Shown piece by piece: positions 1 to 64,000 of a stretch of 64,000 nt of DNA; position 1 is the stretch's first letter, and each line of letters begins with the position of its first letter. The notes under the pieces were generated by a model. It saw only the letters and a program-made list of their open reading frames with translations, had not been told where the DNA came from and did not search any database. Both the position numbers and the translations under genes were made by a program. The DNA is from Sialis fuliginosa (Eukaryota; Arthropoda; Insecta; Megaloptera; Sialidae), in contig OY540811.1 in assembly GCA_961205875.1 (NCBI GenBank), positions 16,175,248 to 16,239,247 on the forward strand, read 5' to 3'.

Positions 1-942
1 AAATTGATTAATTAAAGAGTTACTTGTTTTATTAGTAACATGAGTTCATGAGAATTACAAAAAAGAAGCCTATCAATCACAAAAATAGTCAACCTTGCTC
101 TTATAGCGGCCATAACTGGCGCCAGTATCTTATTATTTTATTACTTATCTATATTATGGAGCTTATTCACAGAAACTAGGAATCGATGAAGCTTTTTGTA
201 AACATTTTATATATTTATATTGGACTATGAAAAAACCACCCCTGTATATTTTACAGCTTGTGTGTATGTGTCTGTGTGGTGTGAATTGTGTTGGTGGGTG
301 GGTGTTACAAAGAATATAGCGTTTGGGCGGTAGGTGTTTACGTCTACTGCTGATAGATAGCGACAATGTAGTGATGTCCCTGAACTAACCTCTAATCTGT
401 TTTGGTGTCCATTCTTAAACATTTTTTTACACTTGTTTTATAATTTTATTTCATATGTTATTAGGTATACTTCTACAAAATTTGTTTAAATTATTCACTA
501 AATTATTTAATTTTAAAAAATTGTGAAATGAAATAATTGAAAAATTAATTTTTAAATAATTTAACTAGTATCCTAAATAATTAGATACTTGGCTAGTTTA
601 TAGATATAATATGTAGATAGTAATAGATACAACAACAACAAATATCAGTTATATTCAGTAAATATTAATGTTTTAAGATGGTATAGGCTTTTATAGTAAA
701 TATCGTTAATGCTATTTTGTCGTACCTTATGTAATTGCATTAATCATTGTAAAACAAAACTTATAAATTTTTTAATATTAATTGTTTTAAAAACACCATT
801 ATGCGCGAATTTGTGTTTTTTTTAATTAAATATATCTATTAGGTGATTCAATAAGAGCGCAGATTTTCTTTTTTTAATAGAATACACAAATATTTGTCAA
901 AATGATATTTTTTCTTTGACCGTGTTCTTTAGCCTATGAAAT
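1..942. other. AT-rich non-coding stretch, no gene seen
   Basis: No open frame here resembles a protein family I know. The short frames near 163-422 are low-complexity translations of AT-rich DNA containing a GT-rich patch (about 255-305). The stretch abuts the decayed mariner/Tc1 copy on its right. Confidence 0.6.
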
Positions 943-1545
943 TTATGTATGAAACACAATATCCGCTAAATGCTCACCACGACTCTTCTGGCATCACAAG
1001 TAGCGCGTATCAAAATTTTCCATGACTTTTTGGCATAGTTCACGCTGTATCTCATTTATAACGCGTATGATTTCGTCCTTCAACTCTGGAATCATCTCGG
1101 GCTTATTGACATAGACCTTACTTTTCACGTATCCCCAGAGTAAGGAGTCCAATTGTGTCAAATCGCAAGATCTCGGCAGTCATTTGACTTCGTTGTTTTG
1201 CGAGATAATGCGTCCTGGAAACATCGTTCGCAATGAAGTCATTATTGTTTCAAGCGCTGTGTGACAAGTGGCACCGTCCTGTTGAAATATTATCCAAGTC
1301 CATGTCATCCGATTAAATTCAAAAAACTGCTTTAAGAAACCGGTAAAAAGTACCTATCTACTTTGAAAAAAAGTTATAGCCATTTAAAGAAATTCCGAAT
1401 TTATATTATTTGGTATACCGCCTAAACCACATAGAACTAATAATATTTTTTGTTGGAGTAATACTCACCCCTTCCAAAAAAATAATTCATCTCATTAAAC
1501 CAAATCTGTATACTGAAAAAGTTATCTGGGACACCCGGTATATCT
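943..1545 (-). pseudogene. Decayed mariner/Tc1 (IS630-type) transposase, C-terminal part
   Basis: Read on the - strand, about 1310 down to 943 translates as the C-terminal half of a mariner/Tc1-like DDE transposase. Visible landmarks in order are F-Q-Q-D-G-A-T-C-H-T-A (second catalytic Asp), P-R-S-C-D-L-T with L-D-S-L-L-W-G-Y-V-K-S-K-V-Y just after, and L-C-Q-K-V-M-E-N-F near the end. The Trp codon usually found just before P-P-R-S has become TGA, and a second in-frame TGA follows the N-F-D-T-R-Y-L segment, so the copy is dead. The N-terminal DNA-binding half is not visible. At 1522-1545 the sequence reads like a mariner terminal repeat (GGGTGTCCCA on the - strand) followed by TA, so this is probably the 5' end of an internally deleted copy. 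I did not find a convincing partner terminus on the left. Confidence 0.8.
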
Positions 1546-2076
1546 AATCACACATAATAATATGGGTGTTGAGTTTAATTTTTGAAAGGAAGCTTTAAAA
1601 ACATTAAATAATTGAAAACTATTTAGACTGTATCCATATGAAATATACATGTAGGGTATATGTATAATAACTATTAAATTATAACAAAGTTCTCCTAAAG
1701 AATGGCTATACAAGAGAACATACACACAACAGACATAGACGTGAAGCTGGTGCTGTTATCTCGCAAACAATAGCTCACTTCATATCGCTGGAGACTCGCT
1801 AAATTACTTGGAGACAGAAAAGACACGCGGGCGTGAGATATTGGAGCTATATTTTACACTGCTTTTAGTGTAAAATTAAGTTGGGCGATACAACAATAAT
1901 AACGCACGAGTCTTACAGCTTTTATATTGTTTTCTGGTACGTGTGATGAAGATGGAGATATTTTGAGAAATGGAATAAACCAGACTAGAATATGTATGGT
2001 TTTATATGTAAGATTTATATTATTCGATGAAAAAAGTCTGTATTGTTTCTTTTTAACCTTAAGCTGCATTATATTT
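1546..2076. other. Non-coding spacer between two mobile elements
   Basis: AT-rich sequence with a slightly richer patch at about 1735-1850. The overlapping short frames on both strands (1854-2118) have no recognisable content. Confidence 0.5.
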
Positions 2077-2745
2077 AGGTTACCGTACCTCAAAATAAAA
2101 AAAACGGAATCCTTATAGGATCACTTTGTTGCCCATCTATCTGTCCGTCAAGATCTTTTTTCTCAGACTAGAGGTATCCAGTTGAAATTAATATCAAATA
2201 TTACGGTCTACAGCCTCATAGTCCTGCAAAAAATCAAGTTTTCAACAATGCAATATAAAGATACAATCTTTCAAAGCATACTTTGATACTGACAGACTGA
2301 CTCACTGACTGATCATCAAAATCTAAGGTGCTACTTCCCGTTGACCTAGAATCTTGAAATTTGTCACGAAGGAAGGTTTCTTAGCACAAGTAAAGGAAAA
2401 ATTCCGAAAATCATTAATTTTTCTTATTCTATGTGGAATTAGTACCTACGTGATAAACTTGATTGTATGGTTTCTTTCATACAGGGTCTACGTAAAGACG
2501 CCTACACACAAAGAAGTCTTGGGAATCGGGTTCATTAATTACACTGGGCAACAAAATTCGAACTTTGTCGCGCCACACGGACTTCACTTATATTTTTTAC
2601 TTTGTTGGGTGACTGTTAGTGAAAATATGTAATTAAAAAAAATCTATTGGCCAAGAACTTTATTTATTGATATAATTTCAATATTTAAAAAAATAGTGAA
2701 TTCCTGATACAAAAAAGCAAAAACGTCCTATTATGAATGTCCAAT

Positions 2746-2890
2746 TTAAGATTTTCTGGCATATTTAGCTTCTGGTTGGTCCCTTTTTATCGTCCAGCAG
2801 TAATCAGCCAACATCCTTGGGTTCCATTTGCCCTTATAACGTTTTTCCATCTGTGAAATGTCCTGATGGAACCTTTCCATTGTTTTAATC
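2746..2890 (-). pseudogene. C-terminal fragment of the same repeat-associated protein
   Basis: Immediately beyond the premature stop of the Cys-rich ORF, a different - strand frame reads M-E-R-F-H-Q-D-I, then K-R-Y-K-G-K-W-N-P and Y-C-W-T-I-K-R-D, ending K-Y-A-R-K-S and TAA at 2746-2748. From memory these residues resemble the very end of the same protein family. The juxtaposition of N- and C-terminal parts in different frames indicates an internal deletion of the middle. Confidence 0.6.
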
Positions 2891-2906
2891 AAGATCCTAA
2901 GAGTTC

Positions 2907-3479
2907 TCATTGCTTTTTTGACAAATTCAAGTCGTGAACCAAGTCGTTTAAGTCTTCTTGAGTTATGAAATGTGACTTGACTGGAATTTCTTTAAACTCA
3001 CAGTCATCGTCATCATCACCGCTCCGCGACTCGCTCGAAGTGGAAGGCTGTTGTGAATTTTGAATCTCAACGGCCGCAGGTACAATTGGTATAGGTAAAT
3101 TGTCACTATGAAGTACTGGTCTTTTAGTTGATTGTAAATTAGGGTAACTGACCATGTGTTTTTTCTTGAAATTAATACCTTTTATATCTATAAGACAGAA
3201 ATAACAATCCGAAACGTGATCTGTTGGTTCGGTCCAAATCATGGGTACCGCAAACGGCATATGGCGGCGGCCTTTCTTCCAATCAGTTAAATTCTTTACA
3301 CAAGTTATGCAACAAATATGAGGGGCCCAAGATTTGTCTTGATGAGCCACAGAGAAACCAAAATACTGGCGATAACTCTCTAACACAAGTGTAGTAAAAT
3401 TTCGTCTTTGTTTTTTGAAGGTTAAATCACCACAAATATAACAAAATGAATCCGGATCGTTATTACACTTTCTCGACAT
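2907..3479 (-). pseudogene. Repeat-associated Cys-rich protein, N-terminal 190 residues of a broken copy
   Basis: An open frame starts with Met-Ser-Arg-Lys-Cys at 3479. It carries a Cys-x2-Cys pair near residues 17-20, a C-C-I-T-C cluster in the mid-fifties, another Cys-x2-Cys near residue 95 (D-C-Y-F-C), an acidic run of five Asp around residue 155, and a D-L-V-H-D-L-N-L-S-K motif at the end. I recognise it as a multi-copy, uncharacterised protein family of insect genomes, probably zinc-binding, that behaves like repeat DNA. The TGA at 2907-2909 is premature. The frame continues after it as E-L-L-G-S, as expected for the family, then meets a second stop. The final part of the family protein resumes directly in another frame (next entry), so the central part is deleted. 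Its function is unknown. Confidence 0.65.
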
Positions 3480-3825
3480 ATTTACACAATCTCAACAATT
3501 ACTTATAAAGCACTAAATTTGAATGAATACAAAAATAATTAATTTTATGTCTATTTATTCGCGTCCGTTTACTTGCGTTTATTGCCCTAGTACAGATTAT
3601 GCTTATCAACACATCACAAAAAATTTGAGGCCAATCGAAACAAAACTACTGCAATTTATTAATGAGGGTAGGTGACTAAAACAGTATTAGCTATGAGAGT
3701 TCGTGTGGCATGACTAGTGTTGACCAGTGTTATCTACGTAATTAACAACTGTCAATAATTAAGTTTTATATAACGGTACGGAACCCTCATGACGCGAGTC
3801 CTACTCGCACTTGTTCACCTTTTTA

Positions 3826-4929
3826 ATATTTATATGATACAGAAAGTCTATAGTAACAATGGGCAAAACCCGGCTCGCAAGATTGCTGTATCGACCGTGC
3901 ATTATAACTCTAACAATTGTAGAAAGTAATTTTAAATATCTATATAATTTAGATTCTTATTCCGGTTTTATAAGTAAATTGCTCTCAACCAAAACAAAAT
4001 ATTCTTATAGAGTACTAACAATGACTCTACATTTAATTATTTTTATATGTTGTCTATGCATTTAGGTTAATAATAAGCGCACAATCCATAGACAAAATAA
4101 AAATCTCATAATTGTTTATAATACTAACAATAAGTCAATGGTTCCTCAAATAGTATACTCGTATGTATCAATACCAAAAACATTGAATTAAAATTTTAAT
4201 TTAACGTTTGACTAGTTACCCAACAAATAAATTTATAAAATAATGTTTGTTTCCTGGATATTTTCTTCTCCAGAAAACAAAATTTATGTCTGTTTCAAAT
4301 GAAAATCGATTATATAAACCAATGTTCCATAAATTTCTAAATAGCCCACCGGGGTATAATATCGCTTTTATTTGCTACTCGCATCTCTGATCTAGTTACT
4401 AATGACCCCAAATACTTATAAAATATAAGATCAATATAAAAACTGAATGACAATAGAGATGATAAAGAATTAATATTTCAACATCAATATATAGGTAAAT
4501 TGAAATAATTTTGCATTAAAATTTACTGTGAAACTTGCCTACAGTAAAATTGCTGTATTGAAATGTACAAATTGTTTTAATTACTATTACTAGAAACTTT
4601 TGCCTTTACGCGCGGTAGAACAATAAGAGTGAATTTGTTAAAATGTGTCATTTCTTAGAAAATTTGTCCTAAATCGGTGTGTGGGTGCATGTGTTGAATC
4701 TTTACTATTATTATTAATTTCAAAACTACATAGTCAACTGATTTAGATTAAACCTGCATCAACGCGTTTCTTGAAATTTTAAAAGTGTCATTGGGTACTT
4801 ATAATTACGCTATCGCTCAAAAGAGCTGAGAAGGGTATAACTTATTTAAAAAATAATTAAATAAATTGTTTATAATTTTGACATAGGCCATTCTTATAAA
4901 CATAACCAATAGCTTATATTTTTCACATA
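3826..4929. other. AT-rich non-coding stretch, nothing recognised
   Basis: No gene, RNA or complete element is visible. The 68-codon frame at 3859-4065 starts inside degenerated repeat sequence and has no recognisable motif. Confidence 0.5.
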
Positions 4930-5599
4930 TCGTCCCCTACAAGGCAATGTAACGTAAGCGACATTGATCCAATTTTACAGGAGGCACAAAAAAATGAATA
5001 ATAGGACCCCAGATGATATAATTTTCTTTAATAATATGTACATTAATACTTTTTGCCGTTATAGAGGAATTGAAAAACAATGATTATTTATCAATAAAAT
5101 GGCGCTTAAAATATTTTATAGTTACCAATTTTAATGGTCACTGGTGCATAAGATACTTTTAATTGGAGGCTTAAAATATTTTACAGTACACTATACCCTA
5201 AATATCTTCTCAATGTTTCATATATATGTTGTAAAATTTGACTACCAATTCATAGATGATTTATTAAAAAAAAGCAATAATAGAATTTACAATTAACAGG
5301 TACAATATTTTAAAATATTTTAAGTACCATTTCGAATTTCGATACAATATCATAGTCAGTTACAATATTTTATAAAGCAGATATCGGTGCTTTCGTTACT
5401 TTGTCTGGTGATTACGATACTTAAAAAACAATAGTAGATACGATAGTCAAAATTTAAACAGATTTTTTAGCGAGAAAGAGAACTTTGGTGCTTACTAGAC
5501 TTTCAGAATCGATGGGTAGTATCAAGCTGATTATCGTAACCAACATAACTCAATTTCGCAAAAAATGTCGCTTATGATACTTTGCCTTGTAGAGGACGA
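4930..5599. mobile_element. Non-autonomous TIR element (about 670 bp) with TA target duplication
   Basis: The left end starts TCGTCCCCTACAAGGCAA and continues to GTAAGCGACATT. The right end is its inverse, AATGTCGCTTA to TTGCCTTGTAGAGGACGA. The terminal repeat is about 38 bp with a few mismatches. Both ends are flanked by TA (4928-4929 and 5600-5601). The interior has repeated AAAATATTTTA motifs and no long open frame. The TA duplication fits the Tc1/mariner superfamily, but the terminal sequence does not start like a typical mariner, so the assignment is left open. Confidence 0.7.
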
Positions 5600-6182
5600 T
5601 ATACGTAATATATAAAAATATCTAATATTAAAAATTAAATTTCCAAACCTCAGTCTATTGTACAGCATTGATTTTAATATGTGTCTATATATTCTTACGA
5701 TTTTTTGTTATTAACATTATTTATTGCAGTTATAGGAAAATATATTGTGACATTATTACATAAAATAAATTTAAACAAGGAACAAATAAAACGTGTAGAA
5801 ATATTGATGAAAATTTTAGACGGCTGTTTCAATTTATGTGAAACATTAATTTCACCTAAAACTCATACACCTAAAACTTATTTACAAACATAGTACATCA
5901 AATGAAACATAATTTACATAGACATGCAGGAACGAATTTAGTGTTTTACTGCCCTTCATATATATCTAAAATTAGCAATGTTCCGATTTTATGAAAATTA
6001 ATTGATGTGTAATTTTCTTTTTCGTATTTATATTTTACTTTTTACTGTTCTTATAAGATCTCAATAAAGCATAGTTTACTCATTAGCCAATGTTTGAACA
6101 TTTAAAATGAAAATAAATAATTTCTATGTTCAAATATAGAAATATATCTATACAGAAATTTTATATATGGTGTATTATATAA
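5600..6182. other. Non-coding, includes a 70-codon AT-rich frame of no known family
   Basis: The frame at 5681-5893 reads a hydrophobic start followed by Lys/Glu-rich residues, but its base composition equals that of its surroundings and I see no homology. I treat it as chance. Confidence 0.4.
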
Positions 6183-6560
6183 GTAACTAGTGGACTCATC
6201 CCGGCTTCGCACGGGAGTTAATATTTCATCCCCTGTCACGTATATGGTAATTATTTTAACTGAACTTGAACTTGTTTAAAAATCAGACCATAAATACACA
6301 TTTTCGTACATATCTCGACTCTAGCCTCACTTACCGGGTCCATTTTTTGTAAAAATATTTATTTCCACGTAACTAATACATATCCTGACTATGAGCCAAA
6401 TCAGACCATAAACACACATTCTCGACCCCAGAGCCACCTATCGGGTCCAAAAAATCTATAAACTTATCGGAGCACGAAATGAACATAATAATATGGTGTG
6501 AATATGGCTTCAATATGTCTAGTGGTTTAGGTCTAATGAGAACGCATACATACACATAAA
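6183..6560 (+). repeat. Dispersed repeat family C, copy 1
   Basis: This contains blocks shared with 27890-28300 (inverted), 51755-51990 (direct) and, in part, 18375-18445 (inverted). Shared motifs are CCCGGCTTCGCACGGG, AATCAGACCATAAA, a CTCGACTCTAGC-like block, a GGGTCCAAAAAATCT-like block and the segment around ATATGGTGTGAATATGGCTTC. Here the AATCAGACCATAAA unit occurs twice (near 6280 and 6400), so this copy holds an internal duplication. The motif of type 'CCGGCTTCGCACGGG' resembles repeats that are widespread in insect genomes. Confidence 0.65.
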
Positions 6561-8369
6561 TGGTTTTATATATTAAGATAATTAGTCAACAGATCACATC
6601 TATCTCATAACAGAAAAAATATCGAATAAATACTCACTATTGGCTCAGCTATAGGTAGGTATACTTATTTTGTTTATGTATTAAGTATACTATAGTATAA
6701 GGATTGAAAAAACTGTTTTATATATAATACAACTGAGCAAAGTCGCGGAGATATTATAACCTAAAAAATATATTTACTAATAACAATTTTTATCGATGAG
6801 TTGATCGTCTCCAATTTGACGGGTACCCCTTTAAACTTTCCATCGTTTTAAGCTAAATCCTATTGAATCTATTATTCTGGGGTTAAATCTATGTGTAAAC
6901 AAATAAATATACAATTCATTAAAAAAATTTGTTGATTCAACATATTTAGAAGACATATACATAGTTTTGCCGCCCTTTGAACGATGTCGCTCTTCCCTAC
7001 TAAACCTTGTAGCAAATCCACTACTGTACACATCCAAATAAATGTATATTTATTCAAGTCACATTCGGTAGTGCGAAAACAGCAAATATATAGTACAGTA
7101 ATATTATACTACATTTGGAGCAACCATAACTCACCTAGGCTATACACCTGTCACAGAATAACTAAATGAAAACACATTTCTCTGTGTTATGGACACTCGC
7201 ACACAAACACACATACTTATACGTGCATACTAACACGAATAAAATTATTGTTCGTGAATGGGGGATGATATTTGTTATACCGGTTTTAGAAGTTTCTAGG
7301 TTTCGATCATTGCTTTGAGCTTTGACTTCTTTTATGTGGTGTGAAATGATGTTGATATTTTGAGTCTTATACAGCTGCAATTGGATGCATCATTATTTTG
7401 ATATTGTGATTTGACAATACGTACATTCGTGTATACTTGTAATATTCGAATGTTTCATTTTAGTCTAGTTCAGCGGTTCTCAAACTTGTGTGATACCCTT
7501 CCACGATGTGCAAAAATTTTAATACAATACCCAACTATAATATAATTAATAAATACGTTCCAACAAACACATAACAAGTTTCCAAAGTCGGAAATGATAA
7601 TACTTTTCTCGAGATACGGGGAATTAAAAATAAACAAAATTTTGTAAATAAAACCTATTATATTAGCAATTAATGGTTTTGTAGTAAGACTGATGGCTCT
7701 TATTCCTTTTCTAATTATGCATATTTTCTAGCACTTTTTTGCAGTCAAGAATAAATGAATATTAAAAAATAGACAAAAATTCATAAAATTATAAATTATA
7801 GTATATTATAAATTATAAATATTCATATTTATTATAGTTAATATATACAAGTATATTGCTGTCATACTGTGTTAGAGTATCTATTTACATATTATACATA
7901 TATTTACACATGATTCAACGCGGCAGATAATATAAATCGTATCATAAAATTGTAACTAACAGAGCTTCCCAATATTTTTTGCTTCACGGTACATTATAAA
8001 CAAATTAAAAGTATTATAACATTTGCACGGTCCACTGAAGAAAAGTTATATGAATCAATTTTTACATTCACCTAACGCATTTTTGGAACCTTTTATCTTA
8101 AGGTAATATTTTTCGATGATGAAAAGATAACATTTTTCAAAATTTTTAGTTAACTTTTTTCTTATATAAAAGTGATGAAACTATAACTAAAGCGGGAATC
8201 CTGGAAGAAGCTTTAAAAATGCAATTTTAAACTCGTTTTTGTTCTGGTCGTAGACCTATGGAACCATATTAATCTAACTTTGTCGTCTGTCTATCACAAT
8301 AAAATATTTCGTATACCTACTGTACAAGCCAGAAACTTGAAAATTTAAACATTCAAAGTTATGACATTT
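6561..8369. other. Non-coding stretch with a possible hAT-type terminus
   Basis: Most of this is featureless AT-rich sequence. Around 7470-7500 the sequence AGCGGTTCTCAAACTTGTG resembles the terminal repeat of hAT elements (CAGNGGTTCTCAAAC). A second similar start, CAGAGCTTCCCAAT, lies near 7960. I could not pair either with a right end, so they are noted only as possible hAT relics. The overlapping short frames at 6831-7380 have no family content. Confidence 0.4.
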
Positions 8370-8579
8370 AGGGTCGATCCAGACTATCGTGCCAATCTCG
8401 GTCCGGTCATGCTCCAGTTAAATATTTAGTATAGACTATATCGGAGCCTGATTGGACCGAGACCGGTACGATACCTATAGTATGAATGATTTAATTGTTT
8501 ATTGTATATTTATATTTGATTGGAGCGAGACCGCACCGAGACCGGACCAGCACCGGCACGATAGTCTGGATCGACCTTT
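8370..8579. mobile_element. Palindromic MITE of family B, intact copy
   Basis: The left end GGGTCGATCCAGACTATCGT is mirrored by ACGATAGTCTGGATCGACC at the right end. The inversion extends inward through GGAGCGAGACCG-type blocks, so most of the 210 bp can fold on itself. The same family recurs at 40998-41745 (interrupted by two other insertions) and 48080-48215 (partial). There is no coding capacity. A TTA or TTTA duplication is possible but not clean. Confidence 0.75.
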
Positions 8580-9468
8580 ATGGTGCTTTGTTAAGAAACT
8601 TGTTATTTTGTATTTTTAATCTAGAAACGCCTACAAATGTTTTGTGAAAGTCGCTCAAATTCGTGAAATTTACAAAAATTATTTTAATATTTTTTAATAT
8701 TATTAACTGAAGATTTAGTTTTAGTTTCATTTTTTTGCTTTAAAAAACCGCATATCTTTGGGAAGTTCTGTGTTTGTGATTATATTATAATATATTATAT
8801 ATGTGTAATAATACTATATATTTATTAAGTATGTATTGTGTATAGCTTTACTATTTATTTGTTTAATTTTTTACGTTTCTGTGTTTTTTAGTAGGGTTTA
8901 AAATGTTATTATTTATTTTATTTATGTAAAACAAAAAATATTAATTCAAATGAGAAATCGATATAACATTACTTTTACTTATGACTGATTTTGAGATTAT
9001 TCCCTTCTTCATAATAATTAAATTTCACATAACAATATTACAAATAAATGTATGGTACAAACACATGACACACGTGAGAGCTAGTGTATGGCAGGTGTTG
9101 GAGCAGAACGTTTTGCTATAAATCTCGATAATCAGTTTAGCCGATCCTCTCTAATCGCTTGCATCCCTCCCGTTTTTGCAGGCGTTACTTTTCTCCAGCG
9201 ACATGTTTACATTCATGCTATCAACACCTTATCGTAACGCCCTCCCTTGTCGTCCTCTATTAGCAACACCTCTGTGTCGCTGTAGAGGATTTCGGGATAT
9301 CCGTGCTGTATGCAAAAAAGACAAATAGCTTGCGTTTAACGATACTGTAATAATAATAAAGTACAGAATACAAACAGTTTTTGTTTTCATCGAAATAGAA
9401 ACTAAACTTTACATCTGAAGTTTCCATGACCAGATTTCTACTAGATATATTAAGACAGATATTATCAG
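8580..9468. other. Non-coding, nothing recognised
   Basis: AT-rich sequence with one patch of more balanced composition at 9090-9300. No open frame or repeat was recognised in it. Confidence 0.5.
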
Positions 9469-10177
9469 ACTACCCGGGAAAAAATTTCAGATCTGAAGTG
9501 ATCTCGGTTGATCTTCATTTTGGAACTAATCAGATCTTTGTAGATAAATTAACTTTTGTCTACCTTAAATAACAAATACACATATACTACCTATATAGAA
9601 ACCTTGTTTATAATTTAATCAATTAAAAAAAAATTGTACAGAAACGTATTGAATGATATTTGAGGCCCGTGTATTAAATTAATAAATAAATTCACAACTC
9701 ACCCCCTGTCACAGATGAACGGTTGTAATTGGTCTCATTCGATCCAGCGGGAAAAATACTTCGGGATACTAGGGGTGTGGGGGGCAAAACAACCCTCTAT
9801 CTAGCACAGGAGTCGAGATATTTACGATTTTCTATAATTAATACCATAAGTGGCGAAACAGAGAAAAATTCACCTAGTATCCCGAAGTATTTTTCCCGCT
9901 GGATCGAATGAGACCAATTACAACCGTTCATCTGTGACAGGGGGTGAGTTGTGAATTTATTTATTAATTTAATACACGGGCCTCAAATATCATTCAATAC
10001 GTTTCTGTACAATTTTTTTTTAATTGATTAAATTATAAACAAGGTTTCTATATATGTAGTATATGTGTATTTGTTATTTAAGGTAGACAAAAGTTTATTT
10101 ATTTACAAAGATCTGATTTGTTCCAAAATGAAAATCAACCGAGATCACTTCAGATCTGAAATTTTTTCCCGGGTAGT
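9469..10177. mobile_element. Foldback element: two about 305-bp near-identical inverted arms around a 98-bp loop
   Basis: The left arm (9469-9773) begins ACTACCCGGGAAAAAATTTC and the right arm (9872-10177) ends with its complement. Reading inward, the arms match almost base for base, through the blocks AGATCTGAAGTGATCTCGG, CCTTGTTTATAATTTAATC, CACCCCCTGTCACAGATGAA and CGATCCAGCGGGAAAAATAC. Only a few substitutions and small indels are seen. The loop is GC-rich at first and has no recognisable content. No target duplication is evident. The open frame at 9729-9911 simply reads through the centre. High arm identity suggests a recent insertion or gene conversion between arms. Confidence 0.85.
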
Positions 10178-13100
10178 AAAAAACAAAAAGATTGTATACC
10201 GACTGATTAAAAAAAAATACTAATCACTGTACTTTAGATCTAAGCAAAACAACAAGTTGAATTGAAAATTGTTAGTTTTTTTAGTAAGTGTTATTTAATA
10301 ATAATTCATAAAAAATATTATTATCCTGACCCTTCCTAATCCTACCATATTTAATAGGAGAAGGGAGGGGTAAGATGGAATGTTAAAAATGTATTATTAT
10401 GTTTATTTCTGTTTTCTTAAAATTTCAAATGCAAAGACTATAACAAACAATAATTCTAGTAGGGTAAAACACGATAGGGATAAAATGGGGATACAAAAAT
10501 ACCTAGTTATTAGAAGTTGTTCATAAAAAATGTTTTAGAACTTTTATTTAAATAAGTTTTAGAAGAAGATACCACGAACTAAGTATAAAAAGAATGAGAT
10601 AAAATTTACAACCCGTTGTTATCACATTCCAATGATGTACCTGATATTTCATTTACAACGTCTTATATGTACTGCAACAAGTGACAGGAAGTTATCAATT
10701 TGTCACCGGAAATGGGACCATATATCCGAAATAGTGACTTAATCTCCCATCGTCTCCAGAACGTGTGTCGTTTTTTTACGAGTTGAAAATGCGAGCAGTC
10801 TTGATATATATCAATATTTTGTCGCTGAAGAGATATATAGTTCTTTAACGCTAACGAAAATTACATATTTTAAAAAAGTACGTCTTGGAATGTATCTATG
10901 TATTATAATATATATATTATAATATGTATTTGTATGTGTTTTAAGAATAATATTGTTTCGAATATATATCAGTTAGTGAATAGTGTATTCAAAGAATTGG
11001 TTAAATTGTATATCATTTATTTAATGTGGGAATTTTTTTATTGATAAGATATTTTAAGCAAAAAACATTATATGAACATGTGTCTGGAAATTTTTCGTGA
11101 GATGGCTATAGCCCTCCAAAGATTTTATTCAAAATTAGTTTTTATTTAATATCTTGAGAAATCATTGTGCTATAGTTATGAAATTTGATACATGGTTTAG
11201 TATTTATAAGTGTTATCGATGTCTAGTATTAACCAACTATAATTTAGACCAGGGTTATATGGGATCAGTAGGCCCGTCGATTTTTATCTAGTATTTTTTT
11301 ATTCTTGAATTTTTCCTGAGTTTGAATAAAACTATATTGATTATAATAATATACCTAATATATATTATAATATATTATAATAATAATAACAAAATACACA
11401 AAAATATACTTTGCTCATTTATGAAAAATTTTTTTTTTATTAAAGCTTTTCAAAATGATTTTTTGCACTGGACAACAAAAATTATAAATACAAGAGTATC
11501 GCGTTATCGATTGAGACAATCATATATATGTATATTTTATGATATCCACAGATAATAAATATGATATTAAATAAATAAAATGGTATGGTAAATGATAACA
11601 TCAAAATTAATTATAGCATAGAAGTTTTAAACAACAAAACTAAAACTCAAAAAAAGAACAACTACCAGCATTTACACCTTAAAGACAAATACGGATAGTT
11701 TTCTTCTAAAAAAAAACTTTACGACTAGATTATTTGAAACCGAGAAGTTCGCATTTGTCTAATTAAACCAATAAATCAATAGATTCTAAGAAAGCAAACG
11801 GAAGTTTTCTAAAGCTTGGCACGTATGTATTTGTTGAACTGATCGAATCCAATCTTAAACCACAATTATTTTGTAGAGTTGTTGACGTCACGAACAAACA
11901 AGAATTGGCCCTAATTGTAATAGAAAAGTGGGAATTCGTTCAAATACGAGTAACCAGTATAAGTACGAATAAATATTATATCGAGAAGTAATTTGATATC
12001 TAATAATTTTTAGCTGAATAAACTTCAGGGATTCAAACATTACATATTGAACAGGACATCTTTAAATCTATTACAAAGTGAAAACGATAGCATTGTTGGC
12101 TACAAAAAAAGATTTGATTTATTATATTCTTAAAAATTTTTTTTTAAATACCGAAACATTTTATTTATATTTTTTACTTTCTGAAATGTACCATAAGTAG
12201 TTATCTAATGTAATGCTGAAAATTTGCCGAAATCAGGATTTCAATGGAAATATTCATTTTGACTATTTTCATCATGTCTGTATGTATGTCTATAGACGCT
12301 GTAACTCATAAAATGACAAAACATAAAAGAGTGAAATGTTATGTTTAGGATGTGTATAAACTTTTGGAGGAAATGTCCAATTCTGACAATTAAAAATGGA
12401 TGTTTACTCTTGTTAATTTCGAATCATTTTTGAAATGTTGCGTGAAATATTTTAAATAAATGTTGTAGGGAATATTATTATTTACTTATAATTAATGTTT
12501 TATTCATTTTTACAAAAAGTAAAGAATCCATCGATTTAAAGTAATTATATTTGATACGGTTCATAATAAAAAAGTTAAATAAATATTATGGAGAACGTTA
12601 TTTGCCACAATTTATATACATAGTATTCATTTTTGACATCTGTTATTAATTTTCCAGAAAGGTTTAAAAAATATAAGTAGATTAAGATATGCACTCATAC
12701 ACGCAATAAAAGTTGGCACCCATGGTAGATATTTTGCTCTTTCTTTATTTATCGTATGTATATTTTGTAGATGTGTTTGTGTTATATCAACACATATGAC
12801 TTTAAAGTTAGCTGAAATCATGTGAAGAATTATAGCCATTCTTACTCGGCTTTATTTGCTAGTTTTTCACGAGCAAAACAATACAATTGACGATAGTAAA
12901 AATAGTTAAATTGCTACAAAAATTCTGCCCGTAAAGCAGAAATAGTAAAAACATGACGATTTTAACTGCTGAATAAATGGTCTTATAAATTACACGAACG
13001 GTGTCATTATTCTTTGTTCCTATAAATTATGTGATTCTGGTAAAAGGAAACGAACGCTGGCATAAAAAAACTAAAAGTTAATGATTCCTGTAGCAATTGT

Positions 13101-13704
13101 TATAATAGATAGAATTGATTGTAGGAGTATTTTTTCTGACGGTTTTTTATTCAAGCTAAAACACATTTAGTTCAATACAGTTATATGTATTGTATGTATA
13201 CTTGGTATTAAAAACAAATTGAATGAAATTTGTTACAGTATAATATCATTATTGTCCGGATCGCTACTATCCATTTATCATTATTTTCCTACCCCGAATA
13301 TCATTATTGTCCGATTATTTACCACCTTCTCCTGATTTTTTGTCGACAAATAATAGTAATTTTCACTTTTCATACAGAAGTGGTAGTTTGTAATCTGTAT
13401 AATAACCACACAATAATAAAACAAACTGCTGTCAAAGAACACGTGTCTCATTTTTATTTTCGATGTATTTTGCGCATGTAAACGCTCATATGTATTCGTG
13501 TCCACTCCATGCGCGTGAGGAGAAAAACTATAAGGAGACAATATTGACGATTGGTTGCCCCGAGCGGCGAACAGTAATGTGTTTTAATGTAGCTTGCAAG
13601 CACTTTGAATGAGGTATCAAAATTATATGATACTTCCATAAGTGTTTAGTGTATGCGCGGTATACTGTAAATAATTCGGGCAAGACATACACGAGTGTAT
13701 GCCA
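10178..13704. other. 3.5 kb of AT-rich sequence without a recognisable gene
   Basis: No frame over 90 codons and no known motif. TATATTATAATATA-like simple sequence occurs near 10905-10925 and 11340-11385. The two short overlapping frames at 13230-13541 read opposite strands of the same DNA and neither has family content. Confidence 0.5.
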
Positions 13705-13707
13705 TAA

Positions 13708-14731
13708 GGGTTCCGAAGTACGTACTACGTGAAATGTTTGGAACCACTTACAGGTGCATTTTTAAGTTAAAGTTAAAATATAAAAAAGTGTCAAGTTCTA
13801 CTAATTGAGATCTATATTTTGACATACCACATGCCTAGATATCAAAAAAAAATAATTTATGACGCCCCTCCCTATAATTCCAAAATTTAAAATTATATTG
13901 TTGACTTTAGTATTTGTCGTTGGTAGTCCTACCAAAGCCTCGTTACAGAGATAGAGAGGGGGGGGACAAAATAAAACACTGCTTTTAGCCCCCTACAGGC
14001 GCCATTTTTGAGTTAGAAAAAAAATAAAAATATGGTCATATTCTACGAATTGAGATGTACATTTTGACATATCACATGCCTAGATATGAAAATAAAAATT
14101 TTAAATTCTCTTACACCCCTCCCTATTATTCTAAAATTTAAAATTATATTATTGAGTTTAGTATTTGTCGTTGGTAGTCCTACCAAAACCTCGTTACCAA
14201 ATTTTTTTCAGATTTTTTGAGCCGGTAGTTACAGAGATAGAGGGGGGTGGACAAAATAAAACACTACTTTTAGCCCCCTACAGGCGCCATTTTTGAGTTA
14301 GAAAAAAAATAAAAAATAGGGGCATATTCTACTAATTGAGACGTAAATTTTGACGTGCCACACGTCTTGGTATACAATTTTTTTGTTTTTTTGGATTTGC
14401 TTTAAAGCCCCCTACAGGCACCATTTTTGATTTAGAAAAAAAATAAAAAAAGGGTCAAATTCGGCTTGTTTGGTTATACATTTTAACGTGCCACATGCCT
14501 TGGTATAAAAAATTTTTTTTTTTTACCTAGCTTTAGCTCCTTATTGCCACCCCTGAAAAATTATTTATTCAATAAATTTGTACATATTTTGCTCGAGAGT
14601 ATCATTTTACATGTTCAGTAAAAATTTCAAGTTTCTAGCTTATATAGTTTACGAGCTATTTAGCTTTGAGTGAAAAGGACGGACGGACGGACGGACGACA
14701 AAGCGATATTAATAGAGTTTCTTCGGAACCC
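13708..14731. mobile_element. 1.0-kb TIR element with internal tandem copies, TAA target duplication
   Basis: The terminal repeats GGGTTCCGAAG (13708-13718) and CTTCGGAACCC (14721-14731) are perfect inverses, flanked by TAA on both sides (13705-13707 and 14732-14734). The interior is built from partial tandem copies that start near 13743, 13987, 14271 and 14406. Each has a CCCTACAGGCGCCATTTTTG-like core followed by an A-rich run and a block ending near ACATGCCTAGATAT. The right end has a GGAC x4 run (14679-14697) before the terminus. It has no coding capacity. A 3-bp TAA duplication is what PIF/Harbinger elements leave. The GGTTCCG ends relate it to the repeat at 2077-3825. Confidence 0.75.
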
Positions 14732-14734
14732 TAA

Positions 14735-17700
14735 AAAGAACGATATTAAAACAGTGATATGAAAAATACCTTCTATAGTCGCTTCAAGATTACAAGCTTA
14801 CATTTTTTATTAAATTTCAGTACAATACCGGGTTTTACAAAAATAAATTAAGTAAAATATAAAGATTTATTTCTATATTATTTTTGTCTATTGTCGGTAA
14901 ACAAATAAAAATAAGTAACTAGGATTTATAGCGACATATAGTTAATCTTCTGTAAGCATAAAGTCTCAAGTGGTAGAAAGTTTTACTTTATGCATAGTTT
15001 AATATCCAACCTACTAGAACTAAAATATATATGTATATACAGAAGCAATTGAACATTAAATACTCTATTTTTTTAAATTTCATTCATTTATCAATAATCA
15101 GACATTCAAAAACAAATAATTCTACAAAGTATAAGCTAAAAATAATTCTATTAGTTCTTGAAGTAAGAGAAGCGAACAAAACAACTTCAAACATTGTAGT
15201 AACTAGAGAACTAACCTCAACTATCTCACTATTGGAATTCTCTAAATAATTTATTTGGCCAGTTTCTAACTTGGCTCTGTACGAAAATTTATGTACCAGA
15301 AAATTAATAAACCATTATTAATCGACAGAATACTTCTGGAAAGAAAAATCTCTAAAAATATGTCAACTCATTTTTGATTTAGTAAGTAATGATTTATAAG
15401 TCATATGCAATTTAATATTTTTTATATATTCTATTTGCTATACTGGATTTACAATTAGAGAGAAAGATGTTTAAGTGACAAGATCTACATATATGAGTTG
15501 GTTGGTTATAAAAAATGTTAACTTATATTTTGTAAGAAATTGAAATATCGATGTAATATAAATAATGTTTAGTGTTTAAATATTAAATAATTCCAAAGAT
15601 TATTCATATTGAAAATGTTTTGTTTAAAATATTATACAAACTTTGAGAGGTACTAGCACCAATCTTGAACAATACTCCAGTATTGAACATTTTCAAATTA
15701 AATGTACTGAATTAGAAATATTAGTCGATGTTTGATTACTACCATTACTGAATATTAATCTTAAGATACATTTATAACTGTCTTACAGCGTGATTTGATG
15801 ACAATTGATCATTTTGTTTATAAACAGTGGACAAATAATTAAGTATCGCGGTTTGGCAGACTATCAAGAAAAGTGTGTTTTCTTATGTAAATGCTTTACA
15901 TTGTTGTAAATTTTACGACTCTTTATTTTATAACTTTTGTGTCGTAATACTTATCAATTTGAAATAATTAGTAAGTGTTCATCATTGGGTGCCCAATACT
16001 GGTTTTTCTTTATCCGTTACTGGAAAAAAACATCAAAATAAAAGGCTATAATTTAAAAAAGTAAACTATATTATCGAACTTTTAATTAAATTGATTTAAT
16101 AAAGAGGTACTTGTTTTATAATTTATTATTATCAACCCCCCAAAAAAACAATATTATTTGCTCTTAAAACGTTAAATTCCTTATTATAATAATAATAAAA
16201 TATTATATAAACAGAACATCAAAATTATTTTTTGTTGGTTACCATTATCTACACCGGAGCAGCTCAAATATCAATTTTCAACATTAATAAACAGGTACAT
16301 ATACGGGATGATTCATCGATCCGTATTTTTTCACTGAATTTTCTTTATTTTATATTTGGAAAAAAATGATAAAAACAAAATTGTCTGCAGACAATTACCT
16401 ATAAAACTACTGAATCAACAGGGTATTCCACTCTAACGGAATTATATAATTCTTTGTGTGTGTGTGGTTTTTTTATATAAAACCTATGTATTTTTACATA
16501 TTTATGAAGAAATAATTTAATAGGAAGGTATATACATATTTGTCAGTATTGATAATAAACTCTAAAATGTTAAAAGTATAGTAGATGTTGCTATAATATA
16601 AAAAAACTATTTTTAACGTTTTTTCGGCATTATTTTGAAAAACACAAAACAAATAAGAATGTATCTATTATATACTTAGTTACAATTTCCAATATACTTT
16701 AAAATTTAGTTAAATGCTTTATCCTAAAAATCATAGAATCAAGCCGTTTTTACAAAAAATATATAATATGTATTTAGTTATATCAGATAAAAGGAAATAC
16801 ATGTTTTTATTTAGGTAGGTATATATAAAATATTAAATATGTTATTCTACAAAAATAATCGATTTCTGTCAAACAGCGAGAAAGTTAAACAGCATTATAC
16901 ATACATACGAAACAATTTTTCATTACATTAATTACCATAATGTTGTGTGTACATTAACAACGCATGCACAGAACACACTGTTATCTATGCTACTGATATC
17001 CGCAACAGGTATAGTAAAAACGTTATATACAAATGTATACGTCATACGAAACATATGCTTAATATAGAGTTTTGTGTTTTTGTACTTATTAATGTACTGA
17101 TTTAGTAAGATATTACCGTGGTAGTTTGTAATTAATTAATTCATTCAATAATTTATTTATTATTTAATATTTAGATACGTGAATTTTTACACATATTGTA
17201 GATCTAATAAAAAAGAGAATTTTTCATATTTTAATTTAATTATTTTTGTCAATTTGTAGACAAGCAAAGAGAAATATAATATTGACACATTTTAAAATTC
17301 TGAATATTTTGACTGTAAACTGTACAAAAACGTTTGTCGTGAGTGTAAAAAATACTTAAATTCTATATTTTATTAATCATGATAATTCAACAAAAATTAA
17401 ACCCTATATAAATTTACAAAACCCTTTTGAAAATAAATATTTATTTCATACTTAATGAATACCATACCATAAAAACGAATCAACAAAATTTAAAACATGC
17501 ATGTATAACTCAAACCATTTTCAAAATTTAAACAATAGATACCTCTCGAGGGACACACCCAAGTTCAGAACCGACAAAAAAAACAATAATTCTATTTATT
17601 TATCGTTTAACCGTTTTTCAATAGCACGTACGCTAACAATACACGAGCCATTGTCGTTTAGCATCAGAATAAATTGTGAAAAAGTGTTCAATCCATTAAA

Positions 17701-18374
17701 CCCGGATGTACTTATTGATTTTTTCCGCGGACAAAGTTTCTCATTGTTGTACTTGTAATTGGCGAGGCAAACAAATGACGTCTACTGAGTGAAACAGAAA
17801 TAAAACTATTGATTTTCAATCTAAAACTGCATGCAGAAAAGTGAATATGTGTGTACTAGAAGGGCAGTGCCGTATTATTAGATTTAGATGCCCCTGAAAT
17901 AATAAGCCAGGAAAAAAGAATTTAAATCTATCTAGATTTAAATTTTGAAAAAGATCTTTAAATATCATAACTTATTAACACCCATTTATCTTACATATTT
18001 TAAATAAGTACATTAACAATAACTGCAATTTTTGTTTTGTTTATATAGTAAGAAAGCGAAATTACGCTGTTAACGACAATTACGTTACAGCCAGAGCCGG
18101 CCTTAACAAATCTGGCGTCCTGGGCGAGATTTATTTTTCCGCCCTCTCTCCCCCTGTTATGTCAATCAAAAATTTTAATTTAAAATTGATAAATTAACAA
18201 ATACGTTGAATAATAGTTAATATCTCAGCTTGGCGCGATCCTACTGACTCCAACTTTTTTTATATATAGCTTACACTATTAGCTTTAAGACTATCAAATG
18301 CCCTAAGACCGTCGAAACCCCTTTCCCCTAACAAATTTAAATTGATAAATTAACAAATAAGTTGAATTACAACC
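14735..18374. other. Non-coding, AT-rich, no gene recognised
   Basis: The frames at 15031-15249 and 17501-17758 are the only ones of note and show no motif. A hAT-like start (CAGTGCCGTATTATTAG) lies near 17867, and CAGAGCCGGCCTTAAC near 18091. Both resemble the ends of short hAT-derived repeats. I could not define full elements. Confidence 0.45.
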
Positions 18375-18445
18375 CTACATACGTGACAGAGGGTAAATTA
18401 TTAACTCTTGTTCGAAGCCGGGACGGGTCCGTTAGTTGTTATATA
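18375..18445 (-). repeat. Dispersed repeat family C, short fragment
   Basis: This matches the edge of the family seen at 27890-28300 in the same orientation. Shared blocks are ACATACGTGACAGAGGGTAA and GAAGCCGGGACGGGTCCG. Only the end is present. Confidence 0.55.
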
Positions 18446-20567
18446 TAACATCAAATTTAAATAAATAAATTATAAATCTATAATATAGTATATACGAGTG
18501 GCATTTGGCCTGCTTTAGTCAATAACTAAATCAAAGTTGCATCATTATTTAAGACCCAAATCCCCCACTCATTACATTTTTTATTTTAGTACAAATAGGT
18601 AAACATCACCTGTAATAAGAAAACTATCCCAGATTGCTGTGTATTTGATGCACTGTTACCAACTGTGTAAAACCAACGTCTACTGGCGTCAGTGAAATAA
18701 TGTTCTTGTTGTTTTCTTCGTTCTTGTAACGAAGTCTCCTAAAATGCAAGCACATAAATGCAAACCACCCACATTGGATCAGTTCTGGTGTAGTTGTACG
18801 ACAGAGAACGTCTAATATATACCTATTGTTGTCGTAAGTGGACCGTTTTTAATTGTTTTTTACTTTTTTTATTTATTTATGAAATATAAATATTGAAAGA
18901 TGTCAGACTTTGGATCCGAGAAATTGGATTAAGTTGTCTCCTTTGGCTATATAATTTTAACAATGAATAGTATGGAAATATGGACTACATATTATTGACT
19001 ACAGTTTAAACGTTTTTCTTTTTTTGTATATGTACTTCCAAAGAATCATAAAAATTAAAATCACAAATTATCTGAAACGGTTTAATTTCTACTGGAAATT
19101 AACAAGTAAAGGTACTTAAAAATCAGCCGATTTGTCGTCAGGATTTGTGGCGCCTTCAATATTACAAGCGCAGGACATTATTCCATGACCTACTATATCA
19201 AATAGCATCATCTCTTGCAATTCTCAGGTCAGTTTGAGACAAATTGGTGAAATGGATAGTACAATAAAATAACGCAAAATATTATAATACATATTACAGT
19301 ACTTTTATAACTGTACAGTACAACTTCGAGCTATGGAATTGTGTTTTGAAAATTAGGTAAGAGTATACATAAAACTTGAATGTTATTGTTACAATATATC
19401 ATTGTTTACTATCTCTTTTTGTTTATTTCGTAGTGAATATATTAACGCAATAAGTTTATGCCTGACTTTTTTTAATTTAAGTGCTGATTTATTTTTTTAT
19501 TTTTGTTTTCTATGTATGTAGATAATTGTTTTTATTTTTCATACCACGCTTATAATATAATAATTTCTGTTTTTTCCTTGGTGGTGATTACATGAGTTAT
19601 TTAAACTATTTTTACTTTTATTTTATTATCTATTTTTGTGTACCTCGCAACTTATGAAAAATATATGGTATTTTATTGGCTTTTATTAGTACTTGTTCAG
19701 TTCACTGTTCAGCTCACTTTGCGTTTTTACTATACTTATATATGCACACGAAACAATGTAATAACAGAAATTTACGAAAGTAGTCGATTGAGACGCAAAT
19801 ACAATAAGCAATAAACGACTATTGTAAAAATGTATTACAAGCGCTGTTTGCGCGATAAACAAAGTTTAAGATTATGTAACATTGTTTACATAACTATGTA
19901 TATAAGCAAGGTAAGAAACTTGCAAAGTTGAATGGGCGTACAAATGGCCTCAGCCATAGCCAATTCAATATAAAATTGTTTATTCTCAACAGTCTTAAGT
20001 ATGACGAAATATTTTTTTATATAATATAAGTATGTCGTATGTATGTATTTCTTTTTTGGTCATAAATGGTTATCTTCTTTAAATATATATATATTTTTTA
20101 TGTAAAAAAACTGTCTACTACTCTAAAATGATATGGGATAAAAGATAAAACTTAAAAATATCTTGTGTAATCAATATGTATATTTTTTTCATTTTAACAT
20201 GAACACACACTGAATATTATTTCAAATAATTCCAGCAAATCATCAATGACGTCACACCCACATACATAAGAAACACACCATAGTTAAATTGGAATACATA
20301 TAAGATATTTAAGTAATGTACACACCGTACAGTGCGGGGAAGAATTTCCCATCAGTCAAGCGCGTTTTTATAATCATTCTAAGTGCGGGAAAAGAAAGAG
20401 AAGAAGAAAAAGACAACATGCTTAACGCGGGCTGATTCATAGATTGTTATACTTTCCCGTCTGATTAGATTGCTATTGTGGACGTATGAACATCGACAAG
20501 GAGGCGTTGTTTTGTTTATTTTCTATTCACGTTGGCTTAACTGTGATGCCGGTGAAACATGCGACTC
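18446..20567. other. Region upstream of the GT92 gene, no other gene seen
   Basis: Featureless AT-rich sequence. The last 250 bp before the gene (about 20325-20570) are clearly more GC-rich than their surroundings and include a purine-rich run near 20390-20415. This would suit a promoter-proximal region. Confidence 0.4.
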
Positions 20568-20574
20568 TATAAAA
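20568..20574 (+). promoter_or_regulatory. Possible TATA box of the GT92 gene
   Basis: TATAAAA lies 27 nt before the proposed start codon at 20601. At normal TATA spacing transcription would start about at the ATG, giving almost no 5' leader. Either the leader is very short or another start site is used. A start at about 20597 would exclude the out-of-frame ATG at 20588-20590. Confidence 0.35.
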
Positions 20575-20600
20575 TACACAATTCGCAATGTATTTACTTC

Positions 20601-20654
20601 ATGTCGTTTGTCGTTCTAATTATTATTATCTTTACGTATTTTAATTATGTAAAT
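20601..20654 (+). CDS. GT92 coding exon 1: cytoplasmic tip and signal anchor
   Basis: Eighteen codons from ATG read M-S-F-V-V-L-I-I-I-I-F-T-Y-F-N-Y-V-N and run straight into a consensus donor (GTAAGT) in phase 0. That phase matches exon 2, whose upstream frame is open from its acceptor. The hydrophobic stretch supplies the membrane anchor that family members need and that exon 2 lacks. The start context is weak (T at -3, T at +4). An upstream out-of-frame ATG exists at 20588. This exon is my prediction from frame, hydrophobicity and the donor site. Confidence 0.65.
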
Positions 20655-23600
20655 GTAAGTATTTTTAAAGAAATTGTGTTGTGGTGTGAGTAAATATATG
20701 TGTGTATTAGGGGCGTATCAATAATTTATATGGGATCAAATATCCAAACATATCTTAAAGTAAATGTAAATCGTTAGAAATATACTTTTTATTGATTTGC
20801 CAGTAGTGAATTATTTTACAAAAACATTTGAGAAAATTTTATTTATACATAAACACAAAATTGTTATAGTTACGTATCTCATATTTAACTACCAACATGT
20901 AAGTATATGTATTTATATGTTATGGTACGTCTTGACTTGAGCATTTTACTACCAACGACTCGAATGAGTCGAGCGCTCCGAGCAATTTTCGGCGAACACT
21001 CCGAATAAAAGATTGCTGCGTTCGCCACGTTTATCGTGCTCATCCTGTTGCTACAATTGTTTTATGTTTAAAAATGGATTTATGTGTGGCAAGAGCTGCT
21101 TCTATTTAAAAAATACAAGGAAAGTTTAGCAACGGAAATTGTTTTCCATCAGTAATTTTTGTATTTATCATAAAAATAATCATTGCCGAGAATTCTCTAG
21201 TAAAGACTATTTTTCATATTCATTTCGAAAATTTAACAATTTACTCTATCGTATTCCGTTGTAAATTACTTTAATTTAATTTAATAAATGTAAACAATAT
21301 CACCAATAATCACCATAAACGCTTCACACTACGAATACAACGAAAACTAAGAATAGTGAGCAAATTATTTCTTTGATCTTTTACGATTTACCGACTAGCT
21401 TAAAGGCCTCTATACACCACCCAATCTGCAGGGCCGATTTGTATGGCTGTAGAGTGAGTGTACTGCATATTTGGTCGTTTATAGGCAAATTGGGCCGATT
21501 ATTCCGCAAATAGTCGGCCCGATTTGCCTATACACGACCCAATATGCAGTACCCCCACTCTACCTTCCTACAAATCGACCCTGCAGATTGGGTGGTGTAT
21601 AGAGACCTTTAGAAAATGTTCGGCCTGTTCGTTCTCTTTGGAGATACATATGTACTGACTATACATAGACGAATATTGCTCGGTACGCTTGGCTCGTTCG
21701 GTTCATTCAGAGTAAAATGATCAAGTCAAAACGCACCATTAAGTTAACCTACTCGTTTTGATTTCTGAACGTCTCATATGGCCTATATTTATTTTTAATA
21801 CAAAACAGCACTTATGAAAGACTATTAAACTATGACATAAATAGCATATTTACGTGAAACATTTATTAGTTTTTATTAGAAAACAACACTTATGAAAAGC
21901 TATTTTTACTTTAAATATGACATACATAGCACATTTGAGTGACTCATTGTGTAAAAAAGTCCTTCAATAACTGAGTAATTTTCACCATTTTATATATAGT
22001 GATATCCCGCAGATAAAATGTTGCAACTAATCGAGAAAAAAAAATCTTTATGCACGTTATAGAATTTCAAAAAAAAAAAACAAAACATTCTATTTAATTC
22101 AATAAAAATTTACTGTCGTTAGAGTGTTGCTAGATGCGTCTTATTTGGTAAAAAAAATCTCATATGCTCTACACTCTGTGTAGTTACTAATATGTATGAT
22201 AAACTCGTGTATAATTAAATTTATAATAATTGTGGTTTTCGTATTAATAATTCAATACTGTGTAAATTATTTAAAATATCTAATACAGAAGGGATACTAT
22301 ACTCAAAGTGCATATTGTTATTGTTTATCTATTTATAAGTAATATTTATCTAATCATAATGCATTAACAAATATAACATTTTATTGTTGATTGATGTGTA
22401 TGTATAATATACCTATCTATAATTTATCTAATTTTAACTAGTTTTCTATTTATTTTGTTACTTTCATTTCAATTTCAACACAAATGTTTCTTAAAACTAG
22501 ATAATGAATAATTAAACTAGGTAAATGTTTTCGATAGTATAAATATTAATATTACATCGAAAACGTTTGAACATACGTTTATAATGACATATGAATTAGT
22601 TACACAATTAATTGTCCAAAGTAGTGAGGTTATTTTATCTAAATTATGCGCTGAAAAATTAAAATGTTATAAGAATAAATACATTTTGAAATTATACAAT
22701 TTATTATCTTTACTAAATTACAGTATAGGATACAAAATATTTTAAACACATTTTTTTTATTTTCAGTTTTTGTACAAATACAATTATAAAATAGAGATAG
22801 TAGAACTGAAAGTTAACAAAACAGAAAAAAATACACATCATGACAAAATAGAAAATCTTATATTTAAACCAGCAGAAAATCCGAGGATTCATGTAAAGCC
22901 ATTCGAACAAATCCATAACAAAAAAGAAAAACTCAAAAGCGATACATGGCGTCCAGAAAAACCAGCAGGAAATTTAGGCCACCATTATTCAGCATACTTC
23001 GATGACAGACCCCAGGTGAAAGATGATCCTAACATCTTTGGAGTGGTTAGAGTTATAGGGATTATGCCATTGTCAATGAACAGTAAATCGCTAAATTGCC
23101 ATCTTAAGTATAAAATTTTCACAAACTCTTCCGACATAGAAATAACTGTTACAACATCCTCTGTATCCGCAATTCGAGAAAATTGGGGCATGCAATACTC
23201 GCCATTTTTTATTTTATGTCCCGTAATGAAAAACCAAAACGCTGATATGGCCTTACATCCATCATCTGTGAGAATCAGCGACACGGATAACAGTAATAGT
23301 CCAACACAGTTTATTGATATCCACTACCAGATGAACAAACCACTGAAAGCAGAAGAAATTGCTGTATGTGTGAAACCAGTATATTTCAATTACAGTAGAT
23401 CTTTACAAATGATTGAGTTTATTGAATTCTATCAGCAATTGGGCGTCTCTCATTTCTTCTTTTATAATAAATCGATGACCGAAGAGGTCAGCGATGTGTT
23501 GGATCATTATATACAGACTGGAGTGGCAACAGTTACAACGTGGAACTTGTACGGATATAAATATGAAAAAGATATAAGAGATGACGGAATTTTCGCGGCG

Positions 23601-25517
23601 TTAAACGATTGTTTATATAGGAGCAGTTTTTATTATAATTATAAGTACGTCGCTAATGTAGATATAGATGAATTTTTGATACCTGAAGACCAAGATACGT
23701 TGAATGAATTTATTGAAGTTTTAGAGACAAAATCTCACAAAAATGCAGGGTTTATTATTAGAAATGTATTTCATTACTTGTTCTGGTGTGATAAAAAATT
23801 AACAGGTCTGTTTTTAGCGTATTTTTAAGATTAACTAATTGAAATATGTTTTTTTAATAATTGCAGAACCAAATCTTTTGACGCAAAACTGTATAAATAG
23901 AACGGAAAATATTTTACCAGCTCATTCGAGGAGTAAATACATTATAAGAGCTCGGGATGTAGTGGAAATGGGAAATCATTTTCTTTGGGAATTTATTCCA
24001 GGTGAGAATTTATCACATATAAATAGGAGCCCAAGTTGTGTATTGTTTAATTAGAACATAAACTTAACATAAGTATGTGATTATCAAGAAAATATGTTAC
24101 AAATTATATCAAAATTATGATATCCTAATATATGAAATTCAAAACTCAATTTAAAACGAAAAAAAATACATAAATCAATTTCCACACTTATCTTATTAAC
24201 GAGTTTTTTTAATACTAATAAAGTTATAAATGTACCCTCCTGAGAATTTATTATAAGTGAAATATGGAAATATATTTTCGTATGAGTCCATTACAGCTAA
24301 TGGGTGGCTGCGACGACATTGTGATATGAATGACGAGGACAAAAATTTTACAGGACTAAAAGGAGCGTTAACTTTTTATCCTTGCCAAAAGCTGTTAGAG
24401 CTTTTAAGAGAGCACAACTTTTTTCTACTGCTTAAAAGAGTTTGAAAGTAATTTCATAATATCACTGGATCTCTTATACTTTCTTAAATGTGATGATAAA
24501 GTAAGAGATTATGAAGGATTTTAACTTATCGCGAGAATTTTTTACGAAAAGTATGACAATCGATAAAAGATGGATTATGTATTATGTATATAATATGCAG
24601 ATAATCCATTTTTACATATACATAATAGGTAAAAATATGAGATCAGAGACAAATTAAGATGGAGGTTCAGAAATGTTATTCTTCTATTTGAAACGGGTAA
24701 AAGGAAATATTGAATTTACTGAATGAATTTTCAAAATTTTATTTTGATGATTTATTTAATTTATAAATATAAGAATTATAATTTTATTTTTAAATATTAT
24801 GTATTATGTATATTTTAAGTACTGTGATATTTGCACGTGAATCCAATTTGAAGATAAATATTTAAATGTTGTGTTAACGTTTAACTGCGATTATATGCAT
24901 ATTTACAAATGATACATATTTTTGCGAATATATTACGTATGTAATATACAAAATATACATTATACATAATACACTCCCAAATGTAAATATTGGTATCAAT
25001 ATTCATTCCAACTTATACACATAGTAGAATTTAAATAATTTTAACCGATATAAAAATAGACACATAAGTACTAATATAACATTACACATATCTATTTTTT
25101 TATTTTTTTGTTAACAAATGTATAATATTTTGCCATTTTGAATAAAATGAATATACAATTAATTGTTTCTGGGCGTAAACCATCTTAATTTAGCTACAAC
25201 TGCAGTCAAAATTTTACCAATAGATATATTATTTGAAAAATTACCATATAATCTTAAAGATCGGCCAGGAATTCAGGAATATCCAGATTTTTTTATAATA
25301 AAAATAAATGTTATTTACAGGATTTGGTGAGATGTACGTCCCCACAGAAATGTGCCTCTCCCATCACTACCGTGCCTGTGAGGAATACGAAGCGAATTGT
25401 AGGAAAAGGGCGGCTGTCAGGGATAAGACAGCGCTGAGGTTCGGAGATAAAATTGTCTCCAGAGTGAAAGCAAAGTGCGAAAAAATATTTCACAATCATA
25501 CATGTCCACCGAAATGA
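20601..25517 (+). CDS. GT92-family (DUF23) glycosyltransferase, four coding exons, 474 residues
   Basis: Coding exons are 20601-20654, 22767-23805, 23867-24001 and 25321-25517 (TGA stop). The splice sites are consistent: AAT|GTAAGT, TTTTCAG|TTT, ACAG|GTCTGT, TTGCAG|AA, CCAG|GTGAGA and TTACAG|GA. Phases are 0, 1 and 1. The protein is a predicted type II Golgi membrane protein with a hydrophobic anchor in residues 3-18, a variable stem to about residue 213, then a GT92 domain from E-E-I-A-V-C-V-K-P to about residue 430. The D-I-D-E-F-L motif (residues 317-322) is the family's metal-binding D-x-D. The C-terminal part holds R-A-R-D-V-V and H-H-Y-R (424-427), and the tail has several Cys. Characterised GT92 enzymes, such as the worm galactosyltransferase galt-1, transfer galactose to N-glycan core fucose. 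The substrate here is inferred by family only. The length is normal for the family and I see no damage. Confidence 0.88.
20923..21738. mobile_element. PIF/Harbinger-like non-autonomous element, 816 bp, TTA duplication
   Basis: The ends TGGTACGTCTTGACTTGAGC and the inverse of TGGTGCGTTTTGACTTGATC match at about 25 of 28 positions. Similarity continues inward through CCGAGCAAT. TTA flanks both sides (20920-20922 and 21739-21741), the 3-bp duplication typical of PIF/Harbinger. There is no transposase frame. A second element sits inside it at 21403-21609, so this one inserted first. Confidence 0.8.
21403..21609. mobile_element. Palindromic MITE, 207 bp, nested in the PIF-like element
   Basis: The first 31 bp (starting AAGGCCTCTATACACCACCC) match the inverse of the last 31 bp at 30 positions. 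The arms continue to pair, with moderate divergence, to a short loop near 21500-21515. TA flanks both ends. Almost the whole element can fold into a single hairpin. It has no coding capacity. Confidence 0.85.
22767..23805 (+). CDS. GT92 coding exon 2: stem and most of the catalytic domain
   Basis: This exon encodes residues 19-364. The first 190 or so residues are a Lys-rich stem and a poorly conserved N-terminal domain with Cys at 129, 169 and 219. The catalytic half begins at about residue 214 and includes F-N-Y-S-R-S-L-Q-M-I-E-F-I-E-F-Y, the Y-Q-Q-L-G-V-S-H-F-F-F-Y-N segment and D-I-D-E-F-L. There is no stop upstream of the acceptor-defined start. The exon ends in phase 1 at ACAG|GTCTGT. 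Confidence 0.9.
23867..24001 (+). CDS. GT92 coding exon 3
   Basis: This completes a Glu codon and encodes residues up to 409, including N-C-I-N-R-T-E-N (possible N-glycosylation site at N-R-T), S-R-S-K-Y-I-I-R and W-E-F-I-P. It is flanked by TTGCAG and GTGAGA and separated from exon 2 by only 61 bp. It has phase 1 at both ends, so skipping would preserve frame but remove catalytic-domain core. Confidence 0.85.
24002..25320. other. GT92 intron 3
   Basis: 1.3 kb of AT-rich sequence. It contains one frame (24257-24445) preceded by a CATTACAG acceptor-like site and reading N-G-W-L-R-R-H-C-D-M. This is suggestive of a transposase scrap but not assignable. Nothing else is recognised. Confidence 0.4.
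25321..25517 (+). CDS. GT92 coding exon 4: C-terminus
   Basis: This encodes residues 410-474. It includes Y-V-P-T-E-M-C-L-S-H-H-Y-R-A-C, the family's C-terminal His-His-Tyr-Arg motif, then a basic, Cys-containing tail ending C-P-P-K before TGA at 25515-25517. Codon use is noticeably less AT-biased than in exons 2 and 3. Confidence 0.88.
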
Positions 25518-26046
25518 AATGTATAGAATCTCTACGTGGCTTTTGTGGTAACAGTGGCGGACTAGCGACTTCTATTAAAGTCAAATAACTTGCTAAAGTC
25601 CTTCTACCCACCCATCTTCAAAAATGGAAGTTAAGTTTGCTTTTTCACAAAAAATATTTATAGTTATTTAATTGTGATATTTATAGTACCTAAGATCATT
25701 GGCTTAGGAAGCGTCATAAACTTGCAAGTAGAGCTCTTAACACTAACAGAAGTTCTTACAAATAATTGACATATTTTATAAAATTATTGGATTGTCATTG
25801 AAATTAATATATACCAAGGCATACTATAGATAAATAATACATAATATGTAATGATGTGTATTATTTAAAAGACCTCTGACGAAATTTTAAACTCATAAAA
25901 ATATCAATCAAACTTTACATTTACAATTAAAAAAATATATATTTGCAAGTATCTTGTAATATTTTCGGACCAAAACAACCTTAATTAAGGCTAGGGAGGA
26001 ATTTTATTCCTGGTGTAGATTTAACAACTACTATACTACATTAAAT

Positions 26047-26052
26047 AATAAA
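26047..26052 (+). other. Possible polyadenylation signal of the GT92 gene
   Basis: AATAAA about 530 nt after the stop codon; I saw no earlier canonical copy. Such hexamers are frequent in AT-rich DNA, so this is a weak call. Confidence 0.3.
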
Positions 26053-27889
26053 ATAAATCACCAAATATCAATTGTATTAATTTGATAACCCCTATGATGA
26101 ATGACAGCCTAAAAGAGTGAAAAAAATAGACCCAGTTGGTAACACTGGCCAGTACGCCACTGTGCGGTGTTAAATAAATGGATACAACACTATTTAGTTG
26201 CCAATTGAGAAGTTCAGAAATCATACTATTTAATCAAAGTTTTTGATCTTTATTTATATATGATATATCATATGAATTGATTAACCAATCTAAAATGATA
26301 ATAATTTACCATTTGCATTTCCTGTTACATATCACATAAATCTATTAATAAAAAAAGATTTTCTCGGATTTTTGTTTTGTGGAGTTAGCCTCTATGGTTT
26401 CTGAACGGTTTATTTCCTTAATTGCACGAAAAATATAAAAAACCTATCTTTATTGATAAAAATTTATGTGTATCATGTACTCTCTTTGGCATTTGAAAAG
26501 AAAATCAATTAGTGTTCATAGTTTATTAGATATTGTAATATTAATATTATTAAAAAAATAGACTGTGTATTTTATGGATTTAAAAATATTTTTTTAATTT
26601 ACAAATTGATTAAACTACTTTATATTAATTATACAAAAAAATAATCACATTTCCTTTTCTAAACCACATTTACAACTAAAAATAAATTTCAACTTATTTA
26701 ATAGATAATGGTAATAAATACATAGACGAAATAAATATCATATATGACTTAACAATATGTAAAATAAATGTTTGTAATAATATTTGCCTTATTACTACAT
26801 TTAGATCAACACAAAAAAGCGCCTTGTAAAAAATGCCTTATTTTTTAACATGAAATATTTTCATTTTAACTATTTTTCTACAAAATTGGTATTGCTAACT
26901 TTTCTGTGTACGTTCATGTATCTTTGTAGATATTGAAGATATATGATAAAACAGATTTTATAGTATCAAATTATATATACATTCGAACAAATGCCTTATG
27001 ATTAATCTATGTATTATATGGAGCTTATAAATACTGTACTAATGAAAATCAAATTGCCACTAAATGTGATATGAAAATATACAAAAATGAAACTTTTGTA
27101 TAATTTATTTACATGTAGGTATGTTCAACTATTTGTATATTTATATTGTATATATTTAATTGTTTATAATAAATATGATATGTAATTATCTAGTTTTTTT
27201 TAATAATTGATTTTATTTCATTAAATCACAAATTACTTAACTATCACATGATCCTGTTTTTGATTTTGTTGTTAACAAAGAAACGGAAAACTATTTCTGA
27301 TATACTAATTTATTTTAAATAGCTCACAGAGTTTTCTATCATTTTATTACAGGGTACCGGGTCATTCATAGATTCATTTTTGATAAATATATACATTTTT
27401 ATTTTTTATTTGGCATTTAATGTCGGTAGGCATTAGACTTGTCCATCAGATTAATAGTAAAGTTGATATCTGTACGGGTTATTTAATTGTGGGTGAATGG
27501 TTTTATGTTTATTCAACAGGGATAAAAGGAGAATTGGGATATTGCTGATGGGCCAATCATAGCAGGTTTACAAATAGAGGGGCTAGGATCTAAGGAATGT
27601 AAATTTTATGTAATTTTATAGTTTGTAGGCAACTTTGTTTGAAATTAACAATTTGTAGTCTTTTCCATTATTGATGTTGTGTTTCTTAAGGTTGTTGAGA
27701 AGTTCAATTCTTTAAGTTTCGAATTTTTTGCATTACATTATTATGTGTCTTGTATCAGCTATGGTATTGTTGTCACAATCACAGTATAGAGACGCGATCT
27801 GTCCAATTTTTTGTAGATATTTAATTTTAATATTATTTAATTTTCTGTTATCAATTAAAAACTGTTCAAATCTTTCATCATAATATAGT
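26053..27889. other. Non-coding; part of it repeated near 32800
   Basis: AT-rich. A block at about 27535-27590 (TTGCTGATGGGCCAATCATA and a following TTTACAAATAGAGGGG) reappears inverted at about 32800-32860, so both are copies of an unidentified dispersed repeat. No gene was recognised. Confidence 0.5.
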
Positions 27890-28300
27890 ATAAAAGCGTT
27901 GGTGCGTATGTATGTATTCTCATTAGGTCTAAACCACTGAACGAATCGAATCCATATTCATACCATATGTTCGTTTGGTGCTCCGTTAGATTTTTTTTGG
28001 GTCCGGTAGGTGGAACTGGGGTCGAGAATGTGTATTTATGGTCTGATTTGGCTCATATTCAGAATATGTGTTAGTTACGTGGAAATATTTTTTTACAATA
28101 AATGGACTCGGTAGGTGGCGTTAGAGTCGAAATTTTTAACGAAAATGTGTATGTTTGGTCTGATTTTTATACAAATTATTTTTGGGCAGAACAACATTCG
28201 CCGGGTCAGCTAAAACAACAATTACAACTCTCCATACGTGACAGGTGGTGAAATATTAACTTCCAAGCCGGGGCGGGTCCGCTGGTTATTTATAAAACTG
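27890..28300 (-). repeat. Dispersed repeat family C, longest copy
   Basis: Inverted relative to 6183-6560 and 51755-51990. Reading on the - strand it runs from GGACCCGCCCCGGCTTGG through GCTGACCCGGCGAATGTTG and AATCAGACCAAACATAC to the block mirroring ATATGGTATGAATATGGATT. It contains two tandem copies of the TCTGATT/GGTAGGTGG unit. No coding potential is visible. Its ends resemble widely dispersed insect repeats, but I cannot assign a class. Confidence 0.65.
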
Positions 28301-29216
28301 AAATCATATTTATACACAGAATGACTCGTAAAAAAATGAATAATAGATCATATTGTTAGTTTAATTTAACAACCTATCGAAAAAGTAATCAGATTTGGCA
28401 ATGAGTTAAATGAAGACAAAGCGAACGATAAGTAAACGCTCCTAATTCCGCACCTTAAAGTCGTCACATACATACAGACAAGATAAAATAGTTAAAAACG
28501 GTTTAGATATTTGAGATGTCCGATTAAAATTCAAAAATATTTTTGGTGGTATTTACAATTTATTTTCTTCTAATATGAATAGAAATATAAAAACTAATTA
28601 AACCAATATTTTAAAACTGTAAAATTTAATAACGATCTTTTAACGTGATGACTTTATTTTATCTGAATACATAATGTATTAATTAAGAAATTAGACGCTT
28701 AACTAGTTAAATCAACAACAGTAGTGTCGCATAATGTAAACAAATTATTTAAACTAGCAAGAACAAAACAAGCTGACTTAATAATTAACAGTAAATTAAG
28801 TTATTTGCCGTACCCGAGATTTTTTTGTCATTGCGAAGGCAGTAACAAAACGTACGTGCGTTCTTGTTTCCGGTTTAAACGTGTTGACGCCATTTCTGGT
28901 TCACTGATGACAGATCCATTGACCTTTATACGGTTAGTGAAGAAATGTGGTAAACTAAAGGATAATGCGTAGGGTGGTTTGTTTTATTTGTTAATTTATT
29001 CAACCGTGCCTAAGTATGTGTAAAATGTTACTTAATGAAAGCCTGAAATAAATAATAACAACTAAAGCTACAATTATAATTTCTGGATTATTTTTTTTTA
29101 GTTTTCGGCTATGATAATAAGATATAATTTTTTTCTTTACTTGTTTCTATTGATATTGACTGAGAAATATCAATATAATATTAAATTATAAATTAAATAA
29201 TAACACAGGCCGACAT
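28301..29216. other. Non-coding; an 82-codon frame without family signals
   Basis: The frame at 28724-28972 has somewhat balanced composition (three Cys, several Arg/Lys), but begins at a non-ATG codon, lacks splice context and resembles nothing I know. I leave it unannotated. Confidence 0.4.
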
Positions 29217-29732
29217 CATTTATATTGTTCTACTTGAATAGATGATTTCGGAGGTTTTTGACATGCTTAAACTGAATCCATGACCCAAATTCCTCCAGGG
29301 TTTTGAGTTAACCTAACACAAAAGTGCAAAAATATTGATTTTGGCAATTTTTTACTTGTACGATTTTTTTGCCGATATATGCTAGTTTGAAGATTTGATA
29401 TTTTTATTAAAAAAGTAGACACAATGAACTTTACTACATTAAATATAACAATAACTTCAAACTAGTATATTTCAGTTTAAAAAATCGTACAGTAAAAAAT
29501 AAAAATAAATACATAAAATAAAATAAAACTAGAAAAAATATTACCTGCATATTTGGCGATAAATTCTTAAACTTTGCCAAAATCGTCATTTTTCTACTTT
29601 TAGGTTAGGTTATCTCAAAAACCTGACACGATGGAGTAATTTGGGTAACGGATTCGGTTTCAGTACGTCAAAAAGCTCCAAAATCACTTACTGAAGTAGA
29701 GACAACAGAACAAATGTATTTTTTGTCGGCCT
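29217..29732. mobile_element. Long-TIR element, about 516 bp
   Basis: It starts AGGCCGACA and ends TGTCGGCCT. The outer 110-130 bp on each side are diverged inverted copies; shared blocks include CTACTTGAATAGATGATTT against AAATCACTTACTGAAGTAG, and TTGAGTTAACCTAAC against GTTAGGTTATCTCAA. The centre is A/T-rich and contains a second, inner inverted pair (ACGATTTTTTTGCC-like and AAAAAATCGTACAG). No target duplication is clear. Confidence 0.7.
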
Positions 29733-32700
29733 ATATATAATATAATATAATATGTTCAAATTAATTAATGTTTCAATAAATTGTGGTTAAATAAATAATA
29801 TTTCAGTTTTGCCTAGATCCATGATAAGCATGTATACATTTATCAAAAGTAAGCATGTTACAAAAACATTACAAATTCACATAAATATTATTTGTTATAT
29901 ATCAGATATCGCATCAATATTATAGCATCTATTCAAATACATAGATATACCTATTATATATATTCGAGTCGGTATAATTTGACAGTCTTTATGAATATTC
30001 ATAATCCAGATTTCATTTGAAAAGTCTGGAGAGCATCCATTACCATCTGTGTAGTGCTGATATCGCATGTATTAATTATAAAAGGATATTTAATATCCCA
30101 ATTACTGGAATGTTCGATTACACTATATACGTATCTCTAAATAGTTTGAACACTCGTTAAGCCCTCTATGTGAATTGTATAGAATTACTAAATGGGATTA
30201 ACCACATATGTACGTATCCATATATGCATGTGTGGACAAGCTTATACTGTGTCTATTGGGATTATATAAATTGTACTCTAGTATGTACTTTTTAAATGTA
30301 TAGATTGTGGCTATGTGTACACGCATATACATAAAATATATATATATTGTACACTATAGACAAAATAGTTTTAGCCAGTTATTAAAATTAATACAAAGGA
30401 ACTAAATAAATAATACAATTTATTCACAAAAATTTTATTTGTATAAATCCAAAATCCGCACTCATTTCAGGATTTTAAAAACCAATTTTTTTCCAAATAA
30501 TTGATTTTAGGTAGCTTTGTAAACCCCTAGAAAGTTATGCACCACCCTTCGAAGGCGAGGTTACTGCCATGTTTTATACATCAAAATCTACCAATTTCGT
30601 AAAAAAAAATCTTTCTTCATTTTTTTCTAGCTCTATCTTCTGACGAGTGAACTATATAGAAAAAGTACCTAAAGAATTTAGTTTCGTAAAAAAATAAAAA
30701 TAAACCAACCAACCAACCATAACATACATAAATAAGTTAATCTATGGTAAAAAATAAAACCAATAAAATGTCTTGTTTAAAATTAAATTGAAATATCAAT
30801 AAAATTGTGGAAAAATAAAAATAAATAAATTTCCTTTATAATATCGAAATTCCTTACCTCAAAAATGAAAAAGTGTCATTGAATTCAAAGTATAAAAGAA
30901 ACTTTGTAATATTTTCATCACGAACAGTCAGATTTAACAACTCAATTTTAGAATCCATCAAATGCACTACTTTATATATATTTGTGTCAGCTATTCCATG
31001 AAATTGCTTTTTATTTTCGAATATTTCGCGTTTGACTGCCGCACAAATACGTATCATAAAAGTATGTTTCATTTTTTTTTACAAAAGGATTAAACAGAAT
31101 TTTGATTTAGAACGAAATTGTGATATTTCACTGTAATAACGGATAATAGCGTTATTAAATATTTTATTTTCCTTGGATTAATTACATATTTAGTTGGTTT
31201 TATCAAACGTTATATCTTATAATTAGAGATTAGGAATATTTCTGTATTTCACAAAACGAGGTTAATTGAAAACTTCTATTTCTACGACTCAGCGACTATT
31301 TCTAGTTCTTTTATTAAATTTTAAGCATTTTCTGTTTGTTTCTATATACATGCTAAATCATTATAGATCATATACAGTCATAATCGTTTTTATGGGCTCA
31401 ACCTTAAACACTTAAGCAAAAATTTTGTACTTACTTATTGTTAGATATTTTTAGATTGATTTATGTTTTAAACTTACCGAAAAATAATGTTTCTATACGT
31501 TGAAATCGAGGCAAACAATCCTGAAATAATAGGATTTATAATAAAACAGTTTTTTGCATTGATTTGTAAAAATGATTTTATTTATATATTATAGTGAAAA
31601 TTAAAGTAATTTTTACATAAAATGCAATTAATTATAAAATAGATCTTAAAAACTATTATCTTATAAATCTATAGTATTATAAAATTCATTTAGTTAAATT
31701 AAATGTAAAAATTCTTAATTTAATCTCACAACAGATTTTTCATACTTCACAACCTCATTGCTGGACATTTTGAATTTATCTATTTATTTGTTTGATTTTC
31801 TAACACATTGATTTTAATGTAAATTTCTATTTATTTTTTAAGATTGAAATGAATACAAAATACCAACAATCAATTATAAATATTGAATATATTAATTAAT
31901 TATACATCTATCTAGATGTTATACAGTAGTTTATGTTTCGTTGCCGACGTTGTATCTCACATTTAATGTGAATTTCATCAGAACTATTCCAAAGTGTAAA
32001 TTCATAGAGATAATTTATTTTCCAATGAGGTTGTCACACACCTAGTTTTTCTTTGGTGTCATAAAACATCACAAAGTTTATATATTCTTGTACGGAAGAC
32101 ATTTAAAAATTATTCCTTCAGAAAACATGATCTTTTAAGATAAGTATATTTCGTTTTATTGTAATTTACGTACATAAATATATTTAAAACAAAAAGCGTA
32201 GTTAATTAATATTAATCAAAATATCCAAGAAACAAAAATACTAAAAAAATAAATCCATTTTAAGTTTTTATAACTTGGACAGATACCTTCACCAAAAGAC
32301 ATAACACTTCCATTTACGAGTATTTTCGTATAATAATAGCAAATCCTCATTATAGAATTATAAGTTTGTATGTCATTTTTTTACATTTTTATATATTGTA
32401 TTTGTTATCCAAGGATATGAAACGAACAATTATAAAGTACTTAATTAACAACTGTTTAACTGTATCTATCTAGCATATTCCTGATAAATCACTAACGTAA
32501 GCAATTTAGATTTGAAAAAGGAGTGTCAGTGATACCATTCTTTTAAAAAAATTCTCATATCTACGGATGAATTATTTCATAAGATTTATTTCTTAAGATT
32601 TATTCATTAATATAAAATAACTGATAATACAACCTTATTAAAAATTTATTTACTTTGATATTCGCGGTCGTTCCATTTACACCTAGTTCCAAACTTCTTG

Positions 32701-33247
32701 CCATCCCCTACGTTTTCACCCCATTTTAAGCATTCATACACTCGTACCAGATTTAAAATTTACCCAATCCTTAAATGCTTCTACCATTCGATCCCTTGTA
32801 TTTTACCCCTCATGTTTGTAAAAATATGCTAAGATCGGCCCATCAGCAACCTCCTACTCCGTCTTGCTTCACTTGTCAGATGCTCTGCATATACACACAC
32901 ACATCCATAAATACTTAAACAGTACAGAATTCAACATTACTATTGAACTGTAAAATTAGACTCATAGGAAAACAAAAAAAATCAAACTTTCATTAGTGAA
33001 TAGTCTAATTTTTAATTAATAAATCTATTGTTTGTATGTATTATTTGTATAGCTGTCTATCAAACATCTTATATTAATTGGTTTTAAATCAAAACTGTAA
33101 TGAAATAAAAACTAATATACAGAGGAAGAAACAGACTGTATCAAAAAATCTATATAAAGAATAATATCTGAAGTACATTAAATCACAATTTAATTCTCTG
33201 TAAATGCCTTCCGTGCAAAAATTAAAAACACCCTATACAATCTATAT
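29733..33247. other. Intergenic DNA between GT92 and the Arg-Tyr-Asp gene
   Basis: No gene was recognised. The frame at 30854-31072 (-) lacks motifs. About 32800-32860 holds the inverted partner of the repeat at 27535-27590, and a CACACA run follows at 32890-32905. The last several hundred bases would include the 3' untranslated region of the - strand gene. I did not find a convincing polyadenylation signal close to its stop. Confidence 0.45.
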
Positions 33248-33488
33248 CTATCCAGAACTATTATCACCGTTGCGTACAACCGGTTCCGTCGAATTAGGTT
33301 GATCATCAGTCGTATGTGTTGAGTCGCCGGCAGAGTGAATGTTCTGCGCCTGGGACGGCTTCAACTGCGCCGCCGCTTCTGGGTTTCCGCCACGGTCGTA
33401 TAAGTAACTTGTCGTCCGTCTGTACTCATGATCCCCTCCCCTAGGTCTGTAGTAGTACTGCTGCTGTCCGCCGCTACCGCCTGCAGAG
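33248..33488 (-). CDS. Arg-Tyr-Asp gene, last coding exon
   Basis: This completes a Gly codon and encodes 79 residues. It opens S-A-G-G-S-G-G-Q-Q-Q-Y-Y-Y-R-P-R-G-G, then a Y-R-R-T-T-S-Y-L-Y-D-R segment, and ends in a Ser/Thr/Asn/Asp-rich tail (N-G-D-N-S-S-G). The acceptor TGACAG|C is chosen because it joins in frame with exon 3 (phase 2). The acceptor-like ATTCAG a little upstream (about 33512) would shift frame. Confidence 0.75.
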
Positions 33489-36400
33489 CTGTCAGAGCAA
33501 TCAGGTATGATCTGAATGTTAATGAAATACACGCCTACACTATTAGAATACAAATGAACTACGTGTAGAAATTTGTGGGGAAGGAGGTGATTTTGTACAC
33601 ATACACTTGTGTGCATTGTGTGTGAGTGTGTGAGTGCAGGCTAGGATTGAGTGATTGTTGTATCTTAGGATACTATGGCTATAATTGTTGGATTGCACAA
33701 ACGCAGATTAAGAAAGTTAACAAATGATAAATTAAAAGCGTAAAAATTTACTAAATATAGCAGCTTCTTAGATTTTGTCTACCACTCAATTTGCTTTATT
33801 CACACTTCAATGCTTTTTATTATCAATACGAAACGAGCTAAGTTCATTAGATATATTAAAAAGTTTACTAATTAAAATTGGGTGATTTTTATTTAATAAG
33901 CTGTTATCCGCGGCCTCGCTTGCGTGGCATTTGTAATTTGATAGAAATAATCCTTTCTCGACTACTGTGCGAGATATAGGGTTGATTCATTATATAAAAT
34001 CGTAAATATCTTGGCTCTTAGTTAAAAATTATAAAAATCCACCCCGTCATTAGGGATTGATTGTCGAAATTTTTATATTTACTGAAGACTATTTTTCCCA
34101 AACTTATCTTTATAACTTAAGCAGCTATGCAGATAAACATATCAAAACCCCACCCCCTGTCTAACCCCGCCAATAAGGGTCGAATGTCAAAAAAAAATTT
34201 ATTGAAGACTATTTTGCAAAACTGGTTGTAAAATGAAAAATAATGCAAGTAACATGCTCTAAATTCGTGTACTGTTAAATAAGGGTATTTCGAACATTTA
34301 TACAAAATTTCATCAATATTTAGTACATATTTTGAACACAGCAAACGATATTTTCGACGACGTGCGGAAAACCTAATCCCCTTCACTTTTGATTACCTGA
34401 TCTTTGATTCTACGACCCTTTTTGAATATCTGGCATCTTTAAAAGATGTCTTCGTAAGTCCATTGAAAGTGATTAACTAATTTTGACCGATAATGTACAA
34501 TCGCCTGCAAAACTCGTCTACCACCTCAAAGACCAGAATCGCTTACAACAGATTCCAAATTTAAAGACAAACAGCATCGGTTATCTTTTTCTAAAGAGGA
34601 GTTTATATAGTTATAACATTTTCAATAAAAATAATAAATATACGTCAATTTCAAATAATGTTTTATTATTACAAATTTTGCTTTTGTTATCTAAATTCTT
34701 ATACTTATTATGGTTATTTACTATGATTATGTATAATAATTTAATTGCACAAATATATATGAGTTCTATAAAACGAAGAGTAGTTCTTTATCTAGCAAAT
34801 GAGTTTCAAAATAACTGTATTTGTTTGGCACATGGAGAAATGATTTAAATATTATAATAATCAAATCGGAATGAATGCAAACTGGAAGACCAGTTCTGCA
34901 TTTGACTGTACATGCACAATGTACATATATAATACATGTATGTCAATGCACATATACAATACATAAATGTATAAGAAATATTATAAGAGCGTTAATATTT
35001 TATTGAAATAAATATGTAATATAAGTATATTCTATTCTATACATTCATCAATCTTTAAATGATATTTAACAAAGGATTGACTTTGTAATCCTAATGATTA
35101 ACCCGGTCCTGTTTTAAGGATGGGATGAGTGGTTGAAAATTGATGGTTTTTGATCAGTGTTTTGTGGTGTGGGGATTTTAATGTTCGTGGCTCTTTTTGG
35201 GTTAGTGAATGTGTTAGATTAAAAAAGAATGAAAGGAGGATGGTGGTTTTTTATTGATTGACTTTATTACAAAGTTGATTAGGGTGGGTTTTATTGGAAT
35301 TATTATTATTTGTTAATTTATATTTGAAATTAAGTTACGATTTTACTATATATTACTATTACAATATGTGTCTTTTAAAGTTTTAAATTACAATAAATTT
35401 ATATCTCCATTATTTAAAACTAGAACAAATAATTTATAAATGCGATATTAAAATAAACAAAATGTGTTCACATTTATGATTCTTAAAGTATCAGAAAAAA
35501 ACGACAAAACTTAAAATTATTCGATGTATTTAGTTCCTCAATAATAATATACAATAATAAATAATATGTACTTTTAATTGCGTATTATTAAAACGCACTC
35601 TGTAGAACTTTCAGAATAATTTAAATTACATGGCGATTAATTTAAAATTAATGATATAATATATAAAATATAAATATGTACCTATATAAAACATTTAATT
35701 AGTGATTCAAGCATTGGGAATATGTATTCAAACAAACCCAGAAAACCAATATTTATTTAATACATTTAAGCCGGAATGTCAGAAAACTCCTATACCTTGC
35801 CAGCAATCCTAGAATTATGACGTCACAAATATATATGAACTTGTATGATTTCGCTTTTAATTTTGGACAGTTTGATTTTATTTTGGACTCTATTCTGTCG
35901 GTAATCATCACATTTTAATGCCACAAATGTATCGAAACATGTATATGCTTGAAATTTTTCGCGTATTTTTAAACTAGTGATTTTCATTTCGGAGCGAATG
36001 TGTTAAAATAAAAATCGTATGGGACGTGACTGGATTTTTGAAATATGATTATGCGCTCGACTGTTTAAGTCCTTCTTGCCATAGTGTGACGCGGGAGTAC
36101 GGATGCGTATAACGAACTATATGTATATAACATTGTATAAACAAACAAGGGTTGGTGTAGGTATTATTTGTCTGTTTTTACGTGTTTTACGATGAATAAA
36201 ATTAACATATGTAAATCAAATTTTTCAGAAATATCCAGAATAGACTGGGTATAATGTTATATTTTATATCTAAGACGAGGTACATATAGAACATTGCAAT
36301 TAATAAATTATAATAAAATTATATTTAAATAATTAGGATAGGCGTTAATTAAAAAAAATATATGTATTTTCTAATAAAGTGTATACAAATGAAAATGGTT

Positions 36401-39400
36401 TGGTTTCGAAAAAAATACGGGTGGAACATTAATTAAGTAGTTTTATTTATTATTGTTTTTTTCCCCCATAGCCAGCCCTGATTCTTCAAACACCACGAAC
36501 TGCACACATTACACATAAAATCCCCTGGTACGTTTTGTTTTGATACAGTGCGGCAGATTTCCAAACACAAACTTATTAATGCATAACAAGTTGACAAGTT
36601 TCTCTTAAACCGCAACCAAGTTCAACCCTCAACGAGTTCATTTCCGCTTGTACAATATTTCCGGTGGCGCCCCCTCATATGCATACACTAGGAAATTGCT
36701 AACAGTGAGTGTGAGTGATGTTTGCAGTCTTACATAGTAACGGATTTACATACCACAAGGTTTAATAGACTTTAATCTACGACGACAAATTCCAATTAAA
36801 TCCGTTTTTCAAGTAAAATTAAACAAAAAATATATTATAATATATACTATAATATACTAAATAATCAAATTCGTTAAACAGGGATATATATTTTCTAGGG
36901 CCAGAATGGCTGCATTAATTAACCCTTCAGTTTTTTTAAGAGCCCCAAAGCACAACACAAAATTATTATTTCTAAAAACCAATATAATTTTATAAAAAAT
37001 ATAATAGTGTGGAATCATATTTATCACGAAATCTTCTTTGGAAAAGTACACATAGTAAAAATCTTTGTATAGTATTATTATATATTATACTTCGAAAATG
37101 TCAGAAGATAGATAAATTGCATATACTTTATTTATTGAATCGAATATGTTGCAAGTTGCAATCAACATCCTATGGCGATGAAAGATCAAGGCATCGCATC
37201 GCGCGTAATGTTCTAGAAACTTTAAATCATAACTATATAGTTTTAGGAATTATTTTTGTTTGTTTTTAATTAAGTATATATTTGAAAAAATATATACTTA
37301 CAATTTTTTTATAAAAAAATTTCTAAATCAATCATAAAATCCACTATCTGAGAAGTTAAAATTACACAAAAATGTGTGCTTTGCTGATTTTAGAAGAGTA
37401 GAATAGGAGATAAAATGAGGTAATTAACACCTCAGGTGCTGTTTGAAGTATTGCTTATAAATAAAACAACTTAAGACTATTAAAATTATCTCATTTTCTA
37501 CAAAGAAAAAAATAACAACTTTGATTAAATATAACTTTCAAATCTTTTGAGACCGATTTTTAACTTCTCGCTCATAGACAGATAATGATATTGTAATTAT
37601 CTCATTTTTTTCACTAGATGTCCACGTTTTGAAAACCCCCAAACCATATTTGACGATTTTTTAGATGTATATGTGCATTACCATAAAAAAAGTTTAGAAG
37701 CACTTATATTATTCTTTATAAGCCATAATTTTTCATTTCTCAATCAACAAACTACACTTCAAATTTGATAATATTTGAATGGTTAAAAAGCTTAGAAAGT
37801 GCTAGGACTTCTAGCTATTTATTATGTTAAAAAGTCTTCTACCCTCGTCGAATAAAGAATCCACCCCCAAAATATTTTTAAAGCCATTAACCCTCCTCCC
37901 TTTCCTACATCTACTCTGTAATGCTGGGTTCGCTTTTTATCCAATATAAATATTTTATATTTAAACATTAACATTTAAAAGGAGTGGTTTGAATTTTAAA
38001 TGGAATTCATCATCAAAATACGCATTGTAAGTATGTAATTCAATTATATAGTTAGCTACGATTAAATTCTATTAATAATGTTTTCAATACAAAATAATTA
38101 CAAATTGATATAACTACTACGCATGTACATGTACATATGTACATTGTAGATATGGACCTATGCACATATGTATATACATTAAATTATATACATTCAAGAA
38201 CGCATTTTATAATTTACTTCATTTAAAAAAATAACTATAAGTTCGGTTTTATTTTTTAAGACGATATATAGGTATTATACGAGTAATTATATACTTTTGA
38301 GAAAATATATGACATTTTTTGTGAAATCAATAACCCATTCAAGTAGAAAAAATCGAATCTTAACAAGTTCAATTTATAAATCGCACACCTGGTAAATTAC
38401 CATCGTAAATCAAACTGCCACAGATTTTGGTTATGATCACATATAATTTTATTTTTTCATCAAATTTTGTAACAAAATATTGTTGTAACTTTAAATCCAA
38501 TACGAATTTTTAAAATTTTGATAAAAACTTACAATTAGTTTTAGGTTTTTGTTATTAGCATAGCAGGTAAGTTAAATAATATACATTTTAACGATCGAGT
38601 TGAATAGAGTTTTATACCAAGCTGTAAGAGACGTTTGGAGTAGATACTTTACAATCTTTTCATGAGTTTTTATTTCTTGTATAATAATTATGTGTAATGA
38701 AATTTTCAACGAAAATATCAGGATTACCTTTGAAGAACATTGCGCATTCATATGTTGGTACCTATGTCGTAGAGATAAAGTGTAGTAGCACTTCATTTAA
38801 GTGGAAGTGACATATAAATAAGAAGAGAAAGCTAATATTTGAGTGGTTGAGTCTTTGTCTTATGAGCATACATATTTGCAGTAGGTACTTAAGTATTTTG
38901 CGCATGTAGCATTTAACAAAGGTTAAGCCAGTTCGCTCTTTCGGCTATGATACCTATTCTATGTAACATATAATAACTCTATGATATATGTTGTACTTGG
39001 GACTATGGGACCATTGTCATTTATGATTTTCGGGGTTCTTTTTTGTATTTTCAAATAAGTAAGTTAAGTAGATTGTATGGATCTATATAATTATTGCAAA
39101 GCGTATAATAGTACCTATAGGTATTACTAAATGTGTATATATTGGACTAATAATATATTTCTTCAAAATAAAATAAAATTAAAACTATTGAAAGAGGAAA
39201 AATACAATGTATGATTTCTTGTGTTCTTAAAAGTTCTTTAATAGTCATGTAGCTACTTATTGAATTTAGTAAGTCAACGAAAAGTAGATTCAGTAATTTT
39301 TGTAGCTATTCAATCCACTTAATTGTCATATAAATTTAAAAAATGTAAGTTAAGTTTTAAAAAGAGCTACTACTCTGAAAATGCACAAAAACCAACAGCT

Positions 39401-42400
39401 GAAAAATCATTTAAAGTTAGTTCGATATAAATAACATTATACACAATACACTTAAACTCACATTTGCGTGAACTTTTATATGTAGGTCGATAAAAAATAC
39501 GTGTGTGTGTGTAAAGTTTGAACAACACCGGATATCCGGATATCGTTGAGGGTACGGCCGGAGTTTCCTGTGAAAGTCCATCGGGATAAATCAACCAGTT
39601 ATCAATCCTTCATGAATTTGGTTTATAGTTGTTTAACTTTTTGATTGGTGTGCGTTTTTAAATTTCGCGCACATTAAATATACCAGGGTGTTAAAATAAT
39701 AATTACTTTTTGCGCAGAACTAGCTAGTTTTTTTTCTCAATAAATATTTATTCGGTATGCTTTTCAAAAATGTTTATACTTTGCTCTTTAAATATACTCT
39801 CGCTCTACGAACGAGTTTCGTTCCTAGGGATCATTTGATTTATGTTTTGTTTGTTATCTGTTAAATACCTAAGTTTGAATTTTTTAAACCATATAATAAT
39901 ATACATCGAAATGACGTTCGTAAAACAAGTGTTGCAGTTACATAATTTTATTTTGCGATATCCTATTTTGGACGAATGATTAAAAATAAACTAAACTATA
40001 TGACATACTCGGTTTCAGGAACGATATGAATCAATATGTATCTATAGTTTACTCTAGCAACTTAGGATTTTACTGAACAGATATTTTCTAAAGAGAGAGG
40101 CAGGTAACAGTTGCTAACTTGCTACATTCTGAAATTGTCAGATATCCACGTCTTTATTGAAATTGTGTATCAAAAGTTTATTCTGTTTTCATTAACAGTT
40201 AGTTTTCGCAAATATAATAATAATAATTCACTTGAAATGGAATATTTTAAAATATTTTCTGAATATACACTACCATAGATAGAAAACTCTTATTTTTAAA
40301 ATCAACGCTAATTCCGAAAATTCCAACTCGTGTAATAAAGAATAATTTATTGTCTATCTTTACGTACAGATATTGTGTCCAAATCAACAGTATAATTATG
40401 ATACACAACTCGATGGAAGCAATTTGAATATCAGACAGAATATAAGAGTATCAAAATGTTTATCGATAAAAATATCGGAGAGCTGATGTCGGAACAAACG
40501 TTCAAAACCAATCTACGTTATAACTGTTCAGTAATTTCGTTACGTTTAGAGAATCAGCAAACAAAATCATACAATAATCGATGCAAACATATACCATGCA
40601 TATTATTGTATCTATAATTTTGTATGTTCCTTATAGACATGATTGTTCTTTATTTTATTTTCTTTTATGCCCGGTATTATAAAGGACCTAACAAAATTTG
40701 TTAGCTAGCAATTACATTCAAATGCGGTATTAATACTGTACTAGTATCTATGGATTAGTTATGGAATTTAGAGCAGTTGGCATCTTTGACCGTACAAAAT
40801 AATTTTCATAACATCACCACTGTTTTAATACCGTTTGTATTTACCTTCAACGTGTGTGCGAAACTTGTCAAAGTCATCAACAAACTCCAAAAGAACTGTC
40901 ATATAAGTTTGATATCTCAGTTGAAAGTGTTTGTTAGCTAACAAATTTGTTAGGTCCTTTATGATACCGGACATTAATTTTACAGATATAAAGTTTAGGG
41001 TTGATCCAGACTATCGAGCCGGTCTCGCTCCAATCAAATATAAATAAACAGCAAACAATGAAATCATTCACACTATAGGTATCGCTCTGGTCTCAGTTCA
41101 ATCACGCTCCGATACAGGTAGAAAAGTGACTTGGGTCAAGAAAATCTTGTTTTATACATAACGAAAATAATATTTTCTTAATATAAGAATATATTCTTAA
41201 TCCAAGTTTATTATTGTTTTCGTCCGACTATATTGCTTTACAGAGAAACAATAATTTTCTGGATTAAGAGTATATATTCTTATATTAAACAAATATTGTT
41301 TTCGTTATATGTAAATGAAACAAGGATTTATTGACCCAAGTAAACTTTTCTACCCGTGTATAGGTACTGAATATTTGACTGGAGCGAGACCGAACTAAGA
41401 ACGACCCGAGATCGGCTCGATAGTCTAGACCAGGAGTCACCAGACTTTTTTTGTTTTAAACATGGTGGGCCGGACGAAATATATTATTATTGGAATCCTA
41501 TTTTAATATTTATTTACATGTGCATATGTGAACAAATAGAGTTTATATTGAAAATAATGGAAAATGTCTATTTAATTGTCTGTTTAAAAGTTTTTATATT
41601 GTATGAATATTTTTTATATATTGAATTTGCATATAATTAAAACAATTAAGAGAAAATCGAGGGCTGCTTAAAAATCTTTGGCGGGCCAGATTCGGCCGCG
41701 GGCCGTAGTTTGGTGACCGCCGGTCTAGACTCTAGATCGAGCCTTATAGTGCAGTCAGATTTTTACGGAGATCTCTGGCCAAAAGTATTACCAAAATAGA
41801 GGAATTTTATTTTTTAATTTAATCTTGTTCTTACTTTTTGTTAGCGGACATCAATTTTAATGTAAAATAATTTTATGTTAAAAATTATATCATTTTATAA
41901 GATCTTTAAAATGTTAATTATATTTATTAATATTTATATCAAAGTTATCTAATATACACTCATACATTTTCTTTTCACTCTAACGGTTTTTTTTATTAAC
42001 CATGGCTAAGTTTTGATATACAGCCCTACATATATATTTTCATTACATTTTTTATAAATGTTCCGTTTTACAACATTTCATTTTATTGTCGAACCAGGAA
42101 AGTATCTCGGCAGTATAATGAGATAGGTATTGGCGTAGTAGAAAATAAGAAGATGGGAACAAAACTACAGATGCGATAAATGGATTTAAATTTACATAAT
42201 TAAACACTATAAATAATTTAAAATTTGCTGTTGTGAATAGTAATACATTAGATTTATTATAAACCAATACATTTTGACAATAAAAAATCATTAATTTATA
42301 GAAATTTCATAATGTAACACTTGTATCAGTTTCTGAAACATTTTATGAATTTTAATTTCTAAAATTGCAAGCTATGTCAATACAAAATTATATTTTATTT

Positions 42401-45400
42401 TTTCTTTATAATTCGTTTCATTAAAAATAATATTCATTTGATAGTTTATAGAATTATTTTTGTATGTTTGTTTATTCTTTGACTTTACACGAAAACTAAT
42501 GAACCGAATTTTACGAAACTTTTATTGTTATAACGCCTAAAACCCTAGAATTAATTTATATTACATGACGAACATTATATTAAAATTAGTAGTATTATTT
42601 ATCAAACTAAACAAATATAACCAATTATGTAATTAGAATAACTACTTTAGGTAAGTGTTAAAAGAAAATAAAATAAGGTTTTGATTTTCAAATAGAGATG
42701 GATAATGTCGCCATAAATTTCCAATAAATTATATAAATATGTAACGTGCAGGCAATTCTTAATCTATTTTTATCTTCTCTACATATCTTAATAGTTTGTG
42801 TCCGTTATTCTACAGTTACAGTTACAGAAGACATACATTGAAACAATATTAACGGACAGTTGAAATTGTTTACAATGTAATATATACCACATATTACGTC
42901 CAGATCCACACGATGATAATAATTACATCATATACGTTAACATAACATTAGAACAATAGGTGGTAACGTGGTCTGTCTGAGATAGTGAGCATTGTTGTTG
43001 CTAAGTAACAAAAGTTTCATTTCATTCCTACAGCAATGATGCTACCCTCTTTCAAAAATTAACGATCCGGTGTTAGTTTTACAGCCAGGGGTGGTTTATT
43101 GTAATTTATTTTAAGGACTGGGACACAGAGCTTATATTCAGTATTTATTAATTTTGATACTAAAGAACATCATAAGATATACATTGATAAATAGGTTAAT
43201 CGTTTTAATTTCTATACGATTCGATAGTTTTTAAAGTTAATAACAAAATTATATAAGTATATATATATATATATATTGTTTTTCTCAATGTTCAGATAAG
43301 TATAACCAAATGTTTGAGAACCTAATACTTCATTAACTATAAACAGCGCCGGATTTAACTTTTTGGTGCTCCAGGTTTTTATAGTGAACGGTGCCCTTGT
43401 TTTTCTCTTTTTGTTTTTGGTTTTTTCACTTTCAAAGGATAGATGAAATCTTTTATGTATTAAATCTTGATGTATGAAATCTTAATGTATTAAGTACTTA
43501 TGACGACGAAATCATTTATTTCGATAAGGATTAATGTTTCATTACGTGGAATACGAAATACAAGAAAAAAATGCTTTGCAATTGTTGATATCATATACAA
43601 ATTTACGGATCGTTAAATTTTCGAAGAAAATTATTGCATTGGATTTTTTTTATTTTGAAATATGTTTCAAACTCAAAAGACCAGCAACATGCTACTTTTA
43701 CCATAAAATACAGCATAAACTGGAATATTGTGTTGAAGATATAATAGAAAAACATAGTATGTGGTAAGTACATGAATAGTATGTATAACATCTCTGCCTA
43801 CGTAAATTTTATCCTTTGCTTTGAACTTCAAAATTTCACGTTTACATGATATACTATTTATTATTATTATTGGTAATAACATTCCATTTTATAGAAAATA
43901 TTGTTTTCACCTCGATTTGCAAATATTGCAATATGTTTTTATTACAAGTCTTATCATTACAAAGTGCTGAAACCATAATGAAGTGATCATAAATACTATC
44001 CTGTGCAAACATACATATATTTTTTAATCAGAAGTCTAAAAATGTACGTAAACATGCAGACCTTTCAGTGTAAACATATTTAGTTTAGATTTTATTGAAT
44101 TTCTTAATGTAACAATTTGAAAAATCAATTTAAGCTCTATTTAAAAATAATTTTCCTCCGTTACTAGCACGATGACAATGTCCCGTCGAAGCATTTTAGA
44201 AATCTGGCAACCCTAACAATAAGTAAAAGTTATTAGAGTTGTTACAGACAATTATCAGCTCCGGAATTCAGATAGTAGATAACTATAAAATAACTGTTTG
44301 CTAATTTAAACTTTGCATAAGTCCTACAAACACAAATATGCAAGGATTAAATTCAAGCCGACCCTGAAAACTCGATAAACATTGCACCTTTTACTTTATA
44401 CCGTGCACATTGCCAATGCAATAAAATGTTAGCTTTATTTGCTGAAAACCGTATCCGCGCGGCGCCATGTTTTATAGGACATAAATATGTATTCAGGGCA
44501 ATTATTTCCTGAAGACATCGCCATAGAAATGTTGATATTGAGTTATTGAAGATGTAGACGGTGAATATATATTGGAATTCACGTTAAAAGATGTAGCAAA
44601 CAGTAAAAAAGAAATCAAAGTAAAATTTCATTTGTGTATAGGTAATGCTATTATTTTATGATATTTATATAAAACTTTAAAATTAAATTTATGTGCTTGT
44701 AATTCCATTTATCTTTAATATAACATCTTATTCAGCATTAGAGTAATCAAGAAGCTACACCAAGAAACTATGAATATTCTAAAGAACACTAGAGAAGATT
44801 AACGTTGAAATAATTTAAACGAGTAGTTTAACTGTAAAATTGGACATTGAGTTACATATGAATTTTTCAAAAGCGTAAACTTTAAAAATATTGAGATTTA
44901 AAATAAATATGCTTAAATTTTTCATGAAACATTTTACAAAGTGAATAAAAATTAAGGAAAGTTGATTCTACAACCACAAATATGAATTTTTCAATTAAAA
45001 TTTCGTACAAAAATGTATTGGTTATATGCTAATCGTAATTTTACTATTATTATTACAAATACTATAAGGAAGTTATGTTATAATATTCTAATAACAGAAA
45101 AATTGTTGGTCTCCAATTAAAAAAAAGTTTAAATATTTGTTGAGCCTGGCTAGTAAATGACACTCTCTAAAAATCACCCAGACCAGATTGTGTGGGGGGA
45201 GGGATTATATATTTATTTTTTCAATGTATCTCAAAAACGACGCATGTTACATGAAAATTGTACATAATCTTATTTTAGAGCATTTAATTTTTGGAAGCAC
45301 TGTATAGATGTTTTTATTTGATTTCATATTTCAGTAATATGATCTCATTTTCATATTGTTTAAATATTATCTCTTGTATTTTTTATTATATTATGTACCA

Positions 45401-48400
45401 TAACTTTTTATTTTCTTTAAAGTGATTGAGAAATAGTATATAGTCCTATCCTACTCGCTCATTAAAAAAAAAAATATTTTAATATGGAACATGCAATTAC
45501 GGCTAGTTGCCTATTTTTATTTTTATTTTTTTATTTTTACCTTGCCACTCTATGCTATTTTTTTATATTAATTGCAGTACTTAGAACTAACAAGTCTGTT
45601 TTGACAGCCCTGAGAAATTCGATCCAGACAGCTTGTGTTTGCAAAACTCACTCTGAGCAACTAAATTCCGAGAAATGATATTAGATTCTCTGCTTCATAT
45701 ATTCATTAAGATCGCAGATTGAAATTATACAAACTACATCACAGACAGCTTATAAAAGCTTACGTGTATATTAAATGTTATATTTATGAAAAAAAACCTA
45801 AAATCAATAGCTTATCTGAAGTTCAGGCTGACGCAAATTTTCTAATATACGTACACACGGCGTAGAATTTACATTACATCCACATGTTACTCGGATGTTT
45901 TCATTTAAAAATTCTATTTTTCAGTTTTTGTACATACATGCAAATGAGAGTCGGAATTTTAATAAAATATATGACACGTTTGGGGTACACGACAAAAAAA
46001 CATGAGCTGAATGAAAATATCAACGGAGTTTTGTGATTTTTGTATGTATTTAACGGATATTCAAGATAAGTTTAATTTAAAACTCATGTTTGTTTAAACG
46101 CAATTAATAGTTTTATTTACTTTTGTAACTGTTAATATTAAAAACAACTTGGTCTGCATCACTTTGTGAAATTTTAATCAATTTTTGTATGATTATACTT
46201 ATACATCTTTACTATTTTAATTAAAATAAATATTTTGTAATAATATATATCAGATATGTAATTAATTATATGTATTTTTGCTGATAAAATATAGACTCCA
46301 TTCATTTCAAAACTTCAAAATAATCATGTTATCCTCAAAGGAGATAGATTTTTTTTAATACAAATAAAATAGTTTGTTTTAATAGGTATATTTAGATCAG
46401 TTACTGCCAAATTGTGTGCCGCGAAAGATTTAAAAGTATAGGTGTATATTAATAGTACAGGCAATAAAGGGAAAAATTGACCTGTTTTTGGAACAAATTC
46501 GGAGTGCGATGAAAAATTTGGCCATATAGTACCCATAATAGTACGTCTACAAAAAGACCCCATCCATAGACATTGTGGAAAAAAAATGACAACCGTTTGA
46601 AGTTTCTAAGCCAGTGGAATCCCGTCAACGATTTCAGGACATTGTGACGTCACGTCCATTGCCATTATATAAATATGTTATTGTATTATAATACATTTTT
46701 TTTTGTATTTTTGTTCTTACTAGTAAATTACATTTAAATTTTGTTGAGATTTTTATTTGGTGTGCCGTGAAATAAATCCTCCCCGCTTAGTGTGTCATAA
46801 GGTAAAAAAAATTCGTTGACACTAGTTTAGATGCTTAAGTTAATCTTATGACACCATATAAAATCTAACATATATTTACATACATATGTATATTCATGTA
46901 TTTACCAAAAACCAACAAAACTATTTTGATTTTTTGTATATTATTATAAAAAAAATTTATTATTTAATTATTTATTAGATTTTTTTATCTTTTCGTGAAC
47001 TACTTTTAACAGACACGCTAGGCTACAAGCTTAGAAGAAATAGAAAATAAGTACCATTTTTAATATTAGTGCTAAATCCACATTTTCTACTTAATGTAAT
47101 AAAAATTATTTTATTGTCCTACCTCTTAGGTGTGTCACTGTTGCTATACATGAAAACAAAAAGAGAAAAATAACAAAATAGCTTTTTGTTTCCATTTATA
47201 AATTCAACCTAACTCCATCGCATAAATAGATTCTTATACAAAACGTAAACAAAAGAAAGGAATAAAAATGCTTACCCTTGATCCTTCCAGTTGCCGCCAT
47301 AGTCACGATCGTCCTTGCCGTAAGTCCAGCTAGACGCATAACCCCCTCCCCAGTATCCTGTGGGGTCTGGTTTTCCAGAAGCGAAGTAATATCCTCTTCC
47401 GCTACTATCGAATCCAGAAGTTCCTCTGTTCGTCTCATCCCACGGCCTGTATCCATTCACATCGTTTGAGTACCACCGGTTCTCGTTGCTTCTCCAACCA
47501 TCTTTGTCATTTCGAGTGTCGTACCGATTGTATCGTTTGTCGTCATAACGGTCATTTGGATCGTATCGGTCGTACGGTCGGTTTTCAGTCCGGTAGTCGT
47601 ATCTTGTGTCGTATCGGTTGTCATAACGATTATCATAACGATTATTGTCGTATCGATTATTATCTTGTCGATTAGTATCGTACCGATTATTGTCGTACCG
47701 ATTATTATCGTACCTAGTAGTGTCGTATCGGTTGTCATAGCGATTGTCGTATCGATTGTCATTGCGATTGTCATTGCGATTGTCATATCGTTGATCATAT
47801 TGCGTGTCATATCGGGTATCGTATCGGTTGTCGTATCGGGTATCGTATCGGTTAGTGTCGTAACGGTAGTCGTACCTTTAAAAATAAATATAATTTAGTA
47901 TCGAAACTGATTTTTTAAATTAAAATGTTATAGCACTACTAAAAAATAAATTAAATTGCATCTACTGAAGAAAATATTACAGAATAGGGGAACAGCAGCT
48001 AATTTGGCGCAGCAGGTAGATTGACGCACCCAGAAAAACACTAATTTAAAAGTTTATATGTTTGAAAACTATTGATTGGACTGAGGTCTAACCGATACCT
48101 ATTAGTGTGAATGATTTCATTGATTATTATTGTTTATTTATATTTGATTGGAGCGAAACCGGACTGAGACCGGCTCGAAAGCGGATCGATAGTGTGGATC
48201 AAACCTATAGGTATGCCAGGTTCGATCACACTTCAGTAAAATATTCTTTGCACTATGCTGTATCGATTTTGTGTATTAATATTATTGAATTTAACAATTA
48301 TGATAGTTAAAAAAATGAAAAATTTATATAATTACACAAAAATTCTCCCCTCCTCCACGAATTTCAGAGGTGTTCGCCATTGATTAATATTATTGTATAA

Positions 48401-51400
48401 TATTTTTTAGCATTTTTTGTAAAAATAAGCAAATGTATTCTAAATTGGATATAATATAATGAATAAATAATAAATTTTCTATTAGTTAATAAATAAAAGA
48501 ATTTTACATGCACAATTAGATAAAGATCATTTTCATCCTGTGAAAATCTGTACTAAAATCGAGTGTGCCACATTAGTTAATTTATGAGTTATATTGCAAA
48601 TATTCAAACTACTGAAAAAAAAATTCAAAATCTTTTTCATATTTTTTTTATATTTAATAATATTCTTAGGTGCGCCACATTCGCAGTTGTTTCTCTACTC
48701 TTGATTTTATAGGGTCACAAAAATCACCGCACACGACATTATATACATATATTCGAAGATTAGTCAAGAGTGTACTGTATTCAAATTCTTGCTGTCTACA
48801 CAAATAAAAGCGATTTCTTGAGAGAAAAAGAAACTGAAATATTTGTATTTGCTTACTTTTTAGATGAATCACTGTTGACACTTGAAAACAAAAAGAAAAA
48901 CACAAATAACTTTTTGTTTTCATTATTGAACTATTTAATAAAGTTATAATCAGGTGTTTTTATAAATAATGTAAATTTTCATAATAATGCATGCTGATTA
49001 TTCAAACGTAAATTTCATATTGCCCTAAATAGATACATATGTATATGACCCTTCTAAAATTAAATCGTCCTACCTTTTTGGCGATTCACTGGTACTATAT
49101 GAAAAGAAAAAGAAAAATATAATTAATTTTTTCTCCCACTTCCCAAAGCAGGCATTTACAGAATTTACAATCCTACATTACTTAGATAATTACTTACCCT
49201 TTAGTAGAATCACTGCTATGTATTACATGAAAATAAAAGAAATACAAAATGACCTTTTGTTTTAATTGTTATCAATTAAAACATTTACCATATAAACATT
49301 GGAAGGTATTATAGAATTTATATTACAAATTATTTTGTAAGTAAATTGTATATTTTGGCGAGTGTCCCTAACAGTTACACGTTACTGCTACATCAGTTTA
49401 AAAAAATGCTTGAATTATATAAAAAAAATTTAATTAATATAATATATAGACTGAGAATCATACTTTTTCCGATCATTTTCGCGATAAAAGAGTTAAAAAG
49501 CTAATATTTTTTGAAAAATGTTTTATTTTATTATAGGAATTTAAAACTAATGGCAGTACCAAATTCGTCGGAAGTGTTTTTTGTAGTCGAATTATTTATT
49601 TTTATGAAGAATTTTAAGTAGGTATTCATAACCTTAATAATTGATCAAGTTGTAAATATTCATAATGACACCTTAATTATAAAAGTTCTTGGGTGATTGT
49701 GAAGTTTATTATGATTTCCAAATCGACCAACATTGTGTCCCACAATAAAGTAAATATATTTTTTTAAATGCATGCATTGACAACCATAAGAACCCGGATT
49801 TTGCCCAGAAACCAAAGATCAATTAAAATTATTTTCTGGTTAAAAAAACATATATATATATAGTGTGAATAAAAAAAAACAAAAAAACACACACACACAC
49901 AATCAAAATTTTCGGAAAATATTCGATCTACGAAGTTCAAATTAGATATAAAAAAATTGAACGTAAATTGAAACAAAATTTATCTACACATATCTAAAAT
50001 TGAATTCGGCCATCTTTGTTTTTTAGATCTACGTGGATGTTTAAATTAAATTTTAGATCTACGTATAGATCAAATTAGATACACGCAGATATAATATTTG
50101 ATCTAGGTAGATCGAATTATTTTTTCCCGGATAAAAATTCCATTTACCTATCATATGACGGTCTCCTACTTTCATACCGGTTTCTATCCCATCTGTCATC
50201 ATATCTTGTAGGCCTTCTTTCGTCATATCTATCATAATCAGATGTTCTCTTCGTATCATAATCCCTCCAATTATTACTATTATAGCGATAATCATAAGCC
50301 TTAGTATCGTACGTATCGGTACATCCTCTACACTTTCTATCGGTCTCCTGGTCTCTACCGGTTCTAGATCGCCCGTCTACGTATCCGGTACCGTACCGGT
50401 TGTAATAGTAGCGGTTGTCTCTTGCTGTTCTGTATAGACTCGGCGATGAAGTGCTAGAAGTGTGGCTGTTAGAATCACTTGTGGTTGGTGCTGAATGGGT
50501 AAACGTGAAGGTAAGCACCAATACGAGAAGTAGGTGGCGGTGGGATTTGATTAGTGCCTGAAAATATACGAATCAAGTTGTAATTTTTTTTGTATATATC
50601 GTAATTATTGTTTTATGAGTTTTATAATGTTCAAGTTTGTCCTTATATCTCGTCTCGTCTCAAAATTTAAAGCTGAAATTTTTGTCATTTCTTAGGTTAC
50701 ATCATATCATCAAAATTTAAGCCGGTCTCATTTCGTATATATCGTAACTGTGACCGAGACCGAAAATTAAAAAAAAATTTAAATTATGTTCATTTAATAT
50801 ATTTAATTTCAAGAAATAAAAACAACAGTTTCTTAGAAAAAAGGAAGAAGAATATGCTTAATAAATGTTTAAGAAAAAAAAAATGTTTTATTTATTTTCT
50901 TTTGCAATTTATTGAATCTTAATCTTAATAATAATTACAGAAAATAATTTACATGAAAAATATACATAAGTACATATTATTATATAAATGTACACAAGTT
51001 ATGTATGACAAATTAGTAAAAAGGTAAAATCAATTTAGTTTCATTCTCCCAAACCCATTTTAACATAAGAACCAATATTATCTTCATATTTCATCCTACA
51101 CGTAGCGTATAGTGCATAGCATTCAATCTAACAACTGGTTAAAAAAGACCAGCATCAATTTTCCAATTACGTTCATACTCGATAAACATTTGATTCAATA
51201 TCCAATCCTGTCTGCAATGACAAATTTCATTAGAAATATATGCGTCGATAATGAGATTTATCTGTAAAATCTGCGTTTAGTTGACAATTTCCGGACGTCC
51301 GTTTCACGCTATACTAATTAGTAGAATGTTTAAATTAGCATTGTAAATGAGACTTAATTAATTCAATGCACTTTTAGATTAGAATCGAATTAAAGTTTTT

Positions 51401-54400
51401 GTCCAATGTATTTTACGACACTGCTTGTTGTTTGGCTTGTTTAGACCGCTAATAAAAAGGCAATTATTTATTCAAAAAAAGTTTTAGCTTTTTTCCCCTA
51501 ACCAGTTGGAGCGTGTTTGAAATTTTGTTTGTTTGTGTTTTGGTTTATGTAATTATTTAATTAATAAATATTTCCATCGTTTTATTCTGTTTTGTTTTGA
51601 TAGTTAATTTAATTAATTACATATATTTAGGCACATCATTCATGTAATGAAGTCTCTAAAAATTTTAATCTATGTATTTAATATAATAATAATTCAATAA
51701 TAACTTATAGATAATAATAATATAACTACTATATAATACGAGTAATACTAAATAGCTGACCCGACAAATGTTGGTCTGCCCAAAAATAATTTGTTTAAAA
51801 ATCAGACCATAAATACACATTTTCGTAAATATGTCGACTCCACCGTCATCTACCGGGTCAAAAAAAAAAGAATCTAACGGAGCACTAAACGAACATATGG
51901 TGTGAATATGGCTTCAATACGTCCTGTGGTTTAGGCGTGATGACGTTACATACATAAGAACAAACATTTTTATATGCATGTATATTAAGATTTTATAATA
52001 AATCTAAGAGACTGTCCATTAAGTACGAAACTCCCCCCCCCCCCCCCTATTCCTTATTATCATCATATTTTAAAATAATTAATAAGGAACAACTCTTTAC
52101 GTAAGTAACGCTTTGAAATATCCCCCTTCCTCAAGGATTTGTCAGGTTTATTTATAATAAGTATATAGTAGAATGATCAACCTTCGGTAGGATTGTCTTG
52201 ATAGATTTAACTCTAAAAAGTCTAGTATAAGAAGTTTATTATGTGTTGAATGATTGATCATTTTGTAATTTGTATTTACAGGGTGTCTCCCGAGAAAGTG
52301 TTCAAACTAATCAGCTGTCATTTTCAAATGTATGCTGTTATTGAAGATAAATAAAAAATAGCGTTAAAAAGAAGAAAGAAAGTCTGCAGAGTTTTTAATG
52401 GGTATAATTAAAATTTAATAAAATGTTTCTGGATGAATTTATTCCAGTGATGAAAAATATTTTAAAATAATCGATAATTCTGTTAAAAATGACACAAAAA
52501 ATTATTGTAATGCAAATTTATTGTCCAAGAATTGAGTGGCGCAACGCATAAGTTTAAATAAATAATGAATTATAACCTTTTATGTGTGGTTTCACTGTTA
52601 ACTTTATGTTTTCCGTATTCAATACGAAACTTCCTACAAGAGCTGCCATACCCCTTACTTCTCAAAAAGAAGCACTTTTCGAGAGTAAAAGTTCAGATTA
52701 TTCATATAGACGCGCGCGTACTTGCTTCTATCATATCCCGAATAAAATTGCAGACTATCCTGAAAATACCAACTGATTAGTTTCAACACTTTCCCGTGGG
52801 ACACACTGTATAATACATAAAATATTTATATGTATATAGTTTGTTGGCAGTTCTTGTATATAATATTATTATTATATATATTATAATTATTTATTATTCT
52901 TATGTACATTATTTTATTTTTTATAAGAAATTTTAGAGGTGGAAATATACTTAAAACAAAAATTTTCAGCTAACATAATTGTCTATTGGTGCCTTCGGTA
53001 ATATCCTAATTTTAAAAACAACTTTTAAAATTTTTTTTAATAGATGTATTATTTGTATATTGTAGGTATATGGTATATATATGTTATATTAAAATATATA
53101 ATTTAATTTAATTTTTAAAGTTTCCGTTACTCCTTCTTAATAATATTATTAATATTTCAATGAAGTATAAAAAAAGCGCAGATAAATATTAAGAGATGCA
53201 GGACTATATTAAAATATTTCATAATGATTTTATTTTGTAAATTCTACAATTGATTTATGAAGCATTTTGGAAATAAAAATCATGTGATCAGAAAATGGTA
53301 CAAAGTTTCTGCCTTGGGGATAATTCTGCGGTAAGCATCGACCACTGCTAAATCCGGGCCGCATATTTCCAAAAGCCCGTCCAGTACAGAGCAACGGATG
53401 AAAATTGTGCTCTGTAAAGCACTGGAGTTTGGAAATCGTTTCATTGATATTTGTACTCCAAACCCCAGTCGAGTACAGAGCATACTCAGACTAGAACTAG
53501 GTGTGGAATCTCGATGTGGGGCTTATAAACTATAGTTTAAAAAATATGCGTTACTTATTATTATATCAAATTAAAACATTTTCGCGTCAGCGAAAATGTA
53601 GTATTCTTATATGCTATTTTATTATGTAATAAATTTTATGGTTGATACGGAGAATAGGGGTACAAGCTTTCACTACTGTCTAACATTAGCCTCAGTCTGA
53701 GTATGCTCTGTACTCGACTGGGGTTTGGAGTGCAAATATCAATGAAACGATTTCCAAACTCCAGTGCTTTACAGAGCACAATTTTCGTCCGTTGCTCTGT
53801 ACTGGACGGGCTTTTGGAAATATGCATCCGGGCCTGTATCTACCACATGTATTGTTCCTGTTGAAAGTTTGCTGTAGATACTTCAATAGCCCAAGCGTAT
53901 AATCATAATCGCACGGATAGATAGGAATTGTATAACTAAATTTGCAAACATTTGCTTTTGTGTATGCAAACTATTGGCCTAGACACATAATAGGTAAGTT
54001 TTGTCTGTATAATTGTGTTAGTGTTCCAACTATAAGAATTAATTCGTGTATCAATTCAACACAAAATAACTTAATGTGAACTTGGAACGTGTCTACTGAA
54101 ACAGTGATATTCAAAATCTGAAACAAATTGTGCACAAGACTATACAATTACATGTAATTTTAATGAATGTTTTGTTCGTCGCAAGTTATAATAGATTGAA
54201 TGATTTTGTATTTTTTTGGTTTTTAAATTTTTTGTAATTTCCATTTTCTAAAACTGAATTAGTTAGAAATTGAAATAGTTTAAAGTATACTACTATGAAT
54301 TAGTGACTATTCACTACTTGAATTAGTGAACAGTCACTTCTTAAGTTATGACAGATTCTAAGGTTTTTATTTTATTTATTTTTAATGTCGAAAACTGGAA

Positions 54401-57400
54401 CAATGTATATAAACTCATTCATTATTTAATAAGCATAGATAAATAGAAAATCCTTGCGTATGACAATAATCTCGTAATCATTCATAACCTAACTTTAATG
54501 TCAGTTATGGATATGTCAATTATCATTACATAGGCTAATTGATGAAAGAATCAAAATTAATGAGAAACGTTTATTGCAAACACACTAAAAATTATTTTTA
54601 AATAGATTTTTTAAGTTGTGTATGAGTAAAGTTACCTGATTTATTGTTAAAACTCACTTAAAGCAGTTGATTCGTATACGTTGATAAATCGAAGTAAGAA
54701 TAGATGCCGTAACTGTTGTTTTAGTGAAATTTAAAGTAACTAATTCAATTAGTGAAATGACTACTAATTCAGTTTTAGAGAGTAGAGGTTAATATTACAC
54801 ATACTATATTCGAATTCTCGGTTATACGTGTACTTAAAAAAATTCAAGGGGATGTAGATGTATCTAAAGAATCACAGATAATTTGCAATTATTAATTTAG
54901 GCATAATTCACGCTAAGCAGATGTTACGAAATATTTTTTATAACATAAATAATCAAAAAAGTGTATTTTTTCAAAATTAATTATTTCTTTAATAAAAAGG
55001 TATAAAAACGCACGTGTTTTTAAACCATAAGTTTTTAATTTCTAAATACTGAAGCCTCTAGTAATTTCGTTATTTGAGTCATTCAGAAATCACTTATCAA
55101 GCAGTAAAGAAAAACTATATTTTATAAACTTTTTTTTTGGTTTTCTGAAAAGTATTTTGCTAATCAGGTAGGTGATCTAAAGTCAAAATTAGTAAATTTA
55201 TCAAAAACTGGATTCATATTGACTAATTATTGATATAATCACATAAATAAAGGATAAAAAATACTCATGAAGGCTACAAATAATTAAGAATCCAGATGTA
55301 TTTAAAGATCATAATAATTACCTCAAATTTGACTGCTCGGGTTATATTTTATTTCTACCATAAAAATATAATTTATCTTTTATGAAATTAATTTTTAATG
55401 TTCCAGAAACATTTCCTTACATCTGTATCGTAACTATTGATTCTTAATAAAAACCTTTGTTAATAAAAAATAAATTTAAATTTTAAACATAAAGTACGTG
55501 CAAGTTTATGGTTATGCAAATAAATATTTTCGCTTACATTTTTATGATACGGGATCCACAGTTTTAATGTTTCGTTTTTTTTATTACGGCGAGACTTCTG
55601 TTGTTCACATTTTTATGAATTATTATTATCATAAGATGGCTACAGCATTATTTGGACCATAAAGTATATTATAAGAGAAATTTACAATACGTATGCCCAG
55701 AAATATACATAACAAAAAAAACTAAACTGTATGTATGAGTATTTAAATAATTTTGCATGGTTTATAAACTTATTATTTTCTCAGTTACGAGTCAGAATTT
55801 TTTTTCGATAACATACACATACATACATATATAAAAATATTTTTTGTTACATTTAACAGGGTCTAATTTGTCCTTTTATTAATTGCACTGTTATCACTTT
55901 TTACCAGAGTCGAAATTATCATGAAAATTATAATCTTCGGTATATACAGTCATAAATTATGTACACAACCTTTTTCATTTGGTTGGGATAATTGTACTTA
56001 AATAAAAATCAGCTTTTTAAGGATATGTAAAAAGTGATATAGTGCAATTTGAAAAAATACAATTGTTCTAGCTCCCAACTCTATTAAACGTTACAAAAAA
56101 TATTAATTCATAAGCAAGATAAGGAACCATAAAAATCGATTTTGTTTTAGCTCCCACCATTCGAAGCTGGCACTTGTATTAGAAATAATGTATTAAAACT
56201 GATACGACTATTACATTTAGCGACCAGATACACACATTGAAATTAAAATTAATTTAGTAAATTATTTGTTGTTTACCCTTTATATAGCCATATCGAAACG
56301 AACCCAAAAATTTCAGGTTGAAAATTCTTGTTCGTAAATTAATTGTGAAATGCAAACAAAACAGAATTAGTTTACTTAATAAAGAAAATGTCAACATTTT
56401 GACAGGCTGTACGTTATTTGTAAATAAATGTCTCTTCCATCAATCTAAACTCGCGCGGTTCCCAAACAATGGCATAGGGATGAAGCCTATACAAAATAGA
56501 GTATTGATTTTTGCTAAAATTATTTTTTGTCTGTTAAAATACCAGTTTTTCAACTGTAAATTTCAACCTTTGTAGTTATCAGTGGTGTTTCATTATTAAT
56601 CATTTAATAGCTTTTAGGCTTTTACAGTGGTCCTGTAATGTTATACCAAAAGTACTTTATGTTGTATACTAACTATTATATATGAGTTTCAAGTTAGAGT
56701 TATTGTACCTACTAATTTATTTATCGACTTAATTACTCAACAAATTGTTAAATATTATACATTTTTAAGCTTCTGGATTATTTTATAAATAACTTATTTT
56801 TGGTTTTGTCCAGGAAATAGATTAAAAGATCAACTTCTATAATTGTCTTATATGTATAAGCCTGTTATATCAACCCATTCAGCATGAATTATTAATCGTT
56901 TTTTAGCGTTAATGAATAAATAATTCGAAAAATCTTCATATTATTAATTTTATTCTAAAACTAAAAAAATCACTATACAATATAAAATAATTTTGTATAC
57001 CTATTTTTTTAATATAATAATGTGCTTTTCTATTAATGTTATTTTTCATTTACATATTCACCTACCATTGTTAAAGTTATGTATAGTTTGTATTTTTTAA
57101 TTTTTTATAATATTATGGAATAATCCATTAATTTTATTTTTACAAAAGAGTTGGGATTAGTATTTCCTATTGGGAATTCTCTTTTTGGTCAAATTGTTTT
57201 GTAACTTGGGGAAATTCAAACTATGTTGGTAAAAAGTTATAATGGACGCAACCTACGAAAACCCATAATTTCCGCTCCAAGAAACACCGAAACATTTTAT
57301 GCTTCTGTTTATTTTTATCTCCTAACGGAATAACTTTAAGAAAAATTTGCAAAAAGTAATGAGTAATTATATAACTATTATTATTATTAGTCTATCCAAA

Positions 57401-57598
57401 AATTATATAAATAAATTATTTTTAAAACTTTTAAGTTTTTTTAAAAAATAAAACATTTTTATGAAAGATTCTAAAAAAATAGTTCATTTTTGATTTTCTG
57501 AATAGTGCTGATAGTGAACATTTTCAATCATAAAAATCTAGTTTAATTAAAATAAATAAAATAAATAAAATATCCGCAGTATCACTTACGGGAGCCAT
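33248..57598 (-). CDS. Predicted secreted Arg-Tyr-Asp repeat protein, multi-exon, 419 residues without microexons
   Basis: Constitutive coding exons on the - strand are 57598-57590 (Met-Ala-Pro), 50557-50148, 47875-47276 and 33488-33248 (TAG stop). Splice sites are CCC|GTAAGT, TTTTCAG|GCA, ATAG|GTAAAT, TTAAAG|G, AAGG|GTAAGC and TGACAG|C. Phases are 0, 2 and 2. The protein has a signal peptide (hydrophobic core residues 12-18; probable cleavage after T-H-S at 25), a Ser/Thr-rich then Tyr/Arg-rich segment with the only Cys pair C-R-G-C (79-82), Arg-Tyr-Asp repeats (141-261), an aromatic/Gly-rich segment (266-340) and a hydrophilic tail. I do not recognise it. A cuticle or extracellular matrix role would fit the signal peptide and Tyr-rich low-complexity sequence, but that is inference. 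Four in-frame microexon candidates lie in its last two introns. Confidence 0.8.
40671..40970. mobile_element. 300-bp MITE with about 40-bp terminal inverted repeats
   Basis: The left end reads CCGGTATTATAAAGGACCTA and goes on to ACAAAATTTGTTAGCTAGCAA. The right end is the inverse of CCGGTATCATAAAGGACCTA followed by ACAAATTTGTTAGCTAACAA. The ends differ by about four positions. The terminal repeat is itself partly palindromic (TTTGTTAGCTAACAAA). There is no coding potential and no clear target duplication. Confidence 0.8.
41115..41358. mobile_element. TA-flanked MITE nested in family B copy
   Basis: The left end CAGGTAGAAAAGTGACTTGG and the inverse of the right end CACGGGTAGAAAAGTTTACT align with small gaps. 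The following GGTCAAGAAAATCTTGTTT block also pairs with its partner. TA precedes and follows (41113-41114 and 41359-41360). Removing it restores a contiguous family B centre comparable to the 8370 copy. A mariner-type origin is suggested by the TA duplication. Confidence 0.75.
41431..41722. mobile_element. hAT-type MITE, 292 bp, perfect 8-bp target duplication
   Basis: It is flanked by GTCTAGAC at 41423-41430 and again at 41723-41730. The left end CAGGAGTCACCAGAC and the inverse right end (CGGCGGTCACCAAACTACGG) resemble the hAT/Charlie-like terminus CAGGGGTCCCCAAAC. GGGCCGGA and GGCCGCGGGCCG blocks sit just inside. The 8-bp duplication with a central TCTAGA is characteristic of hAT. The inside is AT-rich and non-coding. 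Confidence 0.9.
47123..47143 (-). CDS. Candidate microexon D (21 nt) of the Arg-Tyr-Asp gene
   Basis: This lies between exon 3 and the last exon. It is preceded on the - strand by TTTTCATGTATAG and followed by GTAGGAC. Between them, 21 nt join in phase 2-2: with the GG left by exon 3 it reads G-N-S-D-T-P-K and leaves AG, which the first base of the last exon completes to Ser. No frame disruption results from inclusion or skipping. Its sequence and upstream flank are related to the three candidates at 48857-49215. Confidence 0.6.
47276..47875 (-). CDS. Arg-Tyr-Asp gene exon 3: repeat domain and aromatic/Gly segment
   Basis: This exon covers residues 140-340. The first 120 residues are built from R-Y-D-N, R-Y-D-T and N-N-R-Y-D units in more than 20 imperfect copies. 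Then come D-G-W-R-S-N-E-N-R-W and an aromatic/Gly-rich stretch (G-R-G-Y-Y-F-A-S-G-K-P-D, G-Y-W-G-G-G-Y) ending W-K-D-Q-G. It has no Cys. The DNA shows the same periodicity (CGATAC/CGATTGTC-type units), so this part likely expanded by replication slippage. Its acceptor is TTTTTAAAG|G and its donor AAGG|GTAAGC. Confidence 0.85.
48080..48215. repeat. Family B palindromic MITE, partial copy
   Basis: The shared block TTTATATTTGATTGGAGCGA and the terminal CGATAGTGTGGATCAAACC match the right half of the copy at 8370-8579. The left terminus is not preserved. Confidence 0.65.
48857..48880 (-). CDS. Candidate microexon C (24 nt)
   Basis: On the - strand GTTTTCAAG precedes and GTAAGC follows. In phase 2-2 it reads S-V-N-S-D-S-S-K plus AA, completed to Lys by exon 3. 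An alternative acceptor nine bases inside (CAACAG) would give a 15-nt version in the same frame, S-D-S-S-K. The acceptor is weaker than that of its relatives because the aligned position reads GTGT instead of ATAG. Confidence 0.5.
49074..49094 (-). CDS. Candidate microexon B (21 nt)
   Basis: It is preceded by a long polypyrimidine tract and TTTTCATATAG, and followed by GTAGGAC, the same donor as candidate D. Phase 2-2; joined to the AG of exon 2 it reads S-T-S-E-S-P-K and leaves AG. Confidence 0.6.
49198..49215 (-). CDS. Candidate microexon A (18 nt)
   Basis: It is preceded by TTTTCATGTAATACATAG and followed by the consensus donor GTAAGT. Phase 2-2; joined to the AG of exon 2 it reads S-S-D-S-T-K and leaves GG. 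It lies about 930 bp downstream of exon 2 in transcript order, followed by B after only about 100 nt of intron and C after about 190 more. Confidence 0.6.
50148..50557 (-). CDS. Arg-Tyr-Asp gene exon 2: rest of signal peptide and N-terminal mature region
   Basis: This starts in phase 0 at TTTTCAG|GCA and reads A-L-I-K-S-H-R-H-L-L-L-V-L-V-L, which together with Met-Ala-Pro makes a typical secretory signal. The mature part is Ser/Thr-rich (T-S-S-T-S-S), then Tyr/Arg/Asp-rich (R-D-N-R-Y-Y-Y-N-R-Y-G), with C-R-G-C at 79-82 and another Arg/Tyr/Asp-rich stretch at the end (R-R-P-S-Y-D). It ends ATAG|GTAAAT, phase 2. Confidence 0.85.
51755..51990 (+). repeat. Dispersed repeat family C, copy 3
   Basis: Starts AGCTGACCCGACAAATG and runs through AAAAATCAGACCATAAATAC, a TACCGGGTC block and ATATGGTGTGAATATGGCTT. 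Same orientation as 6183-6560, opposite to 27890-28300. The GC-rich outer edge seen in the other copies is missing. Confidence 0.65.
52010..52150. repeat. Short repeat with a C15 run
   Basis: GACTGTCCATTAAGTACGAA is followed by a run of 15 C (52033-52047) and, about 80 bp on, by TTTACGTAAGTAACG and CCCCCTTCCTC. From memory the start resembles the 'CTGTCCATTAATTACG' end of small repeats common in insects. Only one end is clear. Confidence 0.4.
52279..52808. mobile_element. Mariner-like MITE, 530 bp, TA duplication
   Basis: The left end CAGGGTGTCTCCCGAGAAAG and the inverse right end CAGTGTGTCCCACGGGAAAG continue to match through GTGTTNAAACTAATCAG, about 46 bp with roughly ten differences. TA flanks both sides (52277-52278 and 52809-52810). 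It contains no transposase. The CAGGGTGTCNCA start is typical of mariner relatives and similar to the end near 1522-1545. Confidence 0.85.
53350..53838. mobile_element. Long inverted repeat: about 144-bp arms, about 200-bp spacer
   Basis: The left arm (53350-53493) and the inverse of the right arm (53694-53838) agree at all but a handful of positions. Shared blocks include ATATTTCCAAAAGCCCGTCC, AGCACTGGAGTTTGGAAATC and GTCGAGTACAGAGCATACTC. The arms are less AT-rich than their surroundings and carry similar short open frames, which only reflect the duplication. The class is unknown and no target duplication was found. Confidence 0.8.
54246..54780. mobile_element. TIR element, about 535 bp, with subterminal AATTAGTGA repeats
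   Basis: TTCTAAAACTGAATTAGT at the left is mirrored by ACTAATTCAGTTTTAGAG at the right. Several AATTAGTGA/TCACTAATT-type units lie just inside (54297-54345 and 54720-54765). It is non-coding. Confidence 0.6.
57590..57598 (-). CDS. Arg-Tyr-Asp gene first coding exon (9 nt of coding)
   Basis: ATG-GCT-CCC followed directly by GTAAGT. The start context is good (A at -3, G at +4). The three codons alone mean little. They are supported by the exact phase-0 junction with a hydrophobic signal-peptide exon that lacks its own ATG, and by the TATA box 169 nt upstream. Confidence 0.75.
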
Positions 57599-57766
57599 GG
57601 TCCGTCTTGGTTAAAAACTCGGCACCATTAACAACAGTAACAACTAATAAGTACGTATAGAGCACTACAAACACAGGCACAGTTTCTGTCACACACACTA
57701 ACACACCTGTGTGAGTGCACACACACCCACAAGACAAATGGTTCGCGGACATCCCCGACTCCGCGG

Positions 57767-57773
57767 TTTTATA
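57767..57773 (-). promoter_or_regulatory. TATA box of the Arg-Tyr-Asp gene
   Basis: TATAAAA on the - strand lies within a GC-richer island (about 57715-57785). Normal spacing puts the transcription start near 57740 and gives a 5' leader of about 140 nt before the ATG at 57598. The leader DNA includes a CA-rich microsatellite (about 57690-57726). Confidence 0.6.
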
Positions 57774-57789
57774 CAACGCGGTAACGGAT

Positions 57790-60070
57790 GAAAGACTCTG
57801 CTTCTGTATATGAAGATGAGTAGGGTTTTTCTGCGTACACTGTTAAAAATGTTAACACGTATTATATAGGATACTTTTATTGCTTCTTCACCATGTCTAA
57901 AGGCTAGAAGAAAGCTATATGATCATTTCTGAAAACAATAACAAATAATGGGGCTTGAATTTGAAAATTTACAATTTATCTTTCCGTTTCAGGTCAAAAC
58001 ATGCACTTTTCTTTCCATGTCTGTCAATCATTAACACTCGACAGACTTTAATTAAACTTTTTTTGTAAGTTGGGCCGGGCTTTTTGGTATTAGGTTAAGA
58101 ATAGTAGTTAAAATACTAAATCGAAAAAAACACATACCTTTATTTGACTGATTTAATTTTTTTTTAAATAATCATGAAAGAAGGATATATTTTTTCAATT
58201 TTATTTCTTATGAAAGCTAAAAAGGAGAGAGATAAAAGAGAGCTAACCACTCCTGGCTTAGGGCTACATATTACAAAAGAGATAATGCTAGCATAAAAGT
58301 ATTTGTTGTAATTTAAGTACGTCTGGATCCTAGCGTAGACAGAATTGTTAGGTCCGCAAAGACAATTTGAAAAAAGTAAATAAAAATACACAACAAAACA
58401 ATAAATTGTATTATATAAAAGCTATCTATATGAAACCTACAGGTATGAAAAGACAAACTTATTATAAATAAAAATAAAGTAATTCACTTTTGAATGGATT
58501 TTATTTAATATCTATAATTAAGAAATAGGGAAATCAAACACACAACAGAATAGAAAATTAGTTTTTTAATGAAAACTAAGGATAAAGTTTATATATTGTT
58601 TTAGTTTGTTCATTATGTAAAAAGTTTTTATATTTAACACAAAAAGTTGAATATTATAATTAAGATATATTATAGGTATAAATGTACACAGGATGATTCA
58701 AAACATAATGTACAGCGTTTAGATGGTACCGAGACGAATATAAAAATATACATTTTTAATATCAGAAAGTTTACATATATTAAATTTCTTGGATCGTTAG
58801 CATTAATTTGTTATCCCACTCACTGGTATTAAATAAATAAAAATTTCGGTAATCCATTTGCTAAAAACTTAAAAAAAATTATTTTAATAACTCAGGTGTA
58901 ATATTGGTCCACCATTTACTATAATTATCTCAAATAGTTTTCAAGGTAAGACAGAATGTTTATCATTTAATTTTGAAAAAATAAAAATTCAAGGAAATTA
59001 AGAGGAAACTCCTTTAAAATTGTGTGTGTTTTTTTAAAACGACTCACAATCAGCACAGTACATTATGTTTTACATATATATACCAATCTCGGGATATTGC
59101 GTTATATTTTAATTAATTTTTTTAAAACGACATTTTTTGTAAATAAAACATTGGCAAGTAAAAAACAATTTTGTTTTAATTTGGTATTTTTAATTTTTTA
59201 CCAATTAAAACAAAAAATAAAGTGTAGATTATTTAAGAACAAAGGAGCAGATGATTTTGTATTTGTCACTAATAAAATTCTTCTCGAACAAATTTAAATT
59301 ACTTAGAACATTTATCAGTAATCTTTTTATGTTTATTTTCAATAAAAATGGTGATCAAAAATATAATAAATATTTACATTTCCGGCGAAGAAAATTTTTT
59401 TTCTCTCCGGAATAAGAAACGTCAAAGAAATGATAATTAGCTGAAGGTCATTAACTACAAAAACACGTCTTCTCGACAGAAAGGATGTTATAATTGTAAG
59501 CAGAAAAACTGCCTGCGGACGTTTCGATGCTTACTGAAGATAATTATTTCACAGAACCGAAATTATAAAGTCGAACAAACATCCAAGATTGGCGCTCAGA
59601 AATGGGTTCAATCGATATAATTGTCTAGTTTGTTTTATGTCTTGTTATCCACAGTTCAGTAAACCAGTGATATTTAAAATGTTTGTGGTTTACAGAATGA
59701 AAAATACATTTTGAATTCACGTACATTCTAAAGCCTTTGAAATATTGAACTTAAATAAACTCTTATTATTGACTAGCGCATTGGACTCGGTGTTGCCCGG
59801 GTTAATATCCACAAAATCATAGTGGCCTAAATAATTCAAAATATTTTCTTTAACATTCATATTTGACTGGGAATAATGAAATCCACTCAACATGCTAACG
59901 CAACACGGGTTCACCGCGAATTGTATTTTTTCGACTTGAAATTTACATAAACCTAACCTATCTATAACCGGAATAGAATCCGTTCAGTAGTCAATGAGAA
60001 AATCGTATAAAATTATATTTTCAAACTTCCAAGAAACAGTAAGTCTCGTCTCAAAGTAATTAAACTATAC
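57790..60070. other. Upstream region of the - strand gene, no further gene seen
   Basis: AT-rich. The frames at 58164-58391, 58647-58832 and 59022-59297 carry no motif. A somewhat GC-richer patch at 59460-59620 is not recognised. Confidence 0.45.
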
Positions 60071-60272
60071 ATGTTGTCTCATAACTAAGCATTTAGGCGA
60101 GGGGAATGAGCGGGAGCGGAGTGCGTGTGACGTCACTGGTCGTCTTGTCAAATTTAAAGTTTTAATTAATAGTTAATAATTGGTTAAAATTAGTAATTTC
60201 CATGGATTTTGACGGCTGGCAACGTCACTAGCCGTCAACCAATAGCGTGAAACTACCCTATGAGACAACCTG
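60071..60272. mobile_element. Short TIR element, about 200 bp
   Basis: GTTGTCTCATA (60073-60083) is mirrored by TATGAGACAAC (60259-60269). Just inside lie GC-rich blocks with a TGACGTCACTGG motif and a partly matching CAACGTCACTAGCCG block. The interior is AT-rich. The local base composition stands out from the neighbourhood. Confidence 0.6.
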
Positions 60273-63200
60273 GTCCCGTCTTAGAATTTGTATAAAAATC
60301 AAATTTGTTTAGTCTTTTGATGTTAAATTTTATGTTTTCAAAAAATATTAATAGCTACGATCCTCCACTGAAAAATTATCTTACTATTGGTGAAAACCGT
60401 ATTAAAATCGGTTCAGTAGTTTTTTATTTAACCTGGAACATGTAGAAAAATATAACTTCCTTTTATAGAGGGTAGAGATTATTGAAAATTGTGAAAATAC
60501 TTTCAGAATTACGGATTATTATCGAAAAAAGAATTTATAAAATTTAAAAACCTGGTATCATGTTATAATTATGTATCACATTGTTAATTGATGTAATAAA
60601 GAGACAATTGAATGCAAAACTTTTTAATCCTAAAACTTTTGCCAGGGTATTAAACTACGACAAATAATTTTATACAGGTAAAATTCTCTCTCCGACAAGG
60701 TATTTTAATATTAATGAAAAAACAGCAAGTTTCAAATTATTCATTTTCATAAAAATATAACGTAAACGTCTGGATGTTACATTTTAGAAGTACTCGTATG
60801 TAGATATACATGTTTTTTCTATAGCTTAAATTTTGTTGGTGAAAATTTTTATTTCATATTAGCGTATTTATTTATATACATGAGTTATCTCTTTATATAA
60901 AATGTAGCATTTTTGATGTATTTACACACAAAAAAATATATTTACCACATAAATTTTATCGTATTATTCTTTAATTCCAATTCTAAAAAATATCCAGGCC
61001 ATACATCTTCTAAAATATCCACTCTAGGTTCTTTTATTATTCAGCACATTTTGTTATAAATACCACGCTTTTGAAAAACCTTCAACCTATAAATGACCTA
61101 AGATAACATTTACCTTTTCAAAACATCGACCTTTTTATGTCTTTATATTTGTGCATCGCTGAGGTGGAAATAAACTATATTATTTTTGCATTATGTTGTG
61201 CATCCGGTGTACAGAAAAAACATATACTTTTAAATGAATTTTTAAATGTCCTGCTCTTTATAGTGTAACAATAAAAAACTACAATTTAACCCTGTATAAC
61301 ATCACTGACTTTGTCATTGAACTATTTGCATATAAATATTATTAACTTGAAAGGACATCTTACAAAAATTTCAACAATATAATATAATTTCAATAATATA
61401 ATATAATATAAATATAATATAATATAAACATAATAAAACACACGTTCAGGGGGCTAGTAACATAAACAAAAAAACATTAATTGGATAATTTATATTACTC
61501 AGTTTGAAGAATATATTGCATTTATAACTAACGTACATAATTTTCTCAAGCAAAAGCCGACAGTAAAATTATTTTTTTACGTTTATTTTTTATAAATTGA
61601 ATATTTTCATATTGACCTAATTTTTAATCGTCTAAGGAGGAACTGTAACAAAGAAAATAATTATAATTAAGTACAAATTATAACTACAAAATGCGCAAGA
61701 CAACATTTGATATTTTTGATTATTTGATTCCATAGACAATTACAGTTAAAATATAACTAACTCTCTACGATAGATTTTTATAGACATATCATTTACAACA
61801 CTATAATTATTTACTAATACAGAACTAAAACAAAATAAAAAAATATCTACTGTTCCTAATAATTTAATAACTTTTAATTTACACAGATAACTCATTTAAA
61901 GGAAGTCCACCATTAAGCAACTTTAATTTAAAAAAATGTCAATGACGAATCGTATTTAAATAACAGAAATTAAATTAAAAATAATATAATGAATTTGTGA
62001 TTTTGATAATTATATTTCTATAATTACAGCTTTAATGATTTCTATAACCTCTGTGGGAATCGGAATAATAGCGAGATTTATACCGTTATATTAATGATAT
62101 ATTATTTTAATTTTGTGCCCAATATTTAAGTAGATTTATAAACCTTCAAAACTATAAATTGCATTATTTCTTAAACAAATGTATTATTTCATGGACGTTT
62201 AAATATCTGTTTGTTTGCTTGTTGAGCGTCTATAGTCTTTGGTATGTATACATGGGAAATAATTGTTCTCAGAATTCAGATTCAATAAATATGTAATGTA
62301 TGTAAGCAAAGTTATAATTTGTTGTTATTGGTATTTAATGAAGCCAATTACTGAAGTTTAAACATATTTGCTTTTATGTATATTTATTTTCTGTTAATGT
62401 ACAAGTATTTTAGTTAAACTGCACCATTATTAATTATTATTAAAATATCAAAAATTGTACACTATTTTTTTATTTATAGATCGAAATTTATTTGAAATTT
62501 TTTCATTATACAGTTGAGAATGTAGTGTTTCAACCAATTTTTATAGCTTGTACATGCATCTTTTCCTAATTAAAATTTTAAATACATACATACATGCTAT
62601 ATGTTAAAACCAACCATTTTTTTTTCAAATAGTACCTATATTTGATTTCAACTTGTTTCTCCTCTTCATCTACAAAAGTTAACTTTTATTGTATATAATA
62701 TATTTCATTTTTCATTTAACTTTAGTATTAATTGCTATTCATTTTAACTGTAATACATTTACTACAGTTTCTATTAAATGTATTTAATAACGATAATTTC
62801 TAAGTTATCAAAATATGTATCCAAATAGCCTCATTAAAACTACAGCTAATTGTTATATAGAGCATATGTATTATATTCATTCAAAATGACCATGATTCCA
62901 ACTCTATACTACAATATAACTAATGCACCTAGTAATAACATGTGCCAATTTTTTTCTACATTATACTGAATGCATTTCCAGTAATTCTGCTTACAACTGG
63001 CCCACATTTCATTATCAAAAACTGGCGAGCAATAATTAATATACTAATTGGCTGGACATTTACGTGTGGCACAAACCACGATGGTACAGTTTGTGCTAAC
63101 AACGTTATGGCGTTGATTATTCAACGGAAATGACGAAACCTTTGGCTTTGCCATGCGTGAAATTCCCATACTCCGCGCCACACAATGCGTATATGTATGT

Positions 63201-63479
63201 ATGTTTCTTTGTACTAACGCCCTTTGTGTCAATAATGACCGCACGTTTATTTTTTATATAATTAATTACCGACAACAAACGAGAGTGAAAATCCCAGACA
63301 TTGTTACAACTAGGCGACTTCCATTTGTGTGTATAGGGTGACACAAAAATTGACTTTTTGTGCAGTTACTTATCAACCGTTTATGTTCCTCACAAAAAAA
63401 AATAAATAAACTTATTTATACGTTATTGTCACTAACAATGAGGCGTTCAAAAGCTCATTTTATGTACTTTACTTAAAAA
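60273..63479. other. AT-rich non-coding stretch
   Basis: It contains ATATA-type simple repeats at about 61378-61430 (AATAT units). A block of more balanced composition lies at 62975-63345, with overlapping frames on both strands and no recognisable protein. Confidence 0.5.
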
Positions 63480-63960
63480 AAATCTCTTCTTCTTCAACTT
63501 CTTTCTTCTCTTCCTCAATATTCTTGCCTTAATCATTAATCTATTATATTCAGGATTGGTATTTTCCATTTTACCACTGTTGACTTTTTCATCTTTTTTC
63601 CCTATACGTGACTAGTTCATAATCACTTTAAACCATCTTTTGAATTTGGGTGTACCATCTTAGTGTTTTGTTTTCTAGTCTTCATGTAGTTAATATCATT
63701 ACGTCCATCTCTATCCAGATCTGTTTCGTTCTTATTCTATTCATGCATAATATATGTATTTATTATTGTATATCTACTGTAGACTTCGTCTCGTCAAATC
63801 TAATTCCACTGTTCTTATTTTATTTATCATAGGCCAAAGTTCTCCACCGTAAGTTGTTATATATACTTTTTACAATTGTGTTAAAATTTGTTTCTTTTAT
63901 CTTTAATAAGATTTCGGTTTCAGACTGTACCATGGAGTGTTATGGTTACTTTTAGTTTCT
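63480..63960 (-). pseudogene. Decayed tail of a LINE reverse transcriptase ORF
   Basis: Translation on the - strand gives, in order, T-Y-G-G-E-L-W-P-M (compare the Y-G-x-E-T-W-x-M motif near the C-terminus of many non-LTR reverse transcriptases), R-T-V-E-L-D-L-T-R-R-S (compare the A-E-M-x-F-x-R-R block), N-R-I-R-T-K-Q-I, and then L-R-W-Y-T-Q-I-Q-K-M (compare the L-x-W-x-G-H-V-x-R-M block). The blocks are in the expected order but interrupted by stops and frame changes. Upstream parts would lie beyond the right edge of the window. Family motifs are recalled, not searched. Confidence 0.55.
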
Positions 63961-64000
63961 ACATCTATATAACGCAGTAAAATATTTTGTTTAGTACAAA

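Follow-up and report, generated by a model that had tools for sequence, protein, structure and literature searches.

The window, meaning the whole 64,000-nt stretch of DNA analysed, contains on its minus strand a gene that probably encodes a secreted Arg-Tyr-Asp repeat protein, and the evidence suggests that this gene is insect-like. Exon 2 (50148..50557, - strand) is an open frame which carries the core of a signal peptide and the first Arg/Tyr/Asp-rich part, ending in phase 2. Exon 3 (47276..47875, -; phase 2-2) encodes Arg-Tyr-Asp repeats and then a Gly/Tyr/Trp-rich tail, and the coding part of exon 4, with the stop codon (33248..33488, -), is joined to the upstream exon in phase 2; all the joins of exons 2, 3 and 4 are in this phase. 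A candidate for the coding part of exon 1, M-A-P (57590..57598, -), ends at the phase 0 donor GTAAGTG and is one of two found in the 13.4 kb upstream of exon 2, where a candidate had to have an ATG no more than 25 codons from a phase-0 GTRAG. Its start codon has the context ACCATGG, a 300-nt bin with 42% GC adjoins it on the 5' side, and it would complete the signal peptide MAPALIKSHRHLLLVLVLTFTFTHSA. Exons 2 and 4 each have one match in the genome, and exon 3 has a single match as DNA and its tail a single match as protein. With a limit of E 1, exons 3 and 4 had no Pfam family, and the one family for exon 2 (E 0.31) is below that family's cut-off. Solved structures gave four matches, only at E 0.7-0.77, and no relatives of the exon 3 tail were confirmed among viral and prokaryote contig collections.

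Four very short segments in the introns of this gene had been proposed, in a preliminary description, to be duplicated phase-2 microexons: m1 (49198..49215, -; 18 nt, S-S-D-S-T-K-G), m2 (49074..49094, -; 21 nt, S/G-T-S-E-S-P-K), m3 (48857..48880, -; 24 nt, S/G-V-N-S-D-S-S-K) and m4 (47123..47143, -; 21 nt, G-N-S-D-T-P-K). Their coordinates, lengths and flanking AG and GT were all given exactly there, and the placing of m1-m3 between exons 2 and 3 and of m4 after exon 3 also holds, as do the multiples of three and the phase 2-2 of all four. Each of the 16 combinations of inclusion and skipping is open with one terminal stop (416-444 aa counted from exon 2), so that the free inclusion or skipping envisaged for m1-m4 is compatible with the frame. 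Every microexon also contains a second acceptor, the CAG of a conserved CAGTGA, which lies 3, 6, 9 and 6 nt downstream of the first in m1 to m4, respectively, and is in phase in all four (a probability of ~0.012 if independent); a 15-nt form of each is therefore also possible (49198-49212, 49074-49088, 48857-48871 and 47123-47137). If spliced, the segments would be internal exons within the 30-nt limit in their longer forms (18, 21, 24 and 21 nt) and at 15 nt alike. They are homologous neighbours of the same phase, as tandem-duplicated exons are, with one copy set apart by exon 3. The duplicated, symmetric, phase-2 microexon reading is strongly supported by the sequence. The inserts were wrongly called acidic, since each has one Asp/Glu versus one or two Lys/Arg, and N-glycosylation of them is unsupported, the Asn on reading being found in N-S-D and not in N-x-S/T; their Ser/Thr residues are possible phosphorylation or O-glycosylation targets.

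Flanking AG and GT dinucleotides are by themselves weak evidence for an exon, because 50 segments on the sense strand of the two host introns fit AG, 12 to 30 nt and GTRRG or GTAAA when no tract filter is applied. An unsupervised screen of both introns (16 kb) for a pyrimidine tract, AG, 12-30 nt and a donor leaves nine segments. Eight of these are the four microexons, each counted with its two acceptors, and all eight have lengths divisible by three and an open frame in phase 2. The same filter applied to a genome control (20 stretches, both strands, 400,000 strand-nt) isolated 37 segments, among which 10 were open and had lengths divisible by three, from which about 0.4 in-frame segments are expected by chance in 16 kb. 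Elsewhere in the window, four pieces totalling 94,680 strand-nt contained six segments, of which three were multiples of three and open, and the antisense strand of the host introns contained one, which was not a multiple of three. The four microexons are not a product of chance. In leave-one-out scoring of a 17-nt core, with the donor left out and a model made from the other three copies, m1-m4 ranked 3rd, 1st, 2nd and 2nd among 127,965 positions; position 852 (-) outscored m1, m3 and m4, and 48679 (-) also scored above m1. No further family members were found in the window, where the next core-plus-donor score was 12.1 versus 27.2-32.0 for the four copies on which that model was trained.

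The variable columns of the core fall at first, second and third codon positions in the numbers 2/0/4, with second positions avoided, and this variation departs from both a BLOSUM null (p 0.0005) and a synonymous null (p 0.01). The 60 nt upstream are alike in all six pairs of copies (score reached by 0-2 of 500 shuffles). At 66-125 nt upstream, similarity falls to the chance level or close to it (36-288 of 300 shuffles), and at 9-68 nt downstream none of the six pairs shows any (305-416 of 500 shuffles reach the score). Clear similarity among the copies is thus confined to the exon, the donor and ~60 nt upstream. The four could be relics, either once-used microexons or duplicated pieces of intron that are now unspliced, and the lack of a stem at m1 (see below) would suit that account; the cores, donors, frame and in-phase acceptors have nevertheless been kept while the intron sequence past the donors, and that beyond the upstream element, is without clear similarity, and we regard it as very unlikely. 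The downstream intron could, alternatively, never have been copied, which would also account for the absent similarity there.

Genome searches located the family only in the host gene. The core-plus-donor pattern has four exact matches in the genome, namely m1, m2, m4 and C6:221785, where there is no pyrimidine tract; m3 lies outside the pattern because it ends AAAAA before the GT, and a reversed-pattern control had no matches. The hairpin-arm pattern gave four matches at three places: m3, matched once per strand, m4 and a single site on contig C2. A dispersed repeat or mobile element was considered and is not supported: m3 with its flanks, in a search that skips very common words, matches just itself and m4. 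TTAGG repeats are present at many places in the genome, including near the end of contig C1, as would fit an insect or another arthropod. An aphid source, to which the low GC and the phase-2 microexons had pointed, gained no support from a carotenoid desaturase family of the kind that aphids carry: its 11 matches were weak and 0 exceeded the cut-off.

The conserved upstream element is a block of purines whose sequence complements that of the polypyrimidine tract 14-20 nt away. Pairing of block and tract is possible at 12/13 places in m2 and 13/13 in both m3 and m4, and hairpins enclosing the tract are predicted for m2 (49100..49145, -; -12.0 kcal/mol), m3 (48883..48922, -; 13 contiguous pairs, -14.3 kcal/mol) and m4 (47144..47201, -; -13.8 kcal/mol), the last also enclosing the AG of the 3' splice site. 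In the element of m1 (49228..49265, -) pairing is broken (10/12) and two of m3's three G-C pairs are missing, so that a tract-masking stem is predicted for three of the four copies. The mean stem-pair probability at 15, 25 and 37 C is 0.66-0.99 for m2-m4 and at most 0.20 for m1. Although 7 of the 13 block positions differ between m2 and m3, m2 keeps 12 of its 13 pairs, one of them through a C-G to G-C double change. The m3 and m4 stems share descent and are not independent cases, and since m1, whose exon is conserved, lacks a hairpin, a microexon can be kept without one. Fold energies lie no more than modestly below those of shuffles (z of +0.80, -1.03, -2.31 and -1.64 for m1-m4). A filter that m1 did not pass selected 37 tract-AG sites across the window; of these, m4, m3 and m2 rank only 5, 8 and 10 by energy and 11, 18 and 4 by probability of tract pairing. 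A search for a YTRAY branch point found no consistent site among the copies. A-rich blocks beside U-rich tracts pair easily in this 28% GC genome.

These predicted stems bear on whether the microexons are alternative at all. All four could be real and always included, adding 28 residues, in which case the upstream element would be the strong 3' splice-site region that such tiny exons need. The all-included combination is open, as are all the others, the introns inside the array (103, 193 and 132 nt from the coordinates) would let all the exons be joined, and the element is alike in all four copies, even in m1 where no stable hairpin is predicted. A tract buried in a 12-13 bp stem would, however, be odd for a site of this kind. 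None of 415 matched control sites has at least 12 pairs with at least 3 G-C, a G-C condition that was chosen after the stems were seen and without which 13 of the 415 qualify. The donors of m2 and m4, moreover, fit the consensus CAGGTAAGTA at just 6 of 10 places (m1, 8 of 10), and we consider constitutive inclusion rather unlikely. The predicted m2-m4 hairpins and the weaker m2 and m4 donors favour regulated, not independent, use.

Regulation might instead take the form of a mutually exclusive choice between competing RNA structures of the docking-selector type, in which arms pair with the tracts of other copies and loop out the exons between. The m2-m4 blocks do pair with one another's tracts at 11-13 of 13 places, and duplications that copy stem-loop arms have been proposed, in the portions of the sources drawn on here, to create such competition (PMC6071210, PMC9013439). 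Against this, every block has its own tract close by and local pairing dominates the folds, neither frame nor length gives a reason for exclusion, and one copy sits beyond exon 3; the arrangement seems to us improbable. We give still less credence to neuronal microexons under the insect eMIC (Srrm234) programme. The four are short and keep the frame, and their AG exclusion zones measure 36, 36, 27 and 36 nt, as would suit such a programme, but UGC is absent from the last 40 nt upstream of all four, and the outer introns that flank the microexons measure 932, 981 and 13,634 nt by their coordinates, versus the very short introns in which eMIC exons sit according to the consulted portion of PMC8797185.

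The reading that we prefer, and think somewhat likelier to be right than wrong, is of old duplicated cassette microexons in a gene for a probably secreted Arg-Tyr-Asp repeat protein, with m1 open and m2-m4 gated by hairpins. Exon anatomy, homology, frame, codon-level constraint and complementarity can be read directly from the DNA; the fold is a prediction, and splicing, its regulation and its effect on the protein are what we infer. The four paralogous microexons would have arisen by an old duplication of a unit made up of purine block, loop, polypyrimidine tract, first AG, second in-phase CAG, 15-nt core and GTRRG donor, the core coding for (S)-D/E-S/T-x-K. A microexon offers too little length for ordinary exon recognition, and control would therefore lie with the upstream element. 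At m2-m4 the block of purines would pair with the tract, so that U2AF could not bind and the microexon would be skipped by default, and opening of the hairpin by an RNA-binding protein, a helicase, warmth or fast transcription would lead to inclusion. With no pairing and the best donor, m1 would probably be included most often. As every outcome is in frame, the protein would gain or lose Ser/Thr-Lys inserts of 5-8 residues before and after its repeat domain.

More tentatively, and on balance doubtfully, one module of ~70-90 nt comprising masking hairpin, tract, two in-phase acceptors, 15-nt core and donor may have been copied to four, with the state of the hairpin also selecting between the first AG and the downstream CAG. 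One RNA-opening signal, such as temperature or a single binding protein, could then switch several inserts, and up to 81 in-frame forms of one secreted protein would be possible, each of the four microexons being skipped, long or short.

The frame-keeping microexons, three of them directly behind a predicted hairpin that would hide the signal for splicing them in, suggest a switchable set of protein tags. If this is true, one gene joins three things known separately, combinatorial mini-exons, tract-masking hairpins and exon duplication, and offers natural replicates of one splicing module in one transcript, three with a predicted hairpin and one without, as a clean test of RNA structure setting microexon inclusion. 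It would also exemplify a class of exon often missed by annotation and gene finders in repeat-rich secreted proteins. A literature search on tandem, duplicated and clustered microexons found no such array in the portions of the literature it covered, and one may still be in print.

Exons 4-8 of TNNT3, the gene for fast skeletal troponin T, are very small and are combined in many ways. Like the microexons described here, they form a run of neighbouring alternative exons, mostly of one phase class, in a single-copy gene, as far as the available account goes (PMC2447309). They are without homology to the present set and belong to a vertebrate muscle protein, whereas here a secreted repeat protein has copies on both sides of one exon; in the part of the source consulted, no hairpin-masked tract is described for the TNNT3 set save a stem-loop at exon F (PMC4176163). 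The aphid bicycle, KQY and KHI genes and the schistosome MEGs share secretion (probable here) and small or symmetric exons, which are numerous in those genes, and the internal exons of bicycle genes are nearly all phase 2 in the passages relied on (PMC9168663, PMC7495047, PMC5825161). The introns after exon 2 are likewise phase 2; in contrast, just four microexons lie here between large exons, exons of 410 and 600 nt dominate, and the genome has one match apiece for exon 2, the tail of exon 3 and exon 4 instead of a multi-gene family. Homology to these genes is not established. The eMIC-dependent neuronal microexons of insects are short as well and, in the excerpt used, their control lies in the 3' splice-site region upstream of them (PMC8797185); they differ from this duplicated array with its long outer introns and no UGC motif. 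Closer in mechanism are cardiac troponin T exon 5 (the MBNL1/U2AF65 hairpin) and CLCN1 exon 7A, where a stem-loop before a short alternative exon takes up the tract and blocks U2AF65, as outlined in the sections consulted (PMC4176163, PMC10790352). A single exon is concerned there, and here a duplicated array in which the stem is predicted for three copies and not for the fourth. In the Dscam, 14-3-3zeta and Mhc clusters, exons and structured intron arms were likewise duplicated together, to judge from part of PMC6071210, but those exons are mutually exclusive and use a docking site, whereas the copies described here are microexons, three of the four with a predicted local hairpin.

The Arg-Tyr-Asp repeat protein gene lies on the minus strand of the window, which has a GC content of 28.5%. 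Exon 2 (50557-50148) encodes a signal-like hydrophobic stretch; the repeats are in exon 3 (47875-47276), and exon 4 (33488-33248) supplies the end of the protein. A genome search (392 Mb, 20 contigs) returned a single match for exon 2, one for exon 4 and one for the tail of exon 3. A candidate first coding exon (57598-57590, minus strand), which reads M-A-P with an ACCATGG context and a GTAAGTG donor, lies 7 kb upstream of exon 2 adjoining a GC-rich bin, and would complete a signal peptide.

Elsewhere in the window, an open frame on the plus strand (22746-23828) contains a domain that Pfam assigns to glycosyltransferase family 92 (E 1e-33), a 133-base tandem repeat of about two copies occupies 14272-14524, and a Cys-rich open frame of 194 codons on the minus strand (2907-3491), which had no match in a Pfam search, resembles proteins of a kind frequent in arthropod genomes. 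TTAGG repeats are found close to the end of contig C1 and at other places in the genome. The start of a carotenoid desaturase family has 11 weak matches in the genome; seven of them cluster on contig C13 at ~8.747-8.783 Mb and probably represent the nucleotide-binding portions of tandem oxidoreductase genes.

Four candidate microexons, m1 (49198-49215), m2 (49074-49094) and m3 (48857-48880) before exon 3 and m4 (47123-47143) after it, have exactly the places and lengths assigned to them in the preliminary description. Its claims of a shared phase and of combination without loss of frame also hold, the reading being open in all 16 combinations; the independent use that it considers is no more than possible, and the tag that they would encode is not acidic, contrary to what had been proposed. 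A screen blind to microexon similarity (pyrimidine tract, AG, 12-30 nt, GTRRG or GTAAA) found nine segments on the sense strand of the two host introns, eight of which are the four microexons with two acceptors each, all in frame; the ninth is a 14-nt segment at 40087-40074. Over 400,000 nt of control sequence (20 stretches, both strands counted) it found 37 segments, of which 15 were multiples of three and 10 of these open; at that rate the two introns should hold about 0.4 open segments. The remaining window gave six segments in 94,680 strand-nt, three of them in frame and open. Without the tract filter the two introns yield 50 segments, and AG and GT alone are therefore little proof.

The second acceptors and the predicted hairpins described below are absent from the preliminary description. 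CAGTGA is present in all four microexons, its CAG lying 3, 6, 9 and 6 nt past the first AG (m1-m4), in phase each time (1 in 81 by chance, if independent), so each microexon may also be usable as a 15-nt form.

The duplication proposed earlier is borne out by the 17-nt cores, which rank 3rd, 1st, 2nd and 2nd (m1-m4) among 127,965 positions in leave-one-out scoring, and by similarity in the 60 nt upstream in all six pairs. At 66-125 nt upstream similarity is at or near chance, and in the intron past the donor it is found in none of the six pairs. Similarity is thus limited to exon, donor and upstream element, which were either kept while the rest drifted or copied without it. The core peptides are SDSTK, SESPK, SDSSK and SDTPK; two variable columns fall at first codon positions, none at second and four at third, and, measured against random change, residue type is conserved (p 0.0005) and changes tend to be synonymous (p 0.01). 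Judged by sequence, the four microexons are paralogues under constraint.

The upstream element of m2, m3 and m4 is predicted to fold as a hairpin between a purine block and the polypyrimidine tract of the 3' splice site. In m3, TGAAAACAAAAAG lies opposite CTTTTTGTTTTCA with 13/13 pairs; m4 pairs at 13/13, m2 at 12/13, and m1 at 10/12 without two of the three G-C pairs of m3. The m2 and m3 blocks differ at seven of 13 positions with pairing retained (five A-U to G-U changes, one C-G to G-C double change and one T-T mismatch). The predicted folds of m2, m3 and m4 (-12.0, -14.3 and -13.8 kcal/mol) cover the tract with the stem, which m1 does not form on folding. At 15, 25 and 37 C, and whether 100 or 250 nt of context is included, the stem pairs of m2-m4 have a mean probability of 0.66-0.99 and those of m1 at most 0.20. 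Control tract-AG sites numbered 415 in 264 kb, drawn on both strands from the 20 control stretches and from the window outside 46900-50400. Of these, 13 have at least 12 pairs and none combines at least 12 pairs with three or more G-C, a G-C condition set after the stems were seen. Several results count against the hairpins: shuffle z-scores are modest (+0.80, -1.03, -2.31 and -1.64 for m1-m4), the stem is common to m3 and m4 by descent, and when a smaller set of 37 sites, from which m1 was left out on failing the filter, was ranked, energy placed m4, m3 and m2 5th, 8th and 10th and tract pairing probability placed them 11th, 18th and 4th.

The exact hairpin arms occur at one other genome site, L033 (C2:34070727-34070765, minus strand), which also resembles a 3' splice site, with CTAAAAC in the loop and TTTTCAG past the tract; 27 open codons follow in one frame, then a stop.

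On the folding model, the purine block probably hides the tracts of m2, m3 and m4 from U2AF, and opening of the stem would probably lead to inclusion. With its open tract and the best donor (8/10 matches vs 6-7 for the others), m1 is probably the default microexon. Pairing also extends from the block of one copy to the tract of another (11-13/13), so competing RNA structures among the duplicated copies, as proposed for duplicated exons in PMC6071210, are a possible alternative.

Among known systems, the structure of the gene, with its large exons and single genome match, is not that of a bicycle gene (PMC9168663), and the UGC mark of eMIC microexons (PMC8797185) is absent from the last 40 nt upstream of m1-m4. 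The proposed masking of each tract by its own block resembles the regulation of cTNT exon 5, where PMC4176163 and PMC10790352 describe a hairpin that excludes U2AF65; a hairpin on the tract would likewise shut out U2AF at m2-m4. The set of microexons is like the alternative exons of troponin T (PMC2447309), here bearing putative hairpins of the cTNT type.
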